In this document: positions 1 to 64,000 of the stretch, one piece after another
Layout: each line of letters opens with the position of its first letter
How positions within the stretch are numbered: the first letter of the stretch is position 1
NCBI GenBank assembly: GCA_025352665.1
Contig: JANXSM010000118.1
Coordinates: 1 to 64,000 of the forward strand
From: Rhodospirillales bacterium
GTDB taxonomy: Bacteria; Pseudomonadota; Alphaproteobacteria; Acetobacterales; Acetobacteraceae
Direction of reading: 5' to 3'
Length of the DNA: 64,000 nt
Notes under the pieces: model-generated
Database searches by the model: none
What the model saw: the letters and a program-made list of their open reading frames with translations, nothing else
What the model was told of the DNA's origin: nothing
Position numbers and translations under genes: made by a program

Positions 1-71
1 CGGCCCGACCAGGGCGAAGCCCTGGCCGCGCGGAGCGCGTCCGGCGCAGCCGGACGCCGGCGGGTCGAGGC
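1..71. repeat. Mini-hairpin repeat cluster downstream of degP
   Basis: Two nearly perfect GC-rich hairpins with three-base loops stand side by side: positions 9-25 (CCAGGGC, loop GAA) and 37-57 (GCGTCCGGC, loop GCA). The second hairpin and its left flank recur almost unchanged at 27,030-27,058, so this is a dispersed repeat and not only a local terminator. It lies just past the degP stop codon and could act as an RNA 3' end structure, but there is no T-run. Confidence 0.6.
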
Positions 72-1583
72 CTAGCCCGGCTGGCCTTTTGGCGCGCTGA
101 TGGCCAGTGGAACCCAGTGGAGGCCGTCGGCAGTTTGCACCAGCATGAGGACGGATTTGCGGCCGGATTTGCGGAAGCGTTCGACCCGGTCGGTGACATC
201 CGTTGGGGTTTTGACTTCTTCCTGCTGCACTTCGACGATGACGTCGCCTTGTTTCAGGCCTTTGTCTGCGGCGCTGGAGCCTGGGGCGATGTCGGTGATG
301 ACGACGCCTTTCTGGTCGGCGGGCAGCTGAAACTTGTCGCGGGTGTCTGGCGTGATCGCCGCAATCTTAAGGCCGAGGCTGGCGATCTCGGTGGTCGCGG
401 CCGGGGCCGGTTTATCCGGCTTGGCGGAGGCAAGGACCGGCTTGTTGTCTGACGGCAGTTCGCCGAGCGTGATCTGCAGGGTGCGCTCGTGGCCGTCGCG
501 CCACACCACCACCGGCACCTGGCGGCCGACCGGCGTGTCACCGACGATGCGCGGCAGGGTGCGCATTTCCTTGATGTCGACGCCGTTGAATTTGAGGATG
601 ATATCGCCGCCCTGCATTTTGGCCGTGGCGGCAGGGCTGCCTTCATCGGCGCTGGCGACCATGGCGCCGGTGGGCTCCTTCAGACCGACGCTTTCGGCGA
701 TGTCCGGGGTGACCTGTTGCAGCTTCACGCCGAGCCAGCCGCGACGTGTGCGACCGAAGTCGCGCAACTGCGCGACGACGTTGCGGGCCTGATTGGACGG
801 GATCGAGAAGCCGAGGCCGATGCTGCCGCCCGAGCGCGACAGGATAGCGGTGTTGATGCCGATCACCTCGCCGGCCATGTTGAACAGCGGTCCGCCCGAG
901 TTGCCCTGGTTGATCGCAGCATCGGTCTGGATGAAGTCGTCGTAGCGGCCTTGTTTGATGTCGCGGCCGCGGGCGGAGACGATGCCGGCGGTGACGGTGC
1001 TGGCCAAGCCGAGCGGATTGCCGATGGCGATCACCACGTCACCCACGCGTTCTTTGTCGCTGTCGCCGAACGGCACCGAGGGGAGCGGCTTGTCGGAGTT
1101 CACCTTGAGCAGGGCGAGATCGACCAGCTCGTCGCGCCCGACCAGCGTGGCCTTCAGCGTGGTGCCATCCTGCAGGGTGATGGTGATTTCATTGGCTTCG
1201 TCGATGACATGGTTGTTGGTGACCACGTATCCCGCGGGATCGATGATGAAACCGGAGCCGAGGCTGGTCATGCGGCGTTCTTCGCCGGGCGGGGGGGTGT
1301 TCGGGTTGGCGCGCCGGTTTTTGTCGAGGAAGTCGCGGAACAGCCGCTCCATCGGCGATCCCGGTGGGAAGGTTGGCATCTCCGGGCCCTGTGCCTGGTC
1401 AGAGGGTTTGGCGATCTTGACCGAGGTGATGCTGACCACGGTGGGCAGCAGTCGTTCGGCAAGGTCCGCAAAGCCCTCTCGCAGTGGTGCCGCATAGGCG
1501 GGCACCACTGCGATCGTGGTCGGCAGGGCGAGCGACAGGACCACCAGTCCGGCGCGCATCAGTCGAGTAGAGTCCTTCGGCAT
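72..1583 (-). CDS. degP: DegP/HtrA-family periplasmic serine protease Do
   Basis: A 503-residue envelope protease and chaperone of the DegP/HtrA family that degrades misfolded periplasmic proteins. Residues 1-31 form a signal peptide ending AYA. The trypsin-like triad is visible: His125 in VTNNHVID, Asp155 in DLALLKV and Ser229 in GNSGGP. Two PDZ domains follow, at about residues 290-370 and 400-490. The ATG at 1583 is chosen because GGAGGA lies 8 bases upstream; a TTG codon at 1604 is in frame but lacks such a site. The gene follows hflK-hflC on the same strand with a 55-base gap, a common arrangement for membrane quality-control genes. The stop is TAG, next to a mini-hairpin repeat. Confidence 0.96.
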   Translation of the reverse strand: MPKDSTRLMRAGLVVLSLALPTTIAVVPAYAAPLREGFADLAERLLPTVVSITSVKIAKPSDQAQGPEMPTFPPGSPMERLFRDFLDKNRRANPNTPPPGEERRMTSLGSGFIIDPAGYVVTNNHVIDEANEITITLQDGTTLKATLVGRDELVDLALLKVNSDKPLPSVPFGDSDKERVGDVVIAIGNPLGLASTVTAGIVSARGRDIKQGRYDDFIQTDAAINQGNSGGPLFNMAGEVIGINTAILSRSGGSIGLGFSIPSNQARNVVAQLRDFGRTRRGWLGVKLQQVTPDIAESVGLKEPTGAMVASADEGSPAATAKMQGGDIILKFNGVDIKEMRTLPRIVGDTPVGRQVPVVVWRDGHERTLQITLGELPSDNKPVLASAKPDKPAPAATTEIASLGLKIAAITPDTRDKFQLPADQKGVVITDIAPGSSAADKGLKQGDVIVEVQQEEVKTPTDVTDRVERFRKSGRKSVLMLVQTADGLHWVPLAISAPKGQPG

Positions 1584-1637
1584 GGGCGGTGATCCTCCAT
1601 TCAAGTCCGGGAAGTAGGTTCCAGGTGGGTCGTCAGG

Positions 1638-2513
1638 TCAGGGGGTCGGCTTCGGCTGCTCGCGCAGCATTTTCAGGAAATCGTTGTCGGGCGACAATAC
1701 CAAGCGAGCTGTGCCGGCCGCAAAGGCGTCACGATAGGCCTGCAGCGTGCGGTAGACTTCAAAGAAATGCGGATCGCGCTTAAAGGCATCGGCGTAGGTG
1801 GCGATGGCAGTGCCTTCGCCCTGGCCGCGAAGTTTGTCCGCGGTGGCGCGGGCATCGGCCAGTAGCACGGTGCGTTCGCGGTCGGCATCTGCCCGGATGC
1901 GCGCGGAGGCCTCGGCACCCTCGGCGCGTGCCTGGCGGGCGATACGTTCGCGTTCAGACTGCATGCGCAACAGAATGGCCTGCGTGTTTTCCTCCGGCAG
2001 ATCCGCGCGACGAATGCGAACGTCTTCAATCGAGACGCCGAAATTTACCATCTCGCTGTTCACCTGATTGCGGATCAGCGCCATGATCCGGCCGCGGTTG
2101 GACGACAGCACGTTGAGCAGCTGCTCGTTGCCGAGCACGCGGCGCAGCGAGGAGGAAACCACGGAGTTCAGCCGGCCGCGAATGCCGTCCTCGGTGGCGC
2201 CCACTGCCTGATAGTAGCGCAGCGCGTCGGTGATGCGGAACCGTGTGAAGCTGTCCACGATCAGCCGGCGCTGGTCACCGAGAATGACCTCTTCAGGCGG
2301 CAGTTCGTAGTCGAGCAGGCGCTTGTCGAAGCTGATCGCCGTTTGAACCAACGGGATCTTCACATGCAGCCCAGGATCCGTGATCATACGGACCGGCTGG
2401 CCGAACTGGGTGATCAGCACCTGTTCGGTCTGGCCAACGGTGAACAGCGAGGAGCCCCCGACCACAAGGATGACCAGCACCGCAGCGATGGCGATGAGGA
2501 AGGTGCGGTTCAT
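1638..2513 (-). CDS. hflC: HflC, band-7 modulator of FtsH protease
   Basis: A 291-residue integral membrane protein of the SPFH/band-7 family. It forms the HflKC complex that surrounds and modulates the AAA protease FtsH. An N-terminal membrane anchor covers about residues 5-22, after which the protein is periplasmic with the typical motif GQTEQVLITQFGQPV. A coiled-coil region rich in Glu, Arg and Ala (about 175-235, starting near RMQSERERIARQ) follows the band-7 fold. The start overlaps the hflK stop by four bases (ATGA), which suggests translational coupling. Length and order are as usual for the family. Confidence 0.96.
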   Translation of the reverse strand: MNRTFLIAIAAVLVILVVGGSSLFTVGQTEQVLITQFGQPVRMITDPGLHVKIPLVQTAISFDKRLLDYELPPEEVILGDQRRLIVDSFTRFRITDALRYYQAVGATEDGIRGRLNSVVSSSLRRVLGNEQLLNVLSSNRGRIMALIRNQVNSEMVNFGVSIEDVRIRRADLPEENTQAILLRMQSERERIARQARAEGAEASARIRADADRERTVLLADARATADKLRGQGEGTAIATYADAFKRDPHFFEVYRTLQAYRDAFAAGTARLVLSPDNDFLKMLREQPKPTP

Positions 2514-3859
2514 CGTGTGGGTGTCCGGTTCGGCAGCGGCGGATTGAGCGGGGCCGGCGCGGGGGTGGGTACGAGCACCCGAGTCGGATCGCTCGGCGAG
2601 AACAGCGGCAGCACGCCTTTCAGCGCCGAATCGACCACCACGGTGGGTGTGTGCGTCAGGATGTCCTGCATCGTCTCGATGTAGAGGCGCTGCATGGTGA
2701 CGTCCTTGGCCAGGTTGTAGGCGTTCAGCACCGACAGGAAGCGCTGCGACTGGCCAGTTGCCTGGGCGATCGAGGCCTGGCGGGCGCCGTCCGCCTCGGC
2801 GGTAATCTGGGCGGCATCGCCGCGGGCGCGGGGCACGATGTCGTTGCGATAGCTTTCAGCCTCGTTGCGCATGCGGTCGGCGTCGGTGTTGGCGCGTTGC
2901 ACGTCGCGGAAGCTTTCGATCACGGCGGTCGGCGGGTCGACCTTCTGCAGCTGCACCTGGGTGATCTCCACGCCGGAGCCGTACTGATCCAGGATCGCCT
3001 GTAAGCCTTTGGTCACCGAGGCCTCGATCTGGGCGCGGGCATCGGTCAGTGCGGGCTGGATGGGGGTGCGCCCGATCACTTCGCGCATCACCGATTCGGC
3101 AGCGGACTTCACCGTGATCGCTGGGTTGCGGGTGGCGAACAGGAAGGCGCTGGCGTCGCGGATGCGCCAGAACACCGCGGCGTTGATGTCGATGATGTTC
3201 TCATCGCCAGTCAGCATCAGGCTTTCGGCCGGAATGTCCTGCAAGGGCGTATCGCGGCCGGAGGTGGTGCGCGCGTCCCCGTTGCCGGAGCGGTAGCCGA
3301 TGTCGATGCGATTGATGCGGGTGACAGCGGGCCGCAGCACCGATTCGACTGGCCATGGCATGTGGTAGTTGAGGCCGGGCAGGGTGGTGCGGCTATAGGC
3401 GCCGAAGCGCAGCACCACGCCCTGTTCATCCGGCTGCACACGATAGAAGCCGCTGGCGAGCCACACGCCGATCACGGCCAAGCCCAAAAAGCCGATGCCG
3501 CGCAGCCCAAGGCCGGCGCCGCCGGAGCCAGATCCCTTGCCGCCGCCACCAGGGCCACGCGGCCGGCCGCCGCCGAAGCCAGGCGGCAACATGCCGCGCA
3601 CATACTCCTGGACGCGGGCGATCAGCTCATCGATATCGGGCGGCCGGTTGCCGCCGGACGGGCCGGTGCCTTCGCCCCACGGCCGTCGCGGGCCACCAGG
3701 GACCGGCCGCGGCCCGGGCCGATCATCGCGACGCGGGTCGTTGCCCGGCGGCGGAGCGCCCCATGGATTGTTGCTGTTGGGCGGAGTTTGCGGAGCCTTG
3801 CCAATGGGCGGGGTGCCGTTCCCGGCCCCGTCATCGGGGCCGCCAGTGTTCCAAGGCAT
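2510..3859 (-). CDS. hflK: HflK, band-7 modulator of FtsH protease
   Basis: A 449-residue partner of HflC in the HflKC complex. The first roughly 115 residues are a disordered Pro/Gly/Asn-rich tail, longer than in E. coli, with runs such as RGPGGGGKGSGSGGAG. One transmembrane helix follows (GIGFLGLAVIGVWLASGFY), then the band-7 domain with the motif VQPDEQGVVLRFGAY. The C-terminus is Pro-rich. It is the first gene of hflK-hflC-degP and diverges from mrp, with its promoter in the 157-base gap 3860-4016. The start ATG at 3859 begins MPWNTGGPD, which is typical of HflK proteins. Confidence 0.95.
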   Translation of the reverse strand: MPWNTGGPDDGAGNGTPPIGKAPQTPPNSNNPWGAPPPGNDPRRDDRPGPRPVPGGPRRPWGEGTGPSGGNRPPDIDELIARVQEYVRGMLPPGFGGGRPRGPGGGGKGSGSGGAGLGLRGIGFLGLAVIGVWLASGFYRVQPDEQGVVLRFGAYSRTTLPGLNYHMPWPVESVLRPAVTRINRIDIGYRSGNGDARTTSGRDTPLQDIPAESLMLTGDENIIDINAAVFWRIRDASAFLFATRNPAITVKSAAESVMREVIGRTPIQPALTDARAQIEASVTKGLQAILDQYGSGVEITQVQLQKVDPPTAVIESFRDVQRANTDADRMRNEAESYRNDIVPRARGDAAQITAEADGARQASIAQATGQSQRFLSVLNAYNLAKDVTMQRLYIETMQDILTHTPTVVVDSALKGVLPLFSPSDPTRVLVPTPAPAPLNPPLPNRTPTR

Positions 3860-4016
3860 GCGGTCGAGCTGCTCCTATGTGTTCGTTCGCCATTGTGGTG
3901 CCGGTCCGGCTCCGCCATATCGCGTCGGAGACTCGTCTCCGTGTTGCGTCGGAGATTCCTCTCCTTAGCATGTCAGCGTCCCGCATATTGACCGCAGATG
4001 AGAGGTTTTCAAGCTG
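3860..4016. promoter_or_regulatory. Divergent hflK/mrp promoter region with a direct repeat
   Basis: This gap must hold the promoters of both hflK and mrp. It contains a 19-base direct repeat, GCGTCGGAGA..., at 3922-3940 and 3946-3964, whose copies differ at three positions. Each copy is itself a small hairpin (GGAGA paired with TCTCC). The arrangement could be a regulator-binding site, but no known operator is recognised. Confidence 0.4.
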
Positions 4017-5108
4017 ATGAGTCAGTCAACCGCCGAGCCGTCCCAGGAGAGCCTGCGCGCGGCCCTCGCCCGCGTGACCGATCCGGCGAGCGGGCAGAAC
4101 ATCGTCGCGGCCGGAATGGTCGAGGGAATTGAGGTACGGGGCGGTCTGGTGCAGGTGAGTTTGTTGACCGATCGCGCGAGGGCTGCGGCGATGGAGCCGG
4201 TGCGCATGGCTGCCGAAAAGGCGCTGGCCGCAGTGCCAGGCGTGCAGAACGCGACCGTGGTGCTGACCTCCCAGGCTACGCCGCCGCCACCGCCCAAGGG
4301 TTCCGACAAGCCGGTGCTGCTGCCCGGAGTGAAGGCGATCGTGGCGGTCGCCAGCGGCAAGGGGGGCGTTGGCAAATCAACCACCGCGGTCAATCTGGCC
4401 GTGGCGCTGGCGCAGATGGGTCTGCGCGTGGGCCTGCTCGACGCCGACATCTACGGCCCTTCGCTGCCGCGCATGCTCGGCCTGAACCGCAAACCGGAAG
4501 TGCGCGGCGACAAGATGATCCCGCTGCAGGCCTGGGGGCTCCAGGCGATGTCGATTGGTTTTCTGGTCGAGGAGGAGACTCCAATGATCTGGCGCGGCCC
4601 GATGGTGATGGGTGCACTCGAGCAGATGATGGGCCAGGTGGAATGGGGTGTGCTCGACATCATGATCGTCGACATGCCGCCTGGCACCGGCGATGCCCAG
4701 CTCACCATGGCGCAGCGTGTGTCGCTGGCAGGGGCCGTCATCGTGTCGACTCCGCAGGACATCGCCTTGATCGACGCGCGGCGCGGCGTGCGCATGTTCG
4801 AGCGCACCAAAGTGCCGGTGCTCGGGCTGATTGAGAACATGAGCTTTTTCGCATGCCCCAACTGCGGCCATGAGACCCATATTTTCGGTCACGGCGGTGC
4901 CCGGGCGGAGGCAGCACGCCTCGGCATCGAGTTCCTGGGCGAAGTGCCGCTGCTGCTCGATATCCGTTCCGCGGCGGATGCCGGTACGCCGATCGTGGCG
5001 ACGGACCCGGATGGGGCCGCCGCCGCCGCTTTCGGCGCAATCGCGCGAAGGCTTTGGGAGAAGGTCGGCGCACCAACCGTGGCTGGTCCGCGGATCGTCA
5101 TCGATTAA
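4017..5108 (+). CDS. mrp: Mrp/NBP35-family Fe-S cluster carrier ATPase
   Basis: A 363-residue cytosolic P-loop ATPase that carries and inserts [4Fe-4S] clusters (Mrp/ApbC family). Residues 1-90 are a MIP18 (DUF59) domain, followed by a Pro-rich linker. The deviant Walker A is SGKGGVGKST at 113-122. Switch region DADIYGPS and the MRP signature follow. The cluster-binding CPNC motif is near residues 280-283 in SFFACPNCGHE. Start ATG at 4017 fits family length. It diverges from hflK. All key residues are present. Confidence 0.95.
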   Translation: MSQSTAEPSQESLRAALARVTDPASGQNIVAAGMVEGIEVRGGLVQVSLLTDRARAAAMEPVRMAAEKALAAVPGVQNATVVLTSQATPPPPPKGSDKPVLLPGVKAIVAVASGKGGVGKSTTAVNLAVALAQMGLRVGLLDADIYGPSLPRMLGLNRKPEVRGDKMIPLQAWGLQAMSIGFLVEEETPMIWRGPMVMGALEQMMGQVEWGVLDIMIVDMPPGTGDAQLTMAQRVSLAGAVIVSTPQDIALIDARRGVRMFERTKVPVLGLIENMSFFACPNCGHETHIFGHGGARAEAARLGIEFLGEVPLLLDIRSAADAGTPIVATDPDGAAAAAFGAIARRLWEKVGAPTVAGPRIVID

Positions 5109-5162
5109 CCGGAGCCGCTAGGGTAGTTTGTCGTAACGTTCGACTTGTTGAGGAAAAATGCC

Positions 5163-6554
5163 ATGCTCGACACTGTGGATGCGGCCCTGGAGGCTGCCTG
5201 GGATGCTCGGTTCGACGCGCTTTTCACCGAGACGCTTGGCGCGCCCGCGGATCTGCTGACACGTGTCGTGGCCCTGCCGGCGCGACCCGGCAAGGACGGC
5301 GCGACCCTGCGAGACCGTGCCGTGTCGCGCATCGTGGTGGGGCTGGTGAACACGCGCTTCTACGTCGTGGCGGCGGAACTCGCCGCGGCAGAGGCGATAC
5401 GACCGCGCATCGCGCGTCTGCTGGCAGACGGAGGCCTGACCCAGCCGGAGGACCGCGACGCCATGTTCGCGCTCGCCGTGCTGGACACCCAGAAGAGCGG
5501 GGACCCCGCGCGCGGGCTTGCCGATTTTCAGCGTCTGCGTGCTCTGCTGCCGCCCGACCATCACCTGCAGCAGGCCTGTGCGGACGGCGAGAACGCTGCC
5601 ACCACGATGGTCGGCCGCAAGACCGAGACCGTCGCCGCACCGGCGGCCCCCGAGGGGTTTGCCGCCCGCCTGCTGTTACGGCTCGGCCTCGCCAAACCGA
5701 AGGCCCGGACCGTGGCCGACATCCGCTTCATTGATTTTAGCGCCGATCCGAACGAACAGCTGCTGCCGTGGCTGGATCGCAGCGATGTCGATGAGACGAA
5801 GCTTTCGCCGGAGCAGCTGTCCTGGCGGCGCGACGGCGTGGTGGTGCTGCGCAACTTCTTCCCACCGCATCTGACCGACGCCTATGTTGCCCGTCGCGCA
5901 GCTCTTGCGAACGCCAGCGGCTGGCGTTCGCCCACGCCCTACCAGCACGTGCCCGAAATGCGGGCGTTGGCGTTGTATCCGCCGCTGATGGAGTTGCAGA
6001 AGCAGCTGCTTGGAGAAGACATGCTGCTGCATCTGGCCTTGACCGGCTGGATCAGCACGGAGCGCAACTGGCACCAGGACGACTATCTCAATCCGTCCGA
6101 GGTGTTGACCTGGTACACCGCGGTGTGGATGGCGCTCGATACGATCGACCCCGATTGCGGCCCGTTCGAATACATCCCAGGCTCGCATCGCTGGCCGCTG
6201 ATGAGCGGCGAGCGGGTGCGGGCTCTGATGACCCAGGAGGAACGCGACCGCCGCGAGGGGCCGCACGGCGTCAATCACTGGGCGACCTATTCCGAGCGCT
6301 TCGTGGCGCCGGCGATCGACGCTGAAATCCGCGCGCGCGACATGGCCCCGGTGCAGTTCCTCGGTGGCAAGGGCGACGTGCTGATCTGGCACAGCCGCCT
6401 CATGCACCGCGGCACCGCACCGCGCCGCCCGAACCTTGAGCGCCGTTCGCTCATCACGCATTACTCGGGCGTGCATCACCGCACCGACATGGCGGACCGT
6501 GCGGTGGATGAGCACGGGCAGAGCTACGCCCTTTTCGAGACTGCGTTACACTGA
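5163..6554 (+). CDS. Phytanoyl-CoA dioxygenase (PhyH) family protein with helical N-terminal extension
   Basis: A 463-residue protein whose C-terminal half is a PhyH-type Fe(II)/2-oxoglutarate dioxygenase. The iron-binding HxD lies in NWHQDDYLNP (about residue 304), and the distal His is probably in WHSRLMHRG (about 414), followed by RRSLITHYS. The first roughly 190 residues are an Ala/Leu/Arg-rich helical region not seen in simple PhyH proteins; its role is unknown. The ATG at 5163 has GAGGAAA 8 bases upstream and is preferred over an in-frame TTG at 5145. The natural substrate cannot be read from the sequence. PhyH proteins hydroxylate many lipids and secondary metabolites, so phytanoyl-CoA is not implied. 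Confidence 0.85.
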   Translation: MLDTVDAALEAAWDARFDALFTETLGAPADLLTRVVALPARPGKDGATLRDRAVSRIVVGLVNTRFYVVAAELAAAEAIRPRIARLLADGGLTQPEDRDAMFALAVLDTQKSGDPARGLADFQRLRALLPPDHHLQQACADGENAATTMVGRKTETVAAPAAPEGFAARLLLRLGLAKPKARTVADIRFIDFSADPNEQLLPWLDRSDVDETKLSPEQLSWRRDGVVVLRNFFPPHLTDAYVARRAALANASGWRSPTPYQHVPEMRALALYPPLMELQKQLLGEDMLLHLALTGWISTERNWHQDDYLNPSEVLTWYTAVWMALDTIDPDCGPFEYIPGSHRWPLMSGERVRALMTQEERDRREGPHGVNHWATYSERFVAPAIDAEIRARDMAPVQFLGGKGDVLIWHSRLMHRGTAPRRPNLERRSLITHYSGVHHRTDMADRAVDEHGQSYALFETALH

Positions 6555-6612
6555 TTTACTGAAGCGGCGCCAATTCCAAGATTTATCACTGGTAAATCTC
6601 AGAATAGGGGTT

Positions 6613-6720
6613 CGCCTTTCGGAAACCGCGAAGATCTTCCGGTCAGGCCGTCCGGCTGCTCAACATCCGGCATGGCGACAGTGTGATCCTGGAGCCGTTG
6701 CCGCGTGACCGTGGGCAGCG
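6613..6720 (+). pseudogene. VapB antitoxin remnant (frameshifted)
   Basis: Two reading frames together spell a VapB-like antitoxin. One frame gives SETAKIFRSGR, like the VapB N-terminus. Near 6641 the frame shifts and continues QAVRLLNIRHGDSVILEPLPRD, matching the SQAVRLP...GDxVILEP pattern of the family, with the middle strand region shortened. No intact start or full-length frame exists, so this is a decayed gene. A VapC C-terminus follows at 6765. Confidence 0.6.
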
Positions 6721-6764
6721 AACGGCCGAACGCTCTCCCGCGTCGAGGCCCTATGTTTTGAGAC

Positions 6765-6851
6765 TGTGGCGTCCGCGAATTCGAGCACGTGCCGGGCCTT
6801 TCGATCGAGGACTGGGAAAATCAGCCCGCGCTGAACTGCGCCGCCTTGTAG
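6765..6851 (+). pseudogene. VapC (PIN-domain toxin) C-terminal remnant
   Basis: The frame reads GVREFEHVPGLSIEDWEN, which matches the typical VapC C-terminus (NxREFxRVPGLxxEDW). The rest of the PIN domain, including its acidic active site, is missing between this fragment and the VapB remnant. The frame ends inside the 3' end of the convergent serB gene. It is non-functional. Confidence 0.55.
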
Positions 6852-7696
6852 CCTTGCGCGAACAGCAGTGTGCGCAGTCCGGTGTGATGCACCTGCGCCT
6901 TCGCCTCGGCCGCCACGATCGGCTTGGCGTGGAAGGCGACTCCAAGTCCCGCCTCGCGCAGCATGGCGAGATCGTTGGCGCCGTCGCCCACCGCAAGCGT
7001 TGCGGCCAGCTTGAGGCCCCGCGCCTCGGCGAGCTCGGTGAGGATCTCGAGCTTGGAGTAACGATCGAGCACCGGGCTTCCGACCTCGCCGGTCAGGGCA
7101 TTGCCATCGTCGACCAGTGTGTTGGCACGGTGGACGTCAAACCCCACCAGCGCCGCGACCTTGCCGGTGAAATAGGTGAAACCGCCCGACACCAGCGCTG
7201 TCGTGGCATTGTGGGCGCGCATGGTGGCGACCAGTTCGCGGGCCCCCGGCGTCAGCTTCACCCCGGCCCAGGTCTTTTCCAACGCGTCGAGCGGCAGGCC
7301 CTTCAGCATGCCGACGCGTTCGCGCAGCGCGGTCTCGAAGTCGATCTCGCCGTTCATACTGCGTTTCGTGATGGCGGCGATCTCTGCGCCGAGGCCTGCG
7401 AAGGCGGCCAGTTCGTCCAGCGTCTCGCCGGTGACAATGGTGCTATCCATGTCCGCCACCAACAGCCCCTTGCGCCGGCCGCGCGCCTTGGTCGTGATGG
7501 CGTCGATCGGCAAATGCTCGAGGGCGGCGGCGATCACGTCCGGCAATGGTGCTGAGGGGCAGGAGATATCGGCGGCCTCGCCCGGCGAAAGGATAATCGG
7601 CTCGCCGCCATGCACGGCGCTACGAACACGCGCGAGTACGGCATGGCTGAGCGTGGTCTGGTCGCGATCAGCCACCAATGTCAGGATATGGGTCAT
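6821..7696 (-). CDS. serB: Phosphoserine phosphatase SerB
   Basis: A 291-residue HAD-superfamily enzyme that converts O-phosphoserine to serine in the last step of serine synthesis. Residues 1-75 form an ACT-like N-terminal domain. The HAD nucleophile motif is ADMDST with Asp82 and Asp84. Motif II is the Ser in ALVSGGFTYF, and motif III/IV is GDGANDLAML. Start ATG at 7696 lies 36 bases from the divergent miaA start, so the two genes share a promoter region. Its 3' end overlaps the VapC remnant on the other strand. Confidence 0.95.
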   Translation of the reverse strand: MTHILTLVADRDQTTLSHAVLARVRSAVHGGEPIILSPGEAADISCPSAPLPDVIAAALEHLPIDAITTKARGRRKGLLVADMDSTIVTGETLDELAAFAGLGAEIAAITKRSMNGEIDFETALRERVGMLKGLPLDALEKTWAGVKLTPGARELVATMRAHNATTALVSGGFTYFTGKVAALVGFDVHRANTLVDDGNALTGEVGSPVLDRYSKLEILTELAEARGLKLAATLAVGDGANDLAMLREAGLGVAFHAKPIVAAEAKAQVHHTGLRTLLFAQGYKAAQFSAG

Positions 7697-7732
7697 GAAA
7701 TGGGTCTACGGGTGGAGGCGGGAGGCCGCAAG

Positions 7733-8674
7733 ATGCGCCAAGCGCTGATCGTGGCGGGGCCGACATGCTCCGGAAAGTCGGCGCTGGCGATGGGGCTGGC
7801 GGAGCGGCTGGGCGGCTGCGTCATCAACACCGATTCGATGCAGGTGTATCGCGAGCTGCGCGTGCTGACCGCGCGACCAACACTGGCCGACGAGGCCCGC
7901 GTGGCGCATGCGCTGTACGGCGTGCGCCCGGCGGCCATCCCAGGCAGCGTGGCGTGGTGGCGGTCTGAAGCGCTCGCGGCCATGGCCGCGAGCGCTGGCG
8001 TGCCCATTCTCTGTGGCGGCACCGGGCTGTATTTCGCGAGCCTCACCCAGGGTCTGGCCGACATTCCGGAGCCGGATCCTGCAGCGCGCGCCGAAGCACG
8101 CGAGTTGCTGGAGGAATTGGGGGCCCCTGGCTTGCATGCACGCTTGGCCCAGGCGGATCCGGCCACTGCGGCCGGTCTGCGGCCGAGCGACGGCCAACGC
8201 CTGGCGCGTGCGTGGGAGGTATGGCGCAGCACCGGCGTCGGCCTTTCGCTCTGGCAAACCCGCAGCCGCGTTCCAGCTCCCTATCGGTTCACCGCAATCC
8301 TGCTCGACCCACCGCGCGAGGCGCTGCGAGCTGCGATCAAAGGCCGCTTTGCCGCCATGGTGGAGCAAGGCGCGATCGCGGAGGTCGGGGCTTTGCTCGA
8401 ACAGCAACTCGACCCGTCGCTGCCGGCGATGCGCGCTCACGGTATGCCGGAACTGTCTGCCTACTTGCGTTCCGAGATCACGCTGGCCGAAGCCAGCCTT
8501 CGCGTGGAACGCGTCACCGGGCAGTACACCAAGCGTCAGGCGACTTGGTTTCGCCATCGCCCGCTGGCCGATCCAACCCTGGTGCATACGATCCATGCGC
8601 GGATCGCGGGTCTAGAGCAATTTTCAGAAAGAGAAATCACAGATTTGATGATGTTTATTCGCGAAGCGGGTTGA
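7733..8674 (+). CDS. miaA: tRNA dimethylallyltransferase MiaA
   Basis: A 313-residue enzyme that adds a dimethylallyl group to A37 of tRNAs reading UNN codons. The P-loop is GPTCSGKS at residues 9-16, followed by NTDSMQVYRELRVLTARP, the substrate motif. ATG 7733 (MRQALIVAG) is preferred because longer in-frame starts at 7610 and 7688 run into or over the serB start. The last roughly 20 codons are AT-rich compared with the rest and include a TAGAGCAATTTTCAG string read in frame as LEQFS, resembling the left end of the dispersed element described at 18,758. This hints that the C-terminal tail was remodelled. Confidence 0.94.
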   Translation: MRQALIVAGPTCSGKSALAMGLAERLGGCVINTDSMQVYRELRVLTARPTLADEARVAHALYGVRPAAIPGSVAWWRSEALAAMAASAGVPILCGGTGLYFASLTQGLADIPEPDPAARAEARELLEELGAPGLHARLAQADPATAAGLRPSDGQRLARAWEVWRSTGVGLSLWQTRSRVPAPYRFTAILLDPPREALRAAIKGRFAAMVEQGAIAEVGALLEQQLDPSLPAMRAHGMPELSAYLRSEITLAEASLRVERVTGQYTKRQATWFRHRPLADPTLVHTIHARIAGLEQFSEREITDLMMFIREAG

Positions 8675-8708
8675 CCCACCACACTCCGCGGTTTTACCTC
8701 TGCGCATC

Positions 8709-10529
8709 ATGAACCAGACAGACATCCAAGCCCCAACCGTGGCCAAAACCCAGCCCGGCGCCGAAATCCTCCTCCGCGCCCTCAAGGACGAAGGTGTAGA
8801 GGTGATTTTCGGCTATCCCGGCGGCGCGGTATTGCCGATCTACGACGCGATCTTTCAGCAGAACGCGATCCGCCACATCCTTGTGCGTCACGAGCAGGCC
8901 GCCGTGCACGCCGCCGAAGGCTACGCGCGCAGCACCGGGCGTGTCGGCGTGGTGCTGGTCACCTCCGGCCCCGGCGCCACCAACGCCGTCACCGGCTTGG
9001 TTGACGCACTGATGGATAGCATTCCCATCGTCTGCCTGACCGGCCAGGTCGCCACCCATCTGATCGGCAACGACGCTTTTCAGGAGGCCGACACCACCGG
9101 CATCACGCGTCCGGCCACCAAGCACAACTACCTCGTCAAGCGCGGCGAGGATCTCGCCCGCGTGGTGCATGAGGCCTTCTATGTCGCCCGGTCCGGCCGC
9201 CCAGGCCCTGTCGTGATCGACCTGCCGAAGGACATCCTGATCGGCCAGGCGCCCTATGCCGCGAAATCCGAGCAGCCGCATCGCAGCTACCGCCCACGGA
9301 CGGCGCCCGATGCGGAGCAGATCGCGCGCGCGGTGGCGCTTCTCAAAAGCGCCAAGCGGCCCATCATCTACAGCGGCGGCGGCGTCATCAATGCCGGCGA
9401 CCGTGCTTCGGAAGCTCTGGTGCGGCTGGGGCGCAAGAGCGGGTTTCCGATCACCAGCACGCTGATGGGCCTCGGTGCCTATCCGTCCAACGACCCGCAG
9501 TTCCTCGGCATGCTCGGCATGCACGGCACCTACGAAGCCAACATGACCATGCATGACTGCGATGTCATGCTCAATGTCGGTGCCCGGTTCGACGATCGGG
9601 TGACGGGACGGCTCAACGCGTTCTCGCCGGACAGCCGCAAGATCCATATCGATATCGACCCGTCGAGCATCAACAAGAACGTGCGCGTCGAAGTCCCCGT
9701 CGTCGGCGACGCGGGCCTTGCCCTAGAAGCGATCATCGAGGCCTGGGACAACGATCCCACGGTGCCCGATACCGCGGCGCTCGCCGGCTGGTGGCAGCAG
9801 ATCGAGGTCTGGCGCGCGGTTAAATGCCTCAAATTCACGCAGACGACCGCCAAGGGCGGCATCATCAAGCCGCAACACGCCATTCAGCGGCTGTATGACA
9901 TCACCCGCGAACTGGGCCGCGAAACTTATATCTCGACCGAGGTCGGCCAACATCAGATGTGGGCGGCGCAGTATTTCCGCTTCGACAAGCCGAACCGGTG
10001 GATGACCTCGGGCGGGCTCGGCACCATGGGCTACGGCCTGCCCGCCGCCATGGGCACGCAGATCGCCCATCCGGATGCGCTGTGCATCGACATCGCCGGC
10101 GAAGCCAGCATCCTCATGAACATCCAGGAAATGGCGACGCTTGCGCAATACCGTCTGCCGGTGAAGGTGTTCATTCTGAACAACCAGTACATGGGCATGG
10201 TGCGCCAGTGGCAGGAGCTGCTGCACGGCAGCCGCTATTCCGAGAGCTACAGCGAGGCATTACCCGATTTCGTCAAGCTGGCGGACGCGTTCCACGGAGT
10301 CGGCATGCGCGCCACCAGCATCGACCAGCTGGACGACGTCATCCGCGCCATGCTGGCCGAGCCGCGCGCCGTGATCGCCGACATCTGCGTCGATCAGACC
10401 GAGAACTGCTATCCCATGATCCCGTCGGGTGCCGCCCACAACGACATGATCCTGGGCCCCGAGCATGGTCCAGGGCTGCGCAACGGTGGCGCGTCCGGCG
10501 TCACCGACGAAGGGTTGGGCCTGGTCTGA
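8709..10529 (+). CDS. ilvB: Acetolactate synthase large (catalytic) subunit
   Basis: A 606-residue ThDP enzyme that condenses pyruvate to acetolactate, or with 2-ketobutyrate, in branched-chain amino acid synthesis. The three thiamine-enzyme domains are present. The ThDP-activating Glu is in VRHEQAAVHAAEGYAR, and the C-terminal motif ends LNNQYMGMVRQWQ. The metal-binding GDx motif reads GEAS near residue 464-467, so the usual Asp is Glu. FAD-site sequences are conserved in the central domain. It starts the ilvB-ilvN-ilvC operon, 34 bases after miaA. No attenuator fits in that gap. Confidence 0.97.
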   Translation: MNQTDIQAPTVAKTQPGAEILLRALKDEGVEVIFGYPGGAVLPIYDAIFQQNAIRHILVRHEQAAVHAAEGYARSTGRVGVVLVTSGPGATNAVTGLVDALMDSIPIVCLTGQVATHLIGNDAFQEADTTGITRPATKHNYLVKRGEDLARVVHEAFYVARSGRPGPVVIDLPKDILIGQAPYAAKSEQPHRSYRPRTAPDAEQIARAVALLKSAKRPIIYSGGGVINAGDRASEALVRLGRKSGFPITSTLMGLGAYPSNDPQFLGMLGMHGTYEANMTMHDCDVMLNVGARFDDRVTGRLNAFSPDSRKIHIDIDPSSINKNVRVEVPVVGDAGLALEAIIEAWDNDPTVPDTAALAGWWQQIEVWRAVKCLKFTQTTAKGGIIKPQHAIQRLYDITRELGRETYISTEVGQHQMWAAQYFRFDKPNRWMTSGGLGTMGYGLPAAMGTQIAHPDALCIDIAGEASILMNIQEMATLAQYRLPVKVFILNNQYMGMVRQWQELLHGSRYSESYSEALPDFVKLADAFHGVGMRATSIDQLDDVIRAMLAEPRAVIADICVDQTENCYPMIPSGAAHNDMILGPEHGPGLRNGGASGVTDEGLGLV

Positions 10530-10551
10530 CACCGGCCTGGAGTAGAATGTC

Positions 10552-11067
10552 ATGAGCACCATAGAAGCGGCCATCAGGTCGGCCACGATCTCCGTCGTCG
10601 TCGAGAACGAGGCGGGCGTGCTTGCGCGCGTCATCGGCCTGTTCGCGGGGCGAGGCTACAACATCGACAGCCTCACCGTGGCCCCGGTGGACGACGGTCG
10701 TGGCCGCAGCCGTATCAACATCGTAACCTCCGGCACGCCGATGGTGATCGAGCAGATCAAGGCGCAGCTCTCTCGGCTGGTCCCCGTGCACCGCGTGGCC
10801 GACCTCACCCAGGACGGCCCGCACATCGCCCGTGAAATGGCGCTGGTCAAGGTGATCGGCCAGGGCAACGCCCGCGCCGAGGCGCTGCGGCTGGCCGATG
10901 CTTTTCGCGCCCGCGTGGTCGACGCCTCGACCGAAAGCTTCGTGTTTGAAATGACCGGCCAGACCGAAAAGCTCGACGCCTTTGTCGAGCTGATGCGCCC
11001 ACTGGGCCTGGCCGAAGTCTCCCGCACCGGTGTCGCCGCAATGGCGCGCGGCACCCGTCTTATCTGA
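10552..11067 (+). CDS. ilvN: Acetolactate synthase small (regulatory) subunit
   Basis: A 171-residue regulatory subunit that raises ALS activity and carries valine feedback. The N-terminal ACT domain is clear (SVVVENEAGVLARVIGLFAGR then GYNIDSLTVAP). A second ALS_ss_C domain covers about residues 85-165 and ends GVAAMARGTRLI. It begins 22 bases after ilvB with GGAG 10 bases upstream of the ATG. Length and sequence match the ilvH/ilvN group. Confidence 0.96.
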   Translation: MSTIEAAIRSATISVVVENEAGVLARVIGLFAGRGYNIDSLTVAPVDDGRGRSRINIVTSGTPMVIEQIKAQLSRLVPVHRVADLTQDGPHIAREMALVKVIGQGNARAEALRLADAFRARVVDASTESFVFEMTGQTEKLDAFVELMRPLGLAEVSRTGVAAMARGTRLI

Positions 11068-11076
11068 TATCGTTAG

Positions 11077-12113
<1,037 letters not shown>

Positions 12114-12114
<1 letters not shown>

Positions 12115-13163
12115 TGGGGACCAGGGCGAATCCGGCCGGAAAGCTGCCGGCCGTGTTCGCCCTGGGTGTTCTGCTCAGTGCCTGCGCCCCCGGTGCTTCA
12201 AAGCCCCCGGTGGCGTCCGCGGCCCCGGTGGTGTTCAACCCTGTGCCGGCGCTCGATGTGCGCTCGCTGCCGGGTTGGGACGGCGAGTCGAAGGCTGCCG
12301 TCGTCGCGGCCTTTGCCGCTGGCTGCCCCAATCTTGACCAGAGCTTCGCCAACGCCTGCGCCGCGGCCCGTGCTGCAAAACCCGGCAGCGACTCAGCAGC
12401 GGGGTACGTGCTCGAGAGCTATTTCCGAGCCGAATATCTGGGCGCCACCCATGTCACCGGATATTTCGAGCTGACGCTCGCGGGAAGCCGCACGCCGGAC
12501 GCACGCTTCCGCTTCCCGGTGCTGCGGCCGCCCGCCGATCCGCGCTTGTACAGCCGCAACGAGATCATGAGCGGCATCCTGTCTACCCAGGGTCTCGAAC
12601 TGGTTTGGTTGCAGAGCGAAGCGGATCTATATTTTCTGCAATTGCAGGGCTCTGGCCGGGTAATCCTGCCAGATAACACGATGATCCGGGTGGGCACGGC
12701 CGCCAACAACGGGCACCCCCGCACGCCTCCTTCGAGCCTGTTCGGCGGCGCGCCGATCCCCGGCCACGACCTGTCGATCCCAGGCATACGCGCCTGGGCG
12801 GCCGCGCATCCGGACGATGCCCACACAAGGATGGAACGCGACCAGGCCTATGTGTTCTTCCGGACCACGCCGGACATCCCACCCCAATACGGCCCGTACG
12901 GTAGCTTCGGCCTGCCGCTGCTGCCGCTGCGCTCGGTGGCGATCAGCCCCAGCACCGCCCCGCTCGGCACGTTCCTGTGGCTGCAGGCGACCAACACCAG
13001 CGACAACACCCGCCTGCCGCATCTGGTGCTCGCACATGACACCGGCGAGCTCATCAGCGGCCAGGCCCAGTTGGATATGTTCTACGGCTGGGGCGCCCAG
13101 GCCGAACAGGATGGCGGCCATGAAAACAGCCAGGGAGCGCTCTGGGCGCTGCTGCCCCGCTGA
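12114..13163 (+). CDS. mltA: Membrane-bound lytic murein transglycosylase A (lipoprotein)
   Basis: A 349-residue MltA-family lytic transglycosylase that cleaves peptidoglycan with formation of 1,6-anhydro-muropeptides. The N-terminus has a lipobox LSAC with Cys24, which predicts an outer-membrane lipoprotein. The MltA domain includes FELQ-like VTGYFELTLAGSR and YFLQLQGSGRV, and the 3D domain near the C-terminus contains AHDTG and DMFYGWG. The ATG at 12114 overlaps the ilvC stop and starts the signal sequence; a longer in-frame start would sit inside ilvC. It is coupled to the chromate-transporter-like pair downstream. Confidence 0.93.
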
Positions 13164-13753
13164 TCCCGCCGGCCCCCATCGACGGGGCGGGCCCGGCTGG
13201 ACGGCCAAGCCTCGGCCTGCTGTTCGCTTCCTTCTTCATGGTGGGCATCAGCGGCTTCGGCAGCGTGCTGCCTTGGACGCGGCGTATGATCGTCGAGCAA
13301 CGGCGCTGGCTCGACGCCGCAGGATTCAACGACCTGCTGGCGCTTTGCCAATTGGTGCCAGGACCCAATGTGGTGAATCTCGCCGTCGTGCTCGGCGATC
13401 GGTTTCACGGCCCGATCGGGTCGGTCACAGCCGTCGCCGGCGTTACCTCCGGCCCGATGGCGATCGTGCTGACGCTGGCGGCCGCGTTGTCGCAGGTATC
13501 CAGTCTGCCCCTGGTCACCAACGCGTTTCACGGACTGGGCGCGGCGGCGGCGGGGCTGGTGCTGGCGACGACCCTCAAGATGGCGCATCCGCTGGCAGCG
13601 CCACGACCGCCGGTGACGCGCGACTGGCGGGCGATCGGCATGGCGCTGCTGGCCTTGGTCGCCATCGGCCTCCTGCGCCTGCCGCTGCTGGCAAGTCTGG
13701 CGGTGTTGGTGCCGGTGTCGGTCGGACTTCAACTGCTGCCGCGGCGCCGGTGA
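13160..13753 (+). CDS. Chromate-transporter-like protein, N-terminal-half type (ChrA family)
   Basis: A membrane protein matching one half of ChrA (short-chain CHR family). Conserved motifs are GISGFGSVLPWTRRMIVEQRRW and LCQLVPGPNVVNLAVVLGDR, followed by hydrophobic helices. Family similarity begins at about 13,211 (LGLLFASFF), before the first ATG at 13,238. In the open frame from 13,124 there is no ATG, GTG or TTG upstream of 13,238. The only candidates are CTG codons at 13,142 and 13,160, the latter overlapping the mltA stop. The start given here is therefore a guess. The stop overlaps the start of the second half. Chromate or another anion as substrate is unproven. Confidence 0.75.
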   Translation: MIPPAPIDGAGPAGRPSLGLLFASFFMVGISGFGSVLPWTRRMIVEQRRWLDAAGFNDLLALCQLVPGPNVVNLAVVLGDRFHGPIGSVTAVAGVTSGPMAIVLTLAAALSQVSSLPLVTNAFHGLGAAAAGLVLATTLKMAHPLAAPRPPVTRDWRAIGMALLALVAIGLLRLPLLASLAVLVPVSVGLQLLPRRR

Positions 13754-14274
13754 TGGAGCCCTATCTCGCTTTGGCCAGCGTGTTCGGACGGCTTGGTCTG
13801 CTCGCGGTCGGCGGTGTGCTGTCGGTACTGCCGGAGATGCAGCACCAGGCCGTGGAGGTGCATGGCTGGGTGACGGCACGAGAGTTCACATCGATGTTTG
13901 CACTGGCCCAGTCGGCTCCCGGTCCGAACATGATGGTCGTGCCATTGCTTGGCGCCCGCGTCGCAGGTTTGCCGGGCGCAGTCGTCGCAGCGGTGTCTTT
14001 CGTGCTACCGCCGGGTCTGCTGGTTTTCTGCGTGGGGCGGCTGTGGCAGCGCCTGCGCGGCAAACCCTGGCTGCACGACGTGCAGGCAGGTCTGACAGCG
14101 GTGACCGTTGGCTTGGTCGCAGCTGCAGCGTTGTTGCTGGCCCGCTCTGCCGCTGACAACTGGCAGGACTGGTTGGCGGTGGTGGCCGCGACAGTGATCC
14201 TGCTGCGTACCAGGTATAATCCACTCTGGGTAATGATCGGCGGCGCCGCTCTCGGAGCGGTCGGGCTGCTGTAA
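13753..14274 (+). CDS. Chromate-transporter-like protein, C-terminal-half type (ChrA family)
   Basis: A 173-residue membrane protein forming the second half of a split ChrA pair. The repeat of the family motif is seen as LLAVGGVLSVLPEMQ, TSMFALAQSAPGPNMMVVPLLG and the following glycine-rich helices. It begins with an ATGA overlap with the preceding gene, which indicates coupled translation and a heterodimer, as is known for short-chain CHR pairs. It ends before the repeat element at 14,359. Confidence 0.85.
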   Translation: MEPYLALASVFGRLGLLAVGGVLSVLPEMQHQAVEVHGWVTAREFTSMFALAQSAPGPNMMVVPLLGARVAGLPGAVVAAVSFVLPPGLLVFCVGRLWQRLRGKPWLHDVQAGLTAVTVGLVAAAALLLARSAADNWQDWLAVVAATVILLRTRYNPLWVMIGGAALGAVGLL

Positions 14275-14358
14275 CACTCAGGCGTGCTGCACAACCCACC
14301 GCCTAAACAAATGCTGCAACCGCGTTGGGGCAGTTGCAGCGTTGAGCAAATTACTGAC

Positions 14359-14463
14359 TAGAACGTGATGACGTCTGAGAGGCGGCGTCATCACGTTCTA
14401 GCTCTTCGTTTTATCGCGTGATTCAGACCCATCGGTGATTCCACGTTAGGTCATCACGCTCTA
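14359..14463 (-). repeat. Double-hairpin element, copy 1
   Basis: On the minus strand the element runs TAGAGC..., left hairpin (GCGTGATGACC paired with GGTC, bulge TGA, ATCACGC), an ATAAAACGAAGAG linker, then a right hairpin (AGAACGTGATGACG paired with its complement, loop containing GCCTCTCA). The ends are TA dinucleotides. The left end supplies the TAG stop codon of the CHAP gene. It lies between convergent genes. Other complete copies are at 18,758, 32,337, 52,057 and 57,964. Confidence 0.8.
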
Positions 14464-15270
14464 GCGGATGGAACGGACGGGCGCCTCAGCGACTTCATCA
14501 TACGAAGAAGCAAATGAAGGGGTCGGACGGTTGTAGGCATAGCCCGTGTCCGGGCGGTCGTAGATGAAACCGTAGGTCGGATAAACGCTGCCGTAATCGC
14601 CGCTATGGCTGAGGGCGACGCGGACCGCAGACCAGTCGTTGTTGGTCGATACATCGATCACCGATACGCCACGGCTGACGCCACCCTTGTTCGACCCTGG
14701 GCCGGCCCAGTTTGCGTGATCGATCTCGATCTGGCGGGAGTCGACAACGCGCGTGACGACGGCGACATGGCCGAGGCGCATGTGCCCGTTGGCGCGGAAA
14801 TTGAGAACGGAACCGCCTTCAGGCTGCTGGCCACGGGCATAGACGCCATTGGCGGCATCCCACCAATTGGCAGCGTTGCCTTTGAGCTCAATGCCGGTGG
14901 CGATGCGGGCGAACGGCACACAACTGATGCCGCCACTGGTGTAGCTCGTGCTGGCGTAGCGGGCCTTGCCGCCCTTCAGCAGCGTCTGTTTGGTGCCGAC
15001 GCTGCGGCCTGCACTGGCGCGGCTGATGGACTTGCTGGCGATAACAGCGTGGCCGATTGCTTTTGTCGTCATCACCCGGACGATTGGCAAAGCCTTTGCG
15101 GGGCTAGAAATGTTTCTCACCAACGGTTTCGCAGAAGAGGACGAACGCGAAGCCTTAACTGCTTCGCCATGTGGCCGGGCCGCCTCGGCCTGTGTCACGG
15201 CCAGCGGGCAGACCGCCAGCAATCCGACACCAAGCGCTACCGCGCGAACCCTAAAACCCCAAGCCAGCAT
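14461..15270 (-). CDS. CHAP-domain amidase/peptidase, secreted
   Basis: A 269-residue protein with a signal peptide (cleavage likely after VTQAEA) and a C-terminal CHAP domain. The presumed catalytic Cys is in GGISCVPFAR and the His in LGHVAVVTRV, with ANWAGPG near the third position. CHAP enzymes cut peptidoglycan peptides or amide bonds; the natural target here is not known. ATG at 15,270 is chosen because it begins the signal peptide (MLAWGFRVRAVALGVGLL); an upstream frame from 15,336 adds a Cys/His-rich stretch. The TAG stop is the end of the repeat element at 14,359-14,463. Confidence 0.85.
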   Translation of the reverse strand: MLAWGFRVRAVALGVGLLAVCPLAVTQAEAARPHGEAVKASRSSSSAKPLVRNISSPAKALPIVRVMTTKAIGHAVIASKSISRASAGRSVGTKQTLLKGGKARYASTSYTSGGISCVPFARIATGIELKGNAANWWDAANGVYARGQQPEGGSVLNFRANGHMRLGHVAVVTRVVDSRQIEIDHANWAGPGSNKGGVSRGVSVIDVSTNNDWSAVRVALSHSGDYGSVYPTYGFIYDRPDTGYAYNRPTPSFASSYDEVAEAPVRSIR

Positions 15271-15388
15271 GCTGCAGCCCCCTGTGTCATGCCTCACGAT
15301 ATGTTTCCGGTAGCAACACACGGTCGTGACTGGCAAGGGAGCGAACGAAATTCAACACGTCAGTAATGCATTTTTGGTAAGACTGCCC

Positions 15389-15446
15389 TGTGGATAACTC
15401 TGCAGGAACGGCAAACAATCCTATTAACAATTTCGTGTGTGGATCA
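15389..15446. promoter_or_regulatory. Two DnaA-box-like sites upstream of the CHAP gene
   Basis: The 274-base gap 15,271-15,544 holds TGTGGATAA at 15,389-15,397, the complement of the consensus DnaA box TTATCCACA, and TGTGGATCA at 15,438-15,446 with one mismatch, in the same orientation. The gap also holds the CHAP promoter. Two sites are too few to claim an origin; DnaA-dependent regulation is possible. Nothing else was recognised here. Confidence 0.35.
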
Positions 15447-15544
15447 ATGCAAAAATACCACGCCGCTGTTGCTTTAAAGGCACGGTGGCAACAACGGCGC
15501 GGTCGATTCGTGACCGGCAGATACGAAGTCCGCCAGAAACAGCC

Positions 15545-15895
15545 TTATTTACAGACCGTGACCATGATTTCCACAAGATGACGCGGGTCGGCCATGTTGG
15601 CCTGAACGCAGGCGCGGGCGGGTGCGCCATCTTCCGGCAGCCATTCCGACCAAAGCTTGTTCATGGCGTCGCGGTCGCGGATGTCCTTCAACCAGATCTG
15701 TGCCTGCAGCAGCCGGGTCTTGTCGGTGCCATGCGTTTCGAGGATCTCGTCGATCGCTGCGAGTACTTCGGCGGTCTGCCCCGAGATGTCCTTGGACAGG
15801 TCCTGCGCCGTGCAGCCCTGCAGAAAGACGAACCCGTGGTATTCGACGGCCTTGGACAGAATCTTGTTCGGCTCGGTGCGGATAATCTTGCTCAT
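15545..15895 (-). CDS. RidA/YjgF-family protein
   Basis: A 116-residue protein of the Rid (YjgF/YER057c/UK114) family, which includes enamine/imine deaminases. It starts MSKIIRTEPNKILSKAVEY, and the conserved GFVFLQGCTAQD and ETHGTDKTRLLQAQIWLKD segments are present. The residue expected to be the catalytic Arg of RidA sits in the region PARACVQANMADP, where ARACV resembles the family motif. It probably belongs to a Rid subfamily other than archetypal RidA. ATG 15,895 fits the family length; the longer frame upstream is low-complexity. Confidence 0.85.
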   Translation of the reverse strand: MSKIIRTEPNKILSKAVEYHGFVFLQGCTAQDLSKDISGQTAEVLAAIDEILETHGTDKTRLLQAQIWLKDIRDRDAMNKLWSEWLPEDGAPARACVQANMADPRHLVEIMVTVCK

Positions 15896-15959
15896 GCGGT
15901 GGCTCCTTCGTTGCGCGCCATCGGCTTGTAGTGAAGCGGCCACCCCGCCGTAAAGGCGG

Positions 15960-16328
15960 CTACGGCTTGGTGGGCGCCACCGGCGGGGCTGCGGTCTGTG
16001 CATTGTAGCAATCGTTCAGCGCCTTTTCGCGGGCATATTGGCCGCCCAGGCCCGCACTGAAGCTTGGCGCCGCGAGGCCGCCGGCATATTGCGGCACGGT
16101 GCCGCTGGCATAGGGCGTGTCGCGCGCGCTCGAAACGAAGGTGTCGGCCTTGTAAAGCTCGCCGCGGTTCTGCTGCAGGAACACCTCGTCGGTGCGCTGA
16201 CGGCAAGCCTGAGCCTGGCTCGCCGTTACCCCGGCCGGACGGGTGCCTGTGGAGCCCACGCCGCAGCCCGTGAGCGCTCCGAGGGAAACCAGGATGGTCA
16301 GGGCTGATGTCAGCTTCATTCTGGTCAT
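15960..16328 (-). CDS. Small predicted lipoprotein of unknown function
   Basis: A 122-residue protein with an N-terminal signal and lipobox LTGC (Cys about residue 22), so it is probably an envelope lipoprotein. The mature part is rich in Ala, Gln and Tyr (ACRQRTDEVFLQQNRGELY) and ends in a Pro/Ala tail. No domain was recognised. AGGAG lies 6 bases before ATG 16,328, which supports this start over ATG 16,319. It is followed by the RidA-like gene on the same strand. Confidence 0.7.
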   Translation of the reverse strand: MTRMKLTSALTILVSLGALTGCGVGSTGTRPAGVTASQAQACRQRTDEVFLQQNRGELYKADTFVSSARDTPYASGTVPQYAGGLAAPSFSAGLGGQYAREKALNDCYNAQTAAPPVAPTKP

Positions 16329-16675
16329 GGCGCGACTCCTGGAGCATGATTCGGCGATTGTGAGAAAAGCAGCCGGCTGTTCAACAGTTCCGCCCGCAGG
16401 ATCGTTTCGTCGAAATGCGCCTCCGGGGTCAATGGGGCGGTTGCGGTAAGGTCGGCCAGTCCGCGCGTGGCTCCCTCGGCGCCGGCCCAGCAGCGGGCCT
16501 CATAATCGGCCAGGGTCAGACCCGTCGGGCTGCCCTCCAGCCGGCTGAAGCGGAGCGGCCCTGCGGCCCCACGCCGCGTCGCCCCGCGCGGTACTGGCGT
16601 CAGATCGGTGGAGATTCGGTCGGCGGTGATGCCCATCGGAATGCCGGCCCGGCCCGGTTGTTCTGCGCTACCCAT
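16325..16675 (-). CDS. Hypothetical protein
   Basis: An open frame of 116 codons on the minus strand (alternative ATG at 16,636 gives 103). The C-terminal half looks protein-like: SPTGLTLADYEARCWAG and PLTPEAHFDETILRAELL would form helices. The N-terminal part is basic and less convincing. It would overlap the lipoprotein start by four bases (ATGA), as a coupled gene would, and it diverges from the amidase at 16,745. No family was recognised. It may be a real upstream partner of the lipoprotein. Confidence 0.4.
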   Translation of the reverse strand: MGSAEQPGRAGIPMGITADRISTDLTPVPRGATRRGAAGPLRFSRLEGSPTGLTLADYEARCWAGAEGATRGLADLTATAPLTPEAHFDETILRAELLNSRLLFSQSPNHAPGVAP

Positions 16676-16744
16676 GAACTGAACATGGACCCGCGATGCG
16701 GTTCGCACCACTGTTGCACGCACCGATAACGAGGCAGCTCCCCA

Positions 16745-18022
16745 ATGACTGACCGCCGCACCGCCGATCTCGCCGACCTCACCGCCACCGCTGCCCGCCG
16801 GTCGATCCGCGACGGCAGGCTGGATCCGCGCGATTTGCTGGAGGCCTGCCTCGCCCGCATCGCCACGGCCGAGCCCCGGGTGCGCGCCTTCGCCTGGTTC
16901 GATGCCGACCAGGCCCGCCAACAGCAGCCCTTGGCGGGGCCGCTGCACGGCATACCCTTTGCGGTGAAGGACGTGATCGATACCCAGGACCAGCCGACCG
17001 GCTACGGCTCGCCGATCTGGCACGGCCATCGGCCCCGCGCCGATGCCGCCGCCGTGGCTCTGGTGCGGGCGGCCGGGTCGATTGTGATCGGCAAGACTGT
17101 GACCACCGAGTTCGCCACCCGCCTGCCTGGCCCCACCACCAACCCGCACCATGCCGAACACACGCCCGGCGGCTCCAGCTCCGGCTCGGCGGCCGGGGTT
17201 GCCGCCGGCTTTTTCCCGCTGGCCTTCGCCACCCAGACCGCTGGCAGCATCATCCGCCCGGCAGCGTTTTGCGGCACGGTCGGCTACAAACCCAGCTACG
17301 GCATGGTGCCGCGGCTGGGCATGAAGGTGATGAGCGAAAGCCTTGACACCATCGGTGTCATCGCCCGCTCAGTCGCGGACTGTGCGCTGGGCGTTTCGGC
17401 CGCCTCCGGCCACGACCTCGGCGATCCCGACCAGCGCACCGGCGCGGCCCCGGTCATTGGCCTGTGCTCGCGGGTCGCAGGGGCTGTCGCTGCACCGGAG
17501 ACCCTGGTCCTGCTGGAACGCGCGGCCGAGTGCGTTGTCCGGTGCCATGCAAAAATCCGCCACGCCAATCTACCGGATGCGTTCGACGCGCTGGTCGACA
17601 TCCAGCCGCTCGTCATGCATGCGGAAAGCCATCAGTCCATGGCATGGGAGCTGAACACGAATGCGGACGGCATCAGCCCGGGCCTCGCCGAGCGGCTGCA
17701 CTGGGGCGGCACCCAACTCGCAGGCCTCGATGCCGCCCGCCAGGCCATGCGTGATCTGCAACGCCGATTCGATCAGGTGATGGAGGGTCTCGACATCCTC
17801 ATCACGCCCGCAGCCCCCGGCGAGGCGCCGGTCGGTATCGAATGGACCGGCGACCCGGCCTTCAACGCAGCCTGGACCGCACTGCACGTGCCTTGCGTGA
17901 CCATCCCCGTTGGCACTGGTCCGCAAGGCCTGCCGCTCGGCCTCCAGATCGTCGGGCGACGCGGGGACGATCGTGCGGTGCTGGCCTGGGCCGCCTGGGT
18001 TGCCCATGCGATGGCCGGCTGA
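16745..18022 (+). CDS. Amidase-signature-family amidase
   Basis: A 425-residue amidase-signature enzyme. The Ser-cisSer-Lys triad is visible: Lys75 in FAVKDVIDT, the cis-Ser in TPGGSSSGSAAGVAAG (about 144) and the nucleophile near Ser168 in TQTAGSIIRPAAFCG. It is not GatA by length and context, since gatB and gatC are absent. Substrate is unknown. It starts 70 bases from the divergent minus-strand frame and is followed after 3 bases by a DUF599 gene, so the two are probably cotranscribed. Confidence 0.9.
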   Translation: MTDRRTADLADLTATAARRSIRDGRLDPRDLLEACLARIATAEPRVRAFAWFDADQARQQQPLAGPLHGIPFAVKDVIDTQDQPTGYGSPIWHGHRPRADAAAVALVRAAGSIVIGKTVTTEFATRLPGPTTNPHHAEHTPGGSSSGSAAGVAAGFFPLAFATQTAGSIIRPAAFCGTVGYKPSYGMVPRLGMKVMSESLDTIGVIARSVADCALGVSAASGHDLGDPDQRTGAAPVIGLCSRVAGAVAAPETLVLLERAAECVVRCHAKIRHANLPDAFDALVDIQPLVMHAESHQSMAWELNTNADGISPGLAERLHWGGTQLAGLDAARQAMRDLQRRFDQVMEGLDILITPAAPGEAPVGIEWTGDPAFNAAWTALHVPCVTIPVGTGPQGLPLGLQIVGRRGDDRAVLAWAAWVAHAMAG

Positions 18023-18025
18023 GAC

Positions 18026-18760
18026 ATGAGCTTCTTCCCGCTGGCCGACATGATCGGCCTCGTCGTGTTCATCGCCCTCTGGGTCGGCTACGGGCCGACG
18101 GTGCGGCGCCACATGCCGCGCAGCATCAATGCCAACCTCGAAGGACTGCGCGTGGCCTGGATGCGCACCATGCTCCGGCGCGACAACCGAATCGTCGATT
18201 CTGCGCTGATCGGCCAAGTGCTGCAAAGCTCGAGCTTCTTCGCTTCCGCCAGCCTCATCGTTATCGGTGCATTGCTCAGCCTGCTGTCCAATGTGGAGCA
18301 TCTGCAGCCGGCAATCGAGCAGCTGGCCTTCGTGGCGCCGGTGTCGCGCACATTGTTTGAGCTCAAGCTGGTGCTGCCGCTGCTGATCATGGTGACAGGA
18401 TTCGTGAAGTTCACATGGTCGATCCGGCAGTTGAACTACACCATTGCGCTGATCGGCTCGGCACCCGATCACCATAACACCGGCCGCTTCCTGGAGCCGT
18501 TGGCCAAGACGATCGGCGATGTGATGTCGGCGGCCCTGGCCACGTTCAACGACGGCATGCGAGCCTATTACTACGCGATCGCCGGCCTCGCCTGGCTGGT
18601 CGGCCCGTGGGAAATGGCCGGGTGCGCCGCAGCTCTCACGGCCCTGCTGGTCTGGCGCCAGACGTCAAGTCCGGTCGCGAAAAGCTTCCAAGCTGCCTTG
18701 GCGACGGTGCACGAGGCCCATGCCGCGATCGGGGAGCGGGAAGCCCGCGAGCAGCGCTAG
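18026..18760 (+). CDS. DUF599-family membrane protein
   Basis: A 244-residue integral membrane protein of the DUF599 family (function unknown). It has an N-terminal helix (MIGLVVFIALWVGYGPTV), the conserved RRDNRIVDSALIGQVLQSSSFFASASLI and further helices near residues 115-135 and 185-215. It follows the amidase by 3 bases. The TAG stop is read from the end of the double-hairpin element beginning at 18,758. Confidence 0.85.
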   Translation: MSFFPLADMIGLVVFIALWVGYGPTVRRHMPRSINANLEGLRVAWMRTMLRRDNRIVDSALIGQVLQSSSFFASASLIVIGALLSLLSNVEHLQPAIEQLAFVAPVSRTLFELKLVLPLLIMVTGFVKFTWSIRQLNYTIALIGSAPDHHNTGRFLEPLAKTIGDVMSAALATFNDGMRAYYYAIAGLAWLVGPWEMAGCAAALTALLVWRQTSSPVAKSFQAALATVHEAHAAIGEREAREQR

Positions 18761-18863
18761 GAGCCTGATCGCTTCTGGTAGGCGAAGCGATCAGGCTTTA
18801 ACCTCTGGTTATAACCAACAATTTCATCGCGAAATCGACTCAAATTTAGCCGATATTGCTCTA
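18758..18863 (-). repeat. Double-hairpin element, copy 2
   Basis: Read on the minus strand: TAGAGC, left hairpin (CAATATCG paired with CGAT, bulge GAA, ATTG), a TTATAACC linker, then a 14-bp right hairpin (AGCCTGATCGCTTC, loop GCCTACCA). On the plus strand the right hairpin is at 18,762-18,797. Both ends serve genes: TAG at 18,758 is the DUF599 stop, and TAG at 18,863-18,861 is the clpS stop. It belongs to the family with copies at 14,359, 32,337, 52,057 and 57,964. Confidence 0.75.
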
Positions 18864-19253
18864 ATCCTTCTCGATCGTGCACTGCAGCGGATGCTGGTTC
18901 TGGCGGGCGAGGTCCATCACCTGGGTGACCTTGGTTTCAGCCACCTCATAGGTGAACACGCCACATACGCCGACACCACGGCGATGGACATGCAGCATGA
19001 TCCGCGTCGATTCCTCGCGGGTCTTTTGGAAGAAGCGCTCCAGCACGTGCACCACGAATTCCATGGGCGTGTAGTCGTCGTTCAGCATCAGCACCTTGTA
19101 CATCGCCGGTTTGCGGGTTCGGGTGCGGGTCTTGGTGACCACGCCGATGTTGGGACCGCCATCCTGGCCGCCCTCGCGGCCACCGTCCTCGCGTCGGGCT
19201 GACGGATGCGCGCCTGCAACCGTAAAGGGCAGGGGATGCTGGCACGTCTGCAT
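18861..19253 (-). CDS. clpS: ATP-dependent Clp protease adaptor ClpS
   Basis: A 130-residue adaptor that delivers N-degron substrates to ClpAP. The core has [22 protein letters not shown], with the N-end-binding Asn-Asp, the conserved [21 protein letters not shown] and the closing [11 protein letters not shown] Gly/Arg-rich extension of about 45 residues precedes the core. ATG 19,253 is chosen as nearest to family length; ATG 19,283 adds ten residues. clpA is not adjacent. The TAG stop is supplied by the repeat element at 18,758-18,863. Confidence 0.93.
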
Positions 19254-19342
19254 CAGGTTCAGGCTGGTTTCTTCGAAGCGCATGGATTGCAACCGTTTGT
19301 TCCTGACCGCAGGGTCATTTGTTCGGGTGGCAGACGTCGGGT

Positions 19343-19387
19343 GAGAGACATCGGGCCGAGAGGCATGGGGCCGAGAGACATGGGGCC
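19343..19387. repeat. Three tandem 15-base units upstream of clpS
   Basis: Three copies of a 15-base unit (GAGAGACATCGGGCC and close variants) stand head to tail, with a partial fourth. They lie in the 298-base gap between clpS and the phasin gene. The period is a multiple of three, but no convincing gene covers it. The clpS promoter should be in this gap. Confidence 0.6.
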
Positions 19388-19502
19388 GATCCATGTCCAT
19401 GTCCACGCAGCCTCGCCGGCGGCGACAAAGAATATCTGAATTCGACCGCCTGATAGAAGCCTCTTGCGTGGATGGGTTCCCGATTCGCGCGCCGAAACGA
19501 CA

Positions 19503-19530
19503 AAAGGCCCGGGCATTCGCCCGGGCCTTT
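19503..19530 (-). terminator. Rho-independent terminator of the phasin gene
   Basis: A perfect 12-bp stem (AAAGGCCCGGGC) with the four-base loop ATTC, followed on the minus strand by a short T run, begins 22 bases past the phasin stop codon. Confidence 0.85.
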
Positions 19531-19551
19531 GTCACTCATCCGGATCGGGGT

Positions 19552-20280
19552 TCAGACCGTCGGGTGGGCAAACTTCTCGGTGGCCAGCGTCACGCGCTCG
19601 GTGATCGGGGCAAACGTCTGTTCGGCCAGCTTCATCGAGGCATCGGTCAGCTTGCCGGTCTCGGCGACCATCTTCTCGAAGGCGGTCTTGGTGAAGCTGG
19701 ACTGCAGGTCCATTGCTTCCTTGATCGACTTCACCGAAGTCATCGCCTTGACGGTCGCCATGGTCTCTTCCATGTGAGCCTGGGCGCTGGCGGCGAAGTG
19801 CTTCGAAAAGTCCTGCACGCCGGCGGCCAGAATCTGGCTCGACTTGATCACCGCTTCCATGTTGCCTTGGCCGAAGGAGACGAAATCCTCGGCGGTCTTG
19901 ATCACTTTGTCCATTGTCAGCATTTCCTTGTCTTGCGGTTTTGATTGTAGGCTTGGTTCGTTGTCAGCATTCGCAGCCGAAGGTGCCGCGAGGCGAGGCG
20001 CCCCGGTCGGCGGTGGCGGTCCTGGTTCGGCACACGCGAATGCGGGGTCCGTCAGGGGGGCAGTGACTGCACCTGTCCCAACCTCGGGGAGGGTCGTGTT
20101 GGGGAGCACGCCTGGGTTCGCTGGCAGGCTCTTTGCTGGTGGCCGGTTCGTCTTAAGGGGTGCGGCGGCCGAAGCGGCCGGCAAACTCGCCTCTGATCGT
20201 GGGCCGGTCATGGCCTGCGTTCGGTCCAGTCGGACGGCAGAAGGCGGGGTGGAGGGGTGGCTGCTCTTTTTCGAAGCCAT
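19552..20280 (-). CDS. Phasin-family protein with proline-rich N-terminal extension
   Basis: A 242-residue protein. The C-terminal roughly 120 residues are a phasin domain (KVIKTAEDFVSFGQGNMEAV, helical and amphipathic to AEQTFAPITERVTLATEKF), which coats polyhydroxyalkanoate granules. The first roughly 118 residues are Pro/Ala/Ser-rich and disordered. ATG 20,280 has GAGGA upstream. However, an internal ATG at 19,914, with AAGGAA about 10 bases before it, could produce the phasin domain alone, so two products are possible. It diverges from the carboxypeptidase gene across a gap with PhaR-like palindromes. Confidence 0.85.
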   Translation of the reverse strand: MASKKSSHPSTPPSAVRLDRTQAMTGPRSEASLPAASAAAPLKTNRPPAKSLPANPGVLPNTTLPEVGTGAVTAPLTDPAFACAEPGPPPPTGAPRLAAPSAANADNEPSLQSKPQDKEMLTMDKVIKTAEDFVSFGQGNMEAVIKSSQILAAGVQDFSKHFAASAQAHMEETMATVKAMTSVKSIKEAMDLQSSFTKTAFEKMVAETGKLTDASMKLAEQTFAPITERVTLATEKFAHPTV

Positions 20281-20360
20281 GCGTTCATTCCTCGTACGCC
20301 GTTCCTGCGCAGGGTTGCCTCTGCGGGATGCTTAACGCCCGGCGCCGGTCGCGCCTGTTT

Positions 20361-20433
20361 ATGTTGCACTGCGGTATGGTGGTTCTACACATATGGACGC
20401 ATGGGTTCAAGATTAAATTTGTGCACTGCACAA
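20361..20433. promoter_or_regulatory. PhaR-like palindromes in the phasin promoter
   Basis: A perfect 15-base palindrome TTGTGCACTGCACAA sits at 20,419-20,433, and a half-conserved relative ATGTTGCACTGCGGTAT at 20,361-20,377. TGCA-x-TGCA palindromes upstream of phasin genes are the expected type of site for the granule-sensing repressor PhaR in alphaproteobacteria. The assignment is inferred from family knowledge and position. The sites lie between the phasin gene and the divergent carboxypeptidase. Confidence 0.55.
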
Positions 20434-20551
20434 TACCATCGGTCGCCCCGGCGATCTATGGGCAAGATGCGTTAACCTATTTGAATCGTTCCTTTTCGCT
20501 CCCCGGGTTTGCCCTGGACATGGCATTGACCGGACCGCTAGTTTGCCCGTC

Positions 20552-21787
20552 ATGGTCAAAGTAGTCGCTGACATGCACGGATCGATGGGCAGGAATCTGC
20601 AATCCCGGGGGAACCGGATCCTCCTGCTCCTCGCGGGCATTGTCGCAATGGCACTGGCCACTCTCCAGCCGGCGCGCGCCCAGGTCGGGTCGGAGCGCTA
20701 CAGCTCCATTGTCATCGACGCCCGCAGCGGGCGGGAACTGTCCAGCGTCAACGCGGACGAAGAACGCCATCCAGCCAGCCTGACCAAGATGATGACCCTT
20801 TATATGGTGTTCGAGGCGCTGCGCGACCGCAGGCTTACGCTCGATCAGATGGTGCCGGTCAGCGCCCACGCCGCGTCCCAGCCGCCGACAAAGCTCAGCA
20901 TCGTGCCGGGCATGAAGCTGACCGTGGAGCAATGCATCCTCGGCTTGGTCACCATGTCCGCCAACGACGCGGCCGCCGCCTTGGGCGAGCTTTTGGCAGG
21001 AGAGGAGTTTTCGTTCGCGCAATTGATGACGCTGCGTGCCCATGCGCTAGGCATGTCGCGCACCATTTTCCGCAACGCTTCCGGCCTGCCGGACCCTGAT
21101 CAGGTCTCCACTGCGCGCGACCTCGCCACGCTGGGACGGCGGCTGATTATCGATTTCCCCGCGGAATATCGGTATTTCTCTACCCCGGCGTTTCGCTTCC
21201 GCAACCGCGTGATCCCGAATCACGACCGCATGCTGCAAACCTATCCGGGTGCTGACGGCATCAAGACCGGGTTTGTCACCGCCTCCGGCTACAACCTCGT
21301 CACTTCAGCCCTGCGGTCCGACGTGCGCCTGATCGGCGTGGTGATGGGCGCCAAGAACGGCGGCGAGCGGGATGCGCATATGGCCATGCTGCTCGACCAG
21401 GCGTTCGAGCGAATGGATGTGGCGCCGCCGGTGATGGCGCGACGCGATGCGCCGGGCCGCGTGCTGCCCGGCACGCCGCCCGTTGCGTTGCAGCCGCCGG
21501 CCATGACCGCTTCGGTCAGGCAGCTGGCGTCTCGTTGGGCGGTGCAGATTGGCGCCTTTGCCACCGAAACGGCCGCACGCCAGGCAGCCGTCAATGCGCG
21601 CCGGCTCACCGATTCAGGCCAGATCCATGTCGAATCGGCCACCGTCCAGGGCCGCACCACTTGGCGCGCGCAGCTCGTCGGTATGAATGCCAGCGAGGCG
21701 AACGGCACCTGTTCGGCCCTGGCCAAGCGCAAAGTGACCTGCGTGGTGCTTCGCCCCGATCCCGGCCAGCTCGCCCGCGCCTTCTGA
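20552..21787 (+). CDS. D-alanyl-D-alanine carboxypeptidase with SPOR domain
   Basis: A serine peptidase S11 (PBP5/DacA-like) that trims the terminal D-Ala of peptidoglycan stem peptides. The signal region RILLLLAGIVAMALATLQPARA leads to the penicillin-binding motifs SLTK (in HPASLTKMMTLY), SAN (MSANDAAAALGE) and KTG (GIKTGFVTASGYN). A SPOR domain at the C-terminus (WAVQIGAFATETAARQAA) should bind denuded septal peptidoglycan. The start is uncertain: ATG codons at 20,552, 20,573 and 20,585 are all possible, and the last gives the shortest signal peptide. Confidence 0.92.
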   Translation: MVKVVADMHGSMGRNLQSRGNRILLLLAGIVAMALATLQPARAQVGSERYSSIVIDARSGRELSSVNADEERHPASLTKMMTLYMVFEALRDRRLTLDQMVPVSAHAASQPPTKLSIVPGMKLTVEQCILGLVTMSANDAAAALGELLAGEEFSFAQLMTLRAHALGMSRTIFRNASGLPDPDQVSTARDLATLGRRLIIDFPAEYRYFSTPAFRFRNRVIPNHDRMLQTYPGADGIKTGFVTASGYNLVTSALRSDVRLIGVVMGAKNGGERDAHMAMLLDQAFERMDVAPPVMARRDAPGRVLPGTPPVALQPPAMTASVRQLASRWAVQIGAFATETAARQAAVNARRLTDSGQIHVESATVQGRTTWRAQLVGMNASEANGTCSALAKRKVTCVVLRPDPGQLARAF

Positions 21788-21803
21788 CACTCAGACGCGC
21801 TTG

Positions 21804-21856
21804 TTGCGAATCGTTCTTAACTTCTGCAAAGTGTTGCAAGTAAGAATTACTCGCAA
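21804..21856. promoter_or_regulatory. Inverted-repeat operator resembling paired Fur-type boxes
   Basis: TTGCGAATCGTTCTTAAC at 21,804-21,821 and GTAAGAATTACTCGCAA at 21,840-21,856 are imperfect inverted copies about 18 bases apart. Each resembles the TTGCGAATnnTTCTCA style of Fur box. They lie in the 264-base gap between the carboxypeptidase and map. No obvious iron gene follows, so the target is unclear. The rest of the gap holds no convincing gene. Confidence 0.35.
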
Positions 21857-22051
21857 TAAAGGGGCTTCCATGCGGCTGCATCTGCTCGGCGTCCACGCGC
21901 TTGTTGTTGCCATGAAGACGCATGGCGAAACCCCCAGCCCGCGGCAACCGCAGCGGAGCCTTGCGCCGGGCGGGCAGGATGCGCATGTGTCATCCACTCA
22001 GGATGGGCTACAATTTCTGTCCGCGGCTGACGCGGCAGACGGAGCGACAAG

Positions 22052-22855
22052 ATGGACGGCGGCGCCGAATCTCGAAAGATCACCCTCAATGCGCCCGAGG
22101 ACTTCGCGGGCATGCGCGCTGCTGGCCGTCTTGCTGCCGAAACGCTGGACATGATCACGCTCCATGTCCGCCCAGGCGTTACCACTGGCGCTTTGGATGC
22201 GATCTGCCACGAATTCATCTTAGCCCACGCTGCGTTGCCGGCGCCGCTCAACTACCGCGGCTACCCGAAATCCGTCTGCATCTCCATAAATCATGTGGTG
22301 TGTCATGGCATTCCCGGCGACCGCGCACTGTTGGCCGGGGATGTGCTGAACATCGATGTCACTGTCATTCTTGACGGCTGGCACGGCGACAGCAGCCGAA
22401 TGTACTGCGCGGGGCCGCCGTCGACCAAGGCACGCAATTTGATCGAGGCAACGCATGAATCGCTGATGCGGGGCATCGCCGCGGTCAAACCAGGCGCCAC
22501 ACTGGGCGATATCGGCCATGCGATCCAGAGCTATGCCGAGGCGCAGCGCTTCTCCATCGTGCGCGATTTTTGCGGCCACGGCATCGGCCGCCGCTTCCAC
22601 GAGGCGCCCAACGTGCTGCACTACGGCAAGCCCGGCGAGGGCGCCGTCCTGAAACCCGGCATGTTCTTCACCATCGAACCGATGGTCAACGCCGGACGAC
22701 CTGAGGTGAAGGTGCTCGACGACGGCTGGACCGCCGTCACCCGCGATCGCAGCCTGTCGGCGCAGTTTGAGCACATGGTGGGTGTCACCGACACGGGCGT
22801 GGAGATTTTCACGCTCTCCCCCTCAGGCCAGTTCAAGCCGCCCTATCCGGTTTGA
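22052..22855 (+). CDS. map: Methionine aminopeptidase, type I
   Basis: A 267-residue metalloprotease that removes the N-terminal Met of nascent proteins. The metal ligands are visible: the two Asp in LNIDVTVILDGWHGDSSRM, His in CGHGIGRRFHEAPN, Glu in FTIEPMVN and Glu in QFEHMVGVT. Length is normal for type I without an N-terminal zinc extension. The start MDGGAESRKITL is the first good ATG. It is followed at once by a thioesterase gene. Confidence 0.96.
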   Translation: MDGGAESRKITLNAPEDFAGMRAAGRLAAETLDMITLHVRPGVTTGALDAICHEFILAHAALPAPLNYRGYPKSVCISINHVVCHGIPGDRALLAGDVLNIDVTVILDGWHGDSSRMYCAGPPSTKARNLIEATHESLMRGIAAVKPGATLGDIGHAIQSYAEAQRFSIVRDFCGHGIGRRFHEAPNVLHYGKPGEGAVLKPGMFFTIEPMVNAGRPEVKVLDDGWTAVTRDRSLSAQFEHMVGVTDTGVEIFTLSPSGQFKPPYPV

Positions 22856-22859
22856 TCTT

Positions 22860-23270
22860 TTGGGGACAGTTTTCCTAACCCGACAGCCGCTGCGGTTTTG
22901 CGACACAGACCAACTCGGGCACATCAACAACGCGGTTTACTCCGTCCTTTATGAGGCCGGGCGCGTGGCGTTGCTGCTCGAGGCTGGGCTGCTGGTGCCG
23001 GCGGAGGGCCACGCCGTGGTGCTCGCCCGGCTGGAAATTGATTTCTCTAGCGAGATGACATGGCCTGCGGACGTGTCGATCGAGAATGCCTTCCATCGGA
23101 TCGGCAACAAGTCGCTGCATGTCCGCCAGCGTCTGCTGGTCGGCGGCGCTGTGACCTCCCGGTCGTCCTCCGTTTTGGCCGTGATCGACACGACCACGCG
23201 TCGCGCGGTGCCGTTGCAGAACGCATGGCGGGTCGTGTTCGAGCGCTGGCTGGTGCCCGATTTCAGCTGA
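22860..23270 (+). CDS. Acyl-CoA thioesterase, 4HBT (hotdog) superfamily
   Basis: A roughly 136-residue hotdog protein with the 4HBT active-site motif RFCDTDQLGHINNAVY. The catalytic Asp is in DTDxxGH. The strand VVLARLEIDFSSEMTWPADVSIEN follows. No ATG is placed correctly; the TTG at 22,860, four bases after the map stop, gives the usual short N-terminus and is the best start. Substrate chain length is not predictable from sequence. Confidence 0.8.
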   Translation: MGTVFLTRQPLRFCDTDQLGHINNAVYSVLYEAGRVALLLEAGLLVPAEGHAVVLARLEIDFSSEMTWPADVSIENAFHRIGNKSLHVRQRLLVGGAVTSRSSSVLAVIDTTTRRAVPLQNAWRVVFERWLVPDFS

Positions 23271-23316
23271 AAGCCCCGATCTGACGAGGGGTTGACGCGG
23301 ATTTTCTGGCAGGTCG

Positions 23317-24072
23317 ATGGCCAGCGCCCAGTCTCGCCGGATGACCTCAAGACCCAAGGGCCTCGCCGACCAGCTCAACTTGCTCGACCCCGCGATGTCG
23401 CCGGGAGCGGCGGACGGGCACCGCGCCCGCCTGCGCACCCGCCTGCTCGCCGCCGGGCCGGAGGCGCTGGCGGATCACGAGTTGCTGGAACTGGTGCTGT
23501 GCCTCGCTTTGCCGCGGCGCGACACCAAGCCGATTGCGCGGGCCTTGCTGGTTCGCTTCGGCAGTTTCGCCGGCGCCATTTCCGCGCCGATCAACGATCT
23601 GCGCTCCGTCGAGGGCATGGGAGAGGCGGGAGCGGCGGCCTTGCGTACGGTTCAGTCGGCAGCACTTCGCCTTGTGCGGGCCGAGATTTCCGACCGGCCG
23701 GTGATGGAGAACTGGGACCGGCTGATGGACTATCTCAGCGCGGTGATGGCGCGCGAACGCGTGGAGCAGTTCCGCGTGCTGTTCCTCGACGGCCGCAACC
23801 GGCTGATTGCCGACGAGGCGCAGTCCCGCGGCACGGTCAACCACACGCCGGTCTACCCGCGCGAAGTCGTCAAACGCGCGCTGGAACTGCATGCGACGGC
23901 GCTGATCGTCGTGCACAACCACCCAAGCGGCGACCCAGCACCCTCACAGGCGGATATCGAAATGACCCGCGAGATCAAGGCGGCGGCAAAGGCGCTGTCG
24001 ATCGTGCTGCACGACCATGTCATCGTTGGCAACGGAAGCTGGCTCAGCTTTCGCCGCGAAGGCTTATTGTAA
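23317..24072 (+). CDS. radC: RadC/JAB-domain DNA repair-type protein
   Basis: A 251-residue RadC-family protein. The N-terminal helix-hairpin-helix-like UPF0758 region (LLAAGPEALADHELLELVLCL) precedes a JAB/MPN domain with the metal motif VVHNHPSGDPAPSQADIEMT (HxHx7-8D type) and LHDHVIVGNG. The repair role of the family is disputed. It ends overlapping the 3' end of the convergent terC-like gene by nine bases. Confidence 0.92.
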   Translation: MASAQSRRMTSRPKGLADQLNLLDPAMSPGAADGHRARLRTRLLAAGPEALADHELLELVLCLALPRRDTKPIARALLVRFGSFAGAISAPINDLRSVEGMGEAGAAALRTVQSAALRLVRAEISDRPVMENWDRLMDYLSAVMARERVEQFRVLFLDGRNRLIADEAQSRGTVNHTPVYPREVVKRALELHATALIVVHNHPSGDPAPSQADIEMTREIKAAAKALSIVLHDHVIVGNGSWLSFRREGLL

Positions 24073-24678
24073 GAAGTGGTCGAATACGTCGTAGCCACCC
24101 TCCCAGATTAGCTTGAGAGCGATGTAGAGTACAATGAACAGGCCCACCCAGGCGACCCAACGGTGCCGTTCGAGGAGCTTGGCGAGGAACGAGGCCGCCA
24201 GTCCCATCAGCACCACCGAGAACGCCAGGCCCACGACGAGCACCCAGGTATGACCATTGGCTGCACCAGCGACCGCCAACACGTTGTCCAGGCTCATCGA
24301 GAGATCGGCCAGCAGGATCTGCACTATCGCCGCCCGCAGCGTCTTCTGCGGCTGCACGGCATGCAGCCTGGGGTCGTGGCGCAACTCGCGATACATTTTG
24401 TAGGCGACCCACAGCAGCAGCAGCCCGCCAGCCAGAAGCAGCCCCACGATTTCCAGCAGCTGCAGCGTCACGGCGCCGAGTGCGATGCGCAGCACCGTCG
24501 CCGCCCCGATGCCGAGCAGAATCGCCGGTCGCTTCTGTTTCGCCGGTAGCCCGGCCACGGCGAGCCCGACCACCACGGCATTGTCGCCGGCCAGGGTGAT
24601 ATCCACCAGCAGCACCTGTGCAAGGGCAGACAGCTCCTGGATGAAGCCTGGGTCATGAACAAAGCCAAGGTCGAACAT
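24064..24678 (-). CDS. TerC/YjbE-family integral membrane protein
   Basis: A 204-residue TerC-family transporter-like protein with about seven transmembrane segments. The family motif with an acidic membrane residue, DITLAGDNAVVVGLAVAGLP, is near the N-terminus, and its repeat, DLSMSLDNVLAVAGAA, is in the second half. Members are linked to metal (manganese, tellurite) homeostasis. ATG 24,678 has CAGGA 7 bases upstream, and this start places the protein at family length. Only 71 bases separate it from purB, so there is no room for a full yybP-ykoY riboswitch. Confidence 0.9.
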   Translation of the reverse strand: MFDLGFVHDPGFIQELSALAQVLLVDITLAGDNAVVVGLAVAGLPAKQKRPAILLGIGAATVLRIALGAVTLQLLEIVGLLLAGGLLLLWVAYKMYRELRHDPRLHAVQPQKTLRAAIVQILLADLSMSLDNVLAVAGAANGHTWVLVVGLAFSVVLMGLAASFLAKLLERHRWVAWVGLFIVLYIALKLIWEGGYDVFDHFLQ

Positions 24679-24749
24679 GCTGCATCCTGTGTTGTGGCGG
24701 TCGCCTGCGAAGCCTAGGAGGGACAGGCACGACAGCGGATGAAAAGACA

Positions 24750-26096
24750 ATGGTACCGCGCTACAGCCGCCCGGAGATGGCCGCGATCTGGGCCCCTGAG
24801 AATCGTTTCCGGATCTGGTTCGAGATCGAGGCGCTGGCCGCCGAGGCGCTCGCCGGGCTTGGCGAAATTCCCCAGGAATCAGCGCGAAACATCCGCGTCC
24901 GCGGCGACACCAAGGTCGCCGATATCACGCCCGAGGACCTTGAGCGAATCGACGCGATCGAACGGGAAACGCGCCATGATGTTATCGCATTTTTAACCTG
25001 GCTGGCCGAGGGTATCGGCGAAGACAGCCGCTTCGTGCATCTCGGCATGACCAGCTCGGACGTGCTGGACACGTGTTTCTCCGTCCAGCTGACCCAGGCG
25101 GCGGACCTGCTGATCGCCGATGTCGATGCTGTCATGGCAGCACTCAAGACCCGCGCCTTCGAGTTCAAGCACACGGCCACGATCGGCCGCAGCCACGGCA
25201 TTCATGCAGAGCCCACCAGCTTTGGTCTCAAGCTCGCCGGCCATTACGCTGAATTTGCCAGAAACCGTGCCCGCCTGGTCACCGCGCGGGCGGAAATCGC
25301 GGTGTGCGCCATCAGCGGCGCCGTCGGCACCTTCGCCCATATCGACCCCAAGGTTGAGGCCTTCGTCGCGGGCAAGCTCGGCCTGGCGGTGGAGCCGGTC
25401 TCCACCCAGGTCATCCCGCGCGATCGTCATGCGGCGTTCTTCTGCGCCCTGGCCGTGGTTGCATCCGGCGTCGAGCGCCTGGCCACCGAGGTGCGCCACC
25501 TGCAGCGCAGCGAAGTGCGCGAGGCCGAGGAGTTCTTCCATGCCGGGCAGAAGGGCAGCTCGGCGATGCCGCACAAACGCAACCCGGTGCTGTCGGAGAA
25601 TTTGACCGGGCTCGCCCGGGTGGTGCGCGCGGCGGTGGTGCCGGCGCTTGAGAACGTCACGCTGTGGCACGAGCGCGACATCAGCCATTCCAGCGTGGAA
25701 CGTGCCATCGCCCCCGATTCGACGGTCACGCTGGACTTCGCGCTGATGCGTCTGGCCGGAATGATGGAAAAACTGACGGTTTATCCCGAGCAGATGGCCG
25801 CCAACCTCGACAGCCTCGGCGGCGTGGTCCACTCGGGCGAGATCCTGCTCGCCCTGGCCCGCGCCGGCATTTTGCGCGAGGACGCCTACCGGATTGTGCA
25901 ACGCAACGCCATGGCGACCTGGTCGAGCCTCGGCAAGCCCGGCCACCGCGGCTTTCGTGCCAATCTCGAAGCCGATCCCGAGGTCGCCGGCTGCGTCACG
26001 CCGGAACTGCTCGACGCCGCAATGGACCCGAAGCTGCATCTGGCCCGGCTGGACGATATCTTTCTGCGCGTCTTTGGCGAAGCCGGCCCCGCCTGA
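24750..26096 (+). CDS. purB: Adenylosuccinate lyase
   Basis: A 448-residue fumarase/aspartase-superfamily enzyme that acts twice in purine synthesis: on SAICAR and on adenylosuccinate. The signature GSSAMPHKRNPVLSENLTG is intact, and the general base and acid His are in TIGRSHGIHAEPTSFG and LGMTSSDVLDT regions. It starts MVPRYSRPEMAAIW, typical of the alphaproteobacterial form. It opens the purine cluster and overlaps the following SDR gene by one base (TGATG). Confidence 0.97.
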   Translation: MVPRYSRPEMAAIWAPENRFRIWFEIEALAAEALAGLGEIPQESARNIRVRGDTKVADITPEDLERIDAIERETRHDVIAFLTWLAEGIGEDSRFVHLGMTSSDVLDTCFSVQLTQAADLLIADVDAVMAALKTRAFEFKHTATIGRSHGIHAEPTSFGLKLAGHYAEFARNRARLVTARAEIAVCAISGAVGTFAHIDPKVEAFVAGKLGLAVEPVSTQVIPRDRHAAFFCALAVVASGVERLATEVRHLQRSEVREAEEFFHAGQKGSSAMPHKRNPVLSENLTGLARVVRAAVVPALENVTLWHERDISHSSVERAIAPDSTVTLDFALMRLAGMMEKLTVYPEQMAANLDSLGGVVHSGEILLALARAGILREDAYRIVQRNAMATWSSLGKPGHRGFRANLEADPEVAGCVTPELLDAAMDPKLHLARLDDIFLRVFGEAGPA

Positions 26097-26866
26097 TGGA
26101 GCAACCGGCGCGGGCGATCCTCGTCACCGGCGCCGCATCCGGCATTGGCGCGGCGCTGGCCCGGCGGGCGGCAGGCCCGGGCATAGGCCTTGCCCTGCAC
26201 AGCGGTGGCAGCACGCCCGAAAGCGGTCAACGCCTGCAGCAGGTGATCGCAGCCTGCACCGCGGTAGGAGCCCGCTGCATCGTTACCATCGGCGACCTGA
26301 CCGAACCCGGCCATGGCGGGCCGATCGTGGCCGCGGCCCTGACGGCGTTCGGCCGGCTCGACCAGGTGGTGCACGCGGCGGGCCATGTCGACAAGACGCC
26401 GTTGGGCACTCTCACCCGCGCCGGGCTCGACCGCAGCTTGTCGCTCATGCCGGGCGCGTTTCTGGAAATCGTGACGGCAGCCATGCCGGCGTTGGCCGCC
26501 AGCGGGGCCGGGCGGGTGGTCGCGGTCAGCTCCTTCATCGCCCACAAGATCGAGGCACCCAGCTTCGCCCCCGGCTCGGTAGTGGCGAAGGCGGCGTTGG
26601 AGGCGCTGGTGCGGTGCTTTGCTGTCCAACTCGCCGCCACCGGCACTACCGTCAACGCGGTCGTGCCCGGCTACACCCGCAAGGACTCCGGCAAACCCGG
26701 CGCTCTCTCGGCCGCCGCCTGGGACGACGCCGCGCGGCGTACGCCGACCGGCCGGCTCAACGAGACCGACGAGGTGGCCGCCGCTATCGCCTTCCTGCTA
26801 TCCGAGGGTGCCCGCCAGATCACCGGCATCCTGCTGCCGGTCGATGGCGGACTTACCCTGGGCTGA
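26096..26866 (+). CDS. Short-chain dehydrogenase/reductase (SDR)
   Basis: A 256-residue classical SDR. The cofactor motif is TGAASGIGAALARRAAG near residues 12-28, and the motif corresponding to NNAG is HAAGHVDKT. The conserved Ser is in VAVSSFIAHKIEA, but the position normally holding the catalytic Tyr in YxxxK reads as FAPGSVVAK, with Phe or Gly where Tyr is expected and Lys retained. It may therefore be an atypical or inactive SDR. It is coupled to purB by a one-base overlap. A purine role is not implied. Confidence 0.85.
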   Translation: MEQPARAILVTGAASGIGAALARRAAGPGIGLALHSGGSTPESGQRLQQVIAACTAVGARCIVTIGDLTEPGHGGPIVAAALTAFGRLDQVVHAAGHVDKTPLGTLTRAGLDRSLSLMPGAFLEIVTAAMPALAASGAGRVVAVSSFIAHKIEAPSFAPGSVVAKAALEALVRCFAVQLAATGTTVNAVVPGYTRKDSGKPGALSAAAWDDAARRTPTGRLNETDEVAAAIAFLLSEGARQITGILLPVDGGLTLG

Positions 26867-26872
26867 GCTGGG

Positions 26873-27058
26873 TCCGGCTGCGCCGGATGGCCTTCGGCCC
26901 GACCAGGGCTCTTCGCCCTGGACCCGGCAGAGGCTCGCCTCTGCACTCCATTCGTTAAGGTGTGTTTCTGCGTGAGGCGGGAAGAGGTGCAGGGGCGAGC
27001 CCCTGCTGGGTGCAGGGCGAAGTCCTGCCCGCGCGGAGCGCATCCGGCGCAGCCGGAC
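26873..27058. repeat. Array of GC-rich mini-hairpins between the SDR gene and purC
   Basis: The 280-base gap holds about seven short hairpins with loops of 2-5 bases: 26,873-26,887, 26,889-26,899, 26,903-26,921, 26,927-26,944, 26,989-27,006, 27,012-27,028 and 27,042-27,057. The last one with its left flank repeats the sequence at positions 27-57 of the window. CCAGGGC hairpins also occur in both places. The array may act as a folded mRNA spacer or as a decayed repeat. Confidence 0.6.
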
Positions 27059-27146
27059 CCATCTATGCGTCAGGCGTGTGGCAGCCCGATCCAGCCGCTG
27101 CTATACCCCCCGCGCGTGGGGCGCCCGGCTCCTGAGGAAACCGACC

Positions 27147-27911
27147 ATGGCCCGTCGCCGTCAGCTGTATGAAGGAAAAGCAAAGATCCTGTTCGAGGGT
27201 CCTGAGCCGGGAACGCTTGTTCAGTATTTCAAGGACGACGCGACCGCGTTCAACTCGCAGAAGAAGGGCACGATCACCGGTAAGGGCGTGCTGAACAACC
27301 GTATCAGCGAATATCTGATGCTGCGCCTGGGCGAGATCGGGGTGCCCACGCATTTCGTCCGCAGGCTCAACATGCGCGAGCAACTCATTCGCGAGGTGGA
27401 GATCATCCCGGTCGAGGTGGTTGTGCGCAACGTGGCCGCCGGCAGCCTGTCCAAGCGCCTCGGCATCCCAGAGGGCACGCGCCTGCCACGCTCGATCATC
27501 GAATACTATTATAAGAACGACGCCCTGCAGAGCCCGATGGTCGCCGAGGAGCACATCACCGCATTCGGCTGGGCCGGCACGCAGGACATGGACGACATGG
27601 TTGCGCTGACGTTGCGCATCAACGACTTCCTGACCGGCCTATTCCTCGGCGTCGGCATCACACTGGTCGACTTCAAGGTGGAATTCGGCAGGCTCTATGA
27701 GAACGACGACATGCGTATCGTGCTGGCCGACGAGATCAGCCCCGACAATTGTCGTCTGTGGGACAGCAAGACCAACGAAAAGATGGACAAGGACCGCTTC
27801 CGCCGCGACCTCGGCAAGGTTGAGGAAGCCTACCAGGAGGTCGCCCGGCGCCTGGGTATTCTGCCCGAGGCCGGTGTGCGAGACCTCAAAGGGCCGGAGA
27901 CATTGCAGTGA
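27147..27911 (+). CDS. purC: SAICAR synthetase
   Basis: A 254-residue ATP-dependent enzyme that joins CAIR and aspartate. Motifs are [18 protein letters not shown] at the N-terminus, [23 protein letters not shown] and the signature [17 protein letters not shown] 27,147 has GAGGAAA 6 bases upstream; the longer frame from 27,078 is not family-like. It starts a tightly coupled run purC-purS-purQ-purL, with a four-base overlap into purS. Confidence 0.97.
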
Positions 27912-28147
27912 AACTTGTCGTCACGGTGATGCTGAAGGCAGGTGTGCTCGACCCGCAGGGCAAGGCGATCGGCCAGGCGTTGACCGGCCTGGGTTTCGAG
28001 GGCGTCGGTGAAGTGCGGGTCGGCAAGCGGATCGAACTGGAGTTGGCCGAGACCGACCCGGTGGCCGCCGAGGCCGCCGGTGCGGAGATGGCCCGCAAGC
28101 TGCTGGCCAACATGGTCATCGAGAGCTTCAAGGTCGAGGTGGCCTGA
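27908..28147 (+). CDS. purS: FGAM synthase subunit PurS
   Basis: A 79-residue subunit that bridges PurQ and PurL in the three-part FGAM synthase. It begins [21 protein letters not shown], with the expected DPQG motif, and has [18 protein letters not shown]. It overlaps purC by four bases (ATGA-type). The separate PurS agrees with the short PurL downstream. Confidence 0.96.
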
Positions 28148-28148
28148 C

Positions 28149-28844
28149 ATGCGCGCTGCCATCGTCGTTTTCCCTGGCATCAACCGCGAGCGCGACATGG
28201 CAATCGCGCTCGAACGCGCCACCGGCCACAAGCCTCGCTTGGTCTGGCACAAGGAGACCGCACTCGATGGGATCGATCTCGTGGTGCTGCCCGGAGGCTT
28301 CAGCCACGGCGACTATCTGCGCTGCGGCGCCATGGCGGCTCAGGCGCCGATCATGGCGGCTATCCGCACGCATGCCGAACGCGGCGGCCACGTGATGGGC
28401 GTGTGCAACGGGTTCCAGATCCTGACCGAGGCCGGGTTGCTCCCCGGCGCGCTGCTGCGCAACGCCAGCCTGCGGTTCTTGTCGCAGGACTGCCACCTGC
28501 GCGTCGAACGCGCCGACACCGCGTTTGCCTGCCACTATCAGTCCGGCCAGGTATTTCGCGCGCCGATGGCCCATGGCGACGGCAATTACTTCGCCGATGA
28601 CGACACGCTGGACCGACTGGAAGGCGAGGGGCTGGTGGCCTTCCGCTACGCAACCCCAGAAGGCACGATCGACCGCGCGGCCAATCTCAACGGTTCGGCC
28701 CGCAACATCGCCGGCATCTACGCTTCTAACCTGCGCGTGCTCGGTCTGATGCCGCATCCAGAGGATTTGGTCGATCCGCTGATGGGTGGCACCGACGGCA
28801 AGCCGTTGTTTGATGGGCTCACCCAGGCGTTGGCCGCCGCCTGA
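28149..28844 (+). CDS. purQ: FGAM synthase glutaminase subunit PurQ
   Basis: A 231-residue class I glutamine amidotransferase that supplies ammonia to PurL. The nucleophilic Cys is near residue 86 in [16 protein letters not shown], and the His/Glu pair is in [12 protein letters not shown]. It starts one base after purS and overlaps purL by one base (TGATG). Motifs are complete. Confidence 0.97.
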
Positions 28845-31039
28845 TGGCAAAAAAAATCAACCAGGCGCTCGCCCGCGAGTTCGGTCTTTCAGCAGACGAA
28901 TATCAGCGCGTTCTCGACATCATGGGGCGAACTCCCTCGCTCACCGAGCTGGGCGTATTCAGCGTGATGTGGTCGGAGCATTGCTCCTACAAATCCTCAC
29001 GCGTGTGGCTGAAGACGTTGCCGACCAAGGCGCCGTGGGTAATCCACGGCCCTGGCGAGAACGCCGGCGTGGTCGATATCGGCGACGGCATGGCTGCGGT
29101 GTTCAAGATGGAATCGCACAACCACCCAAGCTTCATCGAACCCTACCAAGGTGCTGCCACCGGCGTCGGCGGCATTTTACGTGATGTGTTCACCATGGGC
29201 GCTCGGCCTGTGGCCAATCTCAACGCACTCCGCTTCGGCGACCCGTCCTTGCCGCGGACAAAACGCGTGGTCGACGGCGTCGTGCGCGGTATCGGCGGCT
29301 ACGGCAACTGTGTCGGCGTGCCGACGGTCGGCGGCGAGATCAATTTCCACCCATCCTACAACGGCAACCCGCTGGTCAACGCCATGACCGTGGGCGTGCT
29401 CGACAAGACCAGGATCTTTCTGTCTGCGGCCGCCGGCATCGGCAATCCCGTGGTGTATGTCGGCTCCAAGACCGGCCGTGACGGCATCCACGGCGCCACC
29501 ATGGCATCTGCTGAATTTGCTGCCGACAGTGGGGAAAAACGCCCCACCGTTCAGGTCGGCGATCCCTTCGTCGAGAAGCTGCTGATCGAGGCCTGCCTCG
29601 AACTCATGGCCACCGACGCCATCGTCGCCATCCAGGACATGGGGGCCGCGGGCCTCACCTCCTCCTCGGTCGAGATGGCCGGCAAGGGCGGCGTCGGCAT
29701 TCAACTCGACCTTGACGCCGTGCCGCAACGCGAGACCGACATGACCGCCTACGAGATGATGCTGTCAGAGAGCCAGGAGCGTATGCTCATGGTGCTGCGT
29801 CCGGACCGGCAGGACCTCGCCCGCGCCATCTTCGACAAATGGGACCTGGATTTCGCCGTCATCGGCCATATCACCGACACTGGCCGCATCGTCGTCACCC
29901 ATAAGGGCATCACCGAAGCGGACATTCCGCTCGATCCGCTGGCCGAACAGGCGCCGCTCTACCACCGCCCGACTGTGGAAACCCCGAAACCCGCCTCGCT
30001 CGGTCCGGTCGCTGACCCCGTTGGCATTGTGCCGGCGTTGCTCAAACTGATCGGCTGCCCGGATCTGTGCTCACGCGCCTGGGTCACCAACCAATACGAC
30101 AGCACGGTCGGCGGCCAGACCGTCAAACGCCCAGGTGCTGCCGATGCCGCGGTGGTGAAGCTCGACGGTTTCAACCGCGCCTTGGCCATCACCACCGACT
30201 GCACGCCCCGCTATGTCGCGGCCGACCCTGAAATGGGCGGCATGCAAGCCGTGGCGGAAACCTGGCGCAATCTCACGGCCGTCGGCGCCCGTCCGCTCGC
30301 CATCACCGACAACATGAATTTCGGCAATCCGGAAAAGCCTGAGATCATGGGCCAATTCGCAGCCGCCATCCGCGGCATGTCCAAGGCCTGCATCGCACTC
30401 GACTACCCGGTCGTTTCAGGCAACGTCTCGCTCTACAACGAGACGGAAGGCAAAGGGATCCTGCCGACACCTGCCATCGGCGGCCTCGGCGTGCTCGACG
30501 ACGCGCATGACGCGATCGGCATCGGCCTCAAACCCGGCATGGGCCTGGTGCTGATCGGCACTATCCGCGGCCATCTCGGCCAGTCGCTCTGGCTGCGCGA
30601 AATCGCGGGCCAGGAGGCAGGCGCGCCGCCGCCGGTGGATCTCGCGGCCGAACGCAGCATCGGCGACTTCGTGCGGGGCCGGATCCTGGCCGGCGCCGTG
30701 CAGGCCTGCCACGACATCTCGGATGGCGGACTGCTGGTCGCCATTGCCGAAATGGCGATGGCGGGGAACACCAGCGTCAGCCTCGAGGCCGCCCCTGGAG
30801 AGATCGCGCCCCACGCCTGGTGGTTCGGTGAAGACCAGGGCTGCTACATTGTCTCCGTGCTGGATCCCAGTGCCTTCATCGTCGAAGCCACGGTCGCCGA
30901 TCTGCCCACCCGCCTCATCGGACATACTCAAGCGTCAGGCACGGGGGGGGCTGGTTTGAAATTCAAAGACGGTGCAACCATATCCATGCAAGACCTGCGG
31001 GCCGAGCACGACCGCTTCTTCCCCGAGTGGATGAACTGA
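28844..31039 (+). CDS. purL: FGAM synthase large subunit PurL (small type)
   Basis: A 731-residue ATP-binding subunit of FGAM synthase. The short form needs PurS and PurQ, both present upstream. Conserved sequences include [54 protein letters not shown] (metal and substrate) and [21 protein letters not shown]. It closes the purine run. A G7 run near 30,947 lies in the 3' part but the frame is intact. Confidence 0.97.
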
Positions 31040-31070
31040 TACAAGCTGGCTGAGAGAAGGACCTACCCGC

Positions 31071-31304
31071 ATGGCCATGCACGCCACCGAGATCGAGGCA
31101 CTGATCAAATCGGCGCTGCCCGACGCGCAGGTAAGCATTGAAGACCTCGCCGGCGACGGCGACCACTACGCGGCCAGCGTGGTCAGCGAAACCTTCCGCG
31201 GCCTGAGCCGCGTGAAGCAGCACCAGATCGTCTACGCGGCCCTGCGCGGCCGCATTGGGGGCGAACTTCACGCCCTCGCCTTACAAACCTCCGCTCCCGA
31301 ATAA
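31071..31304 (+). CDS. BolA-family protein
   Basis: A 77-residue BolA-like protein. The class II KH-like fold is seen as IEALIKSALPDAQVSIEDLAGDGDHYAASVVSETFRGLSRVKQHQIVYAAL, with the conserved His that can help bind a [2Fe-2S] cluster with a monothiol glutaredoxin. The grxD gene follows after 10 bases, a classic pairing in Fe-S trafficking and iron sensing. Confidence 0.95.
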   Translation: MAMHATEIEALIKSALPDAQVSIEDLAGDGDHYAASVVSETFRGLSRVKQHQIVYAALRGRIGGELHALALQTSAPE

Positions 31305-31314
31305 GGAACCTGCC

Positions 31315-31644
31315 ATGGCATCCGCCGCAGAACGCATCCAGTCTGAAATCTCGACCAACCCCGTCATGCTGTACATGAAGGGCAACGCCATGTTCCCGCA
31401 GTGCGGCTTCTCGGCCCGCGTGGTGCAGATCCTCACCCACGCCGGCGTGACCTTCGCCACCGCCAATGTGCTGGAAGACCCGGAACTGCGCGACGGCATC
31501 AAGGCCTTCTCGAACTGGCCGACCATTCCGCAGCTTTACGTGAACGGCGAGTTCGTCGGCGGCTGTGACATTATCACTGAGATGTATCAGTCGGGCGAAC
31601 TGACCACGCTGTTCGACGCTGCCGGCATCAAGGCCGAAGCGTAA
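31315..31644 (+). CDS. grxD: Monothiol glutaredoxin, Grx4/GrxD family
   Basis: A 109-residue monothiol glutaredoxin that carries [2Fe-2S] clusters. The active site is CGFS in FPQCGFSARVVQIL. Glutathione-binding segments NWPTIPQLYVNGEFVGGCDI are conserved. ATG 31,315 has AAGGAA upstream, and the longer frame through bolA is not coding. It is paired with the BolA gene. Confidence 0.96.
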   Translation: MASAAERIQSEISTNPVMLYMKGNAMFPQCGFSARVVQILTHAGVTFATANVLEDPELRDGIKAFSNWPTIPQLYVNGEFVGGCDIITEMYQSGELTTLFDAAGIKAEA

Positions 31645-31772
31645 GCCCGGGGGCGAGGGTTCTCACTCGTTGGTCGTGGCGATCCTGAAAAACTCCGCCG
31701 CAACTCAGACGTAATTTGTAACGGCTGCCGATCCGGCGACCATCTGGCGCAGGAACGGGAGCGGAGGACACC

Positions 31773-32201
31773 ATGAGCGGTTCATATTCGGGAAAATGCT
31801 TCTGCGGGGCGGTCGAGCTGCGCGTTACCGGCACACCCAACGTGATGGGATATTGCCATTGCAGTTCGTGCCGATCGTGGTCGGCGGGGCCGGTCAACGC
31901 GTTCACCTTGTGGGCGCCGGAGGCCGTGGAGGTCACCAAGGGGGCCGAGAATATCGCCACCTACCACAAGACGGACATGAGCCATCGCCAGTACTGCAAC
32001 CAATGCGGCGGCCATGTGATGACGTCCCACCCGCCGCTGAACATGATCGACGTCTACGCCGCCACGCTGCCGGGCCTGGCATTCGTACCGGCCGTTCATG
32101 TCAACTACGCCGAGACCGTGCTGCCGATGCGCGACGGCCTGCCGAAGCTGAAGGATTTTCCTGCAGAGTTCGGCGGCTCCGGCGAAATGATCGCGGAATA
32201 G
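31773..32201 (+). CDS. GFA (glutathione-dependent formaldehyde-activating) family zinc protein
   Basis: A 142-residue GFA/CENP-V-family protein. The zinc-binding cysteines are visible as GKCFCGAVELRV, GYCHCSSCRSWS and YCNQCGGHV. Members bind two zinc ions, and Gfa itself speeds S-hydroxymethylglutathione formation; for most relatives the activity is unknown. GGAG lies about 8 bases upstream of the ATG. It stands alone between grxD and a repeat element. Confidence 0.9.
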   Translation: MSGSYSGKCFCGAVELRVTGTPNVMGYCHCSSCRSWSAGPVNAFTLWAPEAVEVTKGAENIATYHKTDMSHRQYCNQCGGHVMTSHPPLNMIDVYAATLPGLAFVPAVHVNYAETVLPMRDGLPKLKDFPAEFGGSGEMIAE

Positions 32202-32336
32202 ACGTGTCGCACTCAGGGTAAGGTGACGTCTGATAGGCCAATCATCTCACTCAAAGTGCCGATCTCTATGCCCGTGCCTGCGGGTTTGGCCACGATATGT
32301 GACCAACACGCAGACTCGGCCAGCCCGAGCTGTCGT

Positions 32337-32441
32337 TAGAGCGTGATGACCGAGAGTGGAAACACCGAAAGGTCTGAATCACGCAATAAGACATAGAGTT
32401 AGAGCGGCATGACGTCACCTATCAGACGTCATGCCGCTCTA
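32337..32441 (+). repeat. Double-hairpin element, copy 3
   Basis: On the plus strand: TAGAGC, left hairpin (GCGTGATGACC paired with GGTC, bulge TGA, ATCACGC), an AATAAGACATAGAG linker, then a perfect 16-bp right hairpin (AGAGCGGCATGACGTC, loop ACCTATCA). The right end provides the TAG stop of rhlE on the minus strand. A short inverted fragment of the same right arm (TGACGTCTGATAGG) is at about 32,225-32,238. The remaining gap 32,202-32,336 shows no gene. Confidence 0.8.
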
Positions 32442-33728
32442 ACGAGAAGACGTGCGCTGCTGTGGCCCGCGTGACTGCTGCGGCCGCGGCTGCTGGCGTT
32501 GTTGTTGCTCATGGGGGCGCTTGCCGCCACCGCCCAGGATCGGCGGACGCATGGTCGAAAGTCGGGCGGCCTCAGAATGATACGGATGGTCGGTCACGAC
32601 GGGCACCGGGTTGCCGATGGTCCGCTCCACGGCTGCGAGCCACGCGCGCTGCTCGGCATCGCACAGCGAGATGGCGACGCCTTCGCGGCCGGCGCGCGCG
32701 GTTCGGCCGATGCGGTGCACGTAGGTGTCCGGAATATTCGGCATGTCGAAGTTGAACACGTGGCTCACGTCATCCACGTCGATCCCGCGCGAAGCGAGGT
32801 CGGTGGCCACCAGCACGCGCACGGCGCCGGATTTGAACCCGGCCAGCGCTCGCTCCCGCTGCCCCTGCGATTTGTTGCCGTGAATGGCCTCAGCCGCGGA
32901 GCCGGCCGCTGTCAGCCCTTCCGCCACCTTGTTGGCGGTGCTCTTGGTCAGCGTGAACACAATGGCACGGCTGACATCCGAAGGCTTCACCAGCAGGTTG
33001 AGCAACGCGAACTTGTTCCCGGCATCGGTGAACATCACGGTCTGGCCAATGCGCGACACGGTGGTGGCCGGTGGCGTCACCTCGACGCGGGCTGGGTTAT
33101 TCAGCAGACCCGCGGCGAGGCTTGCGATCGCCGGCGGCATGGTGGCCGAGAACAGCAGCGTCTGCCGCGGAGTCGGCAGCATTGCCACGACCTGGCGGAT
33201 TGGCTTTACGAAACCCATGTCGAGCATGTGGTCGGCTTCGTCCAGCACCAGCACGCGGGTTTCGCCGAGGTCGATGTGGCCTTGGTTTACCAGGTCGAGC
33301 AGGCGGCCGGGGGTGGCTACCAGGAAGTCGACGCCATGCTGCATGGCCTTCACCTGATGGAATTGGCTCACGCCGCCGAATACAACCGTGTGCGACATAT
33401 TGAGGTGGTGACCGTAGGCGGCGATGCTCTGGTCGATCTGCGAAGCGAGTTCGCGAGTCGGTGCCAGGATCAGCACGTTGGCGCAACGCGGTGGCGCCTT
33501 GTGGCGCTGGGCGGCCAGCCGATGGAGGATCGGCAACAGGAAGGCGGCCGTCTTGCCGGTTCCGGTCTGCGCCAGACCCAGCAGGTCGCGCCCCTGGAGC
33601 AGATGCGGAATGGCCTGCTGCTGGATCGGCGTGGGCGAAGTGTAGCCTTCGCTCGACAGTGCCTCGAGCAGCTTTGGGTTCAGCTCAAGCGAGGCGAAGC
33701 CCGAGACAACAGGTGCGACATGACTCAT
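32439..33728 (-). CDS. rhlE: DEAD-box RNA helicase, RhlE-like
   Basis: A 429-residue ATP-dependent RNA helicase. The Q motif is GYTSPTPIQQQAIPHLLQG, motif I AQTGTGKTAAF, motif II VLDEADHMLDMGF, motif III SATMP and motif VI HRIGRTARAGREG. The C-terminal tail is Gln/Arg-rich (HEQQQRQQPRPQQ) and basic, for RNA binding. ATG 33,728 (MSHVAPVVSGF) is the family-like start; the long upstream extension of the frame is not conserved in character. The TAG stop comes from the element at 32,337-32,441. A cold-shock or ribosome assembly role is usual. Confidence 0.94.
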   Translation of the reverse strand: MSHVAPVVSGFASLELNPKLLEALSSEGYTSPTPIQQQAIPHLLQGRDLLGLAQTGTGKTAAFLLPILHRLAAQRHKAPPRCANVLILAPTRELASQIDQSIAAYGHHLNMSHTVVFGGVSQFHQVKAMQHGVDFLVATPGRLLDLVNQGHIDLGETRVLVLDEADHMLDMGFVKPIRQVVAMLPTPRQTLLFSATMPPAIASLAAGLLNNPARVEVTPPATTVSRIGQTVMFTDAGNKFALLNLLVKPSDVSRAIVFTLTKSTANKVAEGLTAAGSAAEAIHGNKSQGQRERALAGFKSGAVRVLVATDLASRGIDVDDVSHVFNFDMPNIPDTYVHRIGRTARAGREGVAISLCDAEQRAWLAAVERTIGNPVPVVTDHPYHSEAARLSTMRPPILGGGGKRPHEQQQRQQPRPQQSRGPQQRTSSR

Positions 33729-34047
33729 AAGTACAAGCGCCTCCCGGGCGCATCTCGCTGCGCGCTCAGGGCGTCGCACGGTAAAAATGGAAGTACAGCG
33801 GAGTGGCGCCGGTCCCCCTAAAGGGCCAGCATCCCTGGCGTTCGCGTCCCAACCGGGTTGTCCCTCAGCCGGGTTCGAAAAACAACCCTCGTCCGCGCCA
33901 GTCCGCCCCGTTTGGCGCTCACGCCCATGTAGGAGTTGACTTCCGCTGCGGCAGATCGCACACGACACCCTGATTTCCGTCGCTCCGCGAGTCCTCGCGC
34001 AGCGGCGCATTTTTCGTTGTGCCCCATGGTAGGGCTTGTGTAAGGGA
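33729..34047. other. Divergent rhlE/ffh intergenic region
   Basis: This 319-base gap must carry both promoters. A TTGACT -35-like string occurs near 33,937. No structured RNA or small gene was recognised, and in particular the conserved core of the 4.5S SRP RNA is not here. Confidence 0.4.
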
Positions 34048-35433
34048 ATGCCTGTGTTCGACGTGTTGTCCAGCAAGCTCTCGGGCGTCTTCGACCGTCT
34101 GCGCAGCCGCGGTGCGTTGAACGAGGCGGACGTGATCGAAGCCCTGCGCGAGGTTCGCCTCGCGTTGCTGGATGCCGACGTTGCACTGCCTGTGGTGAAG
34201 GAGTTTATCGCCAAGGCACGAGAGCGCGCCGTCGGCGTGGAGGTGCTCGACTCGGTTTCACCTGGTCAGCAGGTTGTGAAGATTGTTCACGACACGATGA
34301 TCGAGGCGCTGGGCGGGGCAGGGGCAGTGCCGCTCAACCTCAACGCCGTCGCGCCGGTATCTATACTAATGGTTGGTCTGCAGGGCTCCGGCAAAACCAC
34401 CACCTCTGGCAAGATCGCGTTGCGGCTGTTTACCAAGCAACGCAAACGCGTGCTGCTGGCGAGCCTGGATACCCAACGCCCGGCAGCCCAACTTCAGCTT
34501 GCACAGCTTGCGGTTCAGGCTGGCGTGGCGAGCCTGCCGATCATTGCCGGACAGACGCCCCTGGAAATTGCCATCCGCGCGATGGAGACGGGCCGGCGTG
34601 AGGTTTATGACGTCGTCATTCTCGACACTGCCGGCCGCCTGTCGATCGACGCCACTTTGATGGAAGAGGTGCGCCAGATCCGCACCCTCACCAACCCCGC
34701 CGAGACGCTGTTGGTTGTCGATGCCATGACCGGCCAAGACGCCGTCAACACAGCCAAAGCCTTCAACGATGCCGTGGGCGTTACCGGGATCGTGTTGACT
34801 CGTATGGACGGCGATAGCCGAGGCGGGGCGGCGCTTTCAATGCGCGCCGTCACGGGTGCTCCGATCAAGCTGACCGGGTCAGGTGAGAAGTTGGACGCGC
34901 TGGAGGATTTCCATCCTGAGCGCGTGGCTGGCCGCATCCTTGGTATGGGTGACGTGGTTGGCTTGGTCGAGCGTGCGTCCGAAATGGTCGACCAGGAGCA
35001 AGCTGAGAAGCTTGCTCGAAAGATGGCCAAAGGCAATTTTGACCTCGAGGATTTTGCCAGCCAGCTGAAGCAGATCACCAAGATGGGCAGCATATCGTCG
35101 ATCCTGGGCATGCTCCCCGGAGGTGCCAAGCTGGCCTCAGCCGTTGGCGACGCCAAGATGGATCCAAAGATAATCGGTCGCCAGGTTGCCATCATTGGCT
35201 CCATGACCGCCAAGGAACGCCGCACTCCCGACCTCATCAAAGCGAGCCGCAAGAAGCGCATCGCTGCGGGCTCGGGCGTGACGGTGCAAGACGTCAATCG
35301 CCTGCTCAAACAGTTCGACGACATGTCGGACATGATGAAGCGGATGAACAAGCTCGGGCAGAAGGGGCTGATGCGGCAAGGCTTGTCTGCACTCATGCCC
35401 CAACAACGTCCCCAGAACCGCCGACCTTTCTAG
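34048..35433 (+). CDS. ffh: Signal recognition particle protein Ffh
   Basis: A 461-residue SRP54 GTPase that binds signal peptides on ribosomes. The N domain is followed by the G1 motif GLQGSGKTTTSGKIA (about residue 108), G3 LDTAGRLSIDATLM and G4 TRMDGD. The Met-rich M domain contains MSDMMKRMNKLGQKGLMRQG. ATG 34,048 follows a TAAGGGA site. It leads the operon ffh-rpsP-rimM-trmD-rplS. Confidence 0.97.
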   Translation: MPVFDVLSSKLSGVFDRLRSRGALNEADVIEALREVRLALLDADVALPVVKEFIAKARERAVGVEVLDSVSPGQQVVKIVHDTMIEALGGAGAVPLNLNAVAPVSILMVGLQGSGKTTTSGKIALRLFTKQRKRVLLASLDTQRPAAQLQLAQLAVQAGVASLPIIAGQTPLEIAIRAMETGRREVYDVVILDTAGRLSIDATLMEEVRQIRTLTNPAETLLVVDAMTGQDAVNTAKAFNDAVGVTGIVLTRMDGDSRGGAALSMRAVTGAPIKLTGSGEKLDALEDFHPERVAGRILGMGDVVGLVERASEMVDQEQAEKLARKMAKGNFDLEDFASQLKQITKMGSISSILGMLPGGAKLASAVGDAKMDPKIIGRQVAIIGSMTAKERRTPDLIKASRKKRIAAGSGVTVQDVNRLLKQFDDMSDMMKRMNKLGQKGLMRQGLSALMPQQRPQNRRPF

Positions 35434-35457
35434 AAATATAACGGAGCACCACATACC

Positions 35458-35796
35458 ATGGGTCTTAAGATCCGCCTTGCCCGCGCCGGCGCCAAAAAGC
35501 GCCCTTACTACCACATCGTCGTGGCCGACAGCCGCAGTCCGCGCGATGGCCGCTTCATCGAGCGTGTCGGCAGCTACAATCCGATGCTCCCCGCCGAGCA
35601 CGCCGATCGTATTCGTCTGGTGCCCGAGCGCATCACCCACTGGGTGAGCGAAGGCGCCATCGCCACCGATCGCGTGGCACGTTTCCTCGGCAACGCGGGT
35701 CTTATCCCAATGCCAGTATGGAACGAGCAGCCGACTCAGTCGGCTCCGAAGAAGAAGGCGCAGGAACGCGCCAAGGCCGCCGCGGCGGCTGGCTAA
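35458..35796 (+). CDS. rpsP: 30S ribosomal protein S16
   Basis: A 112-residue ribosomal protein that starts [26 protein letters not shown] and has a Lys/Ala-rich tail. It is followed by rimM after 10 bases. The order rpsP-rimM-trmD-rplS is the widely conserved arrangement. GGAG lies upstream of the ATG. Confidence 0.97.
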
Positions 35797-35806
35797 ATAG
35801 GGTCCG

Positions 35807-36325
35807 ATGCCGCAAGAGCAAATCCTGATGGGCGTGGTTGGGCGGCCGCATGGTGTGCGGGGGCTGGTGCATGTGCACAGCTACACTGCAGACCCTGCCG
35901 CACTGCCTGGCTACGGCGTGCTCGACGATGACCGCGGCCGGCGTTTCCGGTTGCGCTGGAAGACCGAAGGTGTTGCTGAGATCTTCCAGATCATCGACGC
36001 CAAGCGTGTGCCCGTCACGACGCGAGAGGCGGCACAGGCTCTTGTCAACACGCGGCTCTATCTTCCGCGTGCGAAGCTGCCGCCAGTGGAAGAAGATGAG
36101 TTCTACCTGACCGACCTCATCGGCCTGGAAGCAGTTGACGGCGAGGGCAAACTTCTCGGCACCATCACGACCGTTCACGACTACGGCGCCGGCACGAGCC
36201 TGGAGATCGGCTCGTTGCTGATCCCCTTCACGCGCGCCTGCGTGCCAGTGGTGGATATTGCGGCGGGACGCGTGACGGTGCTGGTGCCAGTCGAAGTTCC
36301 GATTGCGCCGGACGCTGTGCCATGA
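35807..36325 (+). CDS. rimM: Ribosome maturation factor RimM
   Basis: A 172-residue factor for 30S 3' domain maturation that binds S19. It has the RimM N-terminal barrel ([22 protein letters not shown]) and the PRC-barrel with [20 protein letters not shown]. The end overlaps trmD by four bases (ATGA-type), which predicts coupling. Confidence 0.95.
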
Positions 36326-37026
36326 ACTGGCAGGCGACCGTGCTCACGTTGTTTCCGGACATGTTTCCGGGGCCCCTCGGTCTGTCATTGGCTGGCCGTG
36401 CCCTGGAGCGCGGTATTTGGTCGCTTGATGCGCATGACATTCGGGCCCACGCGCCTGGACGCCACCGCAATGTCGACGACACGCCGTTCGGCGGCGGCGC
36501 CGGCATGGTGATGCGTCCGGATGTTCTGGACGATGCCGTGACGGCAGTCGCTGACGGCCGCCCGACCGTGGTGCTCACGCCACGTGGCCGCCCGCTCACC
36601 CAGTCTCGCGTCGCGGAACTGGCGGCGGGCTCGGGCGTGATCTTGCTGTGCGGTCGCTTCGAAGGCATCGACCAGCGCGTGATCGACAAACACGCGATGT
36701 CCGAGATCTCTGTCGGCGATTATGTGCTGTCGGGCGGAGAGACTGCAGCCCTCGTGTTGCTCGACGCCTGCGTGCGGCTGCTGCCAGGCGTCATGGGTGC
36801 GTCAGACTCGGCGGTTGAGGAAAGCTTCAGTGCCGGTCTGCTGGAGTATCCCCACTACACGCGCCCGGCCGAATGGGATGGCCGCGCCGTCCCCGAAATC
36901 TTGCTCTCCGGCAATCATGCGGCAATCGCCGCCTGGCGGCTGAATGCGGCACGAACCGTTACCAAAGAACGCCGGCCCGATCTGTGGGCCGCACACAATC
37001 CGTCTGCGAAAGGACAAATGTCGTGA
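36322..37026 (+). CDS. trmD: tRNA (guanine-N1)-methyltransferase TrmD
   Basis: A 234-residue SPOUT methyltransferase that makes m1G37. The knotted SAM site is in [29 protein letters not shown], and the fold motif [13 protein letters not shown] is conserved. The start ATG lies in the rimM stop, and the end overlaps the rplS GTG start. Confidence 0.96.
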
Positions 37027-37412
37027 ACATCATCCAGCAATACGAGGCCGAGACAATCGCCAAGCTCGTGGCCGAGCGTCCAGTGCCTGTCTTCCAGCCC
37101 GGCGACACGCTGCGCGTTGCCGTGAAAGTTGTCGAAGGCGAGCGCACCCGCGTGCAGAACTTTGAAGGCGTGTGCATCGCACGTTCGAACAAGGGCCTGA
37201 ACAGCAACTTCACCGTCCGCAAGATCAGCTATGGCGAGGGCGTTGAGCGCGTGTTCCCGCTGTATGCGCCGACCATCGCCGAAATCGCCGTGATCCGCCG
37301 TGGCGATGTGCGTCGCGCAAAGCTGTATTACCTGCGCGGCCGTAGCGGCAAGTCCGCTCGTATTGCAGAACGGCCCCGCGATGTTCCGAAGGACGTCGTC
37401 GCCGCCGAATAA
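37023..37412 (+). CDS. rplS: 50S ribosomal protein L19
   Basis: A 129-residue ribosomal protein with [15 protein letters not shown] at its start, [27 protein letters not shown] and [15 protein letters not shown]. The start is GTG at 37,023, which forms GTGA with the trmD stop; no ATG fits the conserved N-terminus. It is the last ribosomal gene before leuC, 29 bases further on. Confidence 0.96.
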
Positions 37413-37441
37413 ATACTTCGCCGCGTTGAGGGGAAAAGAAG

Positions 37442-38851
37442 ATGCAGGAAAAGCCAAAGACGCTGTTTGACAAGGTATGGAATGCCCATGTCGTGGAACA
37501 GCTCACCGACGGCACCTGCATCCTCTATATCGACCGGCACCTCGTGCACGAAGTCACCAGCCCGCAGGCCTTCGAGGGCTTGCGGGCGGCGGGCCGTAGC
37601 GTACGGCGGCCTGATGCCACGATTGCCGTGGTCGACCACAACATTCCCACCAGCGATCGCAGCCTGCCGATCATCGAGCCGGAAAGCCTGCTGCAGGTGG
37701 AGACGCTTGAGCGCAATGTCGCCGAGTTTGGTGTACCGTATTTCCCGGTGCGCGACATTCGTCAGGGCATCGTGCACATCATTGGCCCGGAGCAGGGCCT
37801 GTCGCTGCCCGGCGCCACCATCGTGTGTGGCGACAGTCACACCGCGACGCATGGGGCCCTGAGCGCGCTGGCGTTCGGCATCGGCACCAGCGAGGTGGAG
37901 CACGTGCTCGCCACCCAGACGCTGCTGCAGAAGCCGGCCAAGAATATGCTGGTGCGTGTGGACGGCAAGCTTGCGCCGGGCTGTTCGGCCAAGGACATTG
38001 TGCTTGCCATCATCGGCCGGATCGGCACGGCAGGAGGCACTGGCCATGTGATCGAATTCGCCGGCGAAGCCATCCGCGCACTGGACATGGCTGGCCGCAT
38101 GACCGTGTGCAACATGGCCATCGAAGGCGGCGCCCGCGCCGGTATGATCGCGCCAGACGAGACCACTTTCGCCTACGTCAATGGCCGGCCCTTTGCGCCG
38201 CAAGGCGAGGCGTTCGACGCCGCCGTTGCCTATTGGAAAACACTGCCGTCCGATTCCGGCGCGATCTACGACATCACCGTGGTGCTCGATGCCGCGACCA
38301 TCGTTCCGCAAGTGACCTGGGGCACCAACCCGGAGGCTGTCGCCGATATCACTGGCCTGGTGCCCGATCCGGCAGCCGAGCCAGATGAGGCAAAGCGCGC
38401 GCAGATGCAGCGCATGCTTTCCTATATGGGTCTTACCCCTGGCCAGAAACTCACCGACATCGCGATCGACGTGGTGTTCATTGGCAGCTGCACCAACGGC
38501 CGCATCGAAGACATTCGCGCCGCTGCAGCCGTGGCCCGCGGCCGCAAGGTGGCTCCGGGTGTGCGGGCCTTGGTTGTGCCCGGATCCGGCACCGTCAAGC
38601 AGCAGGCGGAGGCCGAAGGGCTCGACTTGGTGCTGCGCGAAGCGGGTTTTGAATGGCGCGAAGCCGGTTGTTCCATGTGCCTCGGCATGAACCCCGACAA
38701 GCTCACCGCTGGCCAGCGCTGCGCCAGCACCTCCAACCGCAATTTCGAAGGCCGTCAGGGCCCGGGTGGGCGCACCCATCTGCTGTCCCCCGCCATGGCC
38801 GCCGCCGCCGCGGTGACCGGGCGACTGACTGATGTGCGGGAGCTCGTCTGA
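37442..38851 (+). CDS. leuC: 3-isopropylmalate dehydratase large subunit
   Basis: A 469-residue aconitase-family [4Fe-4S] enzyme of leucine synthesis. Cluster ligands are the Cys in [15 protein letters not shown] and the pair in [13 protein letters not shown]. Active-site sequences [12 protein letters not shown] and [14 protein letters not shown] are intact. GAGGGGAAAAG precedes the ATG. It overlaps leuD by one base (TGATG). Location after rplS is typical for this bacterial group. Confidence 0.97.
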
Positions 38852-39471
38852 TGCAGCCCTTCACCAAGCTGACCGGTGTGGCGGCATCTTTGCCGCTCGC
38901 CAATGTCGATACCGACAAGATCATCCCGGCGCGATTCCTCAAGACCATCAAGCGCACCGGCCTCGGCAAGAACCTGTTCGACACACTTCGCTATGACGAA
39001 ACTGGCGCCGAGCGGCCGGAGTTCGTGCTCAACCAGCCGGCCTATCGGAATGCGGAAATCCTGATCGCGCACGAGAACTTTGGCTGCGGCAGCTCACGCG
39101 AGCACGCGCCTTGGGCATTGCTCGATTTCGGCATCCGCTGCGTCATTGCACCGGATTTCGCCGACATCTTCCACGCCAACTGCTTCAAGAACGGCATCTT
39201 GCCCGTCCGTCTGCCACGCGGGATCTGCGATCAGCTGATGGAAGATTCCAAGATGGGTGGCAATTCCCGTGTATCAGTCGATCTCGAGCGCCAGGTCGTG
39301 GTGCGACCGAGCGGTGAGGAGATCCCGTTCCAGATCGATCCGTTCCGTCGCGAACTGCTGCTGGGCGGCCTGGATGACATCGACCAGACCCTGCAGCACG
39401 CCCCCGCCATCGACAGTTACGAGGCCCGCGGCAAGGCTGAACGCGCCTGGATGCCGTCGATCACCGTCTGA
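38851..39471 (+). CDS. leuD: 3-isopropylmalate dehydratase small subunit
   Basis: A 206-residue swivel-domain partner of LeuC. Conserved sequences are [16 protein letters not shown] and [31 protein letters not shown]. It begins at the leuC stop and is followed by leuB after 13 bases. Length matches the proteobacterial LeuD. Confidence 0.97.
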
Positions 39472-39484
39472 GAGGAATGCGACC

Positions 39485-40597
39485 ATGGCGTCGAATAAAA
39501 ATCTGCTGATGCTGCCAGGCGACGGCATCGGCCCTGAAGTGATGCACGAGGTCAAACGGCTCATCGACTGGATGGATCGCAGGCGCCACGTGTCTTTCAA
39601 CATCACCGAGGACCTTGTCGGCGGCGCTGCCATCGATGCGCGAGGCACGCCGATCACCGACGCGACGGTCGCCGCTGCGAAATCTGCCGACGCTGTGCTG
39701 TTCGGCGCAGTCGGTGGACCGCAATGGGACAATCACGGCTTCAACAAACGTCCGGAGCTTGCCATCCTCACGCTGCGCCGCGAGCTCGGCCTGTTCGCCA
39801 ATCTGCGTCCCGCCATCGTGCTGGATCCGCTGGTGAACGCCAGCACGCTCAAGCCCGAGGTCGTGAAGGGCCTGGACATCATGATCGTGCGCGAGGCCAC
39901 CGGCGGCATCTACTTCGGCGAACCCCGCGGCATCGAGACGCTGCAGGATGGCCAGCAACGCGGCGTCAACACCGAGGTCTACACAACTCATGAGATCGAG
40001 AGGGTTGCCCGCGTAGCATTCGAGCTCGCTGCCAAGCGCCAGAACCGCCTGTGCAGCGTGGAGAAGGCGAACGTGATGGAGTCGGGACTGCTGTGGCGCC
40101 AGGTCGTCACCGCTCTCGGCCAACGCGAATATCCCAACGTGGAGCTGTCCCACATGTATGCGGATAATTGTGCGATGCAGCTTGTGCGAAATCCGCGCCA
40201 GTTTGACGTCATCGTGACCGGTAATCTGTTTGGCGACCTGCTGTCCGACCTTGCCTCGATGCTGACGGGATCGCTGGGCATGCTGCCTTCGGCCACGCTG
40301 GGAGCTGTCGACTCCTCTGGCCGCCGCCACGCCCTGTACGAGCCTATCCATGGTTCCGCCCCGGATATTGCCGGCAAGGGCCAGGCGAACCCGCTGGCGC
40401 AGATCCTGAGCTTCGCCATGCTGCTGCGCTACAGCTTCGACATGGACGAGGATGCGAAGCTGATCGAGCGCGCCTGCACCAATGTGCTGGCCAGCGGCCT
40501 GCGCACGGCTGATGTGATGGCCGCCGGTTGCGCCAAGGTCGGCACCCATGTGATGGGTGAAGCTGTGATCCGCGAACTGGATAAGCAGGCCGCGTGA
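39485..40597 (+). CDS. leuB: 3-isopropylmalate dehydrogenase
   Basis: A 370-residue NAD-dependent decarboxylating dehydrogenase, the third leucine-specific step. Motifs are [19 protein letters not shown], the substrate loop [13 protein letters not shown] and the metal/cofactor region [32 protein letters not shown] 39,485 follows GAGG 5 bases upstream. A hairpin terminator follows at 40,609. Confidence 0.97.
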
Positions 40598-40608
40598 TTT
40601 CATGACTT

Positions 40609-40640
40609 GCCGGGGTGCAAATGATCGTCTACACCCCGGC
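40609..40640 (+). terminator. Hairpin terminator after leuB
   Basis: A perfect 9-bp stem (GCCGGGGTG with CACCCCGGC) and a 14-base loop lie 11 bases after the leuB stop. There is no T run, so termination may be weak. It separates leuB from tRNA-Arg. Confidence 0.5.
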
Positions 40641-40648
40641 TCCCTGAT

Positions 40649-40725
40649 GCACCCGTAGCTCAATTGGATAGAGCACCAGACTACGAATCTGGGGGTTGGA
40701 AGTTCGAGTCTTTCCGGGTGCGCCA
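40649..40725 (+). tRNA. tRNA-Arg (anticodon ACG)
   Basis: A 77-base cloverleaf: acceptor GCACCCG pairs with CGGGTGC, followed by discriminator G and an encoded CCA. The anticodon stem CCAGA/TCTGG carries the loop CTACGAA with anticodon ACG at 34-36. The T-arm has GTTCGAGTC. The A34 would be edited to inosine, reading CGU, CGC and CGA. It marks the border between conserved and accessory DNA. Confidence 0.95.
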
Positions 40726-40756
40726 GCCTTTCGCGGTTTCGCCGAACCGAAACGGT

Positions 40757-41074
40757 TCAGCGGGTCAGGCTATCCAGGAGTTCGACACGGCTCATCGGTG
40801 CGCTGCTGTCGATCGGGTGCTGTCCGAGATCGGCGTCCGTTACCAGCACCTCGGCTTGCAGCGACAGTCTCACCCGGAACAACGCATGGCCGTGCGCATC
40901 GCGGATGACTGCCGACATTTCCAGCCCGGCAAGGCCGAGCATCATATCCTTGGCAAGTTCGGGCAGCAGGGCAATGGCTTCGTGCTGGGCTGCAGCGATG
41001 TCCGCCCAGGCGGTTCCCACGACGTCCCTGACCAAGGAACTGCCGTCATCCACGTCGAAATAATAGGTTTCCAT
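40757..41074 (-). CDS. Small DUF6894-like protein
   Basis: A 105-residue protein, METYYFDVDDGSSLVRDVVGT..., that looks like the DUF6894 group of short alphaproteobacterial proteins, which share the pattern of a Tyr/Phe-rich first strand, a DxxG region and an Ala-rich helix followed by VRDAHGHALFRVRL. Function is unknown. ATG 41,074 has GGAGATCTT just upstream. It stands alone next to the tRNA gene. Confidence 0.7.
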   Translation of the reverse strand: METYYFDVDDGSSLVRDVVGTAWADIAAAQHEAIALLPELAKDMMLGLAGLEMSAVIRDAHGHALFRVRLSLQAEVLVTDADLGQHPIDSSAPMSRVELLDSLTR

Positions 41075-41245
41075 AAGATCTCCAGAAGGTGCAGAAAAAC
41101 TGGTCGAAACCTGTGCTCGGCATCCGCAATTTGAGAAATTTAATCTTCGATCGATGGAACTTTTCGCAGGAACGCCGCGTCTAAACAATAACCTCCGTTT
41201 GGTTGCACCCTCACATTCCTGTTAGGATCGGCCACCAAGACCATG

Positions 41246-41626
41246 TCAATCGGTTTCCGCGCGATAGCGGATCAGGTTGGCGAGGTGGCGCACGCAGCGT
41301 TCCGCCTGGGCGAGCGCGAGATCCTCGGAGGTGTTTGCGCTCGGCCGCCACGTGGTAGTGTTATCGCCTTCTTCTGCTGTGGCATGTTCCAGCCGGCATA
41401 GCAGGCGCGGCCAGATTCCGAGATGCGCCCAGCGAAAGAAGGTTTGTGCCGCGCCCCACCACGGGCCCATCTCCTGCGGAATGGCCCGCCAATTGGCCCC
41501 GGTGCAGCACCTCCACAAAATTGCGTCCAGCGTTCGGCGTAGGTGCCGATGCTGGCGTTTCCCAACAGGGCGCGCCGCGATCACCAGCGGCTCAAGAACG
41601 GCCCACTGCTCGTCGGTCAGGACCAT
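41246..41626 (-). pseudogene. IS5-family transposase N-terminal fragment
   Basis: A 126-codon frame. Residues 1-85 match the N-terminal domain of IS5/IS1031-type transposases: LTDEQWAVLEPLV, RRTLDAILWRCCTGANWRAIP and WGAAQTFFRWAHLGIW. The catalytic DDE part is missing, and the last roughly 40 residues do not look like transposase. No terminal inverted repeats were found. It is a remnant. Confidence 0.75.
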
Positions 41627-41945
41627 CTCTCAGGTACCCCACACTTCACCAGTCCCATATTCCTGACAAATAGGAAAAAAGTTTGGCAGCAGAATGGCAA
41701 AAAAGAGAAGAAATATCGCTTTTGTTACCGCTCTGATCAGCCCATGCGGCATGTACGGCAGCCCGATATGCTTGCTCTTCGCAGATCCGACCAACGAGGT
41801 CTGAAATATCGGAAGAATGTGCATATTCAGACTGGTTGGGGCAGCACTGGTACTACGGCTCGCCGCCATTGGAACGCCTGCGAGGTCATAACAGCCGGTC
41901 AGCGTCGAATTCGGTGACGTCTCGCTGACCAGATTTCTAATTATT

Positions 41946-42518
41946 ATGGTCTACGAGCACGGCATCTTCGCCCGCAACAGACGCAAGACCGCCATGTTCA
42001 TCACGCCCCGAGCTGGCGAGGCGGTGCGTGAGGAGGGCGTTATCGAGCTGCCGCAGAACATCCGCAGTGGTGCCCAAGCGGACACCATTATCGGCGGCGG
42101 CAGCCCCCACCATTGTAGGTGGCGATCCTGCTGCAGTTAAGACGCCTCGGCATCGACCCCGCGCACGACGTGGAGATGTATGGGAGCGCCGGCTCTAGCG
42201 GTTTGTTTTAACGAGCAATTTTATCGCACGGTTAGTTCAACCTCAGGCGATATTGCCTTGGGGCCATATCGTCCATTGGCAAGTGGATGTGATGGTCGGC
42301 AGCAAGCTTGCCATCGGAGCATTACGGGCGTGACGGCGCTGGTCGATAGGCTTCCCAAGGACCATGACGCGGCGGCGCGTTTCATGAAATCAACGGTCGA
42401 GGCGATCGCGGTGATACAGAACGACAAGCAGGCGGCCTATACTTCTATGCCCGCTGGTTCGGCCTCACCGATCCCAACCGTCTACAGGCGGTCTAGAAAT
42501 CGGCCCGGCGCCTACTAA
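41946..42518 (+). pseudogene. Decayed ABC-transporter substrate-binding protein (NMT1/SsuA type)
   Basis: Fragments of one type of protein lie in several frames of a 978-base gene-poor stretch (41,627-42,604). Near 42,122-42,180 one frame reads LLQLRRLGIDPAHDVEMYG, like the mid-domain of NMT1/SsuA-like proteins. At 42,330-42,440 another reads AARFMKSTVEAIAVIQNDKQAAY and then shifts frame into YARWFGLTDPNRLQAV, the usual C-terminal pattern. The repeat fragment at 42,191 interrupts the two. The earlier part from 41,946 is not recognised. No intact gene is present. Confidence 0.5.
42191..42260 (-). repeat. Partial double-hairpin element (left half)
   Basis: Read on the minus strand, the left hairpin (GCAATATCGC paired with GCGAT, bulge AAA, ATTGC) and a TTAAAACAAACCGCTAGAGC linker are kept, but the right hairpin is gone. 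It has the same three-base bulge position as the complete copies and lies inside the decayed binding-protein gene. Confidence 0.6.
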
Positions 42519-42604
42519 GCAAGCCGTATCGGTTGGTGGACGGACTTGGCGCTGATACCGAGGGTTTACCACTACACGGCCTCTCCAAGCCGCGGTAACG
42601 GGCA

Positions 42605-43429
42605 TCAGCGGACGGTTTCGAGGCGACTGATCCCCGCCGCCTCGGCTGCGCGTGCGGCCGTCTCAAGTTCCATATAACTCGCGTGCGGCAGCGGATCGGC
42701 AAATCGTTCAAGGGCGAGGTCTTCCAACAGGTGCCGGCCCATCTCGTTGTCGGCGAGAACCAGGAAGGCTCGGCGCAACCGCTGCGCGCAGGCGGCGTCC
42801 AGGCTGCGGCTTGCGACCAGCAGAGGGGCTGCAGTCGGCACCGTCTCGGCGATGACACGCACCTGCGTTGCCAACTCCGGCGCATGGCGCTGCAGAAGCG
42901 CGTGGGCAAGGCTGTCGACCGGGCCTGCATCCACATCGCCCGCGATAACCGCCTCGATCGTGCGGCGCGGGGTGATCAATGGGCCGATCTCGGCGCCGAA
43001 CAATGGTCTGGGACCGGGGATGCCGCGCAGGAAATGGCGCAACGCGTTGAAGCCCGATTGCGAGTCAGAGGTGGTGTAGGCAATCCTGCGGCCACGCAGG
43101 TCTTCCAGGCTTTGCGCCGGGTCGTGGGTTCGCACCACCAAGTCGGTCCAATAGACCGGACGATGCCCAGCCCGTGGATCGGCCATGACGGGCGCTGCGA
43201 TCGGCTGTAGGTCGGCCACACCGCGCACATAGGGCCAGCCGCAGATGAAGGCGCAGCCGAGATCCTGGCGGGTCCACAATGCGTGCAGCGGCGCTGGATA
43301 GGCGTGGTCGATGATGTCCAGCGGGAGGTCAGAGATCGCCGACACGCACTGGAACAAGGCGTGCCAGGCCGCGCGAGCGCCGGGGGCGACGCTGTACATG
43401 CGGGCATTGGCGACGAGGGCGGCTGTCAT
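42605..43429 (-). CDS. PhnD/SsuA-type substrate-binding protein (phosphonate-like)
   Basis: A 274-residue protein similar to PhnD-type periplasmic binding proteins: LGCAFICGWPYVRG, the strand-turn region DLRGRRIAYTTSDSQSGFNALRHFL and the hinge VIAGDVDAGPVDSLAHALLQ. No signal peptide is visible from ATG 43,429, which has GGAG 7 bases upstream, so it may be cytoplasmic or lack the export signal. No transporter ATPase or permease is nearby. It diverges from the glyoxalase-like gene with 91 bases between. Ligand is unknown. Confidence 0.75.
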   Translation of the reverse strand: MTAALVANARMYSVAPGARAAWHALFQCVSAISDLPLDIIDHAYPAPLHALWTRQDLGCAFICGWPYVRGVADLQPIAAPVMADPRAGHRPVYWTDLVVRTHDPAQSLEDLRGRRIAYTTSDSQSGFNALRHFLRGIPGPRPLFGAEIGPLITPRRTIEAVIAGDVDAGPVDSLAHALLQRHAPELATQVRVIAETVPTAAPLLVASRSLDAACAQRLRRAFLVLADNEMGRHLLEDLALERFADPLPHASYMELETAARAAEAAGISRLETVR

Positions 43430-43520
43430 GGCGAGCTCCGATGCGGCGAAGGACGGCGATGCGGAGTTGAATCGAACCGCTATGCCGGCCATCCTGCAGC
43501 ATCGTTTCAGGAGACCCGCT

Positions 43521-44369
43521 GTGTCCAGCTTTGCGGCCCGCATCGATCATGTCGTCATCACCGTCGGCGAGCGGCTGGATGAGGCGCAACGGCGTTACGA
43601 AAGGCTCGGCTTCGCCCTCACGCAGCGTGGTCATCATTCGCTGGGATCAAGCAACCATCTCGCGATTTTCAGACAGGACTACCTGGAGCTGCTCGGCTAC
43701 GAACCTGGCCGTGGCAGGCCGCGGCCGGCACTGTGGCAAGACCCGCCAGGGCTGACCGGACTGGCGTTCAAGCCGCCGGCGGAAGTCGGTGCGCTCGATC
43801 TGTTGCGTGCGGAGGGACTGCCGATCGATCCCGAGCAGTCCTTCAACCGGCCGGTGCGCACCAGCGAAGGCGAACGGCTGGCGAAGTTCCGCACCGCAAC
43901 CTATGCCCACCCCGGCATCACCAACGGCCGTGTGTTCTTCTGCCATCATGAAACACCGAAGATGGTCTGGCGCGACGAATGGCGAGGCCATGCCAATGGT
44001 GTGACGGGTATCGCAGAGATCATCATCGCCGCGCGAGACCCTTCTTACAGCGCCACCGCCTATGCCGACCTGTTCGGCCTGGCGGCCTTGCGGTCGGTGT
44101 CCGGGGGCGTGACGCTGGCGACCGATACGGCGGTTATCCGGATCCTAACGCCGGACTGCGTCGCAGAGAGCCTCGGCAGCGCACCCGAGATGCCCGAACA
44201 TGGTGATCGCATGGTGGCGCTGGCGCTGTTCACCCCAAGCCCGCAGGCCTTGCTGCTGCGTCTTTCCCAGAATGGTTTTGCCGGGATCATCGAACGCGAC
44301 AATGATGTGGTCGTGCCGGCCGATGCTGCGGAAGGTGTCGCTCTCATCTTCCGCAAAGCGGCGGGTTAG
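43521..44369 (+). CDS. Glyoxalase-like (VOC superfamily) protein
   Basis: A 282-residue protein with an N-terminal Glyoxalase_3-like domain (RIDHVVITVGERLDEAQRRYERLGF) and a second VOC-like half (HANGVTGIAEIIIAARDPSYSATAYADLFG). Metal-binding His and Glu are probably in IDHVVI and DYLELLGYE. The GTG at 43,521, with GGAG upstream, is taken as start; an ATG at 43,483 would add a basic, Arg/His-rich leader. Catalytic activity is not known. It ends in a four-base overlap with the convergent ABM gene. Confidence 0.75.
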   Translation: MSSFAARIDHVVITVGERLDEAQRRYERLGFALTQRGHHSLGSSNHLAIFRQDYLELLGYEPGRGRPRPALWQDPPGLTGLAFKPPAEVGALDLLRAEGLPIDPEQSFNRPVRTSEGERLAKFRTATYAHPGITNGRVFFCHHETPKMVWRDEWRGHANGVTGIAEIIIAARDPSYSATAYADLFGLAALRSVSGGVTLATDTAVIRILTPDCVAESLGSAPEMPEHGDRMVALALFTPSPQALLLRLSQNGFAGIIERDNDVVVPADAAEGVALIFRKAAG

Positions 44370-45322
44370 AAGGCCTTCAAGAACACGACGATCATGATCG
44401 CATACACGGCGACCAGCAGGCCGGCGCCCATCAGGTTTGTGCGCGTCGCCGTGCCGCGCTTGGGGGAAAGCCACCAGGCGAGGCGCTGTGCTGTCCACGG
44501 AACCATGACCGAGGTCAGGCAAACGCTGAAGGCATTGCCGATGAAAAGAGCCAGCGGAAAGTCCAGGTTCAGCTGCTTGGCCAGCAGCGGTGTGCCGACC
44601 AACACGCCCCATAAAAACACCACCGGATAGAGCGTCAGCAGTACGATCATATTCATTTTCCACGCGGCCGGCGGAGGCAATCCTTCGGGCGTGACATCGC
44701 GGAACCACTGCTCGAAGCCGCTTTGCGTCATCCTGGTATGGAATTCCGCTGTCAGCGGTGCCGCTTCTTCGACCAGGCGTTGGCGTTCGGGGGACTCGAG
44801 CCAGGTGGTCAGATTGGCTTGGCTGTCGAAACGCAGGATAGCGACGTAATCCTCCTGGATCCCTGGCACCGGCGGTTCGAACCGATACCCCTGCAGTCCC
44901 TGTGCCTTGGATTGCGCGGCGGCGATTTTTTGTTCCCACTTCAGATAAGCAGCCGCCTGGCCTGGTTTCACCCGCGTGCTGATCACCGCCGACACCGGCG
45001 AGCTGCGCGCGGCACTGGCGTCGTCTTTGACGATATGGACATCGTCGCGCCCAATCAGCAAAGCAACGATGCCCTCGATGCGACTTTGTCGTTCGGTAGA
45101 TCCCAGCCAGGCCTTGGCGGTTTCGAGACTGGCAAACCGCTGCAAGATGACCCAGTCAACTTGTAGCGGGGGATTGGGCGGCATCAGCCGCTGTTCGATG
45201 AAGCCTGCAAAACCCGCAATCACCTTGCTTGTCTCGCCCTGCCAACGGGCGAATTCCTCGGCAGCGTCCGGACGCACACTGGTCTGCGTGACGAGGCTCA
45301 CGCTTCCCATGATCTCGCTCAT
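44366..45322 (-). CDS. ABM-superfamily protein with membrane-anchored C-terminus
   Basis: A 318-residue protein with two antibiotic-biosynthesis-monooxygenase (ABM) ferredoxin-like domains: residues about 5-95 (VSLVTQTSVRPDAAEEFARWQG) and 105-200 (VSAVISTRVKPGQAAAYLKWEQ). Three transmembrane helices follow (MIVLLTLYPVVFLWGVLVG, ALFIGNAFSVCLTSVMVPW, LVAVYAIMIVVFL). It resembles COG3224-type proteins. It overlaps the molybdenum hydroxylase gene by four bases and is likely its cotranscribed partner. The redox or chaperone role is unknown. Confidence 0.8.
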   Translation of the reverse strand: MSEIMGSVSLVTQTSVRPDAAEEFARWQGETSKVIAGFAGFIEQRLMPPNPPLQVDWVILQRFASLETAKAWLGSTERQSRIEGIVALLIGRDDVHIVKDDASAARSSPVSAVISTRVKPGQAAAYLKWEQKIAAAQSKAQGLQGYRFEPPVPGIQEDYVAILRFDSQANLTTWLESPERQRLVEEAAPLTAEFHTRMTQSGFEQWFRDVTPEGLPPPAAWKMNMIVLLTLYPVVFLWGVLVGTPLLAKQLNLDFPLALFIGNAFSVCLTSVMVPWTAQRLAWWLSPKRGTATRTNLMGAGLLVAVYAIMIVVFLKAF

Positions 45323-48024
45323 GAATGCGCGGCAAGCCTGGCGAATAGCCGGTCGGGTGTGAACGGCAAATGGGCAAAGCGCAGTCCGGTGGCATTGGCT
45401 ATGGCGTTGGCGACCGCCGGGGCCACTGGATTGATGCCGCATTCCCCCTGCGACTTCGCCCCCAACGGCCCGATTGCATCGATCGTGTTGGCAAAGAAGA
45501 CATCAGTGTGCGGCGTATCGGCGAAGCTGGGGATGCGGCAGTTGCGCAGCTGCGGGTTGACCATGCGGCCTGCGTCGTCATGCACCATGTTTTCGATCAG
45601 CGCCCAGCCGTAGCCCATGGCAACGGCGCCATCGAGCTGGCCGCGGCACTGCATCGGATTGATCGGCTTGCCGATGTCTGCGGCATGCACGCTGTGCAGC
45701 ACTCGGATCTCGCCGGTGACACGTTGTACTGCGAGCCGCACGCCTTGCACGTTGAAGGCGATAGTACGTGGCGACAGATACGCCCGCCGGTTGACCGAAA
45801 AGCGATGGTCGACCGCGGTGCCAGCGGCGTGCAGTTCGCTCAGCGACAAACGGCGGTTGCCGCAAAATACGGCATCATTGTCGAGGCGGCACTGGTCGAG
45901 TGCCACGCCGGTGTGGCGGCTCGCGAACGCCAGGATATCCGCCATCATCGCCTCTGCGGCGAGGTGAACGGCCTTGCCGCCGACCACCGTGCCCGTGCTG
46001 GCAAAGGTGCCTGTGTCATATGGCGTGCGATCGGTATCGGCGTTGATGATGTCGATATCTTCGATGCGGGTGCCGAGAATATGGGCCGCGATCTGCTTGT
46101 GCGCGGTGGTGATGCCGTTGCCCATTTCTGTGGAGCCACAGGCGAGGTGATAGGTTCCGTTTGGCAGCAGCCGCATTTCGGCGCCGGACCGGTGTTCGGT
46201 CGGCGGCCCGCATTCCAGCATGGCCAGTGCCACGCCCTGGCCTTCCAACCAGTCAGCACCTTCGGGTTTCACAATACCGTTGCCCTTCGCAAGTTCCCGC
46301 TCGACGATATCCAGGCATTCGTCGATGCCGTGGCTGCCGAAGCTGGCATCGCTCGGCTCCTGCCAGATCGATTCGATATTATCGCCTGGCATCACCACGT
46401 TGCGACGGCGCATGGCGAACGGATCGATGCCGAGCAAGACTGCCAGTTCGTCGATCGCTTGTTCAATGGCGAAGGTGGTCTGCGAGGCGCCGTAGCCGCG
46501 AAATCCACCAGCGGGCGTCATGTTTGTATAAACCGCGTGGCCGATGCCCTTTTTGTTCTTGCACCGATATGCGGCGATCGGGCTCGCCATCGCGGCCCCC
46601 AAGGTTTCGCTGCCGTGGCCGCCATAGGCGCCAGTGTTGGAAACAACCTCCACGTCCATCGCTGTGATCGTGCCGTCCTTGCGGGCGCCGATTTTTACCT
46701 TGGTGGTCATCTGATGGCGCGTGGTGGCGGCTATGAACTCCTCTTCGCGGGTCCATTCCCAACTCACGGGTCGGTTCAGCTTGATGGTGGCGAACAGCAC
46801 GAGATCCTCAGACACCATCTCCTGCTTGCCGCCAAAGCCACCGCCCACTCTTTCGGTGAACACATGCAGGTCGCGCGCGGGAATCCCCATGACATAGGCG
46901 AGCTTCTTCTGGGCAGCGAACGGCGCCTGCGAGCTGGTGCGGACATGCCAGCGGTTGTCAGCGCCCTTCCAGGCGATCGAACCATGCGTTTCCAAATGGA
47001 CATGCTGCGCGCGAGTGGTCGAATAGGTCTGCTCGTGAATGGCGAAGGCCTCGGCAAAGCCCTGGGCGACATCGCCGATCTCGCCTGCCAGCGTGCAGAA
47101 GATGTTGCCGCTGTTGGACAGATGGTCCTTCGCGTGCAGCTGGGGTGCGCCTGGCTGCATCGCGACCACCGGGTCGAATACCGCCGGCAAGATTTCGTAT
47201 TCGACCTCGAGTGCGCGGCAGCCGGCCTCGGCCGCGGCCTCCGTCTCGGCCACCACGGCTGCCACGCGTTGGCCCACGAAACGTACGACATCGTCGAGCA
47301 GCATCATGTCATCAGGGTCGACCAGATGGTCTTCGTGCAAGGCCGAGCTAAACAGCCGCTTTGGCACATCTTCCCAGGTGTACACAGCAACGACGCCTGG
47401 AATCGACAGCGCCTGGCTGCGGTCGATCCCGGTGATCCTGGCGTGGGCGTGCGGCGAGCGGAGCACCTTGAGGTGCAACAGGTTCGCCACTGCAATGTCC
47501 ATCGTATAGCGCGCGCGGCCAGTGAGGATTTCGCTGGTGAAGGGGTTTGCAAGGCTTGCGCCGAGCGCGTTCCCCGCGACGTCTGGCTCGATATTGCACG
47601 TGCCATGCAATGCATCGTTGATCGATCGATAGCCAGTGCAGCGGCAGAGGTTGCCCTTCAGCGCGTGGGGCAGGTCCGCGCGCTGGGCGTCGGTGAATGT
47701 CACCGCGGTCATGATCATGCCGGCGGCGCAGAAGCCGCATTGAAAGGCCTGGGCGTCATGAAAGGCCTTTTGCATCGGGTGCCATTCGCCGGTCTCGGCA
47801 AGTCCCTCGATGGTGGTGATCTTGCAGCCGTCGCCGCGGAAGGCGGGCACCAGGCAGGAATGGAACGGCTTCCCGTCGATATGCACGGTGCAGGCGCCGC
47901 AGTCGCCGGCGTCGCAGCCTTTCTTGACACCAAACACATCGAGACTGCGCAAAAAGCTGCGCAGGCACTCGCCCGGCTGTGGCTCGGCCGCGTAAAGCCG
48001 TCCGTTCACGTCATACCGGCTCAT
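45319..48024 (-). CDS. Molybdenum hydroxylase, fused [2Fe-2S] and molybdopterin subunit (xanthine dehydrogenase family)
   Basis: A 901-residue enzyme. Residues 1-150 bind two [2Fe-2S] clusters: the plant-type [11 protein letters not shown] and the helical CGFC...CRCTGY. The rest is the aldehyde oxidase/xanthine dehydrogenase Moco-binding part, with the a/b hammerhead ([11 protein letters not shown]), [28 protein letters not shown] and the catalytic-Glu region [14 protein letters not shown] near the C-terminus. The Fe-S and Moco parts are fused, while FAD is on the separate gene upstream (48,021). Substrate (purine, aldehyde or N-heterocycle) cannot be told. Both neighbours overlap it by four bases. 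Confidence 0.9.
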
Positions 48025-48836
48025 GCCAGCTCCGCGCGGATCTGTTCCGCCAAATAGGGGGTGATGTGTTGTCTATATGCGGCTGAGCCATGCACATCTT
48101 GGAAATACGCATCAAGCGGCAAACGCCGGTCGAGAGCGTGGCGCAGTTCATCGGTTGTGGGGAACGCGGTGAAGCGGAGCTGGATTGGCCGCGGCGTGGC
48201 CGCAGTGACGGTAAGCAAGAAGTCGCTGCCATCTTCGGCGACAGTGGCCAGGACCAGGGCGGCCGATCGGCCAAGCTGGGTGAGCGAGACCTGGCGCATG
48301 GCGGCTCGTTTGGCCAAGGCTGAGGCTGGCAAATGAATGGAGCGCATCAGCTCGCCGTGCTGCAGCACGTTCTGATGATCGCCGGTGACGAAATCCACCA
48401 CGGAAACTTCGCGCGGTGGGCCGTTCTGTGGCCATAATGTGCAGACACCTTCCAATGCTGCGGTCAGCGAGATCATGGCGCCCGCCGGCAACGACATGCA
48501 GATGTTGCCGCCGATGGTTGCGGCATTCCATATTTTGAACGACATCAGAAAAGCGTTGATGCAGTCGTGGAACAGTGAAGCCGCCTGCCACGCCGGCGGG
48601 GTTACGAATGCATGAAGCTCGGCCACTCGGCAGGTCGCTGCGATCTCAAGGCCGCTTTCGGTGGCGGAAAGCGACGTCCAGCCCATGCTCTCGAGATCGA
48701 TCAGCGTGTCCACGGCCACCTGGGGCTCTGAAAACAGCCACGTACCGCCGGCCAGAAACGAATATCCGTCCCGCCAGACGCCGATGTCCGCAAGCGACGA
48801 GGGCCGCTTCAGCTCGGTGATCGTGTTGAGATTCAT
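48021..48836 (-). CDS. FAD-binding subunit of molybdenum hydroxylase (CoxM/XdhB type)
   Basis: A 271-residue FAD-binding protein of the CO dehydrogenase M/xanthine dehydrogenase B family. FAD motifs are FLAGGTWLF near residues 27-35 and TIGGNICMSLPAGAM near 110. A CO_deh_flav_C domain follows. It is the first gene of the operon FAD subunit - fused Mo subunit - ABM protein and overlaps the next gene by four bases. It passes electrons from the Fe-S clusters to an acceptor. Confidence 0.9.
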   Translation of the reverse strand: MNLNTITELKRPSSLADIGVWRDGYSFLAGGTWLFSEPQVAVDTLIDLESMGWTSLSATESGLEIAATCRVAELHAFVTPPAWQAASLFHDCINAFLMSFKIWNAATIGGNICMSLPAGAMISLTAALEGVCTLWPQNGPPREVSVVDFVTGDHQNVLQHGELMRSIHLPASALAKRAAMRQVSLTQLGRSAALVLATVAEDGSDFLLTVTAATPRPIQLRFTAFPTTDELRHALDRRLPLDAYFQDVHGSAAYRQHITPYLAEQIRAELA

Positions 48837-49020
48837 GATTTGGACAATTCGCCCCTGAAAACCTCGTAGTCGAGATCATGCCTGCCTCCTGGGATGATAT
48901 CTCGTTGCAATGGCGCATGTGGCCCCCTTGGCCATCAAAAAGCTGTGAACTTTGAGGCTCTCCGTCATGCCTGAGGACTTCCCAGCAGGTCGCATGGATG
49001 CGCGACGGCTTGCCCACCTG

Positions 49021-49200
49021 GTCGTCGGCGGTGTCGCGCAACTCTGCGATATCGGCATCGCTCACCAGGCGCACCGTCGCGCCGATCAGGCGGATTTCGA
49101 CTGCCTGGCGGACCTGCAGCATCTCGGCGGTTTCGCATGCCGCGCCAAGCAGGCCGAACATGAGGTTGTCGAGCAGCAGGGCGAAGGAGAAGGGGGCCAC
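49021..49200 (-). pseudogene. GntR regulator FCD-domain fragment
   Basis: One minus-strand frame reads LLLDNLMFGLLGAACETAEMLQVRQAVEIRLIGATVRLVSDADIAELRD (in pieces), matching the start of an FCD effector domain (ExxxVRxxxExxxxxxAaxrasdxDiaeLr). The HTH part is absent and no full gene can be built. It may be the leftover of a regulator for the molybdenum hydroxylase operon downstream of it. The surrounding 48,837-49,020 shows nothing else. Confidence 0.4.
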
Positions 49201-49496
49201 GGCCGGCGCTGGTATCATCGCGATGGATGCCACCAATCGCGCGTGGCCGGTTCCGCTGGCCGGGTTGATCGCGGCCGTGCCTGCCGCGGGCAGGCTGGCG
49301 ATGGCAGAATGTGCGTCCCTGGCAGACACCTGGGCGGCGATCACCGGCGGTACCGATCTCGTGGGCTCGACCTTGTCCGGTTGTACCGGGGGCCCGGTGC
49401 GCGTGCTGCCCGACTTCGATCCTGTGCGGTCCATCGCCTATCTCGGCGTGCCCGTGGCGGAGGGTCGTTACAACGCGCCGCCCCTGGGGCGACTGA
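49201..49496. other. Gene-poor junction before the Hint-protein pseudogene
   Basis: No convincing gene. One plus-strand frame contains DPVRSIAYLGVPVAEGRYNAPPLG, which loosely recalls the N-terminus of type-B carboxylesterases, but no further part of such an enzyme follows. An in-frame stop at 49,494 separates this stretch from the repeat-rich protein that starts abruptly next to it. Confidence 0.3.
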
Positions 49497-52059
49497 CGCG
49501 ATGCGCGCCGGGCGACCAGCGAGACCGTGCAGAGCGGTGGCACGCTGAACGTCAGGGGCGGGGCGGTAGCCGTCAACACCACCATTTTCGGCGGCACGGT
49601 GAAACTGCTGACCGCCCAGGCCACCTTGCCCGGCAGCCTCGGCTTCAGCGGCCCTGGCACGCTGGACATACTGGCCCTGAGCTCTGCCGGCGCATGCGAC
49701 CAGGCGGTCATCTCCGGCTTTTACTCAGGCGACGTCATCAATCTCGCAGCGTTCGGCACCGGCGCCGCGCTCTCAACCACCAACTCGGGCGGCAACACCA
49801 TCGCCACCGTAACCAGCGGCGGTAACAGCGAAGCCCTGGTGTTTTCAGGCTCAGTCGCCGCCAACCTCAGCCTGACCAGCAGCGGTGGCAGCGCCGAGAT
49901 CGCTTATGCCAGCGCGCCGACCACCACCGTCTATGCGCCGGGCGACCTCGTGCTCAGCATCTACGGCACCAGCGTCGTCGGCCTCGACCAGGCTGCCCCG
50001 ATCACGCTCGAGGGAGTCACCATCACCGGCCAGGTTGTCCGCATCCAGGTGCTGCCACAGACGACCACGGTCGTGAACGGGGTCACCGAATACGCAATTT
50101 CGGGCGAATACGAGTCGGCGTCCGAGGGCATTCTGACGCTATCGACCGACGGCAAGTCGCTGACCATCCTGGGCTACGGCGTCAATGCATCGGCCTTCAA
50201 CGCGGCCAACGGTGCCGATGGCACCGAGGGTGTGTTCGTCGCCGCCGACGGCGCCAGCACGGCGACTGCGATCTACAATGGCAAGACCGACGTGCGCGAT
50301 GTCGAAATCATCAACGGGCAGCTGTATGTCTCGATCGACAGCAAGCTGAACGGCGGCGCCGGAGTCTACACTTTCGGCACCACTTTGCCGACCGGCACCA
50401 CCACGGCCGCGGTTTTTCCGGGCGTCGGCGCCAGCATTGTGCTCACCGCGGGCCAGGCGAACAGCGTCAACGGTGCCGCCGTCGGCACCAGCGTCAACCT
50501 CAGTCCCGAGCAGTATTTCTTTGCCGACGCGACCACGTTGCACGTCGCCGACGGCGGCTCGCAGAAATGGAGCCAAGTGGGCGGCACGTGGGTGTTCGAC
50601 CACATGCTGTCGAAAGGGCTCAATCAGGTTGTCGATACCGCGAGCAGCGGCACCACCGGCCTGGTCGGGCTCACCGGCACGGTCGATGGCAATGGCAACG
50701 TCATTCTCTACACCACCAACGAAACGGTGGCTGAAACCGATCCGACGTATCTCGACGGCATCACCGACACGCTGGCCGCGACCACTCTGCCGACCGGCGA
50801 GACATTCACGCTGCTTGAAACCGCAGCGCCCGGCACACTGATCCGCGGCGTCGCCTTCGCGCCGACGTCAGCCGGCACCACGCCGCAGGTGTCGACCACG
50901 ATCACCGTATCCTCCGGCACCACCTCGGCTGGGCTTACGGTTGCCAACTGTGCCAGTGATCGTGCAGACCGGCGGCACGATCACTGGCACCACGCTGCTG
51001 TCGGGTGCTGCGACCAATATCGCCTTGGGCGCCATCGACCCGGGCAGCTTCATCGCCCACGGCGCGAGTTGGCTGGTGGTGTGGTCGGCCAATGGCGACA
51101 CGATCGGCGGCAGCCAGACCGTCAGCGGGGCGACCGCGATCGTCACCAACGAAACCATAGAGAATGGCGGCGTGCTGAACCTGTTCCTCAAGGGAGGCAT
51201 CGCCAGCGGCACCATCGAGGCGACGACCGTCGTCAGCAGCGGCTACGGCGACCTCGGCGTGATCTCGGCCTTCGGCGCGACCGATGTGATCGACGAGCAG
51301 CTGATCAGCGCGACGGGTGCGGCCCTGGTGACCACAACCTCCAGCGGCAACAGGGTGGAAACGATCTCGGGCGGCACCTTCCCCGAATCGTTTATCTTCG
51401 CCGGCACCGCGGTCGCAGCCAACATCGCCATGGTCGCCGACGGAACCGGCGGCGCCGAACTGGTCAATGTCGCCTGCTTCGCCTCCGGCACCCACATCCG
51501 CACGATCGCCGGCGAGGTCGCGGTCGAGCACCTGCGGGTAGGCGACATCGTGATGACCGCGAATGGAGGCGCACGGCCGTTGATCTGGCTTGGCAGCCGC
51601 ACGCTTCACCCCGCCGACTATGGCAACGAAAGCAACATCGTCCCGATCCGCATCGCAGCCGGCGCCTTGGGGCCGGGGCTTCCGGCGCGCGACCTGCTAC
51701 TGAGCCGGGAACACGCCATATCGACCGAAGGCGCCCTGATTCCGGTGGGCGAGCTGGTTAATGGTTGCTCCATCAACCCGGTCTCGGTCGAGCAGATCAC
51801 CTACTGGCATATCGAGCTCGACGAGCACGACGTGCTTTTCGCCGAGGGCCTGCCGGCGGAAAGGCACCTCGAGAACGACAACCACGAGGACTTTGAAGGC
51901 GGTGCCACCGTGAACATGCAGCCGCTGCGGAACGGCTCCGAGGGGGCTTCGACGATGACCTGCGCACTCGTCCGCCGGCAGGGCTTCGAGGTCGAGCTGA
52001 TGCGCTCCATACTGTGGAGTTGCATCGAACTGCAACGAGAGGCCGCTCTCGCCGCCTAG
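49497..52059 (+). pseudogene. Hint-domain surface protein with autotransporter-like repeats, truncated and frameshifted
   Basis: The open frame starts mid-repeat (ATSETVQSGGTLNVRGGAVAVNTT), so the true N-terminus is lost. Gly/Thr/Ser-rich AidA-like repeats continue to about 50,935 (SSGTTSAGLTV), where the frame shifts. A second frame goes on from about 50,941 (VIVQTGGTITGTTLLSGA) to 52,059. The C-terminal part is a Hint_2 domain: ACFASGTHIRTIAGEVAVEHLRVGDIV, LLSREHAI and HIELDEHDVLFAEGLPAE. Such proteins are secreted surface proteins in Acetobacteraceae and relatives. Sequencing error could explain the shift. The TAG stop is the left end of the element at 52,057. Confidence 0.75.
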
Positions 52060-52161
52060 AGCCTGATGACTGAAGGTGGAATCACCGAAAGGTCTGAAAC
52101 ACGCCATAAAACAAAGAGCTTGAGCGGGATGACGTCGCCTATCAGACGTCATCCCGCTCAA
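52057..52161 (+). repeat. Double-hairpin element, copy 4
   Basis: TAGAGCCTGATGACT opens the left hairpin, which is partly decayed but keeps the GGTC-TGA bulge region. An ATAAAACAAAGAG linker and a 17-bp right hairpin (TTGAGCGGGATGACGTC, loop GCCTATCA) follow. The right end is CAA instead of CTA. The first TAG is the stop codon of the Hint protein. The 138 bases to the next gene hold no gene. Confidence 0.8.
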
Positions 52162-52299
52162 GTCCTCGGCGATCCTCAGATTGCGGCGTGCTGCAGGACC
52201 GATGATGCTCGAGCGGCGTGCTCCAGGCCGGTGTTGCTGGAATCCCGCCGATGCTATGCTACACAGCCTGATGATCGGCTGAAGGCGGAAGGGACGACG

Positions 52300-53166
52300 A
52301 TGAATTCCATGGAACAGACAGGTGCTGCACCTGGTGCCCGGCCGGCTCAGAGCCCGTTCAAGGCGCGCAAGACCCTGATCTTCGCCAACGACAAATCCAG
52401 CGGCAAGACCACCACGGCAAACGCCGTGCTGGTTAGCCTGCTGCAGCGCTACCCGATCCTGATGCGCAGCATCGACGTGCGCGAATACGAGCGCCAGCCG
52501 CGCCTGTCGCTGATCTTCAAGAAGGAGGATGGGTTCAACTCCATCATGCATCGCGACGCGCGCAACGGGGCGGCCTTCGACATGGCGCGCGAACTAGCCT
52601 ACGACCCCAATGCCACCCCGTGGGACGATCTGCTGTACGACATCGGCATTGGCAATCTAATCGTCGACCTCGGCTCCAACACCTTCTCCGAAATCTGCCG
52701 GATCCTAGATGACGAGCCACGGCCAATCTTCCCCGATGGCGGCGACCGCGTGGGCATCGTGGTGCCGGTGACCACGGCGGCCGACAGTCTCGAGTCGGGC
52801 ATGGCCGCGATCGATCATGTCAGCAGTTGGGGGCCGCGAACGCATATCTTCATCGTCGAACAGGAATATCTCGGCCGCTTCAGCGCTGATATTTCGGATT
52901 GGACGAGCTACCGTGACCGTATGGTGGCCGCCGACCCCTCGCGCGTCCAGGTGATCCGCATCGAGAAGTTGCTGGTGGCCGACATCGGCTCCGTGGTGTT
53001 CCAGCGCATCGACAAGATCGTGGAGAATGCCCAGTCCATGCTGCGCTCGGACAAGCTTACCGGCGCTGCCCTGCTGCGCGCCCTGCGCCAGGCTCGGGCC
53101 GAAATCTCTTGGGGCAACCGCACGCTGGACGCGATGAAGCCGATCGCCGACTGGTTCGCCAACTGA
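52300..53166 (+). CDS. ParA/MinD-like P-loop nucleotide-binding protein
   Basis: A 288-residue protein with a Walker A motif NDKSSGKTTTANAVL near residues 30-44 and the switch-like sequence LIVDLGSNTFSE. The overall layout is that of SIMIBI ATPases used by plasmids and integrative elements. The signature Lys of ParA is offset (DKSSGKT instead of KGGVGKT). There is no ParB-type gene nearby. ATG 52,300 is taken as start; the frame from 52,066 runs through the repeat. Its job is unknown; partition, conjugation or polysaccharide machinery are all possible. Confidence 0.7.
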   Translation: MNSMEQTGAAPGARPAQSPFKARKTLIFANDKSSGKTTTANAVLVSLLQRYPILMRSIDVREYERQPRLSLIFKKEDGFNSIMHRDARNGAAFDMARELAYDPNATPWDDLLYDIGIGNLIVDLGSNTFSEICRILDDEPRPIFPDGGDRVGIVVPVTTAADSLESGMAAIDHVSSWGPRTHIFIVEQEYLGRFSADISDWTSYRDRMVAADPSRVQVIRIEKLLVADIGSVVFQRIDKIVENAQSMLRSDKLTGAALLRALRQARAEISWGNRTLDAMKPIADWFAN

Positions 53167-53414
53167 GCCAATCCGCCGTGGCGGACGGGGCGAGCCAGGA
53201 TCTGAACAACCGGGTAACCATCATTGGCCGGATGATAGCCATGTTTGCCGTACTGCAGTGCCGCCCCAACCGGGCTGCGATCGCACCACCAAATTGGTGC
53301 ATGGACAGGTTGGCGGCGAAGATATGCCATCCCCAGGTTACGACTATCCTGCTAGCTTTAGGCTTACTGCCAGAATACGTCTCCTCGGCCGCCGGGTCCC
53401 TTCTTCGGGTGAAC

Positions 53415-53569
53415 TAGGAGCCCGTCTGAGTAATCGCTTACGTAAGCACACCGCGCAACATTGGTTCGCAGCCGAGGCGGCGCTGATTATTTTTAGAATC
53501 AGCCTGCCCCCTCTGAAGCAAGCCTCTTTCGTTTTTCGTTACGGCCATGATTACTCAGACAGGCTCCTA
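53415..53569. mobile_element. 155-bp MITE with 20-bp inverted repeats
   Basis: TAGGAGCCCGTCTGAGTAAT at 53,415-53,434 and ATTACTCAGACAGGCTCCTA at 53,550-53,569 are inverted repeats with one mismatch. CTAG stands at both ends, which fits a TA target duplication of the IS630/Tc1-mariner type. The interior codes for nothing. It overlaps the broken 3' end of an IS630-like transposase fragment. The upstream gap 53,167-53,414 shows nothing. Confidence 0.7.
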
Positions 53570-53802
53570 GCCGTGGCTGCAGCCGGGTCAGGCGCCGGGC
53601 GCGACACCAGGCCGTCCGCGCCCGGCTCGTTATAGCGCAGCACCCAATCACGCAGGGTTTGCCGATCCATCCCCGCCTGGCGGGCCGCGTCCTCGCGCGA
53701 ACGGCCTTCCAAGATCATGGCGAGCGCCAAAAGCCGTCGACTTTGTGATGAATTCCGGCTCGTGACTGCCAAATCACGCAGACCAGCCGCTGTATGGTCC
53801 AT
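53551..53802 (-). pseudogene. IS630-like transposase N-terminal fragment
   Basis: An 83-codon frame with the helix-turn-helix N-terminus of IS630-type transposases: RRLLALAMILEGRSREDAARQAGMDRQTLRDWVLRYNEPGADGL. It ends ATARSLSE inside the terminal repeat of the MITE at 53,415-53,569, so the DDE domain has been cut off. The stretch 53,803-54,077 upstream holds no gene. Confidence 0.75.
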
Positions 53803-54077
53803 CCGTGTCACCTTTACCGCCGCAGCCAGCTCATGCTTCAACGCGGAGAAACGACCGCACGCTCTGAGAATCAGGCTCTCAACGCTTTGGGAATCCCGGT
53901 GTATCAAGAATTGCGGCGGGTGGTATGAGCCACGCATCCCCTGGTCGTTCGTCGGGCATGGGCCCGTTGTATTCAGCCGGGCGACCATCGCGGGGTGCGA
54001 GGGCTGGGTAATGCGAGTAGACGCCGCCCGACAGTTGATCGGAAATCAAATCGGTGGTGCTGCCGCCAGGCAGTAGG

Positions 54078-55664
54078 TCAGCCCGTCAGCACCATCGCAG
54101 CGCCCTTTTCGGCGATCATGATGGTCGGCGCGTTGGTATTGCCGTTGATATGCGTTGGCATCACTGAGGCGTCGATCACCCGCAGGCCCGAAACGCCCCG
54201 CACCCGCAACTGCGGGTCCACCACAGAACCAGGATCGCCGCCCATGCGGCAGGTGCCGATGAAATGATGGGTGGTGTTGGACAGGGCGCGAATGCTTTCG
54301 GCGAGCGCCGCATCGTCGTCCACCACCGCCTGGCCCGGCTCGATCTCATGGTCGATGAACGGGGCCATCGTATCGTTGAGCAGGATCTTGCGTAGCCGGC
54401 GCACGCCCGCGATGAGCACGGGCATGTCGGACGGATTGCTGAAATAGCGCGGCATGATCCGCGGCAGGTCGGCCGGTGCTGCCGAGCGCAGGCGGATCTC
54501 GCCGCGGCTCTCCGGCCTGCCTTGGCGAATGGTGACGGTGAAACCTTCACGCGATGGCAGCATGTTGCCGGGATCGGGCAGCAGCCCCATGCACAGGCCC
54601 ACTTGCAGGTCCGGTATCTCCAGATCCTCGTGGGACCGGATGAACCCGCCGGTCGGGAACGAGGTGCCGGCGAGAATGCCGGTTCGGTGAAACGCATATT
54701 GAAGCACCGCCTTCGCGCCGCGGATCGGCCGCGTGTGGGCGAACGCCGTCACGGGGCGGTTACAAGCAAAATTCATGCGGTAGGAGACGTGATCGGCCAG
54801 GTTCTGCCCCACGGCGGCCCGGTCCACGAACACCGGCAGGCCGAATTCCTGCAACTGCTCGGCGGGGCCTATGCCTGACAGCATTAGCAGCTTCGGCGAG
54901 TTGAAGACACCGCCGGCAAGCAGGGTTTCCCGCGCGGCATTGATCCGCAGAGTTTCGCCCCTGCGCGTTACCTCGGCACCGACAACCCGGGTGCCTGCGA
55001 ACAGCAACCGGTTCGCCTCCGCCCCGGTCAGCACGGTCAGGTTGGCGCGTGACATGATCGGCTTGAGATAGGCGGTGGCCGTACTCCAGCGCCGTCCATG
55101 CTGGATGTTCACGTCGTAATGCCCGAAGCCTTCCTGAGAGGCCGCGTTGAAATCGACGTCGGTAGCGTAGCCTTCCTTTGCTGCCGCGGCGAGGAACGCT
55201 TCGCAGATCGGCGTCACCGGTCGGCCGCGCGTCACTTCCAGCGGCCCGTCGCCGCCGTGGTATTCGCTCGCCCCGCGCTCGTTGCGCTCCGCTTTGCGAA
55301 AGAACGGCAGCACGTCCTCATACGACCACCCCTCGCAGCCACGTTGGCGCCAATCGTCATAGTCGCGCGCGTTGCCGCGGATGTAGATCATGCCGTTGAG
55401 CGTGCTCGTGCCTCCCAGCACCTTGCCGCGAAACAGCGGCACGGAGCGACCCCCCAGGCCTGGTTCGGGCTCGCTCATGTAGCCCCAGTTTACTGCGGGA
55501 GTGGCAAGAGTACGGCTCACGGCCCCTGGCACATGCAGCAATGGATCGCGATCGGCGATGCCTGCTTCGAGCAGGATCACGCGGTTGGACGGATTGGCCG
55601 ACAGCCGGTTGGCGAGCACGCAGCCGGCCGAGCCGGCGCCGATCACCAGAAAGTCGCATTCCAT
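54078..55664 (-). CDS. GMC-family FAD-dependent oxidoreductase (choline dehydrogenase-like)
   Basis: A 528-residue GMC oxidoreductase. The ADP-binding motif is FLVIGAGSAGCVLANRLS, signature 1 is GGTSTLNGMIYIRGNARD, and the C-terminal catalytic stretch has THHFIGTCRMGGD and ASVMPTHINGNTNAPTIMIAEKGA (His and Asn). It oxidises an alcohol of unknown identity. It follows the NTF2-like gene by 13 bases on the same strand, so the pair is probably one transcript controlled by the divergent LacI regulator. Confidence 0.92.
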   Translation of the reverse strand: MECDFLVIGAGSAGCVLANRLSANPSNRVILLEAGIADRDPLLHVPGAVSRTLATPAVNWGYMSEPEPGLGGRSVPLFRGKVLGGTSTLNGMIYIRGNARDYDDWRQRGCEGWSYEDVLPFFRKAERNERGASEYHGGDGPLEVTRGRPVTPICEAFLAAAAKEGYATDVDFNAASQEGFGHYDVNIQHGRRWSTATAYLKPIMSRANLTVLTGAEANRLLFAGTRVVGAEVTRRGETLRINAARETLLAGGVFNSPKLLMLSGIGPAEQLQEFGLPVFVDRAAVGQNLADHVSYRMNFACNRPVTAFAHTRPIRGAKAVLQYAFHRTGILAGTSFPTGGFIRSHEDLEIPDLQVGLCMGLLPDPGNMLPSREGFTVTIRQGRPESRGEIRLRSAAPADLPRIMPRYFSNPSDMPVLIAGVRRLRKILLNDTMAPFIDHEIEPGQAVVDDDAALAESIRALSNTTHHFIGTCRMGGDPGSVVDPQLRVRGVSGLRVIDASVMPTHINGNTNAPTIMIAEKGAAMVLTG

Positions 55665-55677
55665 TATGGTCTGGCCA

Positions 55678-56808
55678 TCACGCCGGAAGCTTCAACTGCA
55701 CCCGCAGGGCAAGTTCGTCATACAGCGTCCATTCCTCGACGACCTTGCCGTCCACGACGTGGAAATGCGACATGCCCATCACATACAGCGGCTTTGTGGT
55801 CGGCGCGCCCAGCACGCCGAAGCCGGTGTGGTGCCCCTCCATCGTCCAGCGCACGGCGATCTTCACCCCACCTTCGACACTGTCGACCGAGCACACGTGA
55901 TGCGGGATCCAGGTGGCATCGGGGATCATGGCGAGGAACGAGATCGCCTGGTGGATCGCCTGGCCCTGGCCGGTTAAGTCGCGCATGCCGGGGCCGTGCC
56001 AAATCACCGTTGGCGCATACACATCGCGCAGATGGCCGAACATGCGGCGGTTCCAGACCTCGTGCAGCGAGGTCAGCAGCGTTGCCTCCGCATCGGTGTG
56101 GGCGATCGAGAGATCGCTGATGGCACCCGGCGGTTCCTGGCCGAGCATGCGGCTGCTGTCGCCGAGCACGGGGGCCAGCACGCCGCGCGCGGCCTGCGCC
56201 GCCGCCAGGCTGGTGGCAAGCGCATCCAGATCCACACCGAGGCAGCGCAGGGTGGCCATGTTGTCGCGCACCAGCCACTCGCGAAAAATCTTGTTCTCGA
56301 ACACCATGCAGTCGGCGATGGTGCGCGAGTAGAACGTTTTGCCGGTCGGCGGGCCATACGGGCCGGCGGCGGTATGGCGGCCGACGCTGGTGATCAGATG
56401 CGAGGTGTAGAACCCGTTGCGGTCGTCGCCATTCCAGATCACCTGCGACGCCAGACCGCGCCGCTCAGGGAATTCGGCGATGCGCTGGATGGTGGCGCGC
56501 ACCACCTCCTCACGCGAATGCGTGGTGCCCATGGTGCCGTACACGACAGAGTTATGCGTGTAGTGCGAATAGATCAGCCCGACGTTCTTCTCGTCCCAGA
56601 TCAAATGGGTGCAGCGCACGATGTAGTCGACGATGTCGGTGTAGATCGGGTCGAACCCTTGCATCGACTGCACGCGCTCGCGATTCTTCGGCGCGAGGCT
56701 TGTGTAGTCCATCCGTTCGACCTGCAGAACGGCACCGCGCTCCTCGGATTTCTGCCGCTTGCTCGCGGGGGAAGAGGGGGGAAGGGTCACGGATGAAACC
56801 TCGCTCAT
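55678..56808 (-). CDS. NTF2-like (SnoaL-type) protein with two domains
   Basis: A 376-residue protein with two SnoaL/NTF2-like cone domains: residues about 40-180 (DPIYTDIVDYIVRCTHLIWDEKNVG and VYGTMGTTHSREEV) and about 225-370 (SLHEVWNRRMFGHLRDVYAPTVIWHGPG and VRWTMEGHHTGFG). The family includes polyketide cyclases, isomerases and binding proteins. ATG 56,808 has GGACAG 6 bases upstream. It is the first gene of the pair with the GMC oxidoreductase. Confidence 0.8.
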   Translation of the reverse strand: MSEVSSVTLPPSSPASKRQKSEERGAVLQVERMDYTSLAPKNRERVQSMQGFDPIYTDIVDYIVRCTHLIWDEKNVGLIYSHYTHNSVVYGTMGTTHSREEVVRATIQRIAEFPERRGLASQVIWNGDDRNGFYTSHLITSVGRHTAAGPYGPPTGKTFYSRTIADCMVFENKIFREWLVRDNMATLRCLGVDLDALATSLAAAQAARGVLAPVLGDSSRMLGQEPPGAISDLSIAHTDAEATLLTSLHEVWNRRMFGHLRDVYAPTVIWHGPGMRDLTGQGQAIHQAISFLAMIPDATWIPHHVCSVDSVEGGVKIAVRWTMEGHHTGFGVLGAPTTKPLYVMGMSHFHVVDGKVVEEWTLYDELALRVQLKLPA

Positions 56809-56847
56809 GCTTGCTGTCCTGCGCTGTCCCATTCAGGCAATAGGGTT

Positions 56848-56885
56848 TTGACTGCGAAGTCAATCGATGATGATTGCGCAGTCAA
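56848..56885. promoter_or_regulatory. Palindromic operator between the LacI gene and the NTF2-GMC pair
   Basis: TTGACTGCGAA at 56,848-56,858 and TTGCGCAGTCAA at 56,874-56,885 form an inverted repeat (TTGACTGCG...CGCAGTCAA), and a GTCAA copy lies between them. The site sits in the 97-base gap shared by the divergent LacI regulator and NTF2-GMC genes. It is the best candidate for the LacI-type binding site. Confidence 0.6.
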
Positions 56886-56905
56886 GATTCGTGATAGAAG
56901 GCGGT

Positions 56906-57907
56906 ATGGACACTTCGCCGCCGCGCCAGGCCACTTCGTATGACGTCGCCACGCTGGCCGGCGTGTCGCAATCCACGGTGTCGCGCTGCTTTCGTGACGG
57001 GGCCAGCCTGTCGCCCGACAAGCGCGAACGTATCGAGGCGGCGGCACAGGCGTTGGGTTACGCACCCAACAAGATCGCCCGCTCGCTGATCACCCAACGC
57101 AGCAACATCATCGGTGTGCTGGTGGGAGAGGCGACCGTCCATGCCTATCCCGATCTGCTGCTGAAACTCGGTGCCGAGATCCAGGCCGCGGGCCGCCGCA
57201 TGCTTGTGTTCACCTTGTCGGGTCCTGACACCGCCGCCGCGGCCTTGCCGGATATTCTCGCCTATCACGTGGACGGCCTGATCGCAGGTTTCGCGCCCCC
57301 GGGACAAATGCTTGATGTCTGCGCCCAGCGCCGTATTCCCATCGTTCTTTACAACAACATCAGTGACGACGGCTGGTCCTGTTCGGTCGGCTGCGACGAC
57401 ACGGCGGCGCTGGCAGCTCTGGTCGCGCATCTGCACGCCAACGGCAGCCGCCGGCTCGACGTCATCGCAGGCCCCGGATCAGGTGCCGTGAGCCGCTCCC
57501 GCCTGCAGGCGCTGCGCGAGGCTGCGGCGACCTATGATCTGCCGATCGCCCGGACCGTCCATGCCGCCTATAGTTACGAAGCTGGTCGCATCGCAACCCG
57601 CGCGCTTGCCCCGTTGGCCGACACTCTGGTCTGCGCCAACGATGCCATCGCACTGGGCGCCATCGACGCCTGCCGCTACGATCTGGGACTTTCCATTCCC
57701 CTGGACATCGCCATTGCTGGTTACGACAACATTCCAGAAGGCGCGTGGCCGCCGTACAGCCTCACGACACTGGCCCAGCCGCTGGAAATGCTGACCCGCA
57801 CGGCGGTGCGCATGATCGTCGAGCAACTGGAGGGTGCCGGCGCCAGTGGCGAGCATCGGCTGATGCCGGCAAGCCTGGTGGTACGGGGATCGACACGTTT
57901 GGGCTGA
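56906..57907 (+). CDS. LacI/GalR-family transcriptional regulator
   Basis: A 333-residue repressor. The HTH is SYDVATLAGVSQSTVSRCF at residues about 10-28, with the hinge YAPNKIARSL. The periplasmic-binding-like sensor domain includes IIGVLVGEATVHAYPDLLLKL and the C-terminal VCANDAIALGAIDACR and VAGYDN-like IAGYDNIPEG. ATG 56,906 follows GAAGGCGG. The divergent palindrome upstream suggests that it controls itself and the NTF2-GMC genes; it may also act on the aromatic operon beyond. Confidence 0.92.
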   Translation: MDTSPPRQATSYDVATLAGVSQSTVSRCFRDGASLSPDKRERIEAAAQALGYAPNKIARSLITQRSNIIGVLVGEATVHAYPDLLLKLGAEIQAAGRRMLVFTLSGPDTAAAALPDILAYHVDGLIAGFAPPGQMLDVCAQRRIPIVLYNNISDDGWSCSVGCDDTAALAALVAHLHANGSRRLDVIAGPGSGAVSRSRLQALREAAATYDLPIARTVHAAYSYEAGRIATRALAPLADTLVCANDAIALGAIDACRYDLGLSIPLDIAIAGYDNIPEGAWPPYSLTTLAQPLEMLTRTAVRMIVEQLEGAGASGEHRLMPASLVVRGSTRLG

Positions 57908-57963
57908 GGATCTGCCCTCGATCAGCCAAGTAATTTCCGCAGCGCGCCATTTTGTGCATCTGC

Positions 57964-58067
57964 TAGAGCATCATCCGACCAAAAAAATCACCGTTCGGAT
58001 AAAGATGCTCGCTAAAACAGAAGGCTAGAGCATGATCCGCGCGCCTATCAGCGCAGATCATGCTCTA
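57964..58067 (+). repeat. Double-hairpin element, copy 5
   Basis: TAGAGCATCATCCGA pairs with TCGGAT, bulge AAA, GATGCTC (left hairpin). A GCTAAAACAGAAGGCT linker leads to the right hairpin (AGAGCATGATC with GATCATGCTCT, inner GCG/CGC, loop GCCTATCA). Both ends carry CTAG. Unlike other copies it does not touch a stop codon; the LacI gene ends 57 bases before it. Confidence 0.8.
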
Positions 58068-58217
58068 GACGCGATTTGGTGCGTCGAGCGCTGGATACGA
58101 TGAAATGGATTTGGTGAAGTCTGCACCCGCATCAACTAACCACTTCATCTTTGCCCAGAGAGGTGGCTGGCTTTGTCGTGACACCGTTTCGGTTTCTATA
58201 AGAAGAGCCTCTGCCGG

Positions 58218-58424
58218 TTAATGGGTCCTTCGTGGTAGCCCGACCGCGGCAACGCCCAGGCTACAACACGAAACCATTGTGCCGCCGATAGCAGCACGTT
58301 GTTGTAGCAGGCTTGGTCGTGCGATCGTCGGAAAGGCCACCCCCGCGACCATCTGCGTCTGTTGCACATTGTCGGCGTTCTCGCCGTACAGCATGTCCCA
58401 AACCAGCATGGCGTGGTCGCGCAT
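58218..58424 (-). pseudogene. Fragment of a family-5 solute-binding protein
   Basis: One frame reads RDHAMLVWDMLYGENADNVQQTQMVAGV, which matches the N-terminal region of peptide-type binding proteins (xNHGYMVWDTLYGxD...PQMVxG). The rest is lost or scrambled. No transporter genes are nearby. The region 58,068-58,217 shows no gene. Confidence 0.4.
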
Positions 58425-58451
58425 GACCGGCGCGATTTTTCAGACCGGCCT

Positions 58452-59399
58452 CTAGGCCCGCCCGAACTGCACACTCTCCGGCTGTTCGGTGCCCACCACC
58501 GACCACACGGTGCAGGCGCCGGCGCTGTTGTTACGGAACCAATGGCTGCGGCCCGCCGGATTGAACACCAGGTCGCGCGGACCGAGTTCCATTTCGATGC
58601 GTTGCCCGTTCTCCTCCCAGCCGATTGTCAGGCTGCCGTCGAGCACCAGGAAGGTATCCTCGACGTCGCGCACATAGGGTTTCACGCCGGCCCCTGGGGG
58701 GATGCCCAGCATCTCCTTGCGGCAGGTGGTGGAATCGACGCCGCCCGGGCCGACATACACCTTGCGTGTGAAACCCGCCGGGTCCCACAGGGTCGGCTGT
58801 TCGCTGTGGCGAATGACGTATTTCGCCATCAGCTGCTGCAGCGGATGCGAGCCTTCGGGATCGTGCGGCAGCGTTTTTCCGGGCACTGCCCCGAACGCGC
58901 GCGCCAAGGCGGGATCGGTGTTCTTCGGATGGTAGAGATAACGCGGCGGCAGCGGCTTGCCGACGTCGACGCTGATGGACATCAGCACCGGTTCAATCCC
59001 GTCATTGCGAAAGCCGTGGCCGATGTCGCGCGCATTGAGGATCATGTCGCCAGGCCCAAGCTTGACTTCCACCACCTCGCCGTTCTGCTCCCACCCTACG
59101 GTGAGTACACCATCGATGATCAGGAACGATTCTTCGATTTCATGGGCGTGGCAGGCAGCGTATTTGCCAATGTGCTTGTAAATCAGGCTGAGCGTGAAAT
59201 GCTCTGGCTTCAGCGTGCCAGGCTCGCCCACTTTCGGCGATCCGCCGGCGCCGATATAGCGCATCTGCGCACGCTGCAGATCAGGATAGCCGGTGTTGGA
59301 GGGAAATGCGTCCCAATCGAAGGTTTTTTGGATATGGCGCACCACGTGGCGGCGCAGATCGGCGGCAAGTGTCGGTGCAACTGCGGAAATGACGTTCAT
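58452..59399 (-). CDS. Bicupin protein of the aromatic catabolic cluster
   Basis: A 315-residue protein with two cupin domains: residues about 75-135 (CHAHEIEESFLIIDGVLTVGWEQNG) and 235-295 (VEDTFLVLDGSLTIGWEENGQRIEMELG). The first has His-x-His and Glu as likely metal ligands; the second lacks the HxH pair. It may be a dioxygenase, an isomerase or a binding protein. Its ATG (59,399) overlaps the stop of the preceding gene (ATGA). It is the last intact gene of the operon in this window. Confidence 0.82.
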   Translation of the reverse strand: MNVISAVAPTLAADLRRHVVRHIQKTFDWDAFPSNTGYPDLQRAQMRYIGAGGSPKVGEPGTLKPEHFTLSLIYKHIGKYAACHAHEIEESFLIIDGVLTVGWEQNGEVVEVKLGPGDMILNARDIGHGFRNDGIEPVLMSISVDVGKPLPPRYLYHPKNTDPALARAFGAVPGKTLPHDPEGSHPLQQLMAKYVIRHSEQPTLWDPAGFTRKVYVGPGGVDSTTCRKEMLGIPPGAGVKPYVRDVEDTFLVLDGSLTIGWEENGQRIEMELGPRDLVFNPAGRSHWFRNNSAGACTVWSVVGTEQPESVQFGRA

Positions 59400-59776
59400 G
59401 GTGATCGCTTCCATTCGGTTGATATGGGATCAGCACTTGTAACAATGGCAAACTGGAACCAGTCGTTTTGCTCGTAGACGGTGACGGACGATCCACCTCC
59501 GGCGCGACCGGTGAACGCGGCGCCGGACACCGGATCGAAACCGGAAAACCCGACGTCGCCATCAAGCAGGATGCGGATCGGCTGCGCCCCGTGCAGCTCG
59601 ATCGCATCTGCGGCCACGCGCACGCGCAGACCGCTGGTGACGTCGAGAAATCCATCCGACGCCGGCTGGATCTCGAAACTCTCACCGGTGCCGAGCGAAT
59701 GCACGCGCACCGGGCACAGGCCGCTGCGTCGCAAATGGGCATCGACCGCCACAATCCGTCGCGTGTCCGGATGCAT
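59396..59776 (-). CDS. Unknown 126-residue protein in the catabolic operon
   Basis: A beta-rich protein (RIVAVDAHLRRSGLCPVRV, ASDGFLDVTSGLRVRVAADAIELHG, GFDPVSGAAFTGRAGG) with no recognised domain and no signal peptide. The start is ATG at 59,776, in a TGATG overlap with the VOC gene; a GTG at 59,779 is also possible. Overlaps at both ends place it firmly in the operon, so it probably works with the VOC and bicupin proteins. Confidence 0.7.
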   Translation of the reverse strand: MHPDTRRIVAVDAHLRRSGLCPVRVHSLGTGESFEIQPASDGFLDVTSGLRVRVAADAIELHGAQPIRILLDGDVGFSGFDPVSGAAFTGRAGGGSSVTVYEQNDWFQFAIVTSADPISTEWKRSP

Positions 59777-60717
59777 CACGCGTGCCCGCGTCCGCTGTCA
59801 TCCAGCGCCACCACCTGGCGTCGCGTGGTGCCGTCAATGCCGCCGGCAATCGCCCATTCCGCAAAAAGCTCTGGCTTGCGAACGAAAACTCCCGGCTGCC
59901 ACGCCTCCGTGCAGTAGTCATCATCGGCGTAGTATTCGACAGGTGCTCCCAACGGATTGTGGAAATACCAGAAATAGGCTGAGGAGATCGGGTGCCGTCC
60001 CGGCCCGATCTCAGTCTTCCATCCATGACGCGCCATGGCGATCCCGCCGCCGATGACCTCATGAATGTCGGACACGGTGAAGGCGACATGGTTCACCCCC
60101 GGTTTGCCGGGCCGGTTCAGAATGAACAGATTGTGGTGCGGCCCTGGTGTCTGGCAACGCAGGAACACGCCGTGGCCCGGATATTCGTCGCTCACGGTGA
60201 AGCCGATCCGGTCGGTGTAGAACGTGCGCATCGCGGCGAAGTTGTCGGCGAACAGAACCACGTGACCGATCGTGACAGGGTCGGCGTGATCGTACACCGG
60301 CGAACGGCGATCGATCCGCATCGGCGAACCCGGCGCGTTCGATGGTGTCGCCGTCACCGTCACGGAACGCCTTCGGCTGACGCGGAAGGCCAGGCTCAAC
60401 CCGTTCGGATCGATCAGCCGCGGCATGCCGTCGGCATCCGGCTGAGGGGCGCCCATCCGCGTCAGCGCGCAAGCGAGGTGGTCGGCATCTGCGGCACCCC
60501 AGATCACCTCGCGCACCGTATTGCCTGGCTCGATCGGCGGCGGCAGGGAAGGATCGTCCTTGTGGCGCACGATGATCTCGGCGCCATCCTGCGTTTCGTA
60601 GACCAGGCAATCATGCTCCGCCGAGATGCGCCTCGTCCCCCAATCGTCGAGAAAGCGCTGGCACTGCTGGAGATCGGCAACCCCAAACACAACTGCGTCG
60701 ATACCGATAAAATCCAT
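59776..60717 (-). CDS. VOC-superfamily extradiol-dioxygenase-like protein
   Basis: A 313-residue protein with two VOC halves. The second half holds likely metal ligands: His in TIGHVVLFADN, His in VNHVAFTVSDI and Glu in APVEYYADDDY, as in type I extradiol dioxygenases. The first half lacks such ligands (DAVVFGVADL). It may cleave a catechol-like ring made by the Rieske oxygenase encoded just upstream. Overlaps with the next gene are by the TGATG pattern. Confidence 0.85.
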   Translation of the reverse strand: MDFIGIDAVVFGVADLQQCQRFLDDWGTRRISAEHDCLVYETQDGAEIIVRHKDDPSLPPPIEPGNTVREVIWGAADADHLACALTRMGAPQPDADGMPRLIDPNGLSLAFRVSRRRSVTVTATPSNAPGSPMRIDRRSPVYDHADPVTIGHVVLFADNFAAMRTFYTDRIGFTVSDEYPGHGVFLRCQTPGPHHNLFILNRPGKPGVNHVAFTVSDIHEVIGGGIAMARHGWKTEIGPGRHPISSAYFWYFHNPLGAPVEYYADDDYCTEAWQPGVFVRKPELFAEWAIAGGIDGTTRRQVVALDDSGRGHA

Positions 60718-60730
60718 GGGTCGGATCCTG

Positions 60731-61792
60731 TCAGGCTGTGGCGCGTAGCGCGGTCAACTGCTCACGGCCCTGTTGCGCCAGGTAGCGGCGCAGCCGGATC
60801 AGGCCCGCGTCGTGCTGATACAGCATTTCGTGTTTCTCCAGGCCCAGGCCGCAATTGTCGAGAAGGTCGCGGTCCTGCTCCAGCACATGCCAGTGCCGCG
60901 GCTCCAGCTTTGTGCGATAGAGAAAACGCCAAGTGTCGCGCACCCAACCGGAGACTTTGCGGAAGCGCCAGAAGAAACAAGCTGAGCTGGTCTCGTCGAT
61001 CGGCGTGATGAAGGACACAATGCCAAAATTGCCCCCGGGACCGCCGGATTTTGGGTAGGGGATTTCGAGCCGCACATACAGGCCGCCGTCGTCGACGAGC
61101 TCGCTCCAGTCGAAGTTCACGTCGCGCTGGTTCGCCTTCTCGAAGAAGAAGCCGTGCTCGGTATCGCGGGTGATGAAATCGGCCTGTGTCTCGCCCTGGA
61201 ACATTGTGTGCGAATTGGCGTGCAGGAACGTGCCATGCATGGGGTCCATGAGATTGTCATAGACGTAGCGCCACGAAGCCTTCCAGTCGGCGTAACAGGG
61301 AAACGCGCTGAATTCCTCTCCCACCAGTTGGATCGGCGGATTGAACGCCGCCGGTTCCTGGTGCATGGCATCGCCGAACCACACGAAGATGGCGCCACCG
61401 ATCTCCTGACTCGGGTAGGTCTTGACCGCCTTTTTGCCTTCCAGCGGGCAGCCCGGCTGCCCCGGCACTGCAAGCACCGTGCCGTCGGTGCCGACCTCGA
61501 CACCATGGTAGATGCAGCGGATACGGTCACCCTCGTTCACCCCGCGCGACAGCGGCACCGAACGGTGCGGGCAGCGGTCGGTCTGCACACGTACCGTGCC
61601 CGAGGTGTCGCGCCACACAACGAGCTTTTCGGCCAGCCGCGTCAGGCCCAGCGGCTTGCCGCCGATTTCGATCAGGGCGGATTGCAGGATCGGCCACCAG
61701 CGATTGCGCAGGCCGGTACTGAGATAGGATAGCACCTCCTGGTCGGTCAACGGCGGTTGCGCGCTCGGGCGGGGCAGGGTGGAGGCGCTCAT
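60731..61792 (-). CDS. Rieske [2Fe-2S] aromatic oxygenase, VanA-like
   Basis: A 353-residue oxygenase component. The Rieske cluster motif is CPHRSVPLSRG...CIYHG (about residues 73-95). The mononuclear iron site is in NLMDPMHGTFLHANSH (Asp/His-x4-His). The size and single-subunit style resemble VanA-type O-demethylases and related hydroxylases. The reductase at 62,033 is the expected electron donor. Substrate is unknown. Confidence 0.9.
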   Translation of the reverse strand: MSASTLPRPSAQPPLTDQEVLSYLSTGLRNRWWPILQSALIEIGGKPLGLTRLAEKLVVWRDTSGTVRVQTDRCPHRSVPLSRGVNEGDRIRCIYHGVEVGTDGTVLAVPGQPGCPLEGKKAVKTYPSQEIGGAIFVWFGDAMHQEPAAFNPPIQLVGEEFSAFPCYADWKASWRYVYDNLMDPMHGTFLHANSHTMFQGETQADFITRDTEHGFFFEKANQRDVNFDWSELVDDGGLYVRLEIPYPKSGGPGGNFGIVSFITPIDETSSACFFWRFRKVSGWVRDTWRFLYRTKLEPRHWHVLEQDRDLLDNCGLGLEKHEMLYQHDAGLIRLRRYLAQQGREQLTALRATA

Positions 61793-61795
61793 GGC

Positions 61796-62020
61796 TTAGG
61801 CTCCCAATTCATGCATGAGGGCGGTGAAATTCGCTTCGGTCCAGTCCCTGCCCGTGGGCGGACGCACGCGGGAGGCGTTTAATGCTGCGATGAGCGCCGG
61901 CAGTTCCTGATGACCCTTCGAGAACGCGTCTTCGATAGCGCCGGCCAGCGACATCTCCCACTCCGTCGGCTCTCGCGTGCGGGTCTGGTGGGGGTTCAGA
62001 TACGGGAACTGGTAGCTCAT
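61796..62020 (-). CDS. Small helix-turn-helix-like protein (74 residues)
   Basis: A 74-residue protein MSYQFPYLNPHQTRTREP..., with a recombinase-like C-terminal helical pattern: ELPALIAALNASRVRPPTGRDWTEANF. Proteins of this size are found next to Rieske oxygenase genes in several Proteobacteria. It lies between the reductase and Rieske genes, 3 bases from the latter. Its function is unknown; it is too small to be a recombinase and may be a subunit or a regulator. Confidence 0.65.
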   Translation of the reverse strand: MSYQFPYLNPHQTRTREPTEWEMSLAGAIEDAFSKGHQELPALIAALNASRVRPPTGRDWTEANFTALMHELGA

Positions 62021-62032
62021 GTTGGCAACCTC

Positions 62033-62986
62033 CTAAATATCGAGCACCAAGCGCGCCCCTTTGGCACGCGAGACACAGGTCATCATCATTCGGTTGGACG
62101 CCTGCTCGGCGGCGGACAGAATCGAATCGCGGTGATCCACCTCGCCATCGAGCACGCGGCACTCGCAGGTGCCGCAAACACCCTGTTCGCAGGAGGATGA
62201 GATGTCGATGCCAGCCAAAAGCAGTGTTTGCAGGACGGATTTCTCGGGGCTCACCATCAGGCTCATGCCCGACCGCGCGCAGACCACCTCGAACCCGCCG
62301 GTCGCGTCGGCTGCGGACCTTGCGCGGGGCCTGAACCATTCGAAGTTGACGGAGCCGGCGGGCCAGGCGGCTGTCGCATCCTCCACCGCCAGCATCAGCC
62401 GGTCGGGACCGCAGCAATACAGCAAAGTGTCAGGCCGCGGCTCGGCAAGCACCGAGACATCGAGGCGGCTGGACTCCTCCGACGCGTGGACAGAGACCGT
62501 CCCGCCGAGCGCCAGAACCTCCGCCAGGAACGGCGCATCCGCGGAACGGCGGGTGCAGAACAGCAGCGACCATCGCGCCCCAGCCGCGTGTGCCGCCCGC
62601 ATCATAGGCAGCAGAGGCGTAATGCCGATGCCGCCTGCGACGAACAGATAATTCAGAGATGGCAACAGCGGGAAGTTGTTTCGTGGCAAGCCAATGGTGA
62701 GCAGCGAACCCGGCGGCAAACGACCGTGGATCGTCCCGGACGCCACGCCGCCTGCGACCTCCCGCACGGCGATCCGGTAGCAGCTGGTATCGGCGGGATC
62801 ACCGCAGAGCGAATACTGCCGGATCGTCCCATCCGGCAGCGTCAGATCGACATGCGCGCCGGGCTCGTAGGCCGGCAGGGCGGCCCCATCGGGCGACACC
62901 AGCTCCAATGAGATAACGCCAGGCGCCTCCCAACCCAAGCGACGTACCCGCAGTTGCAGTGTGGTGGCGATCGAACACTCGCCCAT
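62033..62986 (-). CDS. Ferredoxin-NAD(P)H reductase, VanB-like
   Basis: A 317-residue reductase with FMN/NAD and plant-type [2Fe-2S] domains (phthalate dioxygenase reductase type). Flavin motif RQYSLCGDP, NAD motif FVAGGIGITPLLPMM, and C-terminal ferredoxin CEQGVCGTCECRVLDGE with a later Cys in MMTCVSRAKG. ATG 62,986 touches the stop of the upstream ThDP gene (TAATG). It supplies electrons to the Rieske oxygenase. Confidence 0.92.
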   Translation of the reverse strand: MGECSIATTLQLRVRRLGWEAPGVISLELVSPDGAALPAYEPGAHVDLTLPDGTIRQYSLCGDPADTSCYRIAVREVAGGVASGTIHGRLPPGSLLTIGLPRNNFPLLPSLNYLFVAGGIGITPLLPMMRAAHAAGARWSLLFCTRRSADAPFLAEVLALGGTVSVHASEESSRLDVSVLAEPRPDTLLYCCGPDRLMLAVEDATAAWPAGSVNFEWFRPRARSAADATGGFEVVCARSGMSLMVSPEKSVLQTLLLAGIDISSSCEQGVCGTCECRVLDGEVDHRDSILSAAEQASNRMMMTCVSRAKGARLVLDI

Positions 62987-64000
62987 TAGCGCACGCTTCC
63001 CGCGGCACCGGCCGGCGGGCCCGCGAAACTCTCGGCGAATGGACCGAGGGCCACCATGTCCACCTCGATCATGCGTGGCCCAGGCGCGCTCAACGCCCCA
63101 TCCAGGGCACCTGAGAATGCGTCTGCATCGGTGATGCGCACATACGGCAGTCCTATTGCCTGGCACACCAGGGAGAAGTCCGGCGTGAGGATATTCGAAT
63201 ACACGTGACGGCCGTCGTATTGCGCGTCCTGGATGTTGCGGATCACGCCGTAGCCACGATCGTTCATCAGCACGATCACCATCTCGGCGCCGATCTCGAC
63301 TGCTGTCGCCAACTCGCCCAGCATCAGCTGCGCCCCGCCATCGCCCACCAGCGTCACGGCCTTGCCGGCGCCGGCTGTGGCGGCGCCGATGCCCATGGCG
63401 ATGCCTTGGCCGATGCCGCCGCCGAGCGCATGAACGCCGAGGTGCGGGGCCGCCAGCAACACATGGCGATTGCCGAAGGTGGAGTTGGAGATTGTCACAT
63501 CCCGCACCCAGGGATGCCGGCCGCCAAATACGCAGGCACTCAGCGTGTCGGCGATCGTTCCATACGGCCCCAGCAGCTTCTGCAAGGCCGCCGCAGATTT
63601 TGCCCGCGCGGGCGCAATATCGGCGAGGAAGGCCGCATCCGTGTCCAACACCTGTGGCAGCCGTGCGAGCAGACCTTCCAGCACCAGCCGCGCATCGCCG
63701 GGCACGAACAGATCCACCGGATAGTTGCGGCCCGCCTGGGTGGGCTCCGCATCCACCTGGGCGCGTGAGGCTGGCAGGCGCATCATGTTGTTGCGCGTCT
63801 CGTTGCCGCGCAGCCGAGACCCCACAACGAGCATGAAATCAGAGCGTTCATAGAGCACCTGCGCCTCGGGCGTCATGTTGAAGGCGCCGAGGGAGCGTGG
63901 ATGATCCTCCGGCACGATGGCGCGCCCGTTGGTGCTGCTGACCGCTGCAAAACCGCGCTCGACAAGCGATGTGGCGGCGGCCGCAGCACCCCGCGCACCA
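62986..64000 (-). CDS. ThDP-dependent enzyme, acetolactate synthase/benzoylformate decarboxylase type (partial)
   Basis: The C-terminal two-thirds of a ThDP enzyme that continues beyond the window edge. The open frame runs through TSLVERGFAAVSSTNGRAIVPEDHPRSLGAFN, and the ThDP motif is VTLVGDGGAQLMLGEL...MNDRGYG with the normal GDG. The central domain has VGSRLRGNETRN. In this operon it may act as a decarboxylase or carboligase on an aromatic 2-oxo acid; it is clearly separate from the ilvB gene at 8.7 kb. The start lies outside the window. Confidence 0.88.
   Translation of the reverse strand, partial: GARGAAAAATSLVERGFAAVSSTNGRAIVPEDHPRSLGAFNMTPEAQVLYERSDFMLVVGSRLRGNETRNNMMRLPASRAQVDAEPTQAGRNYPVDLFVPGDARLVLEGLLARLPQVLDTDAAFLADIAPARAKSAAALQKLLGPYGTIADTLSACVFGGRHPWVRDVTISNSTFGNRHVLLAAPHLGVHALGGGIGQGIAMGIGAATAGAGKAVTLVGDGGAQLMLGELATAVEIGAEMVIVLMNDRGYGVIRNIQDAQYDGRHVYSNILTPDFSLVCQAIGLPYVRITDADAFSGALDGALSAPGPRMIEVDMVALGPFAESFAGPPAGAAGSVR

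Follow-up and report, generated by a model that had tools for sequence, protein, structure and literature searches.

MITEs with IS1182-family partners are already in print. MITEPye1 of Paracoccus yeei is described as a 159-bp element of low copy number in an alphaproteobacterial host, with no ORF, 18-bp TIRs like the ends of the IS1182 family, 4-bp direct repeats and the ability to form a stem-loop (PMC11578231). In Methanosarcina acetivorans, two MITEs are listed as related to ISMac2, an IS1182 partner, one of 160 bp (14 copies, IR 26, DR 4) and a second of 169 bp (7 copies, IR 25, DR 0) (PMC3852290). Repeats of 4 bp are given for such relatives in three reports (PMC11578231, PMC3281130, PMC3852290), among them the IS1182 element ISPse1 (PMC3281130). 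According to a review cited in PMC5678879, members of the family target palindromes, and IS1272, assigned to IS1182 in a cited review, is reported there to replace stem-loops with no target duplication. A study of a kiwifruit pathogen gives GGCC as the target of ISPsy36 (IS1182) and CTAG as that of ISPsy32 (PMC8027508).

Since MITEPye1 and the ISMac2-related elements are published, the MITE that we describe here adds one more member to a known kind. It lies in a window of 64,000 nucleotides, by which we mean the whole stretch of DNA that was analysed. The features to which we refer below are the following.

53414..53570, no strand: putative IS1182-type MITE, 157 bp from CTAG to CTAG (inverted repeat, copy family, alignment borders)
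53414..53435, + strand: left end, CTAG and 18-bp TIR (inverted repeat, core pattern search, end comparison)
53549..53570, - strand: right end, CTAG and 18-bp TIR (22 bp identical to the end of the IS1182 copy L235)
53414..53417, no strand: left CTAG, predicted target tetranucleotide (survey of the ends of full copies)
53567..53570, no strand: right CTAG (end survey and junction alignment)
53589..53929, - strand: main part of the IS630 remnant (87% identical to the paralogue L022)
53570..53595, - strand: 26-bp block of the remnant adjoining the MITE (100% identical to L022)
53381..53408, - strand: 28-bp block of the remnant across the MITE (96% identical to L022)
53551..53802, - strand: open frame, helix-turn-helix part of IS630 (ORF, HTH_29 and IS630 model matches)
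14358-14401, 18757, 32399, 52119 and 57963-58068: double-hairpin repeats

Likened by description, the window MITE and MITEPye1 agree in size, absence of an ORF, IS1182-like TIRs and alphaproteobacterial host; they differ in that the account of MITEPye1, in the sections describing it, reports no association with hairpin repeats (PMC11578231). The ISMac2-related MITEs, again likened by description, are similar in having an IS1182 partner, although their host is archaeal. IS1272 resembles the window family in targeting inverted repeats, as summarised for it in PMC5678879, but most copies of our MITE leave the hairpin in place. By sequence, a comparable element is found in Acetobacteraceae H1_MAG_00024 (L073), with 157 bp, CTAG at both ends and 69% identity over all 157 bp; it has diverged, its second TIR having 3 mismatches to the consensus, and we found no publication on it. 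Two IS1182 elements of Rhodospirillaceae M30B52 (L128, L136) carry CTAG-GAGCCTGTCCGAGTAATC at one end and the same with one mismatch at the other, like the MITE, but are autonomous, 1.47 kb long and code for an IS1182 transposase of 446 aa.

The arms of the window MITE form a 22-nt inverted repeat (53414-53435 and 53549-53570) that is 95% complementary, with one mismatch, and lie 113 nt apart. A sequence-only reading of this DNA had described a TA-flanked MITE of 155 bp with 20-bp inverted repeats, one mismatch and CTAG at both ends. That description is borne out by the TIRs, the repeat family and the length of 155 bp from TA to TA, the repeats being 22 nt long. At ≤3 mismatches, the 18-bp core of the TIR occurs at just two places in the 64-kb window, both of them MITE ends (shuffle mean 0.05, with two or more occurrences in 0 of 100 shuffles). 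Folded as single-stranded DNA, the element gives z = -6.3, and none of 200 shuffles folded equally well. It is short, bears TIRs and has no IS1182 frame within its 157 bp.

Sequence comparison makes it very probable, in our view, that this MITE derives from an insertion sequence of the IS1182 family and is a miniature form without a transposase of its own. It would be moved in trans by an IS1182 DDE transposase that recognises its TIR (GAGCCYGTCYGAGTAATC) and places it at CTAG, a palindromic tetranucleotide. Many copies would have landed at CTAGs of a REP-like double-hairpin repeat, and the window copy in a decayed IS630, splitting it. The mobilisation in trans, and which autonomous copy acts, are steps that we infer.

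The family assignment comes from full-length elements with the same end. A scan of the 21-bp end TAGGAGCCYGTCYGAGTAATC against genome_contigs returned at least 115 stretches, and the matches listed include Planctomycetota, Nitrospira, Bradyrhizobium, Methylobacterium, Acidobacteria, Chloroflexi and Armatimonadota. Among the same listed matches, 61 pairs of facing ends lay within 1.8 kb, with 47-1,549 bp between their GAGCC ends. Seven of these pairs measured 1,465-1,549 bp, and all seven had CTAG at both ends and coded for an IS1182 transposase above the NCBIfam cut-off (L103, L058, L084, L114, L128, L136 and L065; L128 and L136 belong to the same genome, and the match in L065 came from the second frame scanned, the first having given none). 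Two intermediate pairs, of 935 and 983 bp, yielded no IS1182 match, L115 in two frames scanned and L111 in its ORF list. G080 carries the 22-bp end without a mismatch (L235, 1501-1522); an IS1182 transposase starts 45 bp beyond it and shares 65% identity with the L136 transposase over residues 1-270.

This copy in G080 is broken. At 1568-3022 of L235, the IS1182 transposase frame is joined to another frame, presumably a group II intron reverse transcriptase from its appearance, which suggests a second insertion within this IS1182.

The genome that holds the window has IS1182 elements with intact frames whose ends, CTAG-SAGCCTGTCSGA, are related to that of the MITE (CTAG-CAGCCTGTCGGA in L166 and L167). 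Fragments at contig ends carry ends such as CTAG-GAGCCTGTCCGAGAAT, which match the MITE end over only the first 13 bases after CTAG. A search of the own assembly for the end (≤2 mismatches) brought up no autonomous IS1182 that has all 22 bp of it, since the 23 ends detected all lie in full or partial MITE copies; a partner of this kind in the same genome is not strictly required of an IS1182-family MITE. Beyond the TIR, 13 ends were compared: the right end of the MITE resembles L059 (equalled by none of 200 shuffles) and the left end of the full-length L136 (equalled by 2 of 200); the left end of the MITE has no convincing likeness to any of the 13, and the own-genome IS1182 ends among them gave nothing convincing. 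IS1182 fragments sit at the ends of contigs C144, C146, C59, C78, C77 and C126 (L176, L177, L182, L185, L173, L174, L180), the pattern that a multi-copy IS1182 would produce by breaking up the assembly, and an autonomous partner may lie hidden at such ends.

Copies of the MITE are scattered through its own genome (G000, 5.27 Mb in 177 contigs), in which a pattern search for the TIR end at ≤2 mismatches gave 23 matches and the reversed control none. A DNA search with the whole MITE returned 16 matches, comprising 11 full or nearly full copies, 4 partial copies of 30-103 nt and one TIR-to-TIR cross-match; the full copies, the window copy included, are 87-100% identical. Aligned copies are alike from CTAG to CTAG, and similarity breaks outside, giving sharp borders at unrelated places. 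The 11 full copies have 22 ends, of which 18 are exactly CTAG and 4 are one base off. Beyond this genome the distribution is narrow. The MITE end (≤2 mismatches) was absent from 7 of 7 congeners and from all 16 other family members examined, and matched once each in 2 of 16 other members of the class. At ≤1 mismatch, among 150 family genomes (the own genome included) drawn from a larger group, it occurred only in the own genome and in G080 and G155, both of one other genus of the same family. In G080, two elements of 157 bp (L232, L237) are bounded by CTAG on both sides, each of them with 4 mismatches in one TIR. The phage collection had no match to the MITE. In the plasmid collection, 45 nt of the end found 6 weak matches, including one in Methylobacterium radiotolerans that covers 21 bp of the TIR; for 1 kb of the locus, matches were limited to 7 records and fell at genes annotated as IS630.

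Three copies, in C161, C155 and C16 (L036, L043, L039), start precisely where a long frame ends, at its TAG stop, which the CTAG provides; these frames run from 275 to at least 500 codons. The copy in C169 had been considered as interrupting a gene as well and was dropped, the frame there resembling a degenerate transposase by eye.

Read from these borders, the insertion site is CTAG, a tetranucleotide scarce in this genome: in a sample of 464 kb, made up of the window and 20 other stretches picked by contig and not at random, it occurs 174 times, whereas base composition predicts about 1,486, an approximately ninefold depletion. Outside this genome, CTAG stood on both sides in 32 of 60 pairs among the matches listed, a count biased by the selection of one end per pair for TAG; the unselected ends were CTAG in 35 of 64. 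In the other 28 of the 60 (24 from Planctomycetota), mostly the outer two bases vary while the inner AG/CT is nearly fixed, and no duplicated tetranucleotide other than CTAG was seen in these 28. For this deviating, mostly planctomycetal group, we incline to an insertion that falls between CT and AG and duplicates nothing, the decay of old copies being an alternative. The MITE itself has CTAG on both sides, and a palindromic target looks alike with or without a 4-bp duplication. Candidate empty sites in Planctomycetota gave the same score under three insertion models for L132, and for L099 favoured duplication by 37 to 32 on weak similarity (a 55-nt match, 82%). Both elements (L132 1705-1980 and L099 670-946, compared with L051 and L158) lie inside a multi-copy repeat that is itself palindromic (GGCCAGC..GCTGGCC), which again points to palindromes as landing places.

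At the short extreme, 14 of the 61 pairs among the matches listed are elements of 55-63 bp, measured from CTAG position to CTAG position, with little beyond two facing IS1182 ends. Thirteen are planctomycetal and one comes from a Terriglobales MAG (stretches L052, L066, L080, L089, L095, L110, L113, L124, L140, L154, L156, L164 and L165). Across several phyla, the same end is found on elements whose length ranges from about 55 bp to 1.55 kb, and it can be used for tracing IS1182-driven miniatures widely.

Many of the MITE copies in the own genome stand beside another repeat. The element at 18,758 of the window belongs to a family of double hairpins of about 105 bp, built as yTAG-AGC..., a linker (~TAAAACAAAGR), CTAG, a 36-bp hairpin and CTAG. 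The own genome has 30 strict 44-bp hairpins (the pattern fixing CTAGAGC), and 23 double-hairpin places were detected in the 464-kb sample. Copies of 107 bp in C170, C110 and C36 are identical, and across three main stem types the pairing is kept while the sequence differs; some tandem double hairpins have one CTAG in common (L210, L212, L220). Strict hairpins were found in 3 other genomes of 40 searched, one congener and two family members. A survey of GTAG- and CGTC-tagged palindromes contains, by word search of its searchable text, no CTAG family (PMC3733652).

A double-hairpin repeat adjoins 8 of the 11 full MITE copies, compared with 34 of the 174 sampled CTAGs (binomial p 2e-4, Fisher p 4e-4). 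Because the sample is non-random and the order of insertion is not known, this is an association and not a proof of preference. The MITE sits at the outer foot of the hairpin in C16, C38 and C106, at the opposite end of the double-hairpin repeat in C161 and C22, between linker and hairpin in C110a, at a fused double-hairpin form in C85 and in the hairpin's place in C80; the window copy and those in C155 and C169 have no adjoining double hairpin. The sequence-only reading had suggested that related transposases may mobilise MITE and hairpins, pointing to a likeness of the outer sequence TAGGAGCC to one end of the 18,758 element. What stands of this link is the common CTAG site, and not a common transposase. 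The likeness is not a rule of the family: relaxed hairpin copies (≤4 substitutions, no inserted base allowed) start CTAGAGC or nearly so, so that the extra G at 18,758 is not typical.

A broader proposal is that IS1182 elements, MITEs and CTAG-bounded double hairpins form one system, in which an IS1182-type DDE transposase also moves the hairpins, those of type A having matching 15-bp ends (CTAGAGCATSATCCG). We regard this as unlikely. A search with the type-A end gave 43 matches, by position apparently double-hairpin copies, and in L030 no facing repeat was visible by eye. Were the proposal true, each insertion at CTAG would leave new CTAG landing sites, building arrays of hairpins, MITEs and insertion sequences; REP-like palindromes would have a RAYT-independent origin, and the 55-63-bp two-end elements would represent the extreme case of this. 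A RAYT as mover of the hairpins was set aside, the own genome having no match to Pfam Y1_Tnp (RAYT-type) while 5 of 14 control genomes were positive; this bears on the hairpins and not on the MITE. Through the hairpin link, a way in which REP-like repeats might arise can be tested in a genome without a detected RAYT-type transposase. Among the literature matches listed, judged by title and the start of the abstract and with subscription journals mostly outside the scope, none connected an IS1182 MITE with CTAG-bounded hairpins.

The association also raises the question of whether the MITE replaces stem-loops, so that CTAG-MITE-CTAG stands where CTAG-hairpin-CTAG had been, as for IS1272. Such a mode would refine the IS1182 reading and does not compete with it, but we hold it to be rather improbable. 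The arrangement in C80, in which CTAG-MITE-CTAG comes after the double-hairpin linker and no hairpin stands beyond it, is what replacement would produce, and the two planctomycetal copies inside palindromic repeats agree with it, as does the reported replacement of inverted repeats by IS1272, put in the IS1182 family (PMC5678879). In C16, C38, C106 and C110a, however, the hairpin is intact beside the MITE. Linkers without a hairpin also occur free of any MITE (among 21 linker matches in the sample, 7 did not reach the palindrome threshold, some of these having visible imperfect hairpins), and the window site fits a simple insertion at CTAG.

That window site is a fragment of an IS630 element, which sequence alignment identifies as the insertion target, split by the MITE. 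As the sequence-only reading had stated, the minus-strand frame 53551-53802 enters the right repeat and stops there according to the ORF list, its last codons and stop being supplied by the MITE. The frame matches HTH_29 above cut-off (5e-12), and also positions 1-51 of a 299-position IS630 model at 4.7e-8, below the model's whole-protein cut-off. The same reading had placed the MITE in the 3' part of an IS630-like transposase; the IS630-like remnant is real, but what is preserved is the N-terminal helix-turn-helix part. A paralogue on contig C77 (L022) is 87% identical to the remnant over 343 bp and continues with the 26-bp and then the 28-bp block, which in the window flank the MITE on opposite sides. 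Once the MITE and one CTAG are taken out, the window and L022 can be aligned gap-free across the junction (CCACGG-CTAG-TTCACCCG in the window, CCACGG-CCGG-TGTAACCG in L022); a 1-base gap lies about 15 bases from the junction and a 2-base gap further away. The left flank alone scored 49 against L022, with a maximum of 34 in 1,000 shuffles. Because the paralogue reads across the insertion point and the remnant continues beyond the MITE, the IS630 fragment is to be taken as the target. About 80 bp of L022 are missing from the window copy, so that it would be a relic even apart from the MITE.

The paralogue thus provides an uninterrupted site of the kind for which the earlier reading had called, whereas the orthologous loci do not. 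The gene upstream of the locus is strongly matched in 5 congeners and 81-84% conserved in the 4 loci compared, but similarity ends at its stop codon (53166-53170), so no junction is comparable; neither the IS630 nor the MITE is present at these 4 loci.

These results also decide against the origin that the sequence-only reading had proposed, that of a TA-duplicating MITE of the IS630/Tc1-mariner group. We consider this very unlikely. TA does flank the window copy at both ends, the copy does lie inside an IS630 remnant, and TA on both sides with differing outer bases was seen in 9 of 60 external pairs among the matches listed (L089, L095, L154, L164, L158, L135, the 276-bp copy of L095, L163 and L111). 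In the window copy TA is always part of CTAG, and a TA duplication is inseparable from CTAG in the own genome. Against the proposal, the 83-aa IS630 frame has 9 matches there, of which only the window locus has MITE ends: the 18-bp end (≤4 mismatches) was absent within about 1.5 kb on either side, or to the contig end, of the other 8 (two of which overlap on contig C77). A search for IS630 elements with the same ends therefore came back with none of these 8, while all seven full-length pairs among the matches listed code for IS1182. The remnant also resumes on the far side of the MITE, which makes IS630 the target and not the source. Replacing IS630 by IS1182 decides which transposase to test, and the landing site can be named as CTAG, often at the feet of hairpins.

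That the MITE is instead a non-mobile structured element, a terminator-like or regulatory hairpin kept by selection, is extremely unlikely: it folds well and three copies (C161, C155, C16) start at the TAG stop of a long frame, but the whole unit recurs at unrelated places with sharp borders, its ends are missing from all seven congeners and from the 4 congener loci examined, and it interrupts the IS630 remnant.

In the window, the first codons of the plus-strand frame 52066-53166 run through a double-hairpin copy. Its first 33 or so residues match more than 100 places in the genome, and congener homologues align only from about residue 59-73; for these reasons, the true start of this frame probably lies further inside.
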